The position numbers and the translations under genes were made by a program. A DNA stretch of 64,000 nucleotides from NCBI GenBank assembly GCA_902629575.1, contig CACORJ010000002.1, forward strand, positions 1-64,000, given 5' to 3'. The notes below the pieces were generated by a model. That model did not search any database. It was not told where the DNA came from and was given only the letters and a program-made list of their open reading frames with translations. Source of the DNA: an uncultured Pelagibacteraceae bacterium (GTDB taxonomy: Bacteria; Pseudomonadota; Alphaproteobacteria; Pelagibacterales; Pelagibacteraceae). Position 1 is the first letter of the stretch, and every line of letters begins with the position of its first letter. Below, one piece after another: positions 1 to 64,000 of this stretch.

Positions 1-5724
<5,724 letters not shown>

Positions 5725-5734
5725 TTATGTTTTA

Positions 5735-5758
5735 AAGCTGACTAAAAATAATCAGCTT
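5735..5758 (-). promoter_or_regulatory. Inverted repeat in rplL-rpoB intergenic region (possible attenuator/processing hairpin)
   Basis: AAGCTGA-10 nt-TCAGCTT perfect 7-bp inverted repeat between rplL and rpoB. Confidence 0.45.
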
Positions 5759-5778
5759 ACGAATTCTTTCTTATTAAT

Positions 5779-6144
5779 TTATTTTAATTCTACTTTTGCG
5801 CCAGCAGCTTCTAATTTAGCTTTGATTTCCTCAGCTTCTTTTTTTGGAACACCAGTTTTAACCTCTTTTGGTGCACCCTCCACTAAATCTTTTGCTTCTT
5901 TTAATCCAAGGGATGTGGCTGCTCTTACTTCTTTAATTACATTAATTTTCTTATCGCCCGCAGAAGTTAACATAATTGTGAAATCATCTTTTTCCTCGGC
6001 TGCTGCTGCGCCTCCAGCTGCTGCTGGTGCTGCCGCTGCCATAGGGGTAACGCCCCATTTTTCTTCAAGCTGTTTTGAAAGATCTGCTGCTTCAGCAACA
6101 GTTAATTTTGATAAATCGTCTATAATTTTATTTAGGTCAGGCAT
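5779..6144 (-). CDS. rplL: 50S ribosomal protein L7/L12
   Basis: Ala-rich hinge plus [15 protein letters not shown]-terminal motif. Confidence 0.99.
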
Positions 6145-6147
6145 AAT

Positions 6148-6669
6148 CTACTCTTTAGGTTGTGTTTCAGAATTTTCTGCAGGTAAACTACTCATTTTTT
6201 CCGAACGTGCAAGTAAAATACTTACTATTTTTGAAGCAGATGCATTCAAAATACCAACAATATTAGCTCTTGCCTCATCAAGTGTTGGTAAATTTGCTAC
6301 ATTTTGAACCCCAGCTTGATCCAAAATTTCATTATCCATTATACCACCAATTAATTTTAGGTTTTGATTATCTTTAGCAAATTTTGAAAGAATTCTTGCT
6401 GACATTATTGCATCTTCTCCAAACGCAACAGCTGTGGGTCCTGTGAATAAATTAGATAACTCTTTACACTTTGTCTTTTCTAAAGCTAATTTTGTAATTC
6501 TATTTTTTGTTATCTTAAATACAATTCCATGTTCACGCATCTTTGATCTTAACTCGTCTAGTTGGGGCATTGTAAGCCCCTGATAGTGGGTTACTAAAAC
6601 AGCTTTACTATTTTCAAATTGACTTGTCATATCAGCTATATAATTTTTTTTTTGTTCTTTATTCATCAT
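6148..6669 (-). CDS. rplJ: 50S ribosomal protein L10
   Basis: L10 family sequence, gene order rplKAJL. Confidence 0.98.
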   Translation of the reverse strand: MMNKEQKKNYIADMTSQFENSKAVLVTHYQGLTMPQLDELRSKMREHGIVFKITKNRITKLALEKTKCKELSNLFTGPTAVAFGEDAIMSARILSKFAKDNQNLKLIGGIMDNEILDQAGVQNVANLPTLDEARANIVGILNASASKIVSILLARSEKMSSLPAENSETQPKE

Positions 6670-6671
6670 AA

Positions 6672-7361
6672 TTATATAACCTTGCCTAATTTAACTTTGT
6701 AAGAAACACCCATTGTCGATGTAATAAAAACTGATTTAACTAATTCACCTTTTAATGTGTTGTTAGATTTTTCTTTTTCTAACGCATCTATAATAGCATT
6801 AAAATTTTGAATGAGTTGATTATCGTTAAATGATTTTTTTCCAATACTTACACCTATATTTCCATCTTTGTCGTTTCTTATTTCAGATTGACCTGACTTT
6901 GCATTCTTTATTGCAGTTTTTACATCTTCAGTAACTGATCCAAGTTTTGGGTTTGGCATTAAACCTTTTGGACCAAGAACTTTACCAAGTTTTGATAATT
7001 TTATCATCATAGTAGGTGTAGAAATTAATTTTTCGAAATTCATTTCTCCAGATTTTATCTTTTCTATAAATTCATCTCCTCCAACAATATCTGCTCCAGC
7101 CTCTTTGGCTTCTTTTGTTTTTGCATCTTCACAAACAACTGCTACCTTAACTTTTTTACCTGTACCACCAGGTAAATTAACAACAGTTCTTATGTTGATC
7201 TCATTTTTTTTTTGTTTGTTATTAATTTGAAAATTTAAGTCAACAGACTCATCAAATTTAGTAGTACAATTTTTTTTTATTACTGGTATTAAATTTTCAA
7301 TATTTTCACTAGGTAATTCTTTTGTTTTTTCGGGAAATTTTTTATATCTTTTAGATCGCAT
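6672..7361 (-). CDS. rplA: 50S ribosomal protein L1
   Basis: GKVLGPKGLMPNPKLGSVT motif. Confidence 0.98.
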   Translation of the reverse strand: MRSKRYKKFPEKTKELPSENIENLIPVIKKNCTTKFDESVDLNFQINNKQKKNEINIRTVVNLPGGTGKKVKVAVVCEDAKTKEAKEAGADIVGGDEFIEKIKSGEMNFEKLISTPTMMIKLSKLGKVLGPKGLMPNPKLGSVTEDVKTAIKNAKSGQSEIRNDKDGNIGVSIGKKSFNDNQLIQNFNAIIDALEKEKSNNTLKGELVKSVFITSTMGVSYKVKLGKVI

Positions 7362-7792
7362 TATTCTTTTACCTCTATTCCCATTGATCTAGCTGATCCA
7401 GAAATTATTTTTACTGCCTGTTCTAAATCTAGAGCATTTAAATCTTTCATTTTTTGATTAGCAATATCTTCAACTTGTTTTTTTGTGATTGATGCAACAA
7501 TATTTCTACCAGGTTCTTTAGATCCACTTTTTAGTTTTGCAGCCTCTCTGATAAAAAAAGATGCTGGGGGTGATTTAATTTTAAAATCAAATTTTTTATC
7601 TTTGTAGACTGTTATTTCTACTGGAACTGGTTTACCTGCCATTGATTTAGTTTTATCATTAAAAGCTTTGCAAAATTCCATTATATTTACTCCCCTTTGA
7701 CCTAAAGCTGGCCCTACTGGTGGAGCTGGGTTTGCTTGACCACCTTTTATTTGTAATTTTATAAATCCACTAATTTCTTTTTTTGCAGCCAT
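7361..7792 (-). CDS. rplK: 50S ribosomal protein L11
   Basis: [28 protein letters not shown] motif. Confidence 0.99.
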
Positions 7793-8322
7793 TAACTTGT
7801 TTTCTCCACTTGATTATATTCTAATTCAACCGGTGTTGGACGTCCAAATATTGATACAGAAACTTTAAGCCTTGATTTCTCCTCATCAATACCCTCGACC
7901 ATTCCACTGAATGATGCGAAAGGTCCATCCACTACCTGAACTTTTTCTCCAATGCTATACTCTATACCAGATTTTGGTTGAGCAACACCATCTTTTATTT
8001 GACCCAATATCTTTTCAATTTCTTTATCTGAGACAGGAACTGGCATACCTTTTGTTCCTAAAAAACCGCTTACCCGTTTTATATTTTTAATCATGTGGTA
8101 AATGCTGTTATCCATTTCACTTTTTATCAAAACATAGCCAGGAAAATATTTCTTTTTTCTTTGAATCCTTTTTCCTCTCTTAACTTCTGTAACATCATGA
8201 GTTGGAACTACAATTTCTTCAAATTTTTCTGATATTTTTGCCTTTTCAGCCTCTTCTTTAATTAAACCAGCAACTTTGTTTTCAAAGCTTGAATGTGATT
8301 GGACGATATACCAATTTTTCAT
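7792..8322 (-). CDS. nusG: Transcription termination/antitermination protein NusG
   Basis: [15 protein letters not shown]-terminus, KOW motif [14 protein letters not shown]. Confidence 0.98.
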
Positions 8323-8324
8323 AA

Positions 8325-8516
8325 TTATATACTCACTTTTAATAATAGTTCTAAGAAAAATTTTAAAACTTGATCAAGTAATAAAAAAAATAAAGACATT
8401 ACTACAGCCATTGCAAAAACCATTAGAGCTCCCTGCAAAGTTTCTTTACCTGTAGGCCAAGTAACTTTGAATGCCTCTTGTTTTACCTCTTGAATAAATT
8501 TTATTGGGTTCTTCAT
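8325..8516 (-). CDS. secE: Preprotein translocase subunit SecE
   Basis: Short protein with FIQEVKQEAFKVTWPTGKET and one TM; conserved position next to nusG. Confidence 0.96.
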   Translation of the reverse strand: MKNPIKFIQEVKQEAFKVTWPTGKETLQGALMVFAMAVVMSLFFLLLDQVLKFFLELLLKVSI

Positions 8517-8537
8517 AAATAATTCAGCTTTAATTGG

Positions 8538-8610
8538 CAGGAGCGGAGGGACTCGAACCCTCAGCCTCCGGTTTTGGAGACCGGCGCTCTACCAATTGAG
8601 CTACACTCCT
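8538..8610 (-). tRNA. tRNA-Trp (CCA)
   Basis: Cloverleaf on minus strand AGGAGTGTAGCTCAATTGGTAGAGCGCCGGTCTCCAAAACCGG...; anticodon loop CTCCAAA. Confidence 0.97.
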
Positions 8611-8619
8611 ATATAGAGT

Positions 8620-9810
8620 TTACTCTATAATTTTCGTTACTACTCCAGCTCCAACAGTTCTGCCACCTTCACGAATAGCAAAGTTTAATTTTTCAGACAT
8701 AGCTATTGGTGTAATTAATTTAACCGTAAATTTCGCATCATCACCTGGCATTACCATTTCAGTACCTGCTGGTAATTCTACTTCACCAGTAACATCAGTG
8801 GTTCTGAAGTAAAACTGAGGTCTGTACTTTGTAAAAAAAGGTGTATGTCTTCCACCTTCTTCTTTTTTAAGTACATAAGCTTGAGCTTCAAATTTAGTAT
8901 GTGGTGTTACTGAACCAGGTTTACATAAAACTTGACCTCTTTCAATATCTGTTCTTTCAACACCTCTTAACAAAACACCAACATTATCACCAGCCTCTCC
9001 AGAGTCTAAAAGTTTTCTAAACATTTCTACTCCAGTACAAACTGATTTTTTTGTTTCTCTAATTCCAACTATTTCAAGTTCATCACCTGTTTTAAGAACT
9101 CCTGACTCTACTCTTCCAGTTGCAACAGTACCTCTTCCTGATATTGAGAATACATCTTCAACAGGCATCAGAAAATCTTTATCTTTTGGCCTATCTGGTT
9201 GAGGAATAAATTCATCAACATTTTTCATTAATTCTAATATTGAATTTTTTCCTATTTCATCATCTCTTCCTTCTACCGCAGCAAGAGCAGAACCTTTAGC
9301 AATTGGAGTTTTGTCTCCAGGAAACTTATATGAAGTTAATAACTCTTTAATTTCCTCCTCAACAAGGTCAATCATCTCTTTGTCATCAACCTGATCTACT
9401 TTATTTAAATATACACATATTGCTGGTACACCAACTTGTCTCGCAAGAAGAATGTGTTCTCTTGTTTGTGGCATAGGACCATCAGCTGCGTTAACAACCA
9501 GAATTGCGCCATCCATTTGTGCTGCACCTGTAATCATATTTTTAACATAGTCAGCATGGCCTGGACAGTCAACGTGAGCGTAATGTCTTTTTTCAGTTTC
9601 ATATTCAACATGTGCTGTTGAGATAGTAATTCCTCTTTCTTTTTCCTCGGGGGCTTTATCGATTTGATCATAAGCTACTGCTTGTGCACCACCAGTTTCA
9701 GATAAAACTTTTGTAATAGCTGCAGTTAGAGTTGTTTTCCCATGATCGACATGTCCAATTGTACCAATGTTACAATGTGGTTTATTTCTTACAAATTTTT
9801 CTTTTGACAT
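8620..9810 (-). CDS. tuf: Elongation factor Tu
   Basis: [15 protein letters not shown], full EF-Tu. Confidence 0.99.
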
Positions 9811-9851
9811 TACTTTTTTCCTTCATTTTATTTTATAATATTTTTTCTTGG

Positions 9852-9922
9852 AGCGGGTAAAGGGAATCGAACCCTTACATCCAGCTTGGAAGGCTAGCGT
9901 TCTACCATTGAACTACACCCGC
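9852..9922 (-). tRNA. tRNA-Gly (TCC), CCA encoded
   Basis: Minus strand GCGGGTGTAGTTCAATGGTAGAACGCTAGCCTTCCAAGCTGGATGTAAGGGTTCGATTCCCTTTACCCGCTCCA; anticodon loop CTTCCAA. Confidence 0.97.
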
Positions 9923-9971
9923 ACAACCCCAAGAGTAACACTCCAGTATTACTTAAAGTTTCATTGAATGG

Positions 9972-10054
9972 TGGAGGGGGAAAGATTCGAACTTTCGAAG
10001 ACCGAAGTCAACGGGTTTACAGCCCGCCCCATTTGACCGCTCTGGAACCCCTCC
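9972..10054 (-). tRNA. tRNA-Tyr (GTA), CCA encoded
   Basis: Minus strand class II tRNA GGAGGGGTTCCAGAGCGGTCAAATGGGGCGGGCTGTAAACCCGTTG...; anticodon loop CTGTAAA. Confidence 0.97.
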
Positions 10055-10184
10055 CTTAGGGGAAGTGTCCCCTTGTTCAATAAAGCTTCAAACAACACGC
10101 GTTTTATATATTTTATTTATGTAATTGCAATACGAGATTTATTAAGAAAATATAGTGAAAAAAGGGTAAAATTAATCAAAAAAT

Positions 10185-10928
10185 ATGAATAAATCGAGTT
10201 TTTTTATTGTTGGCCATCATGCTGTATTTGAGGCTCTAAAAAATCCTAATAGAAAAGTCTTAAGGTTATTTTTAACTGAGGAAAGCAAAAAAAATATTCA
10301 TAGAAAAAGTCCCAAAATAAATCTTTTAAAAGATATTAAAGTTTATTTTAGAACAAAAAAAGAATTAGATAAATTTACAACAAAAGAGAGCTTACTTCAC
10401 CAAGGATATGTTGCAGAAATTGAACATTTAGAAAAACCTATTTTGAAAGAATTTATACAAAATAAAAATGATGTTACGTTGGTATGTCTTGATGGTGTTA
10501 CAGATCCAAGGAATATTGGATCTTTAATTAGAAGCGCATCTTCATTCAAAATCGATGGAATTATAATTAAAGAGAGACATTTTCCAAGAGAAAGTAAACT
10601 TATGTATAAATCTGCCAGCGGTGCAATGGAATACATAAATATATTTGAAGTATCAAATGTAAACTCAACATTAAAAAATTTAAAAGATAAAAATTTTTGG
10701 GTTTATGGATTTGATGGAAATGGAGATAAAGATTTTACAGAAATTAAATGGAAAGGAAATAATATTCTTGTATTTGGATCTGAAGGAAAGGGTATGCATA
10801 AACATACCTCTAAATATGCCGATTTTATAGTTAAAATTGAAATCGATAAAAATATTGAAAGCTTAAATATATCGAATAGTGCCTCAATTGTTTTTCATCA
10901 TTTAAACTACTTAAAAAAAAAGTGTTGA
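10185..10928 (+). CDS. rlmB: TrmH-family RNA 2'-O-methyltransferase (RlmB-like)
   Basis: SpoU motifs DGVTDPRNIGSLIRSA, VFGSEGKGM, SLNISNSASIVFHH. Confidence 0.92.
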   Translation: MNKSSFFIVGHHAVFEALKNPNRKVLRLFLTEESKKNIHRKSPKINLLKDIKVYFRTKKELDKFTTKESLLHQGYVAEIEHLEKPILKEFIQNKNDVTLVCLDGVTDPRNIGSLIRSASSFKIDGIIIKERHFPRESKLMYKSASGAMEYINIFEVSNVNSTLKNLKDKNFWVYGFDGNGDKDFTEIKWKGNNILVFGSEGKGMHKHTSKYADFIVKIEIDKNIESLNISNSASIVFHHLNYLKKKC

Positions 10929-10961
10929 TTAATTTTAAAATAGTTAATAATTATTATTTAA

Positions 10962-11037
10962 GCCCTTGTAGCTCAGCTGGTAGAGCAATTGATTTGTAAT
11001 CAATAGGTCCGCGGTTCGAATCCGTGCGGGGGCACCA
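10962..11037 (+). tRNA. tRNA-Thr (TGT), CCA present
   Basis: GCCCTTGTAGCTCAGCTGGTAGAGCAATTGATTTGTAATCAATAGGTCCGCGGTTCGAATCCGTGCGGGGGCACCA; anticodon loop TTTGTAA. Confidence 0.97.
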
Positions 11038-11040
11038 TCA
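10984..11040 (+). repeat. Direct repeat copy 1 (inside functional tRNA-Thr; att core)
   Basis: Identical to 12648-12704 over 57 bp. Confidence 0.97.
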
Positions 11041-11102
11041 CTCAATAAATTCAACACTTATTATATTTGCTAAATTATTTTTTATTTAAATTTTGTAATT
11101 GG

Positions 11103-11135
11103 TTGTGCCAGGATTGTGCCAAGATAGTGCCAAGA
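11103..11135 (+). repeat. Three tandem 11-bp repeats TTGTGCCAGGA/TTGTGCCAAGA/TAGTGCCAAGA (arm-type-like recombinase sites)
   Basis: Exact 11-bp periodicity, 62 bp inside the left att core. Confidence 0.7.
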
Positions 11136-11156
11136 TCAAGTAGTCGTTTAAATTTT

Positions 11157-12116
11157 TTATTTGTCCTTCTCTACAAGCTCCATAACTCTTTCTCGAGTTT
11201 TTCCGATTGCCAAAGCATCATACCACACAACCATATTTTCCGTAATTTCTCCTAACTCTGCTTTAACTTCTTTTCTAAGAGCTATTTTGTTTTGTTCAAC
11301 AACTGGTCCTATCTTTAGATAACAATTAACTTTAGGTTTTTTCTTTCCAACACCTGAGTAAAGTGGTCCCTCAAATCTATAAGCTGGTGTTTCTGATCCA
11401 TCGATAAAAACTTCTATCAAACCATTTTCGTCAGCTCTATTTACAAAATGCACTAAGATGCTTGTCCATTCTGTTGCACCAAGATTTTTATTTATTTTCC
11501 CTTTAAAATTTTTTAATTTTGCCCAGACATCATCTGAAACATATCGTTGTAAGTTTGTACTATAAAACATTGGTTGTTGAAGATTGATCCACAAAAAGTC
11601 AGCTCTAAAATCTAAAAAAAACATTGGGAAGCCTTCATCATCTCCAGGCATTGATGCATAGCATTGACTGATATGTTTTTTTCTATATTGGTCAAAATAA
11701 TTTTGCATCGGTCTTACAGCATAATGAATCCATTTCTCTACACCCTTTCCAAAAGATCCTGAATGCTTAACTTCGGTTCTTGTCACACCCATAGAATGTT
11801 CACAATCATTATGAGCGTATTCACCTTTTCTTATTGTACAATTAGAGTAATCAACAACTGTTTGATAAAATTCTTTTCCTTTATAAGCCGACTCTGGTGC
11901 GCCTGTAACTAAACTCATCTCACCTTTACCAAGATATCCAAGAGATTTTTTCATCGACATACCTTGTATTTTCATCATCATTGGTTTTATTTTTGCATTA
12001 GGATTTTTTGTGAATTCTTGAGCAATCTTTTCATATCTAGCTTTTGTTTGCTCTGCTCCGTAAGCTGTGACACTTAACAACAAACCAAGAACCACGATCC
12101 CTAAAAGTTTTTTCAT
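11157..12116 (-). CDS. Secreted protein with predicted lectin/polysaccharide-lyase-like jelly-roll fold
   Basis: Signal peptide MKKLLGIVVLGLLLSVTAYGA; ADFLWINLQQP, EWTSILVHFVNRADENGLIEVFIDGSETPAYRFEGP, VVWYDALAIGKTRE resemble heparin/alginate-lyase-like beta-jelly-roll proteins. Confidence 0.55.
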   Translation of the reverse strand: MKKLLGIVVLGLLLSVTAYGAEQTKARYEKIAQEFTKNPNAKIKPMMMKIQGMSMKKSLGYLGKGEMSLVTGAPESAYKGKEFYQTVVDYSNCTIRKGEYAHNDCEHSMGVTRTEVKHSGSFGKGVEKWIHYAVRPMQNYFDQYRKKHISQCYASMPGDDEGFPMFFLDFRADFLWINLQQPMFYSTNLQRYVSDDVWAKLKNFKGKINKNLGATEWTSILVHFVNRADENGLIEVFIDGSETPAYRFEGPLYSGVGKKKPKVNCYLKIGPVVEQNKIALRKEVKAELGEITENMVVWYDALAIGKTRERVMELVEKDK

Positions 12117-12560
12117 TTAAATTAATCTCACAAAACTATTTTTGATTTTAGATATATCATACATAAACCCTTGCCATCCAGCCCTTCTTGCTGATGCAGA
12201 CAAAGGTTTTCTTGCAACAAATATTTCTTTGTTTTGCAAATCTGAAGCTAGGTAAAATACCGAGTATTCTTTTTTGCAGACTAAAACTAAATAAAGTGGA
12301 AAGTATATACCAGCGTTCATTCTTTCTTCTTGAGGCTTCCAGGCCGCTCCTAAAACTGAACTTGGAAGTTTGTTAATATTTTTTACATTCGAAGATTTAA
12401 CTTGAGCTAAAAATCCACAGAAATCACAAATCAAGTCTGCACACTTAAAGTTTGTTGGAAGCTTCTTAAGTGTTCTTTTCTTTTTGCATTTTGGACAAAT
12501 ACAATTTTTAACAATTAGCTCTTCTCCAAAAACTCCAAGCTTCTGTTTATCAGTAGGCAT
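12117..12560 (-). CDS. DpnI-like PD-(D/E)XK restriction endonuclease catalytic domain, stand-alone
   Basis: Zn-ribbon CPKC...CDFC, ADLICDFCGFLAQVKSS and RKPLSASARRAGWQGFMYDISKI align with DpnI ADFYCNHCSEEFELKSK and RKPLAPTARRAGWIGCNIDLSQV (DpnI sequence recalled from memory). Confidence 0.85.
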   Translation of the reverse strand: MPTDKQKLGVFGEELIVKNCICPKCKKKRTLKKLPTNFKCADLICDFCGFLAQVKSSNVKNINKLPSSVLGAAWKPQEERMNAGIYFPLYLVLVCKKEYSVFYLASDLQNKEIFVARKPLSASARRAGWQGFMYDISKIKNSFVRLI

Positions 12561-12575
12561 TAAAAAAGTTTATCA

Positions 12576-12597
12576 CTGTGCCCAGAGTGTGACCAGA
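12576..12597 (+). repeat. Two tandem 11-bp repeats CTGTGCCCAGA/GTGTGACCAGA (arm-type-like sites)
   Basis: Same motif, orientation and 11-bp period as 11103-11135; 50 bp inside the right att core. Confidence 0.65.
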
Positions 12598-12647
12598 TTA
12601 AAAATATTTTAAGATTATTGTTGCAAACAAATGTTTATTTAAACTTT

Positions 12648-12704
12648 AGCAATTGATTTGTAATCAATAGGTCCGCGGTTCGAATCCGTGCGGGGGCACC
12701 ATCA
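12648..12704 (+). repeat. Direct repeat copy 2 (orphan tRNA-Thr 3' fragment; att core)
   Basis: 57-bp identity with 10984-11040; lacks the tRNA 5' half. Confidence 0.97.
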
Positions 12705-12773
12705 TTAAATTAAGTCAATACTAACAATTCTCAAAAATAGATTTTTAAACAATTTTAATGTAGAAAATACCTA

Positions 12774-13544
12774 ATGAAAACTTTTATCCTTTGTGGAGGT
12801 TTTGGAACTAGACTTGATTACGAGGGAACCTTAATCGCTAAACCTATGGTTAGAATTGGAAGGAGTCCAATTTTAATGCATATTATTAATAATTACTTTG
12901 ACCAAGGATTTAATGATTTTGTTTTTTGTCTTGGACATAAATCAAATACAATTATTGATTATTTTTTAAAAGAGAATAAAAAAAATATCAAAATTATAAT
13001 TAAAGAGAAAAAATATATTAAATTTGAATTTAGAAATAAAAAAATAAAGTTTATTGGTAATTTGGTTTATACAGGTCTCAATTCAGGCACTGGTGGTAGA
13101 ATAAAAATTGCATATAATAAATTAAATCTTCAAGAAGATATAATGATGACTTACGGTGATGGATTGTCAAATGTTTCAATTAAAAGATTAATTAAATTTC
13201 ATTATAAAAATAAATCTTATGTTACAATGACTGCAGTTAGACCAAAGCAAAGGTATGGTGTACTCAAACTAGATAAAGATAAAGTTAAATATTTTGATAA
13301 CAGCAATAAAGTTTCAGATGTATTAATTAATGCTGGTTTTTTTGTGATCCACAAAGAGGCAATAAAAAGAATAAAAAACACAAAAACCTATTGGGAAAAA
13401 GAACCTTTAAGTTATTTTCTATCTAAAAAAAAATTATATGCTTTTAAACACAATGGATTTTGGAAAAGTTTAGATACACTTAAGGATAAAAATGATTTTA
13501 ATACACTGTTAAAAAATAAAAAAAAATTGCCATGGAAAATTTAA
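12774..13544 (+). CDS. rfbF: Glucose-1-phosphate cytidylyltransferase
   Basis: LCGGFGTRL...KPMVRIGRSPILMHI nucleotidyltransferase; next to CDP-glucose 4,6-dehydratase. Confidence 0.88.
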   Translation: MKTFILCGGFGTRLDYEGTLIAKPMVRIGRSPILMHIINNYFDQGFNDFVFCLGHKSNTIIDYFLKENKKNIKIIIKEKKYIKFEFRNKKIKFIGNLVYTGLNSGTGGRIKIAYNKLNLQEDIMMTYGDGLSNVSIKRLIKFHYKNKSYVTMTAVRPKQRYGVLKLDKDKVKYFDNSNKVSDVLINAGFFVIHKEAIKRIKNTKTYWEKEPLSYFLSKKKLYAFKHNGFWKSLDTLKDKNDFNTLLKNKKKLPWKI

Positions 13545-14608
13545 AAAGTTTAAAAAATTTTTATAATAATAAAAGAATATTTATTACTGGTCATACAGGG
13601 TTTAAAGGAACTTGGCTGAGTATTATTTTATGTCATCTTAACGCTAAGATTTATGGTTATTCTTTAACGCCAGAAAAAAATAGTTTATTCAAAAAATCAG
13701 GTATAAAGAATAAATTAAATTCAAATTCATATGCGGATATAAGAAATATAAATGATTTAAAAAAAAAGATTAATCTATCTAAACCTGAAATAATATTTCA
13801 TTTAGCAGCACAGCCACTTGTTATTGACTCTTTTGAAAAACCAGTTGAAACTTTCAATACAAATATATTAGGTACAGCGCATTTACTTGAATGTTTGAGA
13901 AATATTAATTCTGTAAAATCAGTAATAATAGTAACTACCGATAAAGTTTATAAAATTAACAAAAAAAGTAAGGCCTACAAAGAAGTAGATCAACTTGGTG
14001 GTATTGATCCTTATAGTGTCTCAAAAGTTGGAGCAGAAATGGTAACAGATTGTTATATTAAAACTTTTTTTAAAAACTCAAATTTGAGAAATAAAATATC
14101 TACGGTGAGAGCTGGTAATGTAATTGGTGGAGGTGATTTTTCTAAGAATAGATTGGTTCCTGATATAATAAGAGCTATTAATAGTAAAAAAAAACTTAGT
14201 GTAAGAAATCCTAATCATATCAGGCCTTGGCAACATGTTTTAGATCCATTAGTAGGATATTTAATTTTAGCAAAAAAACAATGTGTTCAAAAAATTAATA
14301 ATGATTTAGAATATGCTTGGAATTTTGGTCCAAACAAAAATAATTTTAAAAAAGTGTCTGAAGTTGTAAAAATGGCTCAAAAACTTGAAAATTTTAAATT
14401 CACTTTTGATAATAAAAAAAAAATTCAAGAAACTGCTATTTTAAAACTTGAAAGCAGTAAAGCTAAAAGAAAAATTAATTGGAGTTGTAAATGGAACCTT
14501 TCTGTCGCACTCGAAAAAACTATAGACTGGAATAAATCTATCAATAAAAAAATTTCAGCAGAAAATAAATGTGTGCAACAGTTCCTAACTTATATAAATA
14601 ACAAATAG
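13532..14608 (+). CDS. rfbG: CDP-glucose 4,6-dehydratase
   Basis: FITGHTGFKGTWLSIIL, VTTDKVY, DPYSVSKVGAE, RAGNVIGGGDF typical of RfbG. Confidence 0.92.
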   Translation: MENLKSLKNFYNNKRIFITGHTGFKGTWLSIILCHLNAKIYGYSLTPEKNSLFKKSGIKNKLNSNSYADIRNINDLKKKINLSKPEIIFHLAAQPLVIDSFEKPVETFNTNILGTAHLLECLRNINSVKSVIIVTTDKVYKINKKSKAYKEVDQLGGIDPYSVSKVGAEMVTDCYIKTFFKNSNLRNKISTVRAGNVIGGGDFSKNRLVPDIIRAINSKKKLSVRNPNHIRPWQHVLDPLVGYLILAKKQCVQKINNDLEYAWNFGPNKNNFKKVSEVVKMAQKLENFKFTFDNKKKIQETAILKLESSKAKRKINWSCKWNLSVALEKTIDWNKSINKKISAENKCVQQFLTYINNK

Positions 14609-14623
14609 ATCTTTGAGTGAAAT

Positions 14624-15835
14624 ATGACAAATAAAATAACAAGAATTCCTTATGGTTTAAACGTTTATAACAATGAGGAAATAAATGCAGTTTTAAAAAC
14701 TCTTAAAAATTCCACTCAAATGGGTAAAGCAGTAAATGTTTTTGAAAAAAAAATTTCTAAATTATTTTCCAAAAAATATGGATTGATGGTTAATTCAGGT
14801 TCTTCAGCTTTGCTTTTAGCTCTTAAAGCAGTTAATTTTAAAAAAGGAAGTGAAATCATCGTCCCCTGCTTAAATTTTGGTACTGCTATTTCTTCTATAA
14901 CATTGAGCAATTTAGTGCCAATATTTGTTGATTGTGAAGTAGATACTTTACAAATTGATACAAATAAAATTGAAAAAAAAATTACTAAAAAAACAAAAGC
15001 GTTACTTATTCCTAATTTGATCGGTAACTTGCCTAATTGGAAAAAAATTAGACAAATAGCAAACAAGCATAATTTGTTAGTCATGGAGGATTCTGCAGAC
15101 ACATTAGGAGCAACTATAAATTCAAAACCAAGTGGAATTTATAGCGATATATCAATTACTAGTTTTTACGGTTCACATATTATTAGTTGTGCAGGTAATG
15201 GGGGGATGCTTGTCACAAATAATAAAAACTTTTACACTAAAGCCAAAGTTTTAAGAAGCTGGGGTAGAATGTCAACGCTAATTAAAGACTCAGAGAACAT
15301 CAATAAAAGATTAAATATTAAGCTTAAGGGGTTTGAATATGACAGAAAATTTGTTTTTTCAGAGTCAGGTTATAACTTTGAGCCATCTGAAATTGGTGCA
15401 TCTTTTGGACTTATTCAATTAAAGAAATTTAAAAAGTTTAATATGATAAGAAATAGAAATTTCAGACTTCACTGCAATTTTTTCAAAAAAATGAATAAAT
15501 TGTTTATAGTGCCAAAAATTGAGAAAAATGTTAAAACTAATTTTTTAGCCTACCCTATTATACTTAAGAATAATAATAATTTTACCAGAAAAGAATTACA
15601 GATTTATCTAGAAAAAAACAAGATTCAAACCAGGCCAATATTTAGCGGTAACACACTAAGACATCCTGCATTTGAAAATCTTATATCAAAGAAAAATATT
15701 TTAAATTCTTTTAAAAACTCTGATTATATCATGAAATACGGTTTACTTGTAGGTTGCCATCAGGGTTTAAAAGAAAAAGATATAACTTATATTCATCGTA
15801 TAATATTAAATTTTATAAAAAAAACTAATTCGTGA
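14624..15835 (+). CDS. DegT/DnrJ-fold PMP-dependent sugar 3-dehydrase (RfbH/ColD-like, His instead of catalytic Lys)
   Basis: SFYGSHIISCAGNGGML has His at the Schiff-base Lys position; no Cys cluster after RSWGR. Confidence 0.82.
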   Translation: MTNKITRIPYGLNVYNNEEINAVLKTLKNSTQMGKAVNVFEKKISKLFSKKYGLMVNSGSSALLLALKAVNFKKGSEIIVPCLNFGTAISSITLSNLVPIFVDCEVDTLQIDTNKIEKKITKKTKALLIPNLIGNLPNWKKIRQIANKHNLLVMEDSADTLGATINSKPSGIYSDISITSFYGSHIISCAGNGGMLVTNNKNFYTKAKVLRSWGRMSTLIKDSENINKRLNIKLKGFEYDRKFVFSESGYNFEPSEIGASFGLIQLKKFKKFNMIRNRNFRLHCNFFKKMNKLFIVPKIEKNVKTNFLAYPIILKNNNNFTRKELQIYLEKNKIQTRPIFSGNTLRHPAFENLISKKNILNSFKNSDYIMKYGLLVGCHQGLKEKDITYIHRIILNFIKKTNS

Positions 15836-16602
15836 ATAAAAATATAAGAAATATTAGATCAAATATTTTAAATTTGTCTTTTAAAGCAAAGTCCTCCCAT
15901 ATTGGAAGTTGTCTGTCTATAGTTGAAATATTAGTTGCTCTATACTTTAATGTGTTAAAAAAAAATGATAGATTTATTCTAAGTAAGGGTCATGCTGCAT
16001 TAGCTCTTTATTGCACCTTATATGAAAAAAAATTTATCTCTCTAAAAAATTTAAATTCATTTGGTTCTAATAAAACCACGCTGATGAATCATGTTAGTCA
16101 TAAAGTCAAAGGGGTTGAATTTTCAACAGGATCTCTTGGACATGGATTACCAATATCTGTAGGGAAAGCACTTAAATTTAAAACTAACAAAGAGAGAAAC
16201 AGGGTATTTGTTGTTATCAGTGATGGAGAAATAAATGAGGGAACGACTTGGGAGAGTTTAATGTTTGCAAGCCATCACAAATTAGAGAATTTAACTATTA
16301 TAATTGATTATAATAAAATTCAAAGTATGGATTTTGTTGATAAAGTTATTAGCATTGAACCATTAAAATCTAAACTTTTATCTTTTGGATGTAATGTTCA
16401 TGAAGTAAATGGTCATAATATTAAATCCTTAAAAAAAATACTTAAAAAGAAAAATAAAAATAAACCTAAAGTAATAATTGCTCACACCACTAAAGGTAAA
16501 GGTATCAGTTTTATGGAAAATAATAATTTATGGCATTATAAAAATCCTAATAAAAATGAACTAGATGTTGGATTGAAGGAAATTAATAATAGATATGCGT
16601 AA
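15832..16602 (+). CDS. Transketolase N-terminal (ThDP-binding) subunit, GTG start
   Basis: SKGHAALALY, GSLGHGLPISVGKAL, DGEINEGTTWE, DYNKIQ. Confidence 0.92.
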   Translation: MNKNIRNIRSNILNLSFKAKSSHIGSCLSIVEILVALYFNVLKKNDRFILSKGHAALALYCTLYEKKFISLKNLNSFGSNKTTLMNHVSHKVKGVEFSTGSLGHGLPISVGKALKFKTNKERNRVFVVISDGEINEGTTWESLMFASHHKLENLTIIIDYNKIQSMDFVDKVISIEPLKSKLLSFGCNVHEVNGHNIKSLKKILKKKNKNKPKVIIAHTTKGKGISFMENNNLWHYKNPNKNELDVGLKEINNRYA

Positions 16603-17464
16603 ATTATTTATTAAAGAACTGACGAAGGCAAACAAAAAGAAAAATATTTACTTAATAATCAATGATCTTGGTTTTAATGTTATTGAGCCTTTTAAAGATA
16701 AATTTCCAGACAGAATATTTAATGCAGGAGTTTCTGAACAAAACATGATGGGTATGGCGGCTGGAATTGCGTCAGAAAAATGCAACGTGTTTGTTTATTC
16801 AATTGCAAATTTTTCAACCTTTAGATGTGCAGAACAAATTAGAAATGATATTGATTATCATAATTTACCTGTAACTATTGTTTCAGTTGGATCGGGACTT
16901 GGTTATGGAAATTTAGGTTACACTCACCATGCATTACAAGATTATGCATTGATGAGATGTTTTTCTAACATGATAATTATGTCGCCTGGTAATAACAACG
17001 AATTAGTTTCAATTATAAATTATATAAGGAAAAATCCCCAACCATCTTATCTTAGACTTGATAAGAATGATCAAATAGATAAAAAATTTAAAAAGATTAA
17101 AGTCGAGCCAGGAAAAATAATTAAATTAGTCAATGGAAATAGTAAAAAGATTATTCTAACGACTGGTAATGTTCAAAATTTAGCTCTCAAAATAAGAAAT
17201 AAAAAATTTAAAAATCACTCAGTTTACTCTATGCCAATTTGGGGCATGAAATATAAAATAAAATTTAGAAATTTGATAAAAAAATTTGATGAAATTATTA
17301 CAGTAGAGGATCATTTACATGATGGAGGTTTTGGATCTTGGATCAAAGAATGCCTTGTTAATACTAATATCAAAACAAAAATTAAATCAAAATTTATTAA
17401 AGATAGTGTAATTAATAAAGTTGGATCATCAGATTATTTGTTAAACAAATATGGTCCAAAATAA
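16595..17464 (+). CDS. Transketolase C-terminal subunit
   Basis: NAGVSEQNMMGMAAGIA, TYTHHALQDYALMR-type transketolase Pyr/C-terminal domain. Confidence 0.92.
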   Translation: MRKLFIKELTKANKKKNIYLIINDLGFNVIEPFKDKFPDRIFNAGVSEQNMMGMAAGIASEKCNVFVYSIANFSTFRCAEQIRNDIDYHNLPVTIVSVGSGLGYGNLGYTHHALQDYALMRCFSNMIIMSPGNNNELVSIINYIRKNPQPSYLRLDKNDQIDKKFKKIKVEPGKIIKLVNGNSKKIILTTGNVQNLALKIRNKKFKNHSVYSMPIWGMKYKIKFRNLIKKFDEIITVEDHLHDGGFGSWIKECLVNTNIKTKIKSKFIKDSVINKVGSSDYLLNKYGPK

Positions 17465-17476
17465 ATGAGTAAATAA

Positions 17477-18388
17477 TTGAAAAAACTTTTAATTTTAGGT
17501 GGAAGTGGTTATGTTGGAAGTTCATTTGTAAATAATGGAATTAATCAAAATTTAACGAAACACAAAATAAATGAAATTTTTATTGTATCTCGTAAAAATA
17601 AAGTAATTAAAAAAAAATACAAACATATTAAAATTAACTATATTTCTAAAAATATACTTAATATTAAAAAACTTCCTCAAGTAGATTATGTTATTTATTG
17701 TTTAAAACATCATAATATTAGAATTAGTGAAAATTATTTTAATCATTTTAACAAATTAATTTTAAAACTTTCCAAAAAACCAAAAATATTATTTACCAGC
17801 TCTGGTGCAGTATATGGTTATAATAATAAAAAAATTAAAAATAATGAAAATAATGAAATTAATTTAAAATTAATAAGAAAATTAAAAGGTTATAAAAAAA
17901 AATATGCAATGGAAAAAATTTTTATCGAAAAAAAATTTAATGACTTGACCTTACAAAAATATAACGTTTCAATTGCAAGATGTTATACATTTATTGGTAA
18001 GGAAATTATTAAATACAAATATGCTGTAGCAGATTTAATTAATCTCACTCTTAAAAAAAAAATTATTAAATTGAAAACATCTACAAATATATACAGAAGC
18101 TATATGCATTCAGATGACTTAGTTAACTGGCTAATTGTAATTCTAAAAAATTCAAATAAAGAATGTCCAATATATAATGTTGGGTCTGATAAAGTAATAA
18201 ATCTTAAAAATTTAGCAAAATTATTTGCAAGACTATTCAATAATAAAATATCATTAAAAAAAATTACATCAAAAAGCTATGATTACTACGTTCCCTCAAT
18301 AGCTAGAGCTCGTAAAAAGCTTAATTTGAAAATTTCAATTAATTTGAAGGATGCAATAAATTCAACTATAAAAAGCTTAAATGACTAA
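17477..18388 (+). CDS. NAD-dependent epimerase/reductase (extended SDR), TTG start
   Basis: GGSGYVGSSF Rossmann motif, YAMEK (YxxxK), TSSGAVYG. Confidence 0.85.
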   Translation: MKKLLILGGSGYVGSSFVNNGINQNLTKHKINEIFIVSRKNKVIKKKYKHIKINYISKNILNIKKLPQVDYVIYCLKHHNIRISENYFNHFNKLILKLSKKPKILFTSSGAVYGYNNKKIKNNENNEINLKLIRKLKGYKKKYAMEKIFIEKKFNDLTLQKYNVSIARCYTFIGKEIIKYKYAVADLINLTLKKKIIKLKTSTNIYRSYMHSDDLVNWLIVILKNSNKECPIYNVGSDKVINLKNLAKLFARLFNNKISLKKITSKSYDYYVPSIARARKKLNLKISINLKDAINSTIKSLND

Positions 18389-19307
18389 AATAAGTATTGT
18401 AACTCCCACATTTAATGAGGAAAAAAATATAGAAAAATTATGTTCTGATATTAGAGCTGAAATGAAAAAAAATGATATCAATTATGAACACATTGTAATC
18501 GATAATGCCTCTACAGACAGAACAACATCTATTTTAAAAAAAATTTGTTTAGAGGACAAAAATCTCAAACTGATCATCAATTCAAAAAATTTTGGTCATA
18601 TAAAATCACCTTTTTATGGAATTTTACAAAGTACGGGAGATGCGTGTATTTTGATGGCTTCGGATTTTCAAGATCCAATTAATTTAATTCCAAAATATAT
18701 TGAAAAATGGAAAAATGGTTCAAAAATTGTGCTTGCAAAAAAAATTACATCCCAAGAAAATAATTTGATGTTTTCAATTAGGAAAAAATTTTATAAATTT
18801 TTGAATAAAATTTCAGAAACAAAATTAACTGAAAATACAACCGGGTCAGGAATTTTTGATAAATCAATAATTGACAAATTACGAATTATAAACGACCCAT
18901 ACCCTTATTTAAGAGGATTATTAAATGAAATAGGTGAAAAAATAGATATCATCGAGTTTGATCAACCAAAAAGGTTGTTTGGTAAAACAAAAAATAACTT
19001 TTTTACCCTTTACGATATTGGAATGCTGGGCATCATTAAACATTCAAGAGCTCCAATAAGATTAGTTACTTTAATAGGTTTTGTTTTTAGTTTTTTATCA
19101 TTTTTAACTGCTTTGGTTTATTTGGTTTATAAATTAATTTTTTGGAATTCATTTGAACTAGGTATTGCTCCATTAATTATTGGTATTTTTAGTTTGGCAT
19201 CAATACAAATTTTGCTACTTGGTATAATTGGTGAATATATTGGAATATTATTGATACACCAAAGAAACTTGCCTCTTGTTATAGAAAAAGAGAGAATAAA
19301 CTTTTAA
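18381..19307 (+). CDS. GT2 family glycosyltransferase, DPM1/GtrB-like with C-terminal TM helices
   Basis: ISIVTPTFNEEKNIEKL, DNASTDRT, MASDFQDP, two C-terminal hydrophobic segments. Confidence 0.9.
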   Translation: MTKISIVTPTFNEEKNIEKLCSDIRAEMKKNDINYEHIVIDNASTDRTTSILKKICLEDKNLKLIINSKNFGHIKSPFYGILQSTGDACILMASDFQDPINLIPKYIEKWKNGSKIVLAKKITSQENNLMFSIRKKFYKFLNKISETKLTENTTGSGIFDKSIIDKLRIINDPYPYLRGLLNEIGEKIDIIEFDQPKRLFGKTKNNFFTLYDIGMLGIIKHSRAPIRLVTLIGFVFSFLSFLTALVYLVYKLIFWNSFELGIAPLIIGIFSLASIQILLLGIIGEYIGILLIHQRNLPLVIEKERINF

Positions 19308-19361
19308 GCAAAGGGACAAAAATTATAATTTTTTAGTAAAAAAAAATATCTGTTAAAAAAC

Positions 19362-21158
19362 ATGAAAAATAAATCAATTTTTAAACGACTTGATATAATT
19401 TTTATTTCAATTTTAGTTATTATATTCTTTATAAATGGTTTAAATAAAATTTCTTATGGCCTACCCTATTTTGTTAATCAAGATGAACTTGAATTTCAAA
19501 GTAGTACTCTTTCTTCCCTTGGTTTTTTCACAAATTATATTGATCTTAACAATTATAACCCTTTATATGCACCTTTAATAAATTTAATAATTATACTTAA
19601 ATTTTTTTTTATAAACGAATTTTTAATAAATTCATTGACTGTAGATCAAGTTAAATTAAAAATTTATTTTAACCCAGAATTATTTATATTTTATGGTAGA
19701 GCAGCTAGTTTAGCTATAACAACTTTTTCAATTTTTTTCTTATATCTAATTTTTAAAAAGTTAAAAATAAATTTTTTTATTTATAGTGTTCTTCTAATTA
19801 CATTCTGCACTTCTGCAGTTGTGTTAAACATTTCAACTATTATGAGTAAAAATTCATGTAATTTATTATTGTACACATTACAGCTATACTTTTTAGTTAA
19901 ATATTTATTTAAAATTGAAAAATTTAATCTCAAATCATATTTCATATTTGGTTTACTGGCATCTCTTGCTTGGGGGGTCAATTATTGGCCAGCATTTATC
20001 TCAATATATGCAGTGTTTATATTACATTTTAAAAAATTTAAATTATTAAGATTACATTATTTATTATTATTTCTAATAATTTTTACCATTTTAGGCCCAA
20101 TCGTTAATTCTTTTTTTGTTGGAATGGGGCCTATAGATCATATAACTCCATTTGATGAAATGGAGAGGCTAAAACCATTTGAATTCGGTTTATTTTTAGA
20201 AAATTTAATTCGTAATATAGTTTCAAGTTTAAAAATAATTTATTCTACAGATAAAAATATTATTTTATTACTCATAATAGTACCCTTATTTTTTTTGAAA
20301 AAAAATATTTATCTTAAAAACGAGTTTTTAATAATTCTTTTTTTATTTATAGCACCATTATTTATATTTGGAATTTCAGGAAATTTTTATCCCCAACTAA
20401 GATACTTTGCTGGAATTATTTCTGTAATAATAATTTTAACAGCTTATATTTTGAATGAACTCAACAAAATAAAATTTAAATATTTAACTATTATTTTGTT
20501 GCTATTTAATTTTTTATTTATTTACATTAACATCAAACAGAATATTAAGATTGAAAATGTCCTTTCTGTTAAACATTCCTTTATCAATTTTAACAAGAAA
20601 ATTGATGAAAAAAATATAGACCGATCAAAAATACTCTACCTAGTTGATTTAAATTTTCAAGAAAGTTTGAAACAAAATCTTTTATATGTAGAACTATATG
20701 AGAATGATCTTATATATAAAAATAATGATTCTCTAAAAATGCTTAAAAACTCAATTAAAAAAATTAAAAAGATTAATAATACCAAGAATATAGAAACAAA
20801 CACAGAAGATTTAAAAAAAGATATAACTTTCTTTAGCTATACTTATTTGCCAATTAAAGATCCTGAAACTTTTTTTAATTTTATTAAAAAAGACTTTGAT
20901 TACCTAGTTTTAGAAGAGTCAAAACCTTTTTATATGTCAGATAGTGGTTTACAGAATAAATTAAAAAAGTATGTAAAAGAAAATTATCTATTAGAATTAA
21001 TGCAATTCGATGATAATAAAATTTTTCTTAATAATCAACAATCTATAATCCATTATTATGTGGATACACTTAGTCGCTACGACTTAGTTAAAAATATTGA
21101 TAATAAAAAATTAGAAGTAATTTACGGCATAAATTATTCATTATACAAGTTAGACTAA
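19362..21158 (+). CDS. Multi-TM GT-C fold glycosyltransferase
   Basis: Many TM segments; YFVNQDELEFQ acidic motif in first loop; adjacent to GtrB-like GT2. Confidence 0.7.
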   Translation: MKNKSIFKRLDIIFISILVIIFFINGLNKISYGLPYFVNQDELEFQSSTLSSLGFFTNYIDLNNYNPLYAPLINLIIILKFFFINEFLINSLTVDQVKLKIYFNPELFIFYGRAASLAITTFSIFFLYLIFKKLKINFFIYSVLLITFCTSAVVLNISTIMSKNSCNLLLYTLQLYFLVKYLFKIEKFNLKSYFIFGLLASLAWGVNYWPAFISIYAVFILHFKKFKLLRLHYLLLFLIIFTILGPIVNSFFVGMGPIDHITPFDEMERLKPFEFGLFLENLIRNIVSSLKIIYSTDKNIILLLIIVPLFFLKKNIYLKNEFLIILFLFIAPLFIFGISGNFYPQLRYFAGIISVIIILTAYILNELNKIKFKYLTIILLLFNFLFIYINIKQNIKIENVLSVKHSFINFNKKIDEKNIDRSKILYLVDLNFQESLKQNLLYVELYENDLIYKNNDSLKMLKNSIKKIKKINNTKNIETNTEDLKKDITFFSYTYLPIKDPETFFNFIKKDFDYLVLEESKPFYMSDSGLQNKLKKYVKENYLLELMQFDDNKIFLNNQQSIIHYYVDTLSRYDLVKNIDNKKLEVIYGINYSLYKLD

Positions 21159-21182
21159 TTTATTATCATTTAAAAAGAATTT

Positions 21183-21956
21183 TTATTTTATTTCTCTTCT
21201 TAATTGTTCAATTTTTATCTTTTGCTGTAGACTTCTACTTTTATCGTATAAAAGATTAAATTTTATTTTTTGATTAGTTTTAATCTTAATATTTTTTGCG
21301 TTTCTTACTTCAATATTATCAGCTACTGCACTGATTGGTCTTTTTATAGGATTTAAATTATTTATAGTGATTTGTGATCTGTCACTGATTATTTTTCCTT
21401 TCCATCTACGAGGACGAAATGGGCTTATGGGTGAAATAGATAATTTTTTTGAATTTAAACTTAATATAGGTCCATGTACTGATAGATTATAAGCTGTACT
21501 ACCTGCTGGAGTAGAAACTAAAACCCCATCAGAGATAAGTTTTTTTATTATTTGCTTGGATCCTTGTTTAATGGATAATGAAGCAGCTTGCCTACTTTGA
21601 CGTAAAATCGAAACTTCATTGATAGCTAAAAATTTTCTAATCTGATTTTTGTTATTTTTTACTATCATTTCAAGGGGTGAAATTATTATCTTTTTTGCCT
21701 TAGATAAATTATTCATCAAATTCTTTGTAGAAAATTTATTCATTAAAAAACCATAGTTCCCTGAGTTAATTCCATAAAAAGATTTATTTGTATTTTTGTT
21801 TTTCTTTAAAGTCTGGAGCATAAAACCATCACCACCAATTACGATTGTTATGTTAGATTTAACACGATTTGAGTCTTTTATTCTTTTAACTAATGATTTT
21901 TTTATATTTTGAGATCTTTTATTTTTATCAGAAATAATTTGAATTTTGCTCATCAT
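21183..21956 (-). CDS. nadK: NAD kinase
   Basis: VIGGDGFMLQTLK, SDGVLVSTPAGSTAYNLSVHGPIL; start trimmed to MMSKIQII because the ORF-track extension runs into tRNA-Leu. Confidence 0.92.
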   Translation of the reverse strand: MMSKIQIISDKNKRSQNIKKSLVKRIKDSNRVKSNITIVIGGDGFMLQTLKKNKNTNKSFYGINSGNYGFLMNKFSTKNLMNNLSKAKKIIISPLEMIVKNNKNQIRKFLAINEVSILRQSRQAASLSIKQGSKQIIKKLISDGVLVSTPAGSTAYNLSVHGPILSLNSKKLSISPISPFRPRRWKGKIISDRSQITINNLNPIKRPISAVADNIEVRNAKNIKIKTNQKIKFNLLYDKSRSLQQKIKIEQLRREIK

Positions 21957-21962
21957 TAGTGG

Positions 21963-22045
21963 TGCCCTCGGCCAGACTCGAACTGGCACTCCGCAAGCGG
22001 CAAGGATTTTAAGTCCTTTGTGTCTACCAATTTCACCACGAGGGC
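21963..22045 (-). tRNA. tRNA-Leu (TAA), CCA encoded
   Basis: Minus strand GCCCTCGTGGTGAAATTGGTAGACACAAAGGACTTAAAATCCTTGCCGCTTGCGGAGTGCCAGTTCGAGTCTGGCCGAGGGCACCA. Confidence 0.97.
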
Positions 22046-22103
22046 ATGAGTTATTTTCATGACTATTTATGCTGATATTTATAATTGAACAAGGTTAATA
22101 AAT

Positions 22104-22583
22104 CTAATTATTTTTACGAAAATCCCATGGAAATTCAAATTTCATATTCCAAAGTCCTAGCTTATTTTGTTTTGCATATTCTTGATCTGCAGCATATTTT
22201 CCTTTTGAATAATATGGCCAATCAAATGCAAAACCATTTCTAACTAGAATTTTTGAAAGACTTTGATTATTTACAAAACACTCTCCAAGTTTACGTTTGT
22301 ATTTATCTGATTTTTTTTCTATTTCACAAAAAACTTTATTATTCCCTATAATATCAATCAAATATTCTTTTGACAATGTTCCACAACGAACAATGGTTTC
22401 ATTTTTTAAACATTTTTGTTCTATGCCTTTGTAGTTACTTTCAGGTGCATCAATACCCGAAAATCTAATCTTTAATCCATTTAATTTTAAAGTGTCACCA
22501 TCAACTACTTTAACATTTTCGGCTGCACAAACATTCCAAATTAATAACAAACTCAGAACCACAATCCCTAAAGGCTTTTTCAT
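22104..22583 (-). CDS. Secreted thermonuclease (SNase family)
   Basis: Signal peptide MKKPLGIVVLSLLLIWNVCAA; VVDGDTLKLNGLKIRFSGIDAPE, RNGFAFDWPYYSKGKYAADQEYAKQNKLGLW. Confidence 0.92.
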   Translation of the reverse strand: MKKPLGIVVLSLLLIWNVCAAENVKVVDGDTLKLNGLKIRFSGIDAPESNYKGIEQKCLKNETIVRCGTLSKEYLIDIIGNNKVFCEIEKKSDKYKRKLGECFVNNQSLSKILVRNGFAFDWPYYSKGKYAADQEYAKQNKLGLWNMKFEFPWDFRKNN

Positions 22584-22642
22584 TTATGTTTTAATGTAAC
22601 AAATCCTTAACCATGAGTCTAACTACTAAAATCTATCTCTCT

Positions 22643-22664
22643 ATGTCCAAGTAATGTCCAAATT
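22643..22664 (+). repeat. Two tandem 11-bp repeats ATGTCCAAGTA/ATGTCCAAATT (arm-type-like)
   Basis: 11-bp period, related motif to 11103-11135 and 12576-12597. Confidence 0.4.
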
Positions 22665-22686
22665 ATCACACAAAATCCTATAAATT

Positions 22687-24051
22687 TTATCTACCTTTTT
22701 TGATTGGGTCTATTAAAAGTTTTTTAACATTATATTTATATTTACCATTATTGTAATGAAGCGAATTGACAACTAAAATTCTAGAATTTTCCATATCAAT
22801 TAAAATTGCATTGCCACCATAACCGCCCATGCCAAATATAACTTTATCTTTTAATCCTGGATAATCCATATGGAATTGCCCCCCATATGATTTTGTTCTA
22901 TTATATTCTGGTTCGTTGATATTCTCGTTATATTTTTTAGGAATTCTTCTTTTGTGAATTTCTTTTAAATACTTACCCACACAAGTATTATTTTGATAAT
23001 CATCCATCATAGCTTTTGCTATTCTAAGATAATCAAATCTTGTTGCCATTATGTTGGGATGTCCATTTCCAAACTGTTCTTTTAAACTTGTATAGCCATA
23101 ACGAATGCTATTTTTGATCTTTATTTTATCGTTGAAAACTTTGCTATAAAATTTGTCATAATCTTCACCAATTTTAAATTTCATATAGTTTAAAATTAAC
23201 TGAGTGACAAATCCATTGTAATTGTATCTTTCCTTAGATTTTTTTGTATTTTGGTTGTTAAAGTGAAAGCGCATGGTTGTTGCAATATCTGCGTCTTCAT
23301 ATGGGCCTAATTTACTTGTACCATCTTTAAATTCATCAATATATTTTTGATCACCAGTATTCATATTTAAAAAATTAATTAATTTTTGATCATGATAAAG
23401 TGAATCTTTTATTATAGGCCAGTCATTTACCCTAGCATCAACTCCATCAATATAACCCTCACATATTGCGTGACCTACTAAATAAGAAGTTACTGACTTA
23501 CCCATTGACATTGAATAAAATTTTGTTTTATTATTTAAAAACTCTCCTAACTGTTCTTTAGGAGAAAATTCATCAATCAATACTTCACCATCTTGGTAAT
23601 ACAAATAACTAAGGATGCCTTTAGTTTTCATTTGTTTTTTTACATATTTATCCTCAATTAAATTGAATTTAAAATCGTAGGAACTATTTGTCGGTTTAAA
23701 CTCTTTTAAATGTTGACTTCTATCTCTATATGAATATTTCCATAAATAATAAATCAGCGTATCTCTGTTTGGGTTTGAATGATAGGCAATATTAGTAGCT
23801 GATAATGCTTTATTTTTTATTTTGATATTTAGATTGTTAGATCCTTGAAATTTATCACATTTATTATAATACCAAATATTACTATATTTTTTTGCTTCTT
23901 TACATACAGGGTTTTCTTTCATAGTTAAATATTGATGATGTCCGTTTTCAAAAAGCCACTTATTAAAAAACCAATTTAAATTCTCAGCAAATAGATTGCT
24001 TGAAGTTAATAAGCTTAAAGAAATGATTAGTAATATTTTTTTCACATTCAA
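22687..24051 (-). CDS. Secreted serine hydrolase, beta-lactamase/NylB-like
   Basis: Signal peptide; YSMSMGKSVTSYLVG (SxxK), YNYNGFVTQLI (YxN-type). Confidence 0.82.
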   Translation of the reverse strand: MNVKKILLIISLSLLTSSNLFAENLNWFFNKWLFENGHHQYLTMKENPVCKEAKKYSNIWYYNKCDKFQGSNNLNIKIKNKALSATNIAYHSNPNRDTLIYYLWKYSYRDRSQHLKEFKPTNSSYDFKFNLIEDKYVKKQMKTKGILSYLYYQDGEVLIDEFSPKEQLGEFLNNKTKFYSMSMGKSVTSYLVGHAICEGYIDGVDARVNDWPIIKDSLYHDQKLINFLNMNTGDQKYIDEFKDGTSKLGPYEDADIATTMRFHFNNQNTKKSKERYNYNGFVTQLILNYMKFKIGEDYDKFYSKVFNDKIKIKNSIRYGYTSLKEQFGNGHPNIMATRFDYLRIAKAMMDDYQNNTCVGKYLKEIHKRRIPKKYNENINEPEYNRTKSYGGQFHMDYPGLKDKVIFGMGGYGGNAILIDMENSRILVVNSLHYNNGKYKYNVKKLLIDPIKKGR

Positions 24052-24060
24052 TTGGATTAA

Positions 24061-27000
24061 TTAACAGGAAGCTTTACCACATGGGCCCATTCTATTTACA
24101 TCGTGGTTACCTAACTCATTCTCCAATTCAATTTGAGTTTTGCCTGCTTTTTCCGCTTCTGCAATTTTTTGCATTGCTTCTTCATAACTCTTTGCACCTA
24201 AGTAATTGAATTCATTTCCATTCATTTCGGCTTGAAGTTGTCTGATCGCAGCTGTTACCTCTAGTGTATGCATTCCACTAGAGCCTGGCATTTGCTCCAT
24301 TGCCCACAATGCATCTAAGGCAGCTTCTTGAGCTGTTTTAGCTGCTGCTTGAACTGTTTCTTTAACTTCAGAAGCTGCTTCTTGAGCTGCAGCGGATGCT
24401 ACTTGAGCAACATCTTGAGCTGCAGCGGTTGCGTCCTGCGCTGCTGCTTGTGCAACTTGTGCAGCTTGGTTTGCTACAGATGACTGAGCTACTGCTGCGG
24501 CTGCTTGTTTGATACTTGCTTGTTCCATCTTTTTAGCAGCCATAAATGCATCTTCTGCAGCTTGTGCAGCTACTTTATCACCAGATGCTACCGCATCATC
24601 CCATTCTTTTCGAGCAGCTAATCTTGCAGCTTTTGCATTAGCAAATGCTTTTGATTGTTCTGTTGTTGCTCCTACTGTTTCTATTGCGCTTGATTGTGCA
24701 ATTACCTCTACTTTTTGTGAAACAGAAATAGTTTTCGCGGCAGTAATAAATTCTGGAGTTACTAATTCTTTATTTAATGCGTTTGCAGTATAAACTTTTG
24801 TATTTACTGATAATTCAGTTGTAGGGTCTATAAATTTAGAAGGATCATCAATTAATTTATTTTTATCAACAACACTAACTAGATTTGTTCCTTCAAGTGC
24901 AATAACAACTTTACCATCAATCACTTTGACTGATTTAAGTGCTTTCTCATTAACATTAAGGCCAAGTTTCTTCGCAGTAGCCATAGCCAACTCAGCCTTA
25001 ACTTCTTTAAAATTCTCTAAATCCTGATTTAAATTAGCAATTTGATTAGCTATTTCTGGGCTTTCAGCTTCTAAAACACTAAGTTCCGTTGTAATTGAAG
25101 TTAACTGATTGTTAATTTCATTACTTTGGTTTTCAAATTCTTTTATTTGATTATCTAATTGAGCAATTTGACTTTCAAATTCAGCTTTTAACCTATTTGC
25201 CTCATCTGATACTTCTCCCTGATCTTTAACTTGATTTGCGATAGTACTAAGTTGTTCATTAAGTTTGCCATCTAATTCTGTTCTTTGTCCCTGAAGTTCA
25301 TTTATTTTATTACTTATAGGGTTTAACTGCTCTTGTATTGACGTCAAATTTTTTGTTTTTTCAGCGATTAAACTTTCTTTAGAACTAAATTGATTAGTTA
25401 AATCATTTATTTGTTTTTCTAATTCACCTTCAGAATTTTTTAAAGAAGATAGTTCGCTCTCTAGTTTTGAAATATTTTCATTTAAGTTTGCTAGCTCAGA
25501 ATTATTTTTGTTTATCTCTGATTTTAGAGCATCAACTTGACCATTTAAAACAAGAAGTGTTGGATTATTAGATCCATACATTTTCTCTAATTCTTTTTCA
25601 AGATCAGCTCTTTGAGCTGTTGAAAGTTGCAATTTATCATCTTCATTGTAATGAGTGTAACTATAATTCCCATTTAGTTTTGAATGAACAATTGCTGCTA
25701 ACTTGACATTAGTCATTTCATAATAATGACTATCAAATGCGGGTGTTTCACCAATTTTTTTTGCATTATCGACTGCTGCTTTAAAAGCATCATAAGTGTT
25801 TTCATCACCATCTAATGCAGCAATTAATCCAGCAGCTTTGTCATCATAACCGATAATTTGACCTGCTCCAATTCTGTAATAACCACCAGAAATAACTTCT
25901 TTAGCTCTTTTTCTTTGGGCTTCATCAAAAGTTGGGACTTGGTCTAAAATTTCAAATATTGCATCCTCAGTATTATATAGTCCACCTGTTTTAGCAATTT
26001 CCTCAGTTCTAATTTTATTTATTTCATTAACAGCTTCATCTTTTAAATTAATAACATTTTCTCTAGCCACTTTAGCTGCTTCACTTTGGATTTTAACTGA
26101 CTCAAATTGAAGATTATTTATTTCATTTTTCACAGTCCATTGATCACCAGAAGTTTCAAAATCTCGCATAGCAATCATTTGTTCAGAATACTTATTCAAT
26201 GCTTCTGTTGTCTTAACAGTATTAACTCGATTTAGTTCACCAATTTTTGCATCAAACTCTCTTACTGTCTTAGTCCATTTTGAGTGATCTGGTTGTCCTT
26301 GCGCTCGATAAAGCAATGCGATTCCTCCCCCAACAGTAGGATCGGCCTCGTTTATTGATGCCAAATATTTATTTTTTTCTAAATTTATTTTATTAATTTC
26401 TGCTCGCGCTTCCCAAGCTTGATTACTTATTTTTGAAATTTCTGAATTATATTTATCAATCATTTCTCTATAAGCTTTACCTTCTTCTAAAATTTTTGAA
26501 TATAGATCGTTTTTTTCCTTTAATGATTTTTGTAACTGACTAAATTCTTGGTTATTACTTAGTATTTCACTAAATTGTTCAGCAACTAATTTTCCCTCTT
26601 TTGTTCCTTCGACAACAGCGTTAGATAAGTTTCCATTAATATCTAATCTTGTGAATGCCAATGAAACTTTAGACGGATCAATGGTCGCAAAATCTTGGTA
26701 CTGTTCAGTCCTCTCCTTTACAATTTTATTAACTTGCTCTTGTACTTTTCTGCTTTCCTCTAATGTAAAAACTGCTTCTTGAATTGCTTTTTCTTCAGCT
26801 ATTAAAACATTTAATTCAGCAGTAGAAGGTTTGTTCACTACCCAATTAGGATTATTGCTAAGTTTATTATATATATTTTTAACTACACTTTTTTGAGTGT
26901 CCCAATCATCATTTAAAGCAGCATTAATACCACTTTGAATTTCATCTTCAGAAAGACCAGCAAAAGTTCCATATTTTTCTATTTCAAATGCTCTAGATCT

Positions 27001-28314
27001 TCTCGGATCACCATCTAAAAGCGCGCCAACCTCCCTGAAAGCAAAATCAATCTCTGTTTCAGACATATCTGCATCTTTAAATACATTTCCATAAATTTGA
27101 AAATGTTCGACTTCTTTATCTATAGATCTTTCAAATTGAGTTTGGATAAAATCTCTCTGCAATGAGGTAGATTCTAACCTATCATTAAGTCCTGCTACTT
27201 TGTCTTTTAAATCGGTATTTTTAAGCTTATCAAGTTCTAAACTTTTTTGAGATATGATTTCTTTGTTAGCTGTAATTTGACTATTAAGATTTATAATTTC
27301 ATCTTCAATTTTTGTTTTATTTGCAATTTCATTAGTCAAATCTAAATTTAAGCTTTGAATTTGTTGCTGTAATGCACTTGATTGACTTTCTGCAGTTTGG
27401 ATTTCATTTGTTACATTACTTAGTTGGCTACTTAATTGACCAGCTAATTCTTTACTTTTACTCATCTCTTCACGAGACAAAATTGCTGAAGATTGTTTTA
27501 CAATTTCCTCGTTATATTTTGCTAGAAGGTTGGTTTTTTGTGCTTCAAGATTAGATATTTGATTTGAGAGAGGATCAATTTTTGATTGTAGTTCTGTTAA
27601 TGAAGTTCTCTTATCCAATATTGCTGCACTATTAGTTTGTAATTGTTGTTCTAGATCTACAACTTTATTATTAATTTCATTATCAGGAATTGCTTCATTA
27701 CCAGCACTTGTTACTATTGATCCAGTATAAGAGTCTGCCCACTGTTCTTTTGTCCATTTTTCTAAATTTTCAGCTCCATCCACATCTAAAACTAGTTTTA
27801 TTGTATCAACCCCCATACCATTTAGATTTTCAGAAATAGATACTGTATCGATGCCTTTAAGATTCAGATCCATTAAATCTGACATGAATTCGTTTTCTTT
27901 TTCTACTTTGGCTACATTCATTTGTACTGTTAATTCATTTATCAGATTCATATCTTCTTTTGATATTCCGCTAATATCTATGTTAGTCATATCGGAACTG
28001 AACTCTTGGGGAATTATATTTCCAACATCTACTAAACTTTTTTCAATAAAGTTTAACGTTTTAATAGCATCTTCAGCATTATCGTTGTTTATAGCATCTT
28101 GAACATACTCAGTTGCTTTATCAATTTCTTTAATTGCTTCATCAATAATTTTTGATTGATCTGTTACAGCTTCAGAAGCATTATCAAATTTTTCTCTAGC
28201 TTCAGTTATTGCATCTGTAAGGTCAGATACATCTTCGATTGCATATGATTTAGATAATGAAAAAAATAAAATAAAAATTATGATTGCTAAAATTTTATTC
28301 AACTGATTTTTCAT
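24061..28314 (-). CDS. Giant secreted coiled-coil protein with Ala-rich 11-residue-repeat C-terminus
   Basis: Signal peptide MKNQLNKILAIIIFILFFSLSKSYA; two long coiled coils with PLSNQI/PISNKI repeats; Ala-rich tail; start chosen at the internal Met before the signal peptide. Confidence 0.8.
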   Translation of the reverse strand: MKNQLNKILAIIIFILFFSLSKSYAIEDVSDLTDAITEAREKFDNASEAVTDQSKIIDEAIKEIDKATEYVQDAINNDNAEDAIKTLNFIEKSLVDVGNIIPQEFSSDMTNIDISGISKEDMNLINELTVQMNVAKVEKENEFMSDLMDLNLKGIDTVSISENLNGMGVDTIKLVLDVDGAENLEKWTKEQWADSYTGSIVTSAGNEAIPDNEINNKVVDLEQQLQTNSAAILDKRTSLTELQSKIDPLSNQISNLEAQKTNLLAKYNEEIVKQSSAILSREEMSKSKELAGQLSSQLSNVTNEIQTAESQSSALQQQIQSLNLDLTNEIANKTKIEDEIINLNSQITANKEIISQKSLELDKLKNTDLKDKVAGLNDRLESTSLQRDFIQTQFERSIDKEVEHFQIYGNVFKDADMSETEIDFAFREVGALLDGDPRRSRAFEIEKYGTFAGLSEDEIQSGINAALNDDWDTQKSVVKNIYNKLSNNPNWVVNKPSTAELNVLIAEEKAIQEAVFTLEESRKVQEQVNKIVKERTEQYQDFATIDPSKVSLAFTRLDINGNLSNAVVEGTKEGKLVAEQFSEILSNNQEFSQLQKSLKEKNDLYSKILEEGKAYREMIDKYNSEISKISNQAWEARAEINKINLEKNKYLASINEADPTVGGGIALLYRAQGQPDHSKWTKTVREFDAKIGELNRVNTVKTTEALNKYSEQMIAMRDFETSGDQWTVKNEINNLQFESVKIQSEAAKVARENVINLKDEAVNEINKIRTEEIAKTGGLYNTEDAIFEILDQVPTFDEAQRKRAKEVISGGYYRIGAGQIIGYDDKAAGLIAALDGDENTYDAFKAAVDNAKKIGETPAFDSHYYEMTNVKLAAIVHSKLNGNYSYTHYNEDDKLQLSTAQRADLEKELEKMYGSNNPTLLVLNGQVDALKSEINKNNSELANLNENISKLESELSSLKNSEGELEKQINDLTNQFSSKESLIAEKTKNLTSIQEQLNPISNKINELQGQRTELDGKLNEQLSTIANQVKDQGEVSDEANRLKAEFESQIAQLDNQIKEFENQSNEINNQLTSITTELSVLEAESPEIANQIANLNQDLENFKEVKAELAMATAKKLGLNVNEKALKSVKVIDGKVVIALEGTNLVSVVDKNKLIDDPSKFIDPTTELSVNTKVYTANALNKELVTPEFITAAKTISVSQKVEVIAQSSAIETVGATTEQSKAFANAKAARLAARKEWDDAVASGDKVAAQAAEDAFMAAKKMEQASIKQAAAAVAQSSVANQAAQVAQAAAQDATAAAQDVAQVASAAAQEAASEVKETVQAAAKTAQEAALDALWAMEQMPGSSGMHTLEVTAAIRQLQAEMNGNEFNYLGAKSYEEAMQKIAEAEKAGKTQIELENELGNHDVNRMGPCGKASC

Positions 28315-29152
28315 TTTCCTCCTCCTCAGTTTCATCCTCGAGCTTTTTCTTTAAATCGGCTATCTTAAACTTATAAGATTCTAATAATTTTTGTCTTTCT
28401 TTTAAGTCTTTAGCTAATTTGTCGTGTTTAACAGCTGTTCCTAAGTCTAAAAATTCTCCTAACATCCAAAATTTTTTAATTGCCTCTTTTGTGGGAGTAT
28501 CAGGGTTCATGCCTAGTGCCGCCCTCATACTATTCTTTCCTTTATTAATACCAAATAAAGACCGAATTTTTTCTTCATCCTCCTCTTTTTTGCTAAAAAT
28601 ACCCTCTTTATAATTGTTTTCTTTGTATCTTTCTAAAGCTTTTTTACTAGACCAAAGTTTAGACGCATAAAAAATTTCAAACATTGCCATTGCTTTAATC
28701 ATTTGCCCAGGATTTTTTTGTTGATATGCTTTACTTCCATTAAAAACTCTAAACAACTCTCCACCAGCTTTTTTACCTCTGCAACCGAAACTGTTATTGC
28801 ATCCTTTAAATTTTTTTGTCATTCCTTCAGGGTAATAAGATGCATCAAGTTTTTTAGGTTTTCCTAATTCCTCTATTTTTTCCAAAGTAATTTCCTCTTT
28901 ATCTTCATCTTTATCTTTTTTTTTAAATGGATTTTTTTTTTCTTTTTTCTTTACTAGTGATAAAGATTTTTTTTCAGTTTTTTTTTCTTTTGGCTTTTCT
29001 AAAAATTCAACAGCTTTTTCATATTCTGCTTTAGTAATTCCACCAGCCTCATAAATCTTTTTTAGTTCATCTTTCTTTTGGTCCAAACTTTTAGCAAATA
29101 CATTGAAAGTAAATAAAAAAATAACAGAAAAATAAATCAGAATTTTTTTCAT
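28295..29152 (-). CDS. Secreted protein, SHOCT-like N-terminal segment, charged coiled-coil C-terminus
   Basis: MKKILIYFSVIFLFTFNVFA signal peptide; LDQKKDELKKIYEAGGITKAEYEKAVEFL; ORF-track start is 15 aa upstream; overlaps the giant gene by 20 bp. Confidence 0.65.
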   Translation of the reverse strand: MKKILIYFSVIFLFTFNVFAKSLDQKKDELKKIYEAGGITKAEYEKAVEFLEKPKEKKTEKKSLSLVKKKEKKNPFKKKDKDEDKEEITLEKIEELGKPKKLDASYYPEGMTKKFKGCNNSFGCRGKKAGGELFRVFNGSKAYQQKNPGQMIKAMAMFEIFYASKLWSSKKALERYKENNYKEGIFSKKEEDEEKIRSLFGINKGKNSMRAALGMNPDTPTKEAIKKFWMLGEFLDLGTAVKHDKLAKDLKERQKLLESYKFKIADLKKKLEDETEEEENEKSVE

Positions 29153-29240
29153 AAATAGAAAATAACAAATTAATTTTATTTTGTCTTTAAAAGACAATTT
29201 TCAACTTTTAATTGAATTTCAATAAAGATGATTTTCTATG

Positions 29241-29651
29241 TTAATTCTTATTTAAGATTAATGCTTTTTCTAAATATTTTTTATCAAGCTTACAATCTTT
29301 ATATCCTCGCTTCACAACATTTAAATATCTTTCAGTTGGAAATCTAAAAGGAGTTTTTTTCACCATTGAGTAAGTCATTACTTTTTTTCCATAATATAAG
29401 AAATAATATTTTTTATATAAACTCGGGTAATCCTCATAAACATCTAGCTTTTTCTCATCACTTTTTGAAATCTCAAATAATGCTCCTGGGACGATAGAAT
29501 TTTTTTTTGGCTCAATATCTGCTGCACGATATTTGCTTCTAAAAGTTAATCTAAAATCTTTTAAATTTATCTTTTTTAAAAACTTACTATCCTTACACCT
29601 TCTTCTCATTTGAAAATGATGCAGATTACTCCCGTAAGCAAAATAAAGCAT
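29241..29651 (-). CDS. Gamma-glutamylcyclotransferase family protein
   Basis: MLYFAYGSNL, VPGALFEI, YEDYPSLY. Confidence 0.85.
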   Translation of the reverse strand: MLYFAYGSNLHHFQMRRRCKDSKFLKKINLKDFRLTFRSKYRAADIEPKKNSIVPGALFEISKSDEKKLDVYEDYPSLYKKYYFLYYGKKVMTYSMVKKTPFRFPTERYLNVVKRGYKDCKLDKKYLEKALILNKN

Positions 29652-30401
29652 TTATCTCTCTACAATCTCAATATCTTTTTCTTTGATAAATTTCAAAATT
29701 TGAGAATTACAATCATCAATTTTAGACTGATTTTCAGATCTTAAAACAATCGATACACCTAACTTACCAGCATGAAAAAATGGATAACTTCCTATTTCAA
29801 CATCTTGATTTTGATTTTGAACTTGTGAAAGTGAGTTAGCTATTTCACTTTCTACTGTTCTTAAATTAATTGTATGACTTAAAATTGGTTCTCCACCAGC
29901 TATCTTATTTTTCAAGCCCCCTAACATAGATTTCATTATTGAAGGAACTCCAGGTAAACAAAATACATTTTCAACACTAAATCCTGGGGCGCCACTTGTT
30001 GGATTTAAGATTAATTCTGCGTTTTCTGGCATCCATGCCATTCTTTGTCTTCCCTTATTGAATTCTCCCTCATTATAATAAGCCTCTAATATTCTAAATG
30101 CTTCTTTATGTATTTCATATTTTTTATTAAAAGCTTTTGAGACTGACTGAGCAGTAATATCGTCATGGGTAGGACCAATCCCTCCCGTTGTGAAAACATA
30201 ATTATTAGATTTTCTCAAAACATTAAGTGTATCTACTATAGTTTTTTCTACATCGGGAATAACTCTTACTTCATTAACTTTTACTCCAATAGAGTTGAGC
30301 CATATTGCTAAAGTGCTTGTATTAGTATCTTGAGTTCTTCCTGAAAGAATTTCGTTGCCAATGATTAATATTGCAGCATTTACTTTTGTGTTTTTACTCA
30401 T
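29652..30401 (-). CDS. Molybdopterin-binding domain protein (CinA N-terminal-like)
   Basis: AAILIIGNEILSGRTQDTN, TTGGIGPTHDDITAQSV. Confidence 0.9.
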   Translation of the reverse strand: MSKNTKVNAAILIIGNEILSGRTQDTNTSTLAIWLNSIGVKVNEVRVIPDVEKTIVDTLNVLRKSNNYVFTTGGIGPTHDDITAQSVSKAFNKKYEIHKEAFRILEAYYNEGEFNKGRQRMAWMPENAELILNPTSGAPGFSVENVFCLPGVPSIMKSMLGGLKNKIAGGEPILSHTINLRTVESEIANSLSQVQNQNQDVEIGSYPFFHAGKLGVSIVLRSENQSKIDDCNSQILKFIKEKDIEIVER

Positions 30402-30421
30402 TTTATATGTATAATTCGAAA

Positions 30422-31120
30422 ATGGAATTTACCAAGTCTTTATTGAAAGGCAAATTAATCAAAAGATATAAGCGTTTTTTTGTTGATGTAAATCTAAATA
30501 AAAAAATTGTCACTGCTCATTGTCCAAATACTGGATCAATGGAAGGTTTATTAGACCAAGGAAATGAAGTGTATTTATTCAAACATGATGATCCAAAAAG
30601 AAAATTAAAATATGGTCTAGAAATTATTAAAGTAAAAAAAAACTTTGTGGGCATAAATACTCACAGAGCAAACAAAATTGTAGACCACGGATTAAATAAC
30701 AATCTAATTAAAGAACTGCAAAACAGTGATAATATAAAATCAGAAGTTTTTTTTAATAAAGAAACTAGGTTTGATTTTTTAATTGAAAAAAAAGGTCAAA
30801 AAAGTTTCTTAGAAGTAAAGAATGTTACTCTTTTTAGAGACAAAAAAATAGCTGAATTTCCTGATGCTATTACTACTAGAGGATCTAAACATTTACTCAC
30901 CCTTATTGATGCCATAAAGAAAGGTTATAAATCTTACTTAATATTTTTAGTACAAATACAAAATATGGAGTACTTTAAAATAGCAAAAGATATTGATAAT
31001 AAGTACTATAAAAACTATTTAATAGCTAAAAAAGCAGGGGTAAATTTTATAGCTTATAGATGTAACATTAGTTCTAAAGAAATTTATATAGACAAAAAAT
31101 TAAAAATTATTGATGAGTAA
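30422..31120 (+). CDS. sfsA: SfsA family DNA/RNA nuclease-like protein
   Basis: AHCPNTGSMEGLL, RFDFLI, FLEVKNVTL; start moved to MEFTKSLLKGKL. Confidence 0.93.
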   Translation: MEFTKSLLKGKLIKRYKRFFVDVNLNKKIVTAHCPNTGSMEGLLDQGNEVYLFKHDDPKRKLKYGLEIIKVKKNFVGINTHRANKIVDHGLNNNLIKELQNSDNIKSEVFFNKETRFDFLIEKKGQKSFLEVKNVTLFRDKKIAEFPDAITTRGSKHLLTLIDAIKKGYKSYLIFLVQIQNMEYFKIAKDIDNKYYKNYLIAKKAGVNFIAYRCNISSKEIYIDKKLKIIDE

Positions 31121-31886
31121 TCACACTGAAAAATTTGAAAAAATGAGAATAGCCGGAAAGTTAGCTGCACAAACTTTAGACATGTTAACCGAAAATATTA
31201 AAGAAGGTATTTCAACAGCTTACATAGATAAGCTTGGTTATGAGTTTATAAGAGATAATGGTGGCCACTCTGCCCCGCTATACTACCGAGGTTTTACTAA
31301 ATCTTTATGCACATCTCTTAATCATGTTGTGTGTCATGGCGTGCCTTCAGAAGATAGAATTTTGGTTGATGGAGATGCACTTAATGTTGATGTAACTGCT
31401 ATTATTAATGAACACTACGGAGATACTAGTAGAATGTTTTGTATTGGAAAAACCTCTGTAAAATTAAATAATCTTATTGATGCAACTTATCAGTCAATGA
31501 TGAAAGCTATTAAAATTTTAAAACCTGGTGTTAAACTTGGAGATATAGGGCATGTAATACAATCTTATATAGAAGAGAAAGGATTTTCTGTAGTTAAGGA
31601 CTTTTGTGGTCATGGGATAAGTACATCATTTCATGAACCACCAAACATTTTACACTATGGAACAAAGAATACCGGTATGGAATTAAAACCTGGTATGACA
31701 TTTACAATAGAACCGATGATTAATGCTGGTAAATTTAACGTAAAAATGCTTAATGATGGCTGGACTGCAGTGACAAAAGACAAATCTATGTCTGCACAGT
31801 TTGAGCACACCGTTGGAATTACTGAAAATGGTTATGAAATATTTACAGAATCTGCTAAAGGTTATCTGAAGCCCCCATACTTATAA
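31110..31886 (+). CDS. map: Methionine aminopeptidase type I
   Basis: SLNHVVCHGVPSE, GDALNVDVT, GHGISTSFHEPPNILHY. Confidence 0.96.
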   Translation: MMSNHTEKFEKMRIAGKLAAQTLDMLTENIKEGISTAYIDKLGYEFIRDNGGHSAPLYYRGFTKSLCTSLNHVVCHGVPSEDRILVDGDALNVDVTAIINEHYGDTSRMFCIGKTSVKLNNLIDATYQSMMKAIKILKPGVKLGDIGHVIQSYIEEKGFSVVKDFCGHGISTSFHEPPNILHYGTKNTGMELKPGMTFTIEPMINAGKFNVKMLNDGWTAVTKDKSMSAQFEHTVGITENGYEIFTESAKGYLKPPYL

Positions 31887-31889
31887 TTA

Positions 31890-33182
31890 ATGATTAAAAG
31901 ATACTCTCGAAAAGAATTAATAGATATTTGGTCTGAAGAAAATAAATATAAAATTTGGTTAGATGTTGAAATTGCTGCAGCCCAAGCAATGGAAAAACTT
32001 GGTCAAATACCGAAAGGTGTCTCATCGATTGTTAAGAAAAAAGCTAGAATTAACGTAAAAAGAATTCATCAAATAGAGACACAAGTTAAACATGATGTGA
32101 TTGCCTTTTTAACATCTGTTACTGAAAAAGCTGGAATTAAAGCAAGATACCTTCACCAAGGAATGACTTCATCTGATGTGGTGGATACAAGTTTTAATAT
32201 TCAATTAGTTCAATCAGGTAAAATAATCCTTAAAGATTTAGATCAAATTTTAAAAGTACTCAAAAAACAAGCTCGAAAATACAAATTCACTCCTTGTATG
32301 GGTAGAAGTCATGGTATTCATGCAGAGCCAATTACTTTTGGTTTAAAATTAGCTTCTTTTTATGAGGAATTTAAAAGGAATAGAAAAAGATTAGTGAATG
32401 CAATAGATGAAGTCTCAACTTGCGCAATATCAGGTGCTGTTGGAACTTTTGCTAACATCAATCCAAGTGTTGAAAAACATGTTGCCAAAAAACTTAATTT
32501 AAAAGTAGAGCCTATTTCAACTCAAATAATTCCAAGGGACCGTCATGCTTTTTATTTTTCAGTTTTAGGAATAATTGCTGGTTCTATTGAAAGAGTTGCT
32601 ATTGAAATTAGACATTTACAAAGAACTGAAGTTTATGAATTACAAGAATATTTTTCTAAAAATCAAAAAGGTTCTTCAGCAATGCCACATAAAAAGAATC
32701 CAATTCTGAGCGAAAACTTAACTGGCTTAGCAAGAATGGTTAGAAGTGCTGTGATCCCTGCCCTTGAGAATATTGCTCTCTGGCATGAAAGAGATATTTC
32801 TCACTCAAGTGTTGAGAGAAATATTGGGCCTGATGCTAATATCACAATTGATTTCGCATTAGCAAGATTAACTAACATTTTAGATAATATGATTGTTTAT
32901 CCAAAAAAAATGTTAGAAAATTTAAATATTACAAAAGGATTAATTTTTTCTCAAGAGTTAATGCTTGAATTAACTAAAACAGGTTTAAGTAGAGAAAAAT
33001 CTTACAAAATGGTTCAAACTTATGCTAAGAAATGTTTTACTGAAAATTTAGATTTGTTTAATGTCATCCAATCTGACAAATACATAATGAGTAAGATTTC
33101 ACCAAAGAAATTAAAAGCTATTTTTAGTTACTCTAAACATTTTAAGAATGTAAATTTAATCTTTAGAAGAGTATTTACATAA
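31890..33182 (+). CDS. purB: Adenylosuccinate lyase
   Basis: [20 protein letters not shown] signature. Confidence 0.97.
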
Positions 33183-33967
33183 TGAAAAAAGGTAAAAAAT
33201 TATATGAAGGTAAAGCTAAAATTATTTATGCAACATCAGATAAAAATTTAGTTATTCAATATTTCAAAGACGATGCAACAGCATTTAATAATCAAAAGAA
33301 AACTACAATCGAAGGTAAGGGTGTTTTGAATAATAGAATTTCAGAGCATATACTTTCAAATTTATCTCAAATAGGAATTAAAAATCATTTAGTTAAAAGA
33401 CTTAATATGAGGGAACAGGTAATCAAATTAGTAGAAATTATTCCAATTGAATTTATTGTAAGAAATGTTGCCTCGGGATCAATAACTAAAAGATTAGGAA
33501 TTGAAGATGGTACAGTTCTCAAAGAACCTTTGCTAGAATATTGTTTAAAGGATGATGCGCTTGGTGATCCTCTAATTGCTGAAGAACATATTTATGCATT
33601 TGATTGGGCTAGTAAAAAAGAAATTGAGAGAGTAAAAAAAATGATTTTAAGAATTAACGATTTTATGATTGGTATGTTTAGAGGAATAGGAATTAAATTA
33701 ATTGATTTTAAATTAGAATTTGGAAGAATTAAAATTAACGGTCGTAATGAAGTAATTTTAGCAGATGAGATTAGTCCTGACACATGTAGATTGTGGGATT
33801 CAATAACTGATAAAAAACTTGACAAAGACAGATTTAGAAAAGACTTAGGAGATTTAATCCCCGCTTATACTGAGGTTGCAAAAAGATTGGGCATTCTGCA
33901 TGAACAATCAAATGTATCTGCAGTTAATGTAACAAAATTGTCATCTATAAAAAAAAAAAGTAAATGA
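33182..33967 (+). CDS. purC: SAICAR synthase
   Basis: [25 protein letters not shown]. Confidence 0.97.
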
Positions 33968-34206
33968 AAATTTCAGCAATCATAACTCTTAAAAAAGATG
34001 TTTTGGATCCGCAAGGAAAAGTCATTCATAAAACATTAGACGGTATGGGGTTCAAGGGTATCAATGAAGTAAGACAAGGAAAATATTTTGAAGTTGATGT
34101 AAAAGAGAATGACCCGTCAAAAGCTAAAAAGATAGTTGAAGATATGTGTAAAAAACTTTTAGCTAACCTGGTTATTGAAGATTACCAAATTATTGAGACA
34201 CAATAA
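33964..34206 (+). CDS. purS: FGAM synthase subunit PurS
   Basis: 80 aa PurS, position between purC and purQ. Confidence 0.95.
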
Positions 34207-34209
34207 TTA

Positions 34210-34893
34210 ATGAAATCATCTGTAATTACCTTTCCTGGATCAAACTGTGATAGAGACATGAATGTTGCTTTAACTAAATTTGGTTTTAAAAATAAAATGG
34301 TATGGCATGATGATAATGAATTACCAAAAAGTGATTTAGTTGTGTTACCAGGTGGTTTTTCTTATGGCGACTATCTTAGATGTGGAAGTATGGCCTCTAA
34401 ATCTAAAATAATGCAATCAGTAATAAGTTTTGCAAAATCAGGTGGTTTAGTTATGGGTATTTGTAATGGTTTTCAAATATTGGTCGAAACAGGTCTAGTG
34501 CCTGGAGTTTTATTAAGAAACAAATATCTAGAATTTATCTGTAAAAATGTTTTTATTAAAGTGGATAATAAAGATAATCCTTATTTTAAACATATTGATA
34601 AAAATGTTTTTGAATTTCACATAGCTCATAATGAAGGAAACTATTTTTGCACGCAAGATCAGCTTAAAGAAATTGAGGACAATAATCAGATCGCAATTTA
34701 CTATTGCAATAAAGAAGGTCAAACAGAAGATCAATTTAATCCAAACGGATCGATTAAAAATATCGCGGGTATTTTTAATAAAGGAAAAAACGTTTTAGGA
34801 ATGATGCCTCATCCTGAAAGAATGATAGATCAGAGTTTATCTGGAGAAGATGGATCCTTATTTTTTAAAAACTTAATAAATAATATCAAATAA
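34210..34893 (+). CDS. purQ: FGAM synthase glutaminase subunit PurQ
   Basis: [26 protein letters not shown]. Confidence 0.97.
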
Positions 34894-37085
34894 TGTTAGT
34901 TAGTGAAAAAGTAGCAATAGAGCACGGTCTTAAAGCTGATGAATATAAAAAGATATGTGAACTATTAAAGAGAACACCTAATCTTACAGAACTTGGTATT
35001 TTTTCAGCAATGTGGAACGAACATTGTTCTTATAAGTCTTCAAGACTTCATTTAAAAAAACTGCCTACATCAGGGAAAAAAGTTATTCAGGGACCAGGTG
35101 AAAATGCTGGAGTGATTGATATTGAGGATGGAGATGCAATTGTATTCAAAATCGAAAGCCACAATCACCCATCTTTTATCGAACCTTACCAAGGTGCGGC
35201 AACAGGGGTTGGAGGTATCATGCGTGATGTTTTTACTATGGGAGCTAGGCCAATAGCTAATTTAAACTCAATACATTTTGGATCCCCACAACATAAGAAA
35301 ACAAAGAATCTTTTAAGAGGGGTAGTTCATGGAATTGGTGGTTATGGTAATTGCATGGGTGTTCCAACAATTGCAGGACAAACATCTTTTGATAGTTCTT
35401 ATAATGGAAATATTCTAGTAAACGCCATGACATTAGGTCTGGTCAAAAAAAATAAAATATTTTACTCAAAAGCAGCAGGATTAAATAAACCAGTAATTTA
35501 CGTGGGATCAAAGACAGGTAGAGATGGTATTCATGGTGCGAGTATGGCTTCAGCTAGCTTTGATGAAAAAATTGAAGAAAAAAAACCAACAGTGCAAGTT
35601 GGAGACCCATTTACTGAAAAACTTTTATTAGAGGCTTGTCTTGAATTAATGGCAGGAGATTCAATCATTGCGATTCAAGATATGGGAGCAGCTGGCCTTA
35701 CATCTTCCAGTATTGAGATGGCCTCAAAAGGAAATTTAGGAATAGAAATTAATTTAAATAAAGTACCTTGTAGAGAATCTAAGATGACACCCTATGAAAT
35801 AATGCTTTCAGAAAGCCAAGAAAGAATGTTGATAGTTTTAGAAAATGGAAAGGAAGGGATGGCAAAAAAAATATTTGATAAGTGGAATTTGGATTTTGCC
35901 GTAATAGGAAAAACAACTAATACAAAAAATATCGAATTATTTTTTAATAATGAGCAAGTTGCAAATATTCCTGTTAATACATTAGTTGAAAACTCTCCTA
36001 TGTATGATCGTAAATGGAAAAAAGCTAAATTGCCTAAAAAAAATAAAATTAAAAAAGAAACTTATAGTAAATTAAAAATTAAAGATGTGCTAAAAAAAAT
36101 TCTATCAAATCCAAATATTTGTAGCAAAGAATGGATTTGGCAACAGTATGATCACACTGTTATGGGTGATACAATTCAAAAGCCTGGAGGTAACTCTGGA
36201 GTAGTCAGGGTACATGGTACCAACAAAGCTGTGGCTGCATCAGTTGACTCATCTGCTGTTTATTGTTGGGCACATCCACTAACTGGTGGTAAACAAGTTG
36301 TAGCTGAAAGCTGGAGAAATTTAATTTCAGTTGGAGCAACGCCTATAGCTATAACGAATTGTCTAAATTTTGGAAGCCCTGAAAATGAAGAAAATATGGG
36401 TGAATTCGTGGAATGTGTTCAAGGAATTGGAGAGGCAAGTAAGTATTTAAATTTCCCAGTGGTGTCGGGAAATGTGTCTTTTTACAATCAAACAAAAGAA
36501 ATTGGAATTAAACCAACCCCTTCTATAGGTGGAGTAGGATTGATTAAGGATTACAAAAAAATGGTAACGATGGATTTCAAAGAGAAAGATAATGTAGCCC
36601 TGATTATTGGAAAAACTGAAGGTCATCTTGATCAAAGTTTATTTGCCAGATCAATATTAGATGAAAAAAATGGTCCACCTCCTGAAGTAAATTTGTTTAA
36701 TGAAAAAAATAATGGCGAGACTTTACTAAATTTAATTGAAAAAAATTTAATAAAAAGTGCTCATGACGTTTCTTTGGGAGGTATCATTACCGCTATAAGC
36801 AAAATGTCAATTAAAGGAAATAAAGGTATAAAATTAAATAAATTTAAAAATTTAATTAACGAAATAGATTATTTGTTTGCCGAAGATCAAGGTAGATATG
36901 TAATTGAGGTAAAACAGGAAGATTTGAAAGATGTAATTAAAATCTTGGATAAAAACTCAGTTCATCATGAAGAATTGGGTTTTATTACTGAAAAAGATAT
37001 GATTATTAATGAAAAGACAAAAGTTACAATTGACGAATTGAAATCTTATAATACAAATTGGCTAACTAATTATATGAACTCATAA
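34893..37085 (+). CDS. purL: FGAM synthase subunit PurL
   Basis: [34 protein letters not shown]. Confidence 0.98.
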
Positions 37086-37315
37086 TGGCAATGGATTTAA
37101 AAGAAATAGAAAAATTTATAAAAGAGGCAATGCCAGATGCTATTATTGAAATTCAAGATTTAGCTGGAGATGGTAACCATTATTCTGCGGTAGTTACATC
37201 TTCACAGTTTGCTGGCAAAAGCAAAATAGAGCAACATAAAATGGTATATAATTCTTTAAAAGGTAGGATGGGTAATGAGTTACATGCTTTAGCAATAAAA
37301 ACAAAGGAACAATAA
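37085..37315 (+). CDS. BolA family protein
   Basis: BolA fold sequence GDGNHYSAVVTSSQFAGKSKIEQHKMVYNSL. Confidence 0.94.
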   Translation: MAMDLKEIEKFIKEAMPDAIIEIQDLAGDGNHYSAVVTSSQFAGKSKIEQHKMVYNSLKGRMGNELHALAIKTKEQ

Positions 37316-37647
37316 TGGACGATCAAACAAAAAAACTTATTCAAAATCATATCGATAATAATGAAGTTTGTTTATTTATGAAAGGAACTCCTGATGCTCC
37401 TCAGTGCGGATTTTCAATGGCTGTTTCAAATATGCTTAAAATTCTTGAGGTGAATTTTAAAGGGGTAAATGTGCTGGAAAATCAAAATATACGGGAAGGT
37501 ATAAAAGTTTTCAGTGATTGGCCAACTATCCCCCAACTATATATTAAAAAAGAATTTGTTGGTGGATGTGATATAGTAAAAGAAATGTACGAGAACGGTG
37601 AGCTAAAAAAAATTTTTGAAACTAAGGGTATTAATTTTAAAAAATAA
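37315..37647 (+). CDS. grxD: Monothiol glutaredoxin (Grx4 family)
   Basis: MKGTPDAPQCGFS, WPTIPQLYI, GGCDIVKEMYENGEL. Confidence 0.95.
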   Translation: MDDQTKKLIQNHIDNNEVCLFMKGTPDAPQCGFSMAVSNMLKILEVNFKGVNVLENQNIREGIKVFSDWPTIPQLYIKKEFVGGCDIVKEMYENGELKKIFETKGINFKK

Positions 37648-37649
37648 TC

Positions 37650-38267
37650 TTATCTAGAGTAATATTCAATGACTAAATTTGGTTCCATCACAATCGGGTA
37701 AGGAACTTCTTCAAACTTTGGGACTCTAACAAATTTTAATTTTTTATTTTTTTCGTCCATTTGAATATATTCTGGTGTTTCTCTTTCTTTATTAGCTAAT
37801 GCAATATCGATTATAGCTAATTGTTTAGACTTATCTCGAATCTCAATAGTGTCTTCCTCTCTAACTAGATATGATGAAATATTAACTTTCTTTCCATTAA
37901 CTTTAACATGGCCGTGGTTTATCAACTGTCTTGCAGAAAAAATAGTAGTTGCAAATTTTGCTCTATAAATAATTGCATCAAGTCTTCTTTCTAGAAGACC
38001 TATTAAATTTTCGCTTGTATCACCTTTAAGCATTGTTGCTTTTTTATAAATATTTCTGAACTGTCTCTCGTTTATATTCCCATAGTAAGCTTTTAATTTT
38101 TGTTTAGCTTGAAGTTGAATTCCATAATCTGAAGGTTTTGAAGATCTGGTTTGACCGTGTTGACCAGGTCCGTAAGCTCTAGTATTAAAAGGACTTTTGG
38201 GTCTTCCCCATAAATTTACTTTTAATCTTCTATCTACTTTATGTTTAGAGTTTAATCTTTTAGTCAT
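37650..38267 (-). CDS. rpsD: 30S ribosomal protein S4
   Basis: S4 domain [36 protein letters not shown]. Confidence 0.98.
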
Positions 38268-38307
38268 TTAAATATGGGTCTTATAAACTTACTCTTAAGT
38301 TTGTCAA

Positions 38308-39021
38308 TCAGCGTTTTTTTCCTAAACTAGCAAATACACCAGATAAAATACGGGTTTCTTTAGATGATAGTTCCATTCTATAAAAAATATTTCTTAAGTT
38401 TTCTAACATTACTGGTTTCTTCTCTTTTGGTTTAAAGAAATTTATTTCTTCTAAGTTTTTAATACAAAGTTTTGACATTAATAATATTTCTTTTTTAGAT
38501 GCAGATTTTATTTTATTTGACTTATTAAATTTCGACATACTTGATTTAAGAATGCTTGTGATGTACTGAGCAATGATTATCAAACTATGAGATAAATTTA
38601 AAGATTTGAAACTTGGATTAGTTGGAATTTGTAATGTATAATTTGAGTAACTAATTTCGTTATTGGATAATCCGGACGCCTCAGAGCCAAAAAGAAAAGC
38701 TACTTTTTTTTTAAAATCAATTTTCTTTAAATCTTCTAATTGAATGTGTTTAACATTTTTATTTCTAAATCTAGCAGATGTAGCAATTACAATATCAATG
38801 TTTTTTAAAGCAGATTGAAGAGTATTAAAATTTTTACATCTTTTAATAATATTTTTAGCGCCAACAGAGGTTGCTAAAATTTTATCATTTGGAAAAATAG
38901 GTTTTGGATTAATTACTATCATTTTTTTAAAATTAAAATTTTTCATTCCTCTTGCACATGCCCCAATATTTTCTGAAAGTTGTGGTTTGTGTAATATAAA
39001 AGTGATATTATTTACTGACAT
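38308..39021 (-). CDS. trmJ: TrmJ-like tRNA/rRNA methyltransferase (SpoU family)
   Basis: ILHKPQLSENIGACARGMKNF, FLFGSEASGLSN, SLNLSHSLIII. Confidence 0.87.
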   Translation of the reverse strand: MSVNNITFILHKPQLSENIGACARGMKNFNFKKMIVINPKPIFPNDKILATSVGAKNIIKRCKNFNTLQSALKNIDIVIATSARFRNKNVKHIQLEDLKKIDFKKKVAFLFGSEASGLSNNEISYSNYTLQIPTNPSFKSLNLSHSLIIIAQYITSILKSSMSKFNKSNKIKSASKKEILLMSKLCIKNLEEINFFKPKEKKPVMLENLRNIFYRMELSSKETRILSGVFASLGKKR

Positions 39022-39023
39022 GT

Positions 39024-39887
39024 TTAATCTATGCCATGATTTCTGTTATAATTTGAAATAATTGAAGGTTTTAAATCTTTTATAAATTTTTGATCGACTG
39101 TCCAAATAGAGACTCTTAATGGATAACATTTTGCTACATCAGAAGAATGTTCTGAACCACAATCACCTCCTGGACATGCTGAAAGAGCGCCAAGTATGTT
39201 AGTTTCTGCAAAAAATTCCAGATAATCACCTGGCCTAACTGGACTCGCTTTCATAAAATATTGTTTAGTATCATTTGTAAAACCGGTGAGCATAAATACA
39301 TTTAAAACATCATGTACAATTTTTTCTGCTTCTGATAATTTCATATTTTTTTCTTTCACTAAAGCTCTTGTTAGATTTGAATGACAACAATAATGGTAAT
39401 CTTTATTCGACAGTAGTTTAGAGGTATAAGGATCACATCTAGTCCCTATAACATCATGAACAGATCCTCCATCTTTATCATAATCATACCAATCTAATGT
39501 GTCCCAAGTAATTGTTGCTAAAGATCTTAAATAAGGAAAGCTGCTAAACATTTTATCCCCTACTGATAAATGAGTCCCATAAAGTGCTCTTGTTTTTCCA
39601 GAATAAAATTTTTCCTCTAAATTGGTTGAACAAAATAAATTTAAATCACCAACTTGTGGCCCCTCAATACTTTCTATCCTAAAAAATTCGCCATATTCCA
39701 CCTCGAATGTTTTTGCGTCTCTTGGGGGAATAGTTATTTCTTTTTTTTTAACTAAGTTTTTTCTTGCTTGATGCAAAATACTTAAGTTATGGTCTTCTAT
39801 ATTTGTATTTGGATAGCAAATAATTGGCTTAGCACCAATTCTATTTTTAATATCTGATGGTTTTTCAGAATATTTTTTAATTTTCAT
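39024..39887 (-). CDS. DUF1989 / urea-carboxylase-associated family protein
   Basis: GPQVGDLNLF, VHDVLNVFMLTGF, SPVRPGDYLEFFAETN..LSACPGGD. Confidence 0.82.
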   Translation of the reverse strand: MKIKKYSEKPSDIKNRIGAKPIICYPNTNIEDHNLSILHQARKNLVKKKEITIPPRDAKTFEVEYGEFFRIESIEGPQVGDLNLFCSTNLEEKFYSGKTRALYGTHLSVGDKMFSSFPYLRSLATITWDTLDWYDYDKDGGSVHDVIGTRCDPYTSKLLSNKDYHYCCHSNLTRALVKEKNMKLSEAEKIVHDVLNVFMLTGFTNDTKQYFMKASPVRPGDYLEFFAETNILGALSACPGGDCGSEHSSDVAKCYPLRVSIWTVDQKFIKDLKPSIISNYNRNHGID

Positions 39888-39889
39888 AC

Positions 39890-41491
39890 TTATAAGCTAG
39901 CAGGTGCTTTATCTTTGAATAATTTATAATCTAAACTATCTACTAAAGCTTTAAAAGAGGCGTCTATAATATTTGGAGATACTCCTATAGTGAACCAGTT
40001 CACACCGTTAGAATCAGTGCTTTCAATACTTACTCTTGTTACTGCCTCTGTGCCTGTATTTAATATCCGAACTTTATAATCAACTAATTTCAAATCTTTT
40101 AAATACTCTGAATATTTTGCAAGTTTATTAACATTTTTTCTAATTGCATTATCTAAAGCATTAACTGGTCCATTTCCTTCTCCAACACAAATAATTTTTT
40201 TTCCATCAACTTCTAATTGAGCTTTTGCTGTTGAAATAATATTTCCAGTATTATCTTTTTTTACTGAAACATCATACTCAGTTATAGAGATATATCTTGG
40301 AATTTCTCCAATAATTCTTCTAGCCAATAATTCAAATGACGCATCTGCACCATCATAACTGTACCCAATAAATTCTCTGTCTTTTACTTCATCAAGTAAT
40401 TTTTTAATTTTTGGATCGTTTTCTTGAATATCGATTTTGATACTTTTTAATCTTGAGATAATATTTGATTTTCCTGATTGATCCGAGACAACAATATTTC
40501 TTGTGTTACCAACTTCCTCTGGATTGATGTGTTCATAAGTTTTTGGATCTTTTTGTACAGCAGATACATGTAATCCACCTTTATGAGAAAAAGCTGCTGC
40601 ACCTACATAAGGTAAATGTTGATTAGGTTTTCTGTTTAAAATTTCATCTAGAAGTCTTGAACAATCAGTTAGATTTTTAATGTTTTTTGATTTTATCCCA
40701 ATTTCGAATTGAGATGAAAAATCTTTCTTTAAAAAAAATGTTGGTATCAATGACATTAAATTTGCATTTCCACATCTTTCACCTAATCCGTTAATTGTAC
40801 CTTGAATTTGACGAACACCAGACAATACTGCTGCTAATGAATTAGCAACTGCATTACCCGTATCATTATGTGCATGAATTCCTAAGTTTTTACCTGGTAC
40901 GACTTTTGTAACTTCGCTAACTATCTTTGTAACTTCATGTGGAAGAGTTCCACCATTTGTATCACATAGTACAACCCACCTAGCACCTTCATCATAAGCA
41001 GCTTTAATACAGGAAAGTGCATATTTTGGATTTGCTTTATAACCATCAAAAAAATGTTCTGCATCAAACATAAATTCTTTTTTTGCTTTAACAAAATGTT
41101 TGGCACTCTCAGAAATATTATCTAAATTTTCTTCGTTTGTTATTCCTAGAGCAACATCAACATGAAAATCCCAAGACTTGCCTACTAAACATACTGCAGA
41201 AGTGTTAGAATTCATAATTGCAGATAAACCGGTATCATTTTCTGCACTTCGCCCAGATCTCTTAGTCATTCCAAAAGATGTTAGTTTTGAATTTTTGAAT
41301 TCATGTTTCTTTTGAAAAAATTCTGTATCTGTTGGGTTGGCTCCAGGCCATCCAGCTTCTATATAATCCACACCCAAATTATCTAAAGCAAAAGCAATTT
41401 TTTCTTTATCTTCTAAAGAAAAGTCTACTCCTTGTGTTTGAGCTCCATCTCTTAAAGTTGTGTCAAATATGTATAATTTTTCTTTGCTCAT
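39890..41491 (-). CDS. cimA: Citramalate synthase (CimA type)
   Basis: YIFDTTLRDGAQTQGVDFSLEDK, GIHAHNDTGNAVANS, C-terminal LeuA allosteric domain. Confidence 0.92.
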   Translation of the reverse strand: MSKEKLYIFDTTLRDGAQTQGVDFSLEDKEKIAFALDNLGVDYIEAGWPGANPTDTEFFQKKHEFKNSKLTSFGMTKRSGRSAENDTGLSAIMNSNTSAVCLVGKSWDFHVDVALGITNEENLDNISESAKHFVKAKKEFMFDAEHFFDGYKANPKYALSCIKAAYDEGARWVVLCDTNGGTLPHEVTKIVSEVTKVVPGKNLGIHAHNDTGNAVANSLAAVLSGVRQIQGTINGLGERCGNANLMSLIPTFFLKKDFSSQFEIGIKSKNIKNLTDCSRLLDEILNRKPNQHLPYVGAAAFSHKGGLHVSAVQKDPKTYEHINPEEVGNTRNIVVSDQSGKSNIISRLKSIKIDIQENDPKIKKLLDEVKDREFIGYSYDGADASFELLARRIIGEIPRYISITEYDVSVKKDNTGNIISTAKAQLEVDGKKIICVGEGNGPVNALDNAIRKNVNKLAKYSEYLKDLKLVDYKVRILNTGTEAVTRVSIESTDSNGVNWFTIGVSPNIIDASFKALVDSLDYKLFKDKAPASL

Positions 41492-42831
41492 TTAAATTTC
41501 CAGAGTGTTTTACCATCTTTGTCTTCTATTAAAACACCTTTGTCTGAGAGCTCATCTCTAATTCTATCAGCTTCTTTAAAGTTCATATTTTCTCTGGCTT
41601 TATCCCTCAAACTGACCATATTTTCAATTTCAGACTCAGTTATAGATACTCTTCTCTTTTTAAATTCGTTCCATTCCTCACTTGTTTCATTCATCAAACC
41701 AATAAATTTACATGCTGAGATAAATAAATCTATATTTTCACCTTTACTAGCTTTCTCATATAGCTTGTGAAGATTAGCAATATATCCAGGTGTATTTAAA
41801 TCTTCATACAATGGTTTTAAAATTTCATCTGAAACTTTGACAGATTTAAGATTAGATGAATACACTTTATACCATTTGTCTAAAGTGCTTTCACAATCTC
41901 TTAATAATTTATCGTTCCAATCTAATGGCTGTCTATAATGAGCACTCATCAAAGCTAATCTAATTATTTGGCCACTAATCTTATTTCTAAAATCTTTTAT
42001 CTTAAGAATGTTACCTTGTGACTTTGCCATTTTTTCATTAGACAGTGTGATAAATGCGTTGTGAATCCAATAATTCGCAAAAACTTTTGTATCATTGGCA
42101 CATCTAGATTGAGCTATTTCATTTTCATGATGGGGAAAAATTAAGTCTATACCACCACCATGAATATCAAATTCATTACCTAAAAATTTTTTTGACATCG
42201 CTGAACATTCTAAATGCCAACCTGGTCTGCCTTTTCCCCAAGGTGAATTCCAAGCTGGCTCATTATTATTTGATGGTTTCCATAAAACAAAGTCTTCTGA
42301 ATTTTTTTTGTTTTCACTTATTTCTACCCTAGATCCAGCTACTAAATCTTTCAAATTTTTATTAGATAATTTGCCATAATCAAAAAATTTTTTAACTTCA
42401 AAATAAACATGTTTTTTATTTTCGTATGCAAATCCTTTTTTTATTAAATCATTTATCATTTCAATCATTAGATCAATGTGTTCAGTGGCTTTTGGTTGAT
42501 GAGTAGGATTTTCACAATTAAGAAACTCACAATCTTCAAAAAAACTCTTAGTTACTTTTTCTGTAAGCTCTTTTGTAGAAACTTTTTGCTCTTGTGAAGA
42601 TTTGATTATTTTGTCATCAATATCAGTTATATTTCTTACATATGTTACTGAGATAAATTCATTTTTTAATAATTTAAATAAAATATCAAAAATTACTAAA
42701 GGTCTCGCATTTCCAATGTGAGGATCATCATAGACTGTAGGTCCACAAACATACATTCCCACATTATTTTTTTCTTTAGGAATAAAATGTTCTTTTTTAT
42801 TACTTAAATTATTTGTTAAAAAAATATCCAT
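41488..42831 (-). CDS. cysS: Cysteinyl-tRNA synthetase
   Basis: MYVCGPTVYDDPHIGNARP, GWHLECSAM, KMAKSQGN. Confidence 0.98.
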   Translation of the reverse strand: MDIFLTNNLSNKKEHFIPKEKNNVGMYVCGPTVYDDPHIGNARPLVIFDILFKLLKNEFISVTYVRNITDIDDKIIKSSQEQKVSTKELTEKVTKSFFEDCEFLNCENPTHQPKATEHIDLMIEMINDLIKKGFAYENKKHVYFEVKKFFDYGKLSNKNLKDLVAGSRVEISENKKNSEDFVLWKPSNNNEPAWNSPWGKGRPGWHLECSAMSKKFLGNEFDIHGGGIDLIFPHHENEIAQSRCANDTKVFANYWIHNAFITLSNEKMAKSQGNILKIKDFRNKISGQIIRLALMSAHYRQPLDWNDKLLRDCESTLDKWYKVYSSNLKSVKVSDEILKPLYEDLNTPGYIANLHKLYEKASKGENIDLFISACKFIGLMNETSEEWNEFKKRRVSITESEIENMVSLRDKARENMNFKEADRIRDELSDKGVLIEDKDGKTLWKFK

Positions 42832-42882
42832 ATCAGTTGATTAAGAAATATACCTTATTTGATGATTTGTTAATCTAATTGA

Positions 42883-43620
42883 TTAACTAGGAATCTTGCA
42901 AACTGGAATTGGCTCCATTTTATGCAAGTTTTGATTTCGAATTTTTTCGTATTGTTCTCTGTGGGGTGAATTTGGGTTTCCCATTGCATCTTCAAGTTCA
43001 GAATATTTGAAACCTAATTGACCTTCGTCTGTTCTTCCATCATCCCATAATCCATCAGTTGGTGGAGCATCAATAATTTCTTTTAATATGCCTAATTCTT
43101 TGCCAAGTTCCCACACTTCACTTTTATTACAATCTGCTATAGGAGATATATCAACACCACCATCTCCATATTTTGTATAAAAACCTACTCCAAAATCCTC
43201 TACTTTATTTCCTGTGCCAACCACAATACCTTTATTTGCTGCTGCAACTTGATAAAGTGTGGTCATTCTAAGTCTAGCTCTAGAATTAGCAAAGCCATGC
43301 TCATTATCAAATTTATTTAGTGTTGTTGAAAATGTTTCAAAAAGTTTATCTAAACTTAAAGTATGAGCTTCAACATTTTTAAAATTTTTTACCAGCCATT
43401 GTTGATGCTTTAAACTGAGGTCATGTTGATTTTCTTTTTGTTTAATCGGCATTGTTAAAACAATAGTTTTCATACCAGTCATCGCACTTAAAGTACTTGA
43501 GACAGATGAATCTATACCACCAGATATTCCAATAACTAATGATTGTGCCTTATTCGGCATCTTATCAACATAAGATTTAATCCAGTTTGAGATAAATTTT
43601 ACTTTTTCAGATGGTGTCAT
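42883..43620 (-). CDS. nadE: NAD+ synthase (ammonia-dependent)
   Basis: VIGISGGIDSSVSSTL P-loop, GTGNKVEDFGVGFYTKYGDGGVDISPI. Confidence 0.94.
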   Translation of the reverse strand: MTPSEKVKFISNWIKSYVDKMPNKAQSLVIGISGGIDSSVSSTLSAMTGMKTIVLTMPIKQKENQHDLSLKHQQWLVKNFKNVEAHTLSLDKLFETFSTTLNKFDNEHGFANSRARLRMTTLYQVAAANKGIVVGTGNKVEDFGVGFYTKYGDGGVDISPIADCNKSEVWELGKELGILKEIIDAPPTDGLWDDGRTDEGQLGFKYSELEDAMGNPNSPHREQYEKIRNQNLHKMEPIPVCKIPS

Positions 43621-43659
43621 GACAATATATCTAACTATCTACAATTTTAATGCAATAGC

Positions 43660-45045
43660 TTAAGATGCCGCTTGAATAGCATTTTTGGAATAGCTGGTAT
43701 TCTTTTTAATCTCATCAGAAATTAAAAAGGCTAACTCCAAAGCCTGATCAGCATTTAGTCTAGGATCACAGTGAGTATGGTATCTACTTGACAAATCTTG
43801 ATCCTGAATATTTTTGGCACCGCCAGTGCACTCAGTAACGTTTTGTCCAGTCATTTCAATATGCAATCCACCTGCATATGAACCTTCACTTTGATGAACT
43901 GCAAACACATCTTTAACTTCTTTTAAAATGTTATTAAATCTTCTAGTTTTATAGCCTGTAGTTGATTTTATAGTATTTCCATGCATTGGATCACAAGACC
44001 AAATTACATTTACTCCCTCTTTTTTAATTCCTCTAATAAGTTTTGGTAAATATTTTTCAACACTATCGTGACCAAACCTTGAAATTAGAGTAATTTTACC
44101 TTTTTCATTTTTAGGATTTATAAGATTACAGATTTTTACTATTTCATCTGGTTTACTAGTAGGTCCACATTTAATTCCAATTGGATTTTCAATTCCTCTA
44201 CAATACTCAACATGTCCACCGTCAATCTGTCTCGTTCTATCTCCAATCCAAACAAAGTGAGCAGAGGTTGCATGGTGTTCCCCAGTAGTAGAGTCTATTC
44301 TAGTCATACTTTCTTCAAAAGGTAAATGTAAAGCCTCATGAGATGTCCAAAAATTTACTGTTTTTAATCTTCTATTAAAATCTGAATTTATTCCACAAGC
44401 ATCCATGAATGCTAAAGCATCTGCAATTTTGTCTTCTAGTTCTTTAAATTTTTTTGCTTGAGGGCTTTTCTTAATGTATCCTAAGTTCCATAAATGAACT
44501 TTTTTTAAATCTGCAAATCCACCATGTGAAAATGCTCTCAAAAGATTCAGTGTTGATGCTGATTGAGAGTAAGCTTTAAAAAGTCTTTTTGGATCATATT
44601 TTCTTGCCTTCTCACTAAATTCTATTCCGTTTACATTGTCACCAAGATAACTAGGAAGTTCTGTTTCACCTTTTTTTTCCATTGGTGCACTTCTTGGTTT
44701 AGCAAACTGACCTGCAATTCTCCCAAGTTTAATTACTGGAAGTGATGCAGAATAAGTTAATACCAATGACATCTGTAGAATAACTTTAAAAGTATCCCTT
44801 ATATTATCTGGATTAAATTCAGCAAAACTTTCTGCACAATCTCCACCTTGAAGTAAAAAAGCTTTACCATCTACCACCTCAGCTAATTGTTGTTTTAGGT
44901 GTCGTGTTTCTCCAGCAAAAACTAGAGGTGGAAAAGTTTTAATTTTATTTAAAACTTGATCTAATTCTTTTTTATCCGGATATTCAGGAATGTGTTTTAC
45001 CGGGTATTTTCTCCAACTATTTATTTTCCAATTTTTCATGTTCAA
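43660..45045 (-). CDS. 3-deoxy-7-phosphoheptulonate synthase class II
   Basis: LLQGGDCAESFAEF, WSCDPMHGNT, GGLHIEMTGQNVTECTGG. Confidence 0.96.
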   Translation of the reverse strand: MNMKNWKINSWRKYPVKHIPEYPDKKELDQVLNKIKTFPPLVFAGETRHLKQQLAEVVDGKAFLLQGGDCAESFAEFNPDNIRDTFKVILQMSLVLTYSASLPVIKLGRIAGQFAKPRSAPMEKKGETELPSYLGDNVNGIEFSEKARKYDPKRLFKAYSQSASTLNLLRAFSHGGFADLKKVHLWNLGYIKKSPQAKKFKELEDKIADALAFMDACGINSDFNRRLKTVNFWTSHEALHLPFEESMTRIDSTTGEHHATSAHFVWIGDRTRQIDGGHVEYCRGIENPIGIKCGPTSKPDEIVKICNLINPKNEKGKITLISRFGHDSVEKYLPKLIRGIKKEGVNVIWSCDPMHGNTIKSTTGYKTRRFNNILKEVKDVFAVHQSEGSYAGGLHIEMTGQNVTECTGGAKNIQDQDLSSRYHTHCDPRLNADQALELAFLISDEIKKNTSYSKNAIQAAS

Positions 45046-45074
45046 CTCAGGATTGTTGTATCAGAGTTTATCTA

Positions 45075-46895
45075 TTATTCAACGGTTACTGACTTAGCCA
45101 AATTTCGAGGCTTATCTATATCGAAACCTTTTTTAAGAGCTGAATAATAAGCTAATTTTTGTAGAGGTATTGTTAAAAGAAAAGGTAAAAGATCCTCATT
45201 GGCACTTTCAACTTCGATTTTTTCCCAGATATTTTCAGAAACCACTTCATCACGACTTTTATTTGTTATTAATAAAACTTTTGCTCCTCTTGCAATAACT
45301 TCCTGCATATTAGAAATAGTTTTCTTATAATAATTATCTCTTGGTGCCAATACAACAACTGGCATTCCTTCTTCAATAAGAGCTAGCGGACCATGTTTCA
45401 TCTCACCAGCTGGATAGCCCTCTGCATGAATATAAGACAGTTCTTTCAATTTTAATGCTCCCTCTAATGCAATTGGAAAGGAAAAACCTCTTCCTAAAAA
45501 CATTGAGCCTTTAGCCTCGTTAAAAGTATTTGATATTGCCTGTATCTTATTATCGGTCAATAAAGTCTTTTCAGCTAATTTTGGAAGAGATTTAAGATCT
45601 TTGAGCTTTTCATTAAAGAGCTCTTTTTTCAAATCTTTTCTTAATAATCCAAGTTTTAAAGCTAGAATATACAGAATTAGGATTTGACTCAAAAAAGCTT
45701 TAGTAGATGCAACTCCTATCTCAGTTCCACAATGTATTGGTAGAACAAATTTAGAGTCTCTTGCTATAGAACTTTCAATAACATTTACAACAGCACATGT
45801 TTTCATATCATTTTGATTACACAAATCTAGAGCTGCGTAAGTATCTGCTGTTTCACCTGATTGAGACACGAATATATATAAAGTTTCTCTCTTGAACCTA
45901 TTTTTTCTATATCTAAACTCAGAAGCAATATCTACATTAACATCTAATGAGGTTAATTCTTCGAACCAGTATTTTGCAAGTAAACAAGAATGATAAGCTG
46001 TTCCACAACCAATTAAAGTTACTGAGGAAATTTCATTAGTTTTCCAAGGGAAGTTATAAATATTAATATCCTTATTTGATGTGTCTACATATTCATTAAT
46101 CCCATTTTTTAATGTTGTCGGTTGCTCTTCTATTTCTTTCGCCATGAAATGTTTGTAATCACCTTTGTCATATTTTTCATCCTCAAGTGATAATTCTAAA
46201 ACTTTTTTATTTATCTTATCTCCATCTTCATTAAAAAATTCGACATGATCTTTTTTTATAATACAAAATTCACCATCATTTAGATAGGTAATCTTATTTG
46301 TCATCGCTTTAAGTGCGTATGAATCTGAACCTAAATAATTTTCATTAGGCCCATATCCAACAGCTAATGGCGATCCTCTTCTTGCGCCAACTATTAAATC
46401 AGGTTGATCTTTAAATATTATACCAAGCGCAAAACTACCATGGAGAGATTTAAGAGTTTTTTTAATTGAATTAACAATATCTTCAGTTTTTAAATTTTCT
46501 GTAATCAAATGCACGATCACTTCAGTATCGGTTTGTGACTTAAATTTATGACCCTTACTTACCAAAAATTTTTTTAATAATGTAGAATTTTCGATTATTC
46601 CATTATGAACTACAGAAACATTTTGCGAAGAGTGAGGGTGAGCATTAATACTATTAGGTAAACCGTGTGTAGCCCAACGAACATGTCCTATACCAATCGT
46701 TCCTTCCATTTTTTGAACTAAAAGATTATTTTCTAAATTATCAACTCTTCCTTCAGATTTAACTTCGTTAATTTCATTGTTTGAAAGGGTTGCTATACCG
46801 GCTGAGTCATATCCTCTATATTCTAATTTTTTTAAAGAGTTAATTATTGTTGATGAGACAGACCTACTACTGTTGATACCAATTATTCCACACAT
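45075..46895 (-). CDS. glmS: Glutamine-fructose-6-phosphate aminotransferase
   Basis: CGIIGI N-terminus, SIS domains, C-terminal KPRNLAKSVTVE. Confidence 0.98.
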   Translation of the reverse strand: MCGIIGINSSRSVSSTIINSLKKLEYRGYDSAGIATLSNNEINEVKSEGRVDNLENNLLVQKMEGTIGIGHVRWATHGLPNSINAHPHSSQNVSVVHNGIIENSTLLKKFLVSKGHKFKSQTDTEVIVHLITENLKTEDIVNSIKKTLKSLHGSFALGIIFKDQPDLIVGARRGSPLAVGYGPNENYLGSDSYALKAMTNKITYLNDGEFCIIKKDHVEFFNEDGDKINKKVLELSLEDEKYDKGDYKHFMAKEIEEQPTTLKNGINEYVDTSNKDINIYNFPWKTNEISSVTLIGCGTAYHSCLLAKYWFEELTSLDVNVDIASEFRYRKNRFKRETLYIFVSQSGETADTYAALDLCNQNDMKTCAVVNVIESSIARDSKFVLPIHCGTEIGVASTKAFLSQILILYILALKLGLLRKDLKKELFNEKLKDLKSLPKLAEKTLLTDNKIQAISNTFNEAKGSMFLGRGFSFPIALEGALKLKELSYIHAEGYPAGEMKHGPLALIEEGMPVVVLAPRDNYYKKTISNMQEVIARGAKVLLITNKSRDEVVSENIWEKIEVESANEDLLPFLLTIPLQKLAYYSALKKGFDIDKPRNLAKSVTVE

Positions 46896-46897
46896 AA

Positions 46898-47521
46898 TTA
46901 TTTAGATTTTCCTCTATAATTTTTTACCTCTAGTTGTTGACTTCTAGTCAGTGCAAGAGATTTTTTACTCACATTTCTAGTAATTACCGATCCTGCTCCA
47001 ATTATACTATTATCTGCAAGTGTAATCGGAGCTACTAAAGAAGAATTAGAACCAATAAAAACATTGTCTTTTATTTTTGTTTTGTATTTTTTAACTCCAT
47101 CATAATTACAAGTGATTGTTCCTGCTCCAACATTAACAGACTTGCCAATTAAGGCGTCACCAATATATGTTAAATGATTTACCTTAGATTTTTTTCCTAG
47201 AGTGCTTTTTTTAATTTCTACAAAATTGCCAATCTTGGACCCTTCCTTTAAGGTTGTACCAGGTCTTATTCTTGCGTAAGGACCTATTTCAACTTTATTT
47301 TCAATTTTACAATTCTCTAAATGACTGAACGATTTTATAGTAACATTGTCACCAATCCTCACTTTTGATCCAATAACTACATATGGTTCTATAATCACAT
47401 TTTTTCCAATTTTAGTATCTTTAGAAAAGTAGATTGTTTCTGGAGCTATCATATTTACTCTGGATTTTAAGAATTTATTTCTCAGTGAATTTTGGAAATT
47501 GTTTATTTTCAATTGTTTCAT
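46898..47521 (-). CDS. GlmU acetyltransferase (left-handed beta-helix) domain only
   Basis: [66 protein letters not shown]-terminal uridylyltransferase domain absent. Confidence 0.9.
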
Positions 47522-47592
47522 ATAGAAAATTACTTACATTAAGTATATATCTTTCTTAATTCACAAAATATTTCTTAAAAATACTTTTATTT

Positions 47593-48276
47593 ATGAGTCA
47601 AATTTACACAATTCTTTTTGATTTAGATGGAACTTTGGTAGATACAGCTCCTGACTTGATGAAAGCCCATAATCATGTGATGAATAAATTTGGATATCCA
47701 ACCAAGTCTACTGAGGAAATAAGAAACCTGGTAGGTCAAGGAGCAGGAGCAATGCTTGGTCGATCTATATGGGGTCAGGCTAAAAAAGAATTTGGAAAAG
47801 TTCAGGATGAAAAAATTAAAAAAGAAATGGTTAAAGAATTTGTGGATTATTATGGAAAAAATATTGTAAATGAAAGTAAACTAATTGATGGAGTTAAAGA
47901 TTTTTTAATTTGGTCAAAAGAAAAAAAAATTTCGATGGGAGTTTGCACAAATAAACAAGAGCATTTAGCAATTGATTTATTAAAAAAAATTGGAATTTAT
48001 GATTTTTTTGAATATGTGGCTGGACACGATACTTTTGCTTATTGCAAACCAGATCCAAGACATCTCACCTCAGTAGTTGAGATTTTAAGTGGTGACATAA
48101 ATAAAACTTTAATGATCGGTGACAGCGAAACTGATGCTAATGCGGCTAAAGCTGCAGGAATCCCAGTTATTTTGCTTGAGGACGGGTATACAGAAAAAAA
48201 TACAACTGAAATTTACCATAACCACTTGATAAAAGACTTTATTGGTATTGAAAAAATTATAACAAAATATCTTTAA
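47593..48276 (+). CDS. gph: Phosphoglycolate phosphatase-like HAD hydrolase
   Basis: LFDLDGTLVDTAPDL, MIGDSETDANAAKAAGIPVI. Confidence 0.93.
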   Translation: MSQIYTILFDLDGTLVDTAPDLMKAHNHVMNKFGYPTKSTEEIRNLVGQGAGAMLGRSIWGQAKKEFGKVQDEKIKKEMVKEFVDYYGKNIVNESKLIDGVKDFLIWSKEKKISMGVCTNKQEHLAIDLLKKIGIYDFFEYVAGHDTFAYCKPDPRHLTSVVEILSGDINKTLMIGDSETDANAAKAAGIPVILLEDGYTEKNTTEIYHNHLIKDFIGIEKIITKYL

Positions 48277-48327
48277 TATTGATTATTTTTTTTTAACTAT
48301 TAGAACAGTTTTCTATTAGGAGTTATT

Positions 48328-49830
48328 TTGATCATACATAATGTAAAAGTTTTCCCATCTAAAATTCACTTACCCAAAAAAAAGCAACTAGCTTGGAAAA
48401 TCGCAGAGATTGCTAGTGATAATGCAAAATTAAATAAAGAAGCAATTGAAATGGTGATTAATAGAATTATTGATAATGCTTCAGTTGCAATAGCTTCATT
48501 AAATAGACATCCAGTTGTTTCATCGAGAGAAATGGCTTTGAAACATTTAAGAAAAAACGGTGCAACATTATTTGGTGTTAATAGTAAACTAAAATTTGAT
48601 TGTGAATGGGCAGCTTGGAGTAATGGAACGGCAGTTAGGGAGCTTGATTTTCATGATACTTTTTTAGCAGCAGATTATAGTCACCCTGGTGATAATATCC
48701 CACCCTTACTAAGTGTTGCACAACAAAATAAAAAAAGCGGGCTTGATCTTTTAAGAGGAATAATAACTGCCTATGAGGTTCAAGTTAATTTGGTAAAAGG
48801 AATTTGCTTACACAAACATAAAGTAGATCATATAGCTCATTTGGGTCCAAGTGTTGCAGCTGGAATTGGATCAATGCTAAAATTAAATACTGAAACAATC
48901 TATCAGGCAATTCAACAAGCTTTACATACAACTATTTCAACAAGACAATCTAGAAAAGGTGAAATTTCAAGTTGGAAAGCTTATGCTCCAGCACATGCTG
49001 GTAAACTTGCAATCGAAGCTGTTGATAGAGTTATGCGAGGCGAAGGTGCTCCAAGTCCGATTTATGAAGGTGAAGATAGTGTAATTGCAAGAATTTTAGA
49101 TGGTAAAAAAGCTTTATATAAAGTCCCACTTCCAAAAAAAAACGAGAGCAAAAAGGCTATACTTGAAACTTATACAAAAGAATATTCAGCTGAATATCAA
49201 TCTCAGGCGCTAATTGATCTTGCAAAAAAACTGAAAAAGAAAGTATCAGATCTAAATCAAATTAAAAAAATAGACATCTATACCAGTCATCATACACATT
49301 ATGTAATTGGTTCGGGTGCAAACGACCCACAAAAAATGGATCCTAATGCAAGTAGAGAAACTTTAGATCACTCAATAATGTATATATTTGCTGTTGCATT
49401 AGAGGATGGCAATTGGCATCATGTAAAATCATACACAAAAAGTAGAGCTAAAAGAAAAAGCACGATTAAATTATGGAAATCAATAAAAACACATGAAGAT
49501 AAAAAATGGACTAAAAGGTATCATGATCCTAACCCTAGAAAAAAGGCCTTTGGAGCAAAAGTAATAATAACTTTAAAAAATGGAAAAAAAATTTCTGAAG
49601 AACAAGGAGTTGCTGATGCTCACCCATATGGATCAAGACCATTTAAAAGAAAAAACTACATCAATAAATTTTTAACACTTACTGAAAATATTTTAGATAA
49701 ACAAGAAAAAGACAGATTTTTAAAGACAGTTCAAAACTTGAGAAAATTAAAATCAGGGCAATTAAGTAAACTTAATGTCGAAGTTAAAAAAAGCAAAATC
49801 AAACGAAATTTAAAAAGAGGAATTTTTTAA
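48328..49830 (+). CDS. prpD: 2-methylcitrate dehydratase (MmgE/PrpD)
   Basis: PrpD family sequence; operon with prpB, prpC; TTG start. Confidence 0.93.
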
Positions 49831-50726
49831 TGTATTTTGTCAAGAAAGAAACTAAACAAAAAAGAAAAGATTTTTCAGAAAAACTTAAATCAAAAAAAAT
49901 ATTAAGAGCACCTGGTGCTTATAACCCTCTCACTGCAAAATTAATTGAAGAGATAGGTTATGATGCTGTTTATGTATCAGGGGGTGTGATGGCAAATGAT
50001 CTTGGCTTTCCAGATATTGGTTTAACTACATTGCAAGATGTAAGCACAAGATCATATCTAATTTCAAGAGTAACCAACCTTCCAACTATTGTTGATATAG
50101 ATACAGGATTTAAATCCTGTAAAGAAACTATTGAAACTTTTGAAGATTTCGGGATTACAGGAGTCCATATAGAAGATCAGATTGAGAGAAAAAGATGTGG
50201 ACACCTAGATAATAAAGAATTGATATCAACTGATACAATGGTCAAAAAGATTAAAGAGTGTGTCTCAGCAAAAAAAGATGAAGATTTTAAAATTATTGCT
50301 AGGTCAGATGCTAAAAGTGTTGAAGGCATAGATAAAATGATTCAAAGATGCAAGGCTTACATAGATGCTGGTGCAGAAATTATATTCCCTGAAGCACTTC
50401 ATGATGAAAAAGATTTTGAAAAAGTCAGAGAAGAACTTTCATGTTATTTGTTAGCTAATATGACAGAGTTTGGAAAAACGAAATTATTAAATTATAAAGA
50501 ATTAGAAAATATCGGTTTTAATATTGTTATTTATCCTGTTACAACTCAAAGATTAGCAATGAAAAATGTTGAAGATGGATTAAGAGACATTTATGCAAAT
50601 GGACATCAAAATAATATTATTGATAAAATGCAAACCAGAAAAAGATTATATGATCTTGTAGATTATGAAAAATATAATAGTTTGGATGAAAAAATTTATA
50701 ACTTTAAAACTGATGGTCATGAATAA
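49830..50726 (+). CDS. prpB: Methylisocitrate lyase
   Basis: PGAYNPLTAKLIEEIGYDAVYVSGG, HIEDQIERKRCGHLDNKEL. Confidence 0.95.
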   Translation: MYFVKKETKQKRKDFSEKLKSKKILRAPGAYNPLTAKLIEEIGYDAVYVSGGVMANDLGFPDIGLTTLQDVSTRSYLISRVTNLPTIVDIDTGFKSCKETIETFEDFGITGVHIEDQIERKRCGHLDNKELISTDTMVKKIKECVSAKKDEDFKIIARSDAKSVEGIDKMIQRCKAYIDAGAEIIFPEALHDEKDFEKVREELSCYLLANMTEFGKTKLLNYKELENIGFNIVIYPVTTQRLAMKNVEDGLRDIYANGHQNNIIDKMQTRKRLYDLVDYEKYNSLDEKIYNFKTDGHE

Positions 50727-51850
50727 TGAGTGAAGAGATTAAAAAAGGTTTACTAGGTATAGTTGTGGACGAGACAGAAGTCTCAAAGGTAATGCCAGAA
50801 ATAAATTCACTTACTTATAGAGGTTATGCTGCTCAAGATCTTTGTGAATACTGTAGATTTGAAGAGGTCGCATATTTAATTTTAAATAAAGATTTGCCAA
50901 ACTCTATACAACTAAGAAAGTTTGAAAAAGAGGAGAGAACTAATAGAGATTTATCAAAAGATTTATATTCTATTATAAAGCGAATGCCAAAAAAATCTCA
51001 TCCAATGGATGTAGCTAGAACGGCTGTAAGCATTATGGGTCTTGAAGATAAAGAAACAAGTGACTCATCTCCTGAGGCAAATATGAGAAAGGCTATAAGA
51101 ATTTTGGCAAAAACCCCAACTGCCTTAGCAGCTTTTTATAGACTAAGAAAAGGTAAAAAAATTATAAAACCAAAAAAAGATTTGAATATTTCCGAGAATT
51201 TTTTTTATATGTGCTTTGGAAAAGTTCCACAAAAAGAAATAGTTAAAGCTTTTGATGTTTCTTTAATACTTTACGCTGAGCATAGTTTTAATGTTTCGAC
51301 CTTCACAGCAAGAACAATAACAAGTAGTCTTTCAGATATTCATGGCGCTATTACAGGAGCCATTGCTAGTCTTAAAGGCCCTCTACATGGTGGAGCTAAC
51401 GAAGAAGTGATGCATATGATGAATAAAATCAAAAATCCAGAAAATGCATTAAAATGGATTAATAATGCTCTAAAAAACAAAGAAGTCGTGATGGGATTTG
51501 GACATAGGGTTTATAAATCAGGAGACTCAAGAGTTCCTACAATGAGAAAATACTTTGCGAAAGTAGCAAAAATTAAAAAAGATAAAAAATTTGAAAAAAT
51601 ATATGACATTGTTGAAAAAGTTATGATTGAACAAAAAAATATTTATCCCAATGTTGATTATCCCACCGGTCCTACTTATCATTTAATGGGTTTTGATACT
51701 GATTTCTTTACACCAATTTTTGTAATTTCAAGAATTACTGGCTGGTCTGCTCATATAATGGAACAACATACAGCTAATAAATTAATAAGACCTTTAGCTA
51801 GTTATAAAGGTAGTCAACATAGAAAAGTTGTACAGTTGAATCAAAGATAA
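50726..51850 (+). CDS. prpC: 2-methylcitrate synthase
   Basis: Citrate synthase family: ALKGPLHGGANEEVMHMM, GFGHRVYKSGDSR. Confidence 0.94.
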   Translation: MSEEIKKGLLGIVVDETEVSKVMPEINSLTYRGYAAQDLCEYCRFEEVAYLILNKDLPNSIQLRKFEKEERTNRDLSKDLYSIIKRMPKKSHPMDVARTAVSIMGLEDKETSDSSPEANMRKAIRILAKTPTALAAFYRLRKGKKIIKPKKDLNISENFFYMCFGKVPQKEIVKAFDVSLILYAEHSFNVSTFTARTITSSLSDIHGAITGAIASLKGPLHGGANEEVMHMMNKIKNPENALKWINNALKNKEVVMGFGHRVYKSGDSRVPTMRKYFAKVAKIKKDKKFEKIYDIVEKVMIEQKNIYPNVDYPTGPTYHLMGFDTDFFTPIFVISRITGWSAHIMEQHTANKLIRPLASYKGSQHRKVVQLNQR

Positions 51851-51851
51851 T

Positions 51852-52481
51852 TTAGTTTTTTTCTATTTTTGCAAATCTTGATTTATATAAAATCTCACAT
51901 TTAAAATTATTTTTAATAACAAATTCATCTATCGCTTTTCTTACCCCAGGCGCATATGATAAATTATAATCATCACATAATATTGTTCCATTTTTGTTGA
52001 TTACTTCAATACAATTATCTAAGTCATTTTTGACAGTAAAATAGTCGTGTCCACCATCTAAAAAAACGTAATCAATTTTAGACATATCAATTTTTTTTAG
52101 CACAAAATTTGAGTTTCCCTTAATAAGATGAATATTTTTTTCAAATTTTTTTAAAAGATCTTTTACAGACTCTATACTATATGGATCTTGTTTTTTTATA
52201 TATTTAAAATAAAGTCTTTTTAACGGATTTGAGAAACTTGTATTAGGAATAATTTCTGATTTATTTTCTTCATTTTTTTCAAATAAATCTAATCCAATAT
52301 ATTTAAAATTATCTTTATGAATTTGATAAAGTAATTCACAAATATTTCTTGCGGTCACCCCGTGAAAAACACCAACCTCTAAAAAACACTTGGGTTTTTT
52401 TATTTCAATCTGATCAAGAAAAAAATCACCATCACCTTTTTGTTTAAGACTAGTTTTTCTGAAATACTTTTTATACTTCAT
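51852..52481 (-). CDS. Class I SAM-dependent methyltransferase family protein
   Basis: CFLEVGVFHGVTARNI, DYVFLDGGHDYFTVKND. Confidence 0.75.
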   Translation of the reverse strand: MKYKKYFRKTSLKQKGDGDFFLDQIEIKKPKCFLEVGVFHGVTARNICELLYQIHKDNFKYIGLDLFEKNEENKSEIIPNTSFSNPLKRLYFKYIKKQDPYSIESVKDLLKKFEKNIHLIKGNSNFVLKKIDMSKIDYVFLDGGHDYFTVKNDLDNCIEVINKNGTILCDDYNLSYAPGVRKAIDEFVIKNNFKCEILYKSRFAKIEKN

Positions 52482-52522
52482 ATTAATAACGTTTTAGTAA
52501 TATTAATATAAAAAAAAAGAGA

Positions 52523-53092
52523 TTAAACAAAGCTTATTATATTATTCGGATCTGGTCTCTTTCTTTCAGTCGGTTCCTCTTTTTTATGACCTAAATAAAT
52601 GAAGCCTGAAATTTTATCTTTTTTAATATCACCACCAAGATATTTTAATAAATTATCATTATATGCATACCATTCAGTTAGCCATTGGGCTGCATAATTT
52701 AAAAATTGTGCGCATGAAAGTATATTCATACAAACTGCTCCCGATGATAATCTCATTTCCCACTCAGGTATTTTTGAGTTTTCAATTGGACAGGATAGAA
52801 CTGCTATTACTACTGAAGCTCTTTGTAATCTTTTAGATTCTCTATCAATTGATACTTCGTCAGCTTTAGGATTTTGATTTAAAAACTCTTTGACGATTAT
52901 GTTTTCATCTATGTATTTTAGGGAGTCACCTTTGATAACTTTTATTCTCCATGGGTTTAATGCTCCATGATCTGGAACTCTTAAGCCTGCTTTTAATATG
53001 ACATCTAAATGTTCTGCAGGTATCTCTGCATTTGACATTTTTCTTGCCAACACAGATCTACGGCTAGAAAAAAAGTTACTTTTTTCAATCAC
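52523..53092 (-). CDS. Nitroreductase family protein
   Basis: SRRSVLARKM, ALNPWRIKVI, IYLGH. Confidence 0.88.
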   Translation of the reverse strand: MIEKSNFFSSRRSVLARKMSNAEIPAEHLDVILKAGLRVPDHGALNPWRIKVIKGDSLKYIDENIIVKEFLNQNPKADEVSIDRESKRLQRASVVIAVLSCPIENSKIPEWEMRLSSGAVCMNILSCAQFLNYAAQWLTEWYAYNDNLLKYLGGDIKKDKISGFIYLGHKKEEPTERKRPDPNNIISFV

Positions 53093-53103
53093 TATTTTTA
53101 AAT

Positions 53104-54129
53104 TTAACTAAATGCTTCTACCCAAGTTCCCTGTGTTGAAGCTTTAGAGTATTCAGTTGCACGTCCCTCAAAGAAGTTCATATGCTCAACAGCATTCAAC
53201 ATTGTATCAAGCCAACCAAGAGGATTTTTTTCTACATCATAAATTGGTTCTAAACCTAATTGAACTAATCTTCTGTTTCCAATAAATCTTATATAATCCT
53301 TAACTTCTTGTGCGGTTAAGCCTTCCATAGGACCCATTTCAAAAGCTAAATCAATAAAAGCATCTTCATGTGAAATAATTGTTCTGCATGCCTCATAAAG
53401 TTCTTTTTTTAGTTTTGGTGTCCAGATTTCAGGGTTTTCTTTTATAAACTCCTTGAAAATTCTAATCATCGAATTGCAGTGAAGAGTTTCATCTCTAACT
53501 GACCAAGTTACTATCTGACCCATACCTTTGAGTTTATTATGTCTTGGAAAGTTTAATAAAATAGCAAAACTTGCAAATAATTGTAAACCTTCTGTAAATG
53601 CACTAAAGACAGCGACTGTTTTTGCAATATCTTCTTTTGAATTTACATTAAAACCTTGCATGTAATCATATTTATCTTTCATCTCTTTGTATTTCATGAA
53701 AGCTGAGTACTCAGACTCAGGCATACCAATTGTATCTAATAAATGTGAATATGCAGCTACATGAACTGTTTCCATTGCAGCAAAAGCTGTCATCATCATT
53801 AATACTTCAGTTGGTTTAAAAACAGTTGTGTAATGTCTCAAATAACAATTGTTAACCTCAACATCAGCTTGTGTGAAGAATCTAAATATTTGAGTCACTA
53901 AATTTTTTTCAGGTTGTGATAAGTTTTTTTGCCAATCCCTCACATCATCGCCTAATGGTACTTCTTCAGGCAACCAATGAATTCTTTGTTGTGTTAACCA
54001 TGCATCGTAACACCATGGATATCTAAATGGTTTATAAACAGGATTTTCAACTAATAATCCCATTTTTTTTGGTTGAATTATTTCTTTTTTGTCCTCTTTT
54101 ACTTTTGTTTCTACTGACATGATAGACAC
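53104..54129 (-). CDS. nrdB: Ribonucleoside-diphosphate reductase subunit beta
   Basis: AAMETVHVAAYSHLLD metal/Tyr-radical region; adjacent to nrdA. Confidence 0.95.
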   Translation of the reverse strand: MSIMSVETKVKEDKKEIIQPKKMGLLVENPVYKPFRYPWCYDAWLTQQRIHWLPEEVPLGDDVRDWQKNLSQPEKNLVTQIFRFFTQADVEVNNCYLRHYTTVFKPTEVLMMMTAFAAMETVHVAAYSHLLDTIGMPESEYSAFMKYKEMKDKYDYMQGFNVNSKEDIAKTVAVFSAFTEGLQLFASFAILLNFPRHNKLKGMGQIVTWSVRDETLHCNSMIRIFKEFIKENPEIWTPKLKKELYEACRTIISHEDAFIDLAFEMGPMEGLTAQEVKDYIRFIGNRRLVQLGLEPIYDVEKNPLGWLDTMLNAVEHMNFFEGRATEYSKASTQGTWVEAFS

Positions 54130-56051
54130 TCCTCGTATTCCGGTTGTTCGTTAGTTTGTTTATTTTTAGATTTATATACATTTGCTGTAATATCAGTTGA
54201 TTTTGCATTATTGATATTTTCAGCTCTTTGAATTGATTTTGATCTGCAATAATAGAGGCTTTTTAAACCTTTCTTCCATGCATCAAAATGAATTCTATGC
54301 AATTCTTTTTTATGAACATCTGCTGGTAAAAATAAATTTACTGATTGTGCTTGGGAAATAAATGGTGTTCTATCTCCACTCAATTCTACAATCCATTTTT
54401 GGTTCAATTCAAAAGCAGTTTTAAATACGTCTTTTTCCAAATCTGTAAGGAAATCTAAATGAGAAACTGAGCCTTGATTTGTTGTAATTGTAGACCATGT
54501 TTCATCATCATTTTTGCCGTGTGTTTCTAAAATTTCCTCTAAATATCTATTTCTAACATTAAAAGATCCTGACAAAGTTTTATGAGTATAGCTGTTAGCT
54601 GCAATAGGCTCAACACCTGGAGATGCACCACCACAAATAATAGATATTGATGCTGTTGGAGCTATAGCAGTTTTATTTGAAAACCTTTCTTTAAAACCAT
54701 ATTCTGCAGCATCAGGACACGCACCTCTTTCTTCTGCTAAATCATTTGATGCTTTATTAACTTGTTCATGAATTTGTTTGAATATTTTTTTGTTCCAAGA
54801 TTTTGCCATGACTGATTCAAGAGGTATTCTATGTTTTTGCAAGAAAGAATGAAAGCCCATGACACCAAGTCCAACACTTCTTTCTCTTTCAGCTGAATAT
54901 TTTGCATCTTTAAATTGATCAGGAGCTTTTTTAATAAAGTCAGATAAAACATTATCCAAAAACCTCATTACATCACCAATCATATTCGGATCATCTTTCC
55001 ACTCATCATATTTTTCTAAATTTAAAGATGATAAACAACAAACAGCTGTTCTATCTCTTCCATCTTTATCAACACCAGTTGGTAAAGTTATTTCACTACA
55101 AAGGTTAGAAGTTTTAACAGTTAAATTAGCTAATTTGTGATGTTGAGGTATTTGTCTATTAACTGTGTCTATATAAATTATATAAGGTTCTCCAGTTTCT
55201 ATTCTTGCAGTTAACAGTCTTATCCATAAATTTCTCGCAGAAATGGTTTGTTGAATACTTCCGTCTGCAGGACTTTTTAAAGCCCATTGTTCATCATTTT
55301 CAACCGCTCTCATAAATGCATCTGAAACTAAAACACCGTGATGTAGATTTAGAGCTTTTCTGTTCGGGTCTCCACCTGTTGGTCTTCTCATTTCCATGAA
55401 TTCTTCAATTTCAGGATGATCAACAGGAAGATAGCAAGCTGCAGATCCTCTTCTGAGAGATCCTTGACTTATTGCCATTGTCAAAGAGTCCATCACTTTA
55501 ATAAAAGGAATTATTCCTGAAGTTTTTCCAACTTTACCAATTTTTTCACCTATAGATCTTAAGTTACCCCAATAACTTCCTATACCACCACCTTTGGCAG
55601 CCAACCAAACATTTTCACTCCAAAGATCTAAAATACCACCTAAACTGTCAGAGGCTTCATTTAAAAAACATGATATAGGTAATCCTCGTTTCGTTCCACC
55701 ATTCGATAAAACTGGTGTTGCCGGCATAAACCAAAGATTGCTGATGTAGTTATAAATTCTTTGTGCATGTAAATTATCATCAGCGTAAGTGCTTGCTACT
55801 CTAGCAAATAAGTCTTGAAAAGATTCATTGTGACCAAGATATCTATCTTTAAGAGTTGCTTTACCAAAATCAGTTAAATTTACATCCTTTGATCGATCAA
55901 TTTTAATAATAATACCTTTATCATTCTGAAAAAGTTCAGTTTCATCACTTAATGAAAATAAATCCGGTCTATTATTCTTTGAGACCTCAGTTACTTTTGG
56001 GCTATATTCAGAGACAGCTTTCTTTAAGGCCTGTGATAGTATTTTATTCAT
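54111..56051 (-). CDS. nrdA: Ribonucleoside-diphosphate reductase subunit alpha
   Basis: Catalytic motifs, GVMGFHSFL, TAIAPTASISII, C-terminal CLSCQ. Confidence 0.97.
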   Translation of the reverse strand: MNKILSQALKKAVSEYSPKVTEVSKNNRPDLFSLSDETELFQNDKGIIIKIDRSKDVNLTDFGKATLKDRYLGHNESFQDLFARVASTYADDNLHAQRIYNYISNLWFMPATPVLSNGGTKRGLPISCFLNEASDSLGGILDLWSENVWLAAKGGGIGSYWGNLRSIGEKIGKVGKTSGIIPFIKVMDSLTMAISQGSLRRGSAACYLPVDHPEIEEFMEMRRPTGGDPNRKALNLHHGVLVSDAFMRAVENDEQWALKSPADGSIQQTISARNLWIRLLTARIETGEPYIIYIDTVNRQIPQHHKLANLTVKTSNLCSEITLPTGVDKDGRDRTAVCCLSSLNLEKYDEWKDDPNMIGDVMRFLDNVLSDFIKKAPDQFKDAKYSAERERSVGLGVMGFHSFLQKHRIPLESVMAKSWNKKIFKQIHEQVNKASNDLAEERGACPDAAEYGFKERFSNKTAIAPTASISIICGGASPGVEPIAANSYTHKTLSGSFNVRNRYLEEILETHGKNDDETWSTITTNQGSVSHLDFLTDLEKDVFKTAFELNQKWIVELSGDRTPFISQAQSVNLFLPADVHKKELHRIHFDAWKKGLKSLYYCRSKSIQRAENINNAKSTDITANVYKSKNKQTNEQPEYEECLSCQ

Positions 56052-56083
56052 TTATATTGTTATATTTAGTTAATTGTGCGAAA

Positions 56084-56130
56084 ACAACTATATGTTGTGT
56101 ACGCTGGGTATTGATATACTATATAACAAG
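56084..56130 (-). promoter_or_regulatory. Candidate paired NrdR boxes upstream of nrdAB
   Basis: ACAACTATATGTTGTG (56084-56099) and TATACTATATAACAAG (56115-56130); shared ACTATAT core at 31-bp spacing, resembling NrdR consensus ACACWATATATWGTGT. Confidence 0.6.
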
Positions 56131-56208
56131 TAAATCAATAGAACATTTATAGAACAATAAAAAAAATATTCAACTATAAAAAAGAGGAAAAAGTAAGTAA
56201 TTAACAGG

Positions 56209-57663
56209 ATGACTCAGTCAATAAAAATAGACCCTTTAGGCTTTAGAGAATATGACGCACGATGGATCTATGAAAAAGATATCAACTCAGAGGGAATCAA
56301 AATTTTAGGTAAAGGACTAGGAACTCAAATTAAGAAGCATACTAATAAACAAAATCCGAGAGTAATAGTCGGACATGATTACAGATCCTATAGTGAGGAA
56401 ATAAAATCAGCATTAAAAAAAGGTTTGGTTTCAACCGGATGTTTTATCGAAGATGTTGGCTTATCTTTATCACCAATGGTTTATTTCGCTCAATTCAATT
56501 TAGATGCAGATGCTGTTGCAATGGTAACAGCTAGTCATAATGAAAATGGTTGGACAGGAGTAAAAATGGGAATCAAAAAAGGATTAACTCATGCGCCGGA
56601 AGAAATGAAAGAATTAAAAGAAATAACCTTAAATCAAAAATTTTCGAAAGGTAAAGGTAAAGAAAAAGAAATAAAAAATTTTAATGAAATTTATAAAAAT
56701 GACTTAATCAATAAAAATAAAATTAATAAAAAAATTAAAGTTGTTATTGCTTGTGGGAATGGTACAGCTGGTATATTTGCTCCTGATATTTTAAGAGGAA
56801 TTGGTTGCGAGGTAGTTGAGCTTGACTGTAATTTAGACTGGACCTTTCCAAAATACAATCCAAATCCTGAAGATTTAGAGATGCTTCATGCTATTGCTAA
56901 ATCAGTAAAAGAAAACAATGCTGATATAGGTTTTGGTTTTGATGGAGATGGTGATCGTGTAGGAGTAATTGATAACGAAGGCAATGAAATATTTTCTGAC
57001 AAAATTGGATTACTAATTGCAAGAAATCTATCAAATACCCATAAAAATTCAAAGTTTGTTGTAGATGTAAAATCTACTGGCCTTTACGTAACTGATGAAA
57101 TTTTAAATAAAAATAAATGTGAAACTTTGTATTGGAAAACAGGTCATTCTCATATCAAAAGAAAAGTTAATAAAGAAAAAGCTTTAGCTGGATTTGAGAA
57201 AAGCGGACACTTTTTTTTCAATCAACCATTAGGTTATGGTTATGATGATGGTATTAATTCGGCAATTCAGGTTTGTCATCTATTAAATAATCAAAATAAA
57301 AAATTAAATGAAATAATAAAAGAACTTCCCGTTACTTACCAATCTCCAACAATGGCACCATTTTGCAAAGATGAAGAAAAATATAATGTGGTTAACGAAA
57401 TGGTTAAAGTATTTGAAAGAATAAAAGCCCAGAAAATAAAGATAGATAATCAAGAAATTAAAAACATAATAACTGTAAATGGAGTTAGATTTTCTTTTGA
57501 AGACGGTTCCTGGGGTCTAATCAGAGCTTCATCAAATAAACCATCATTAGTTGTTGTAACTGAGAGTCCAACCTCAAATGAAAGAAAAATTAATATATTT
57601 AGATTTATTGATAAGATTTTAAAAGAAAATGGAAATGTAGGAGAATATGATCAGAAAATTTAA
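56209..57663 (+). CDS. Phosphomannomutase/phosphoglucomutase
   Basis: TASHNENGWTGVKMG, FGFDGDGDRVGVID. Confidence 0.94.
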   Translation: MTQSIKIDPLGFREYDARWIYEKDINSEGIKILGKGLGTQIKKHTNKQNPRVIVGHDYRSYSEEIKSALKKGLVSTGCFIEDVGLSLSPMVYFAQFNLDADAVAMVTASHNENGWTGVKMGIKKGLTHAPEEMKELKEITLNQKFSKGKGKEKEIKNFNEIYKNDLINKNKINKKIKVVIACGNGTAGIFAPDILRGIGCEVVELDCNLDWTFPKYNPNPEDLEMLHAIAKSVKENNADIGFGFDGDGDRVGVIDNEGNEIFSDKIGLLIARNLSNTHKNSKFVVDVKSTGLYVTDEILNKNKCETLYWKTGHSHIKRKVNKEKALAGFEKSGHFFFNQPLGYGYDDGINSAIQVCHLLNNQNKKLNEIIKELPVTYQSPTMAPFCKDEEKYNVVNEMVKVFERIKAQKIKIDNQEIKNIITVNGVRFSFEDGSWGLIRASSNKPSLVVVTESPTSNERKINIFRFIDKILKENGNVGEYDQKI

Positions 57664-58745
57664 TTATTTTTTTCCTCTTTTTCCATATTATCATTACTTT
57701 CGTTTTCTGTTTTAGATGGTTTTGAATGGTCGCTGTAAAACTTTTTGATTAATTCCTCTTCTCTTATTCTTTGCTCTTGATCAAATTTATCTTCCCATTC
57801 TTTAATTCTACGATTTTCCTCTTTAATTCTTTCTTCCTCTTCATCTTTTTCTTTTAATAACTTAGCTCTTTCTTCATCTACAAGTCTCTGTTCTTCTTGT
57901 TCTTTTCTCAATTCTTCTGCTTTTTCTCTTTCCTCTTTCTCTCTAAGTAATTTTTCAGCTTCCTCAGTTTTTGTTTGCTCCTCTATTTGCTTGAGTTCAT
58001 CTTCTTTAGCTCTTTGTTCGGCTTGTTCATTTAAAATCTGTCTATCTAGCTCTTGTTGCCTATCTAATTCAAGTTGTTTTAACCTATTCTCTGTCTCTCT
58101 TAATTTTTCTTCTTCATATTTTAATTTTCTAGCAGCTTCTCTTAGTTTTTGTTCCTCATCTAATCTTTTTTGTCTTTCTATTTCCTTTATTCTATTTTTC
58201 TCTTGTCGTTCTGCCTCTTTTATTTCCCTTCTTTTTTGAGCCTCTAATTCTTTTGATTTTATATTCTCTAATCTAATTCTATTTTTCTCTTCTCTAATTT
58301 TTTGTCTTTCTAATATCTTTATCCTTAATTCTTCTTCTTTCAGTCTTCTAGCATCTTCTCTTAATTTTTTTGCTTCCTCATCTTTTAATTTTTGTTGCTC
58401 TATTTGTAATCTCTTCGCCTCGATTTTATTTCTTTTTTCCTCATTTTTTCTAATTTGTCTCTCATTTTCAATAATCAATCTTTGTTGAGCTAATATTTGA
58501 TTTTTCTCCTCTCTTGCTTTGATTATTTTTTCTTGATGAGCTTGTTTTTTTTGCTGCTCTATTTCTTTTTTTTCTTGAATCTTTTTTTCTTTTTCTAATC
58601 TTAATTTTCTTTTTTCTCTATTTTTTTGTAAGTCTCGATAAAAATTTTGAATTTTATTATTCATTCCACCAATTATTGTTTCTGATAGTGATTCAATAAT
58701 ATTTAAATTATTTTTAACTTTTTTTTTTATCTTTTTTTTGCTCAT
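57660..58745 (-). CDS. Long K/E/R-rich helical protein (possible single alpha-helix/coiled coil)
   Basis: Continuous charged helix-forming sequence of ~300 residues, basic N-terminus, acidic C-terminal part. Confidence 0.7.
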   Translation of the reverse strand: MSKKKIKKKVKNNLNIIESLSETIIGGMNNKIQNFYRDLQKNREKRKLRLEKEKKIQEKKEIEQQKKQAHQEKIIKAREEKNQILAQQRLIIENERQIRKNEEKRNKIEAKRLQIEQQKLKDEEAKKLREDARRLKEEELRIKILERQKIREEKNRIRLENIKSKELEAQKRREIKEAERQEKNRIKEIERQKRLDEEQKLREAARKLKYEEEKLRETENRLKQLELDRQQELDRQILNEQAEQRAKEDELKQIEEQTKTEEAEKLLREKEEREKAEELRKEQEEQRLVDEERAKLLKEKDEEEERIKEENRRIKEWEDKFDQEQRIREEELIKKFYSDHSKPSKTENESNDNMEKEEKNN

Positions 58746-58946
58746 GCTTTAAAGTATCATTTTTTGTATCCACTGCATTTAAAAGTTATGTTTAAATTGA
58801 GTACAATCATTGAGTGTAAAACTCAAAATTTACGATTTTTGCATATTATCCGTAGCAGTGCTTTTTAAAATTCTTAAAATGATAAGTTTAAAATTCAACT
58901 ATTAAGTGATCATTTGGTTTTAAAGAATCAATTAAGTTTATAATGT

Positions 58947-58986
58947 GAGGTGATGGAGGGAGACTGAAATCACCTCCTTTTTTTTA
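58947..58986 (+). terminator. Rho-independent terminator-like hairpin, + strand
   Basis: GAGGTGAT-14 nt-ATCACCTC followed by C and a T-run in an intergenic gap with no + strand gene. Confidence 0.7.
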
Positions 58987-59775
58987 TAATTTTAAATATT
59001 CATAAAAAAATTTAATAGCAATAATTAAAAGAAAAATACCAAACAATTTACTTATTTTATTTTTATCCAAATTATGAACTGTTTTTGCTCCAATCCTGGC
59101 CATTAAAGTCGTAATGGGAATAAATATTAAAAAAGCTGGTATATTTAAAAAACCGATACTAAGTGGAAGATTAGATTTTAAATAACTTCCTGAGACTAAA
59201 AATCCAGTTGCTCCAAATAAAGCTATTAAAAAACCAATTGCTGCTGCACTTCCAATTGCCTTGTTTATTGAATAACCAAAAAATTTAAGTATTGGCACGT
59301 TCATAATGGCACCACCAATACCCATAGGTGCAGAAATAAAACCTACAATAAAACCTAACATAATCCTTAAATAGAGTTTCATCTCAATAATAAGGTTACT
59401 TTCCTTTTCTTTAATCAAAAGCAAATAAATACTTAACAGTAAAATGATTAATGAAAAAAAAAGAACAAGAGCTTTTGTTTTTAATGATGCAGCAAAAATA
59501 GTTCCAATAATGACACCCGATACTACAAAAACTCCGTATCTTTTGACAATATTAAAATCTACAGCTTTAAATTTATGATGGGTTAAAACTGAAACAATAG
59601 ATGTTGGAATAATTATTGAAAAAGATGTACCAACAGCTAAATGCATTACGTATTGTTGATCAATATCTAAAGTTCCAAAAATATAATATAAAAATGGGAC
59701 TGTAATCAAACCTCCTCCAATTCCAAACAAACCTGCAACAAATCCAACTGGAATTGCTGTCAAAACCATTAACAA
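58984..59775 (-). CDS. TSUP family transporter (TauE/SafE)
   Basis: GFVAGLFGIGGGLITVPFLYY and GFISAPMGIGGAIMNVPIL repeat. Confidence 0.93.
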   Translation of the reverse strand: MLMVLTAIPVGFVAGLFGIGGGLITVPFLYYIFGTLDIDQQYVMHLAVGTSFSIIIPTSIVSVLTHHKFKAVDFNIVKRYGVFVVSGVIIGTIFAASLKTKALVLFFSLIILLLSIYLLLIKEKESNLIIEMKLYLRIMLGFIVGFISAPMGIGGAIMNVPILKFFGYSINKAIGSAAAIGFLIALFGATGFLVSGSYLKSNLPLSIGFLNIPAFLIFIPITTLMARIGAKTVHNLDKNKISKLFGIFLLIIAIKFFYEYLKL

Positions 59776-59809
59776 AATTATGTAGATATATTCGTTTGAT
59801 ATTAATGAA

Positions 59810-60802
59810 CTAAGCAGATTGCCCTACTCTTGTATCAAAATTGTTATACTTAATTTTATCCATTATGTGATCTATTTTTTTTACATCAGCATCACGTACA
59901 CACATATTCTCGCTGAGATATCTTTTCCAATAACTTGATCCTGATTGACCATGAAATAATCCAAGTGTATGTCTCATGATTTGATTTATTCTTGTTCCTT
60001 TTTTTAACTCACTTTTTACATAGGGAATAAGTTGCTTTATAACATCCTGTCTACTGGGAATGTTATCATTTTTAAATATTTCTTTTTCAATTTCAGCCAA
60101 TAAATAAGGGGTATGATATGCGGCTCTGCCAATCATAACTCCATCTGTTTTTTTTAAATGAAATTTAATTTCATTAACATTTGTAATACCTCCATTTATA
60201 ATAATTTCCTCATTAGGAAAATCTTTTTTTAATCTATACACATAATTATATTTAAGTGGAGGAATGTTTAAATTTTGTTTAGGTGTAAATTTTCCAAGCA
60301 TAGCTTTTCTAGCATGAATAATAAAGGTTTTTACTCCACTATTTTTAATTATTGAAATGAATTTATTAAAATTTTCATAATCCTCAACATCATCATATCC
60401 AATTCTTGTTTTGATGGTAACTGGTAATTTAGTTACTGATTGCATTTCACTCAAACAGTCTGCAACTAAATTTGGCTCTCTCATTAAACATGCACCAAAC
60501 TTATTTTTTTCAACTTTTTTACTTGGGCACCCCAGGTTCAAATTTATTTCATCATAACCAAAATCTTCACCAACTTTTGTAGCTTCAGATAAGAGTTTTG
60601 GCGATGATCCACCAAGTTGAAGTGCTAAAGGTTTTTCATTAATATTAAATTCTAATAGTTTTTTTTTATCTCCCCTATTTATAGCCTCATCAACAATCAT
60701 TTCAGTATAAAGGAGAGTGTTTTTTGAAATTAATCTTAAAAAGAATCTTTCATGTCTGTCAGTGCAATCCATCATAGGAGCAACTGATACTTTCCTTTTC
60801 AT
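59810..60802 (-). CDS. dusA: tRNA-dihydrouridine synthase A
   Basis: VAPMMDCTDRHERFFLRLIS, NLNLGCPSKKVEKNKFGACLM. Confidence 0.95.
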   Translation of the reverse strand: MKRKVSVAPMMDCTDRHERFFLRLISKNTLLYTEMIVDEAINRGDKKKLLEFNINEKPLALQLGGSSPKLLSEATKVGEDFGYDEINLNLGCPSKKVEKNKFGACLMREPNLVADCLSEMQSVTKLPVTIKTRIGYDDVEDYENFNKFISIIKNSGVKTFIIHARKAMLGKFTPKQNLNIPPLKYNYVYRLKKDFPNEEIIINGGITNVNEIKFHLKKTDGVMIGRAAYHTPYLLAEIEKEIFKNDNIPSRQDVIKQLIPYVKSELKKGTRINQIMRHTLGLFHGQSGSSYWKRYLSENMCVRDADVKKIDHIMDKIKYNNFDTRVGQSA

Positions 60803-60824
60803 TATTTAACTTTATAGGATTCTA

Positions 60825-61376
60825 TTAAGAGTTTGAAGTGTCGTTATCTTCAGGATTTTCTTGAGCTTCCACCTCTGCATTTTGTTGGTTTTCAGTTTCA
60901 GAAACCTTATCTAATGAAACTTCACCATCTTCAGAAATGTTATCATCACTTATAGAGCTCTCAACATCTGGTTTTGCTGTCTCTGATAATTCTGCCAAAT
61001 CTTCTTGGGATACTTGAATTTTTTCAGGTGTTTTTCTTGCTCTTTTAGATGGAAGTATTGGCGTACCACTTTTTGATACTTCCCCTTTATATAAGCTTTC
61101 AAAATCATCGCCTACCTCTTCATCTTCATCTATTCCATCATCTACTTGTTCAACATGTTTTCTTAATTTGTAGATTGCACTATCTGTTAGATCTGGAACT
61201 TTAATATTTTCTTCCGCTATCTCTCTTAATGCAATAACCGTATTTTTATCATTATCTCTATCTAGAGTAGGTTCTATACCAGAATTTAGTTGTGTCGCTC
61301 TCTCTTTTGCAACTAATACTAATTCGTAAGGGCTATCTACTTTGTCTATACAATCTTCAACTGTTACTCTTGCCAT
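60825..61376 (-). CDS. rpoZ: RNA polymerase subunit omega with acidic C-terminal extension
   Basis: [33 protein letters not shown]; long acidic tail. Confidence 0.93.
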
Positions 61377-61418
61377 GCGGATTATCTATAAGCTGAGATT
61401 AAAAAAATCAAGGATTAT

Positions 61419-62627
61419 TTAAATATATATCGGATTTAATCTATTTCTTACTATAAATAGAGCTATTAAGGACGCTAGAATATAAATAAAAGAAATCATA
61501 GCTATCTGCTCAATAGAAAATCCTTTATCAATTAATATACCAAATAAGGCAGTACCAAAAGCTGTTGAAAAAACCATTAAGGCTGTAGTTAGCGCTTTAA
61601 TAGATCCAATATATTTTACACCATAAATCTCAGCCCAAGTAGAAGAACCCAATACATTAGCTAATCCATTAGAAATACCTATTAATCCCAAGAATATAAA
61701 TGCAGTAATAGTTGAGTCAAAGAAAATCAAAACTAAAGCTGAGAGTAATAAAGGGAAATTCATGAATATTAATAATTTTCTACTTGTAAATTTATCAATT
61801 AAGAATCCAGAAGCTAATAAAGTAATTACAGATAAAATAGAATACACCATAAAAGATTGTGCAATAATAAATGCTCCCCAATCTTTAGATTCAGTAATAA
61901 ATGATTGATAGACAAATACACCAGTTGCAATCCACGGCATTGCTAGCATGTTTGAACATATTACGTAAAATCTATAATCTTTCAAAACATCAATTCTTTT
62001 CCATTGTTTAATTTTTTTTTCATTTTTTTCATTTTCATTAACTTCTTCCCTTGAATCAAAATTTAAGTCTTTAATTAATGAAAAAGAAACTACAGGCAAA
62101 AAAATCAAAACTAAGAGAGAAATCGAAATCCAAATATTTTGCCAAGAAGTAATTGTCAATAAGTAGACGATAAAAACTGGTAGAATAAATTCTGCTGTTG
62201 AAAGACCAAACCAAGTAGTGCTTAAAGCTTTCCCCCTAGATTTTGTAAAATATCTTGAAATTGTAGTTGTTGCGGTGTGAGACATCATACCTTGACCTGA
62301 AAATCTCATTAGAAATATTGCTAAAAATAAAAAGATCACAGATGAAATTTTTGAGAAGAAAAAACATGAAAAAGAAAGAAGTAGTGTTACAAAAAAAGCA
62401 AACTTAAAAATATTAATATCATCAATTTTTTTTCCAATCCATATTAATATGAAACTACTAAGTAATGTAGCTGATGCATATATTGATCCAAATTGTCCCT
62501 GTGTAATAGAAAGTGTATCACGTATACTTGAATTAAATAGGCCAAGAAAAAAACTCTGTCCAAAACTTGAAAAAAATGTAAATATAAAACCAAAAATAAT
62601 TACTTTTAAATTTAAACTCTTAAACAT
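61419..62627 (-). CDS. MFS transporter
   Basis: ~12 TM segments, MFS-like GKALSTTWFGLSTAEF. Confidence 0.9.
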   Translation of the reverse strand: MFKSLNLKVIIFGFIFTFFSSFGQSFFLGLFNSSIRDTLSITQGQFGSIYASATLLSSFILIWIGKKIDDINIFKFAFFVTLLLSFSCFFFSKISSVIFLFLAIFLMRFSGQGMMSHTATTTISRYFTKSRGKALSTTWFGLSTAEFILPVFIVYLLTITSWQNIWISISLLVLIFLPVVSFSLIKDLNFDSREEVNENEKNEKKIKQWKRIDVLKDYRFYVICSNMLAMPWIATGVFVYQSFITESKDWGAFIIAQSFMVYSILSVITLLASGFLIDKFTSRKLLIFMNFPLLLSALVLIFFDSTITAFIFLGLIGISNGLANVLGSSTWAEIYGVKYIGSIKALTTALMVFSTAFGTALFGILIDKGFSIEQIAMISFIYILASLIALFIVRNRLNPIYI

Positions 62628-62638
62628 ATAAAAAATTT

Positions 62639-63508
62639 ATGACTTGTAATGTTGCTTTCATAGGTCTTGGGGTAATGGGCTACCCAATGGCTGGATATAT
62701 ATCAAAAGCCGGACACAATGTAACTGTTTTTAATCGAACAAGATCTAAAGCTGAAAAATGGGTTGGTGAATACAAAGGTAAAATAGCTGAAACACCAGCT
62801 ATTGCTGCAAAAGATGCAGAATATATTTTTACCTGTGTAGGAAATGACAATGATTTAAGAGAAGTAACATTTGGTGACAATGGTGCTTTTAGAACAATCA
62901 AGAAAGGTGCAATCTATATTGATAACACTACAGCATCAGCAACAATTGCAAGAGAAATTTATGAGCACGCAAAGAAAAATGGATTCGGTGCATTAGACGC
63001 TCCTGTATCGGGTGGACAAGCTGGTGCAGAAAACGGTGCCTTAACAGTGATGATTGGTGGTGATCAGACTGACTTTGATAAAGCAAAGGATAAAATTGAT
63101 TGCTACAGCAAAAAAATGAAACTACTTGGTAAAGCTGGTAGTGGACAACTTGCAAAAATGGTTAATCAAATTTGTATAGCGGGACTTGTTCAAGGATTAT
63201 CTGAAGGAATTAATTTTGGAATGAAAGCTGGATTAAACATGGAGGATGTTATTGAAGTAATTTCAAAAGGAGCTGCACAATCCTGGCAAATGGAAAACAG
63301 ATACAAAACTATGATTGATGATAAATTTGATTTTGGTTTTGCAGTTGATTGGATGAGAAAAGATTTAAAAATTGCAATGGATGAAGCTAAAAATAATGGC
63401 TCATTATTACCTGTAACAGAACTTGTGGATAAATTTTACGGAGAAGTTCAAGGTTTAGGTGGGAACCGTTGGGACACTTCAAGTTTAATCAAAAGATTTA
63501 TAAAGTAA
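62639..63508 (+). CDS. NAD-binding beta-hydroxyacid dehydrogenase (3-hydroxyisobutyrate dehydrogenase-like)
   Basis: FIGLGVMGYPMAGYISKAGH, DAPVSGGQAGAENGALTVMIGG. Confidence 0.94.
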   Translation: MTCNVAFIGLGVMGYPMAGYISKAGHNVTVFNRTRSKAEKWVGEYKGKIAETPAIAAKDAEYIFTCVGNDNDLREVTFGDNGAFRTIKKGAIYIDNTTASATIAREIYEHAKKNGFGALDAPVSGGQAGAENGALTVMIGGDQTDFDKAKDKIDCYSKKMKLLGKAGSGQLAKMVNQICIAGLVQGLSEGINFGMKAGLNMEDVIEVISKGAAQSWQMENRYKTMIDDKFDFGFAVDWMRKDLKIAMDEAKNNGSLLPVTELVDKFYGEVQGLGGNRWDTSSLIKRFIK

Positions 63509-63511
63509 TGT

Positions 63512-64000
63512 ATGCAACCAGCATACTATGAAAATCTAAAAGAAATTAAAAATAAGTATTGGTCTATGTTAGATGATGCTGTGACCAATAGAGGTTCACC
63601 ATTTAGAATTCCTGTCTTTATCTGTGCTCATCAAGATGAAGTAGATGGTAGAATTGTTGTTTTACGTAAATCAGATAGGGCAAACAATCTATTACAATTT
63701 CACACTGATTTAAGATCTCCAAAGGTGGATATTCTTAAAAAAAATAAAAAAGCATCTCTAGTTTTTTACGACAAAGAAGAAAAGATACAGCTAAGAGTAA
63801 AAGTAGAATGTGAAGTTAATAATCAAAATTCTACAACCGAAGAATCTTGGAAAAAAACTCAACATATAAGCAGACGTTGTTATTTAACTGATAGCCCTCC
63901 AGGAACTGCTACAGAAAATCCAACTTCTGGAATGATATCTAAATTAGAAGATTTTGATTACACTATGGAACAAAGTGAAGAAGGCTACAAAAACTTTACG
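63512..64000 (+). CDS. Pyridoxamine 5'-phosphate oxidase-like flavoprotein (partial, runs off window)
   Basis: Own translation: MQPAYYENLKEIKNKYWSMLDDAVTNRGSPFRIPVFICAHQDEVDGRIVVLRKSDRANNLLQFHTDLRSPKVDIL...; frame open to window end. Confidence 0.82.
   Translation, partial: MQPAYYENLKEIKNKYWSMLDDAVTNRGSPFRIPVFICAHQDEVDGRIVVLRKSDRANNLLQFHTDLRSPKVDILKKNKKASLVFYDKEEKIQLRVKVECEVNNQNSTTEESWKKTQHISRRCYLTDSPPGTATENPTSGMISKLEDFDYTMEQSEEGYKNFT

Follow-up and report, generated by a model that had tools for sequence, protein, structure and literature searches.

A split transketolase in a CDP-deoxysugar cassette of SAR11: a candidate route to two-carbon-branched surface sugars

Yersiniose A is a sugar of surface polysaccharides whose synthesis starts with the conversion of CDP-glucose into CDP-4-keto-3,6-dideoxyglucose, followed by the addition of two carbons onto C-4 and the reduction of this branch by an SDR of the YerF type. 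In Yersinia pseudotuberculosis, the ThDP carboligase of the pathway is YerE, a member of the decarboxylase superfamily (PMC12247030). Branching of ketosugars by transketolases is thus far a proposal, made for miharamycin and amipurimycin of Streptomyces in a 2025 review whose 13 further candidates are all split genes of Streptomyces, none of them characterised (PMC12247030). The locus described here resembles both types of system. It shares with yersiniose A the CDP-glucose route and an SDR, and ThDP-dependent branching at C-4 and a surface polysaccharide as the destination are predicted for it. YerE uses pyruvate, whereas the ThDP enzyme of our locus is a split transketolase, so that an extra hydroxyl is predicted on the branch; a further difference is that no E3 reductase was found. 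The split transketolases of miharamycin and amipurimycin are likewise proposed to transfer a hydroxyacetyl group to a ketosugar (PMC12247030), a likeness that we draw from their description; their products are nucleoside antibiotics, found in the review in Streptomyces only, while ours is predicted to be a surface glycan derived from CDP-glucose. Searches of the open-access literature yielded no report of clusters combining CDP-glucose and transketolase genes, and no 1,2-dihydroxyethyl-branched polysaccharide tied to such clusters.

The window, a stretch of 64,000 nucleotides from an uncultured Pelagibacteraceae bacterium, harbors eight ORFs between positions 12774 and 21158, all on the + strand (Table 1). 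They form a single, tightly packed run of mostly overlapping genes (starts and preceding stops at 13532/13544, 15832/15835, 16595/16602 and 18381/18388). The gene order from a cytidylyltransferase to a GT2, as read in an earlier note on this DNA, was borne out by matches to Pfam, NCBIfam and PDB entries. The RfbF-like protein scored 227.7 bits against TIGR02623 (E 1.5e-67), under the curated cut-off of 300, and has a 67% identical homologue in a same-order cassette of another SAR11 genome (G018). RfbG reached 415 bits against TIGR02622, exceeding the cut-off of 278, which identifies it as the CDP-glucose 4,6-dehydratase known from the yersiniose pathway.

Table 1. Genes of the cassette, with assigned or predicted functions and the supporting matches.
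Gene product	Coordinates	Strand	Support
ddhA/rfbF-like glucose-1-phosphate cytidylyltransferase, CDP-glucose formation	12774..13544	+	TIGR02623, PF00483
ddhB/rfbG CDP-glucose 4,6-dehydratase, makes CDP-4-keto-6-deoxyglucose	13532..14608	+	TIGR02622
E1/ColD-type PLP sugar 3-dehydrase, catalytic His, no 2Fe-2S cysteines	14624..15835	+	3bcx, ColD, RfbH NCBIfam
Transketolase N-terminal half with the ThDP-diphosphate domain (GTG start)	15832..16602	+	PF00456, 6yak
Transketolase C-terminal half (Pyr + C domains), altered acceptor side	16595..17464	+	PF02779/PF02780, 6yaj
Extended SDR, candidate NADPH-type side-chain ketoreductase, TTG start	17477..18388	+	PF01370, motifs
GtrB/PgfS/ArnC-type GT2, predicted polyprenyl phosphate loading	18381..19307	+	NF047588, 5ekp
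Membrane protein with several spans, tentative GT-C acceptor glycosyltransferase	19362..21158	+	hydrophobic spans

The third gene had been called a 3-dehydrase, a name that stands insofar as the protein is of the E1/ColD type with a catalytic His, but not in the sense of a standard RfbH, as both the 2Fe-2S cysteines and the E3 partner are missing. It is of the DegT/RfbH type, its best NCBIfam match being RfbH (291 bits, under the cut-off of 423). Its closest solved relative is E1 (RfbH/DdhC), the CDP-4-keto-6-deoxyglucose 3-dehydrase (3bcx, E 5.8e-56, 193 bits), followed by ColD, the GDP-4-keto-6-deoxymannose 3-dehydratase (about 5e-50, 174 bits), and the His that replaces the PLP-binding Lys in both is retained (SFYGSHIIS in the alignment). 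The 2Fe-2S cysteines were not found in the window protein (WGRMSTLIKDSENI). Where RfbH has the cysteine loop DCYCAPGKDNTC, the window and all SAR11 cassettes of this type that were seen have STLIKDSENI; the motif is missing from the window and five SAR11 loci (L039, L040, L063, L065 and L066, with L064 a duplicate of L039), and RfbH keeps it in every other lineage examined. No PF00175-type reductase that could serve as E3 was found in five SAR11 genomes (G000, G018, G025, G150 and G151), although this absence is an argument of limited weight, as the host genome (G000, 1.06 Mb) is 89.5% complete and PF00175 is generally scarce in streamlined genomes. Such a reductase was present in all three tested chromosomes carrying a Cys-type RfbH. 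The loss of the cysteines together with the absence of the reductase from the SAR11 carriers makes it likely that their dehydrase performs a cluster-free, E3-free reaction as ColD does. ColD acts in a GDP-mannose rather than a CDP-glucose setting, but it shares with the window protein the catalytic His and the lack of both Fe-S cluster and E3, and the sequence is compatible with a ColD-type, Fe-S-free release of a 3-deoxy-4-ketosugar.

The ThDP enzyme does not belong to the acetolactate-synthase/decarboxylase superfamily of YerE; it is made of Transketolase_N and Transket_pyr/C halves encoded by separate genes. Their closest solved relatives are the two components of the split transketolase of Carboxydothermus hydrogenoformans, with which they share the two-subunit architecture (6yak, N-terminal component, E 2.5e-51; 6yaj, E 1.5e-25). 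In the numbering of E. coli TktA, the N-terminal half keeps H26, H66, H100, D155, N185 and H261, and the C-terminal half keeps E411, H473 and R358. The pair thus has the ThDP site, the catalytic Glu and the active-site His set of a canonical transketolase. The acceptor side is altered: H461 is replaced by G, D469 by L and R520 by K, whereas the Carboxydothermus enzyme retains the canonical H and D (ATHAGLTVGEDGASHQ versus SVGSGLGYGNLGYTHH). In the E. coli enzyme, these three residues contact the phosphate of the substrate or the alpha-hydroxyl of the acceptor, and their replacement suggests an acceptor other than an alpha-hydroxy aldehyde phosphate. A different ketosugar of this cluster could also be the substrate of the window enzyme. 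The host encodes a DXS-like protein and a full-length transketolase (656-residue frame, C3:22115), which rules out the pair as a stand-in for a missing central transketolase.

To determine the distribution of such pairs, we used an alignment of five C-terminal halves to scan a single genome of each species, which yielded 80 loci. rfbF and/or rfbG lay nearby in 49 of them, 27 of which had rfbH too, and four further loci on short contigs showed rfbH only. Together with L039, L040, L059, L060 and the window, the 49 loci make up a set of 54 CDP-linked loci, which includes two pairs of near-duplicates (L039/L064 and L040/L063). By their record titles, the loci fall into 11 phyla, although many are MAGs and single assignments may be wrong. 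rfbH is present in 31 of the 54 and missing from 23, indicating that the acceptor varies. The first six genes follow the window order in one SAR11 genome (G018, locus L040; dehydrase and transketolase identities of 64-73%), as do the genes up to the contig end in another (G025, locus L039; 72-77%). A Methylovirgula plasmid has the order rfbF-rfbG-SDR-rfbH-TKN-TKC, and a Paenibacillus plasmid has rfbF-rfbG-methyltransferase-[SDR fused to TKN]-TKC; in two Paenibacillus loci, the SDR and the N-terminal half are a single polypeptide. The nearest named relatives of the window cassette are uncultured Pelagibacteraceae. The transketolases in phage records were all divergent and differently placed.

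As the 80 loci came from CDP-linked queries, the linkage was tested on 299 Pseudomonadota genomes sampled without selection, 79 of which have rfbG. Seven of the 13 C-terminal-half matches of at least 270 bits, the window included, lay at most 5 kb from rfbG on the same contig, and for three more of them the assembly is fragmented and rfbG sits on a different contig. Weaker matches were linked to rfbG in 1 case of 85 (positions compared by eye). Given a chance rate of about 0.13% per locus, the binomial P is 1e-17, and high- and low-scoring matches differ in their linkage with a Fisher P of 9e-7. Chance co-location is therefore ruled out by this sample; the recurrence of the linkage across phyla and the gene order shared with the two other SAR11 genomes likewise exceed chance.

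All 54 CDP-linked loci retain the ThDP and donor residues. H461G is found in all of them, as is a non-acidic residue (L, M, Q or A) for D469, and R520K is found in 53. The first two substitutions are not a signature of CDP-linked enzymes only, since they are common in related split transketolases without CDP genes nearby; they mark a wider subfamily of split transketolases from sugar clusters. R520K is enriched in the CDP context without being exclusive to it, being present in 16 loci with no CDP genes nearby as well. The CDP-linked enzymes do not form one clade either: a supported set of 52 rows includes the window and has a total of 44 CDP-linked rows, but some CDP-linked enzymes lie outside it.

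It may be that the pair makes or rearranges a free sugar phosphate (a heptulose or tetrose phosphate, for instance) that serves a different residue of the glycan, in which case the CDP genes would yield an unbranched 3,6-dideoxyhexose and the SDR would be a 4-ketoreductase. This reading is consistent with the transketolase fold and with the location of a different split pair of L040 (1270-2489) next to heptose-kinase-type (hldE-like) genes. We consider it unlikely, as the specific, phylum-wide linkage to rfbFG, the fusion of the SDR to the N-terminal half, the conserved loss of H461 and D469 and the full-length transketolase already present in the genome all argue against it.

If a hydroxyacetyl group is added at C-4 by the ThDP enzyme, a ketone is left on the branch. 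The SDR, which adjoins the C-terminal half in the window and has the same position in L040 and L039, is a candidate for its reduction. Though divergent, it has the motifs GGSGYVG (GxxGxxG), S-S-G and YxxxK, and SRK at the end of the second strand (inspected by eye), suggesting an NADPH-using reductase. Apart from the window, 49 of 53 loci have an SDR within the cassette or close to it. The remaining ones (L076, L079, L093 and L097) lack it and carry an extra Lys-type DegT aminotransferase (SFQGAK), which in L076 is fused to a GNAT domain and in L079 has a formyltransferase nearby; L073, with no rfb genes in view, is of the same type. Reduction in most cassettes, with amination in others, is as predicted for a shared intermediate bearing a side-chain ketone. 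Several cassettes without rfbH carry a C-methyltransferase instead (e.g., L074), and L067 has a C-methyltransferase plus rfbH on the other strand.

These aminotransferase, formyltransferase and C-methyltransferase genes of sister cassettes also leave room for a branch that is aminated, re-reduced or otherwise elaborated rather than a simple dihydroxyethyl group, and the 23 loci without rfbH for an acceptor other than a CDP-4-keto-3,6-dideoxy sugar. For the window this, too, seems unlikely, given that the dehydrase immediately precedes the transketolase pair and only an SDR follows it. Two-carbon branching by a transketolase-like enzyme, the central prediction of the earlier note, is supported on comparative grounds by the rfbFG linkage, the substitutions on the acceptor side, the SDR fusion and the aminotransferases of the SDR-less cassettes. 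The lost Fe-S ligands of the dehydrase and the wide distribution of the system had escaped that note.

The seventh gene product had been described as GtrB-like, and this was confirmed by its match to its closest solved relative, the GtrB structure of sll0501 (5ekp, E 1.5e-41), and by a GT2 domain followed by two C-terminal hydrophobic spans. Its score against PgfS (NF047588) was 162 bits, under the cut-off of 500. GtrB-type GT2 genes, often with GtrA, occur in 17 other CDP-linked cassettes; GtrA was not found in the window cassette. The presence of such an enzyme fits the loading of polyprenyl phosphate and a late addition to a periplasmic glycan, with the difference from known GtrB polyprenyl-phosphate glycosyltransferases that the predicted donor is a branched CDP sugar and not UDP-glucose. 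For the last ORF, about 8 hydrophobic spans were counted and no Pfam or PDB match was obtained; by these spans, it is plausibly a GT-C.

We propose the following pathway, in which we infer the branching reaction, its donor, the position of the branch and its stereochemistry. The RfbF-like protein and RfbG would produce CDP-4-keto-6-deoxyglucose, as supported by their family membership, and the E1/ColD-type enzyme would remove O-3, probably with neither cluster nor E3, to give CDP-4-keto-3,6-dideoxyglucose. The split transketolase may then transfer a glycolaldehyde unit to the 4-ketone, with a ketose phosphate or hydroxypyruvate as the donor, yielding a 4-C-hydroxyacetyl tertiary alcohol, whose side-chain ketone the SDR would reduce to a 1,2-dihydroxyethyl branch. 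Lastly, the GtrB-like GT2 would load polyprenyl phosphate with the sugar, which the multi-span product of the last gene would attach to a periplasmic glycan.

The cassette lies between rlmB/tRNA-Thr and NAD kinase/tRNA-Leu, and its GC content is 23-27% compared with about 31-35% immediately upstream. The distance between rlmB and the NAD kinase gene varies among relatives from about 120 bp (G012 and G010) to 7.1 kb (G009), indicating a variable island spot. Such a variable spot, nearly empty in two relatives, could hold a degenerating or non-functional cassette, but this is highly improbable given the intact, overlapping ORFs, the retained catalytic residues and the same-order dehydrase and transketolase homologues, 64-77% identical, in two other genomes.

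We think it likely that the cassette makes a CDP-activated deoxysugar with a two-carbon branch at C-4, which is then passed to a lipid carrier. The chemistry is probably yersiniose-like, but its catalyst is not YerE: the two-piece transketolase would do what, in surface sugars, has until now been ascribed to another enzyme family. With more caution, we lean towards a hitherto unrecorded way of making C-branched CDP sugars for bacterial glycans that extends across phyla. In it, a remodelled transketolase of the split type, rather than a YerE-like decarboxylase, would add a hydroxyacetyl group to a CDP-4-ketosugar, and reduction or amination of the resulting ketone would follow; in SAR11, the route would be fed by a cluster-free, E3-free 3-dehydrase. 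ThDP enzymes capable of addition to ketones are uncommon and in demand, and the cassettes offer many transketolase pairs whose acceptor is evident, encoded by cultured bacteria such as Aquitalea pelogenes (L087), Polynucleobacter (L079) and Limnohabitans (L074), making the question testable. If cluster-free as predicted, the dehydrase would illustrate how 3-deoxysugars could be made in the absence of an E3 reductase. The surface glycans of SAR11 sit in variable islands, and the cassettes predict a class of surface sugars with dihydroxyethyl or aminated branches at C-4 in common marine, freshwater and gut bacteria, SAR11 included.

The cassette lies in a variable island (window 10928-21183) bounded by rlmB and the NAD kinase gene. 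The gap between these two genes was about 120 bp in two of the compared genomes (G012 and G010) and 2.8 to 7.1 kb in four others (G005, G004, G008, and G009). Adjoining the cassette on the opposite strand is a gene for a secreted-looking protein with a match to PF14099 (polysaccharide lyase; 11157-12116), and a repetitive, coiled-coil-like protein of 1424 aa is encoded downstream of the island (24061-28335).

A further ThDP enzyme was found within a sugar cluster of the window's own genome, at locus L006 on contig C15 of G000, where its genes neighbor DegT, SDR, NeuB-like, and HisH/HisF-like genes.

L040, the SAR11 locus that shares the first six genes of the cassette, harbors a second, distinct split transketolase pair (1270-2489). 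Its C half, of only about 160 aa, has the Pyr domain and lacks the C-terminal domain. An SDR gene comes next, and the flanks hold alcohol dehydrogenase and heptose-kinase/nucleotidyltransferase-type genes. Pairs of this short-C-half type are also present in L055, L056, and L057. The split transketolases of L041 to L045 (SAR11-order family f2) carry the GxxYGxLGxSHH signature, as do window-type transketolases; no CDP-glucose genes were in view at these loci, and DegT aminotransferases adjoin several of the pairs.

Coordinates of ThDP-related and neighboring proteins at the compared loci
Feature	Locus and position	Description
ThDP enzyme	L006 9072-11996	E1-alpha/E1-beta-like pair, then lipoyl-like domain and hexapeptide acetyltransferase in one protein
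Single-chain SDR + transketolase N half	L060 7097-9004	Paenibacillus; 635-650 aa class; fusion seen residue by residue
Single-chain SDR + transketolase N half	L126 7052-9004	Paenibacillus; 635-650 aa class
DegT protein adjoining transketolase pair	L076 6430-8190	Within 550-590 aa class; GNAT-DegT fusion shown
DegT protein adjoining transketolase pair	L079 6547-8202	Within 550-590 aa class; N-formyltransferase gene close by
DegT protein adjoining transketolase pair	L073 5726-7423	Within 550-590 aa class; GNAT match weak; N-formyltransferase gene close by
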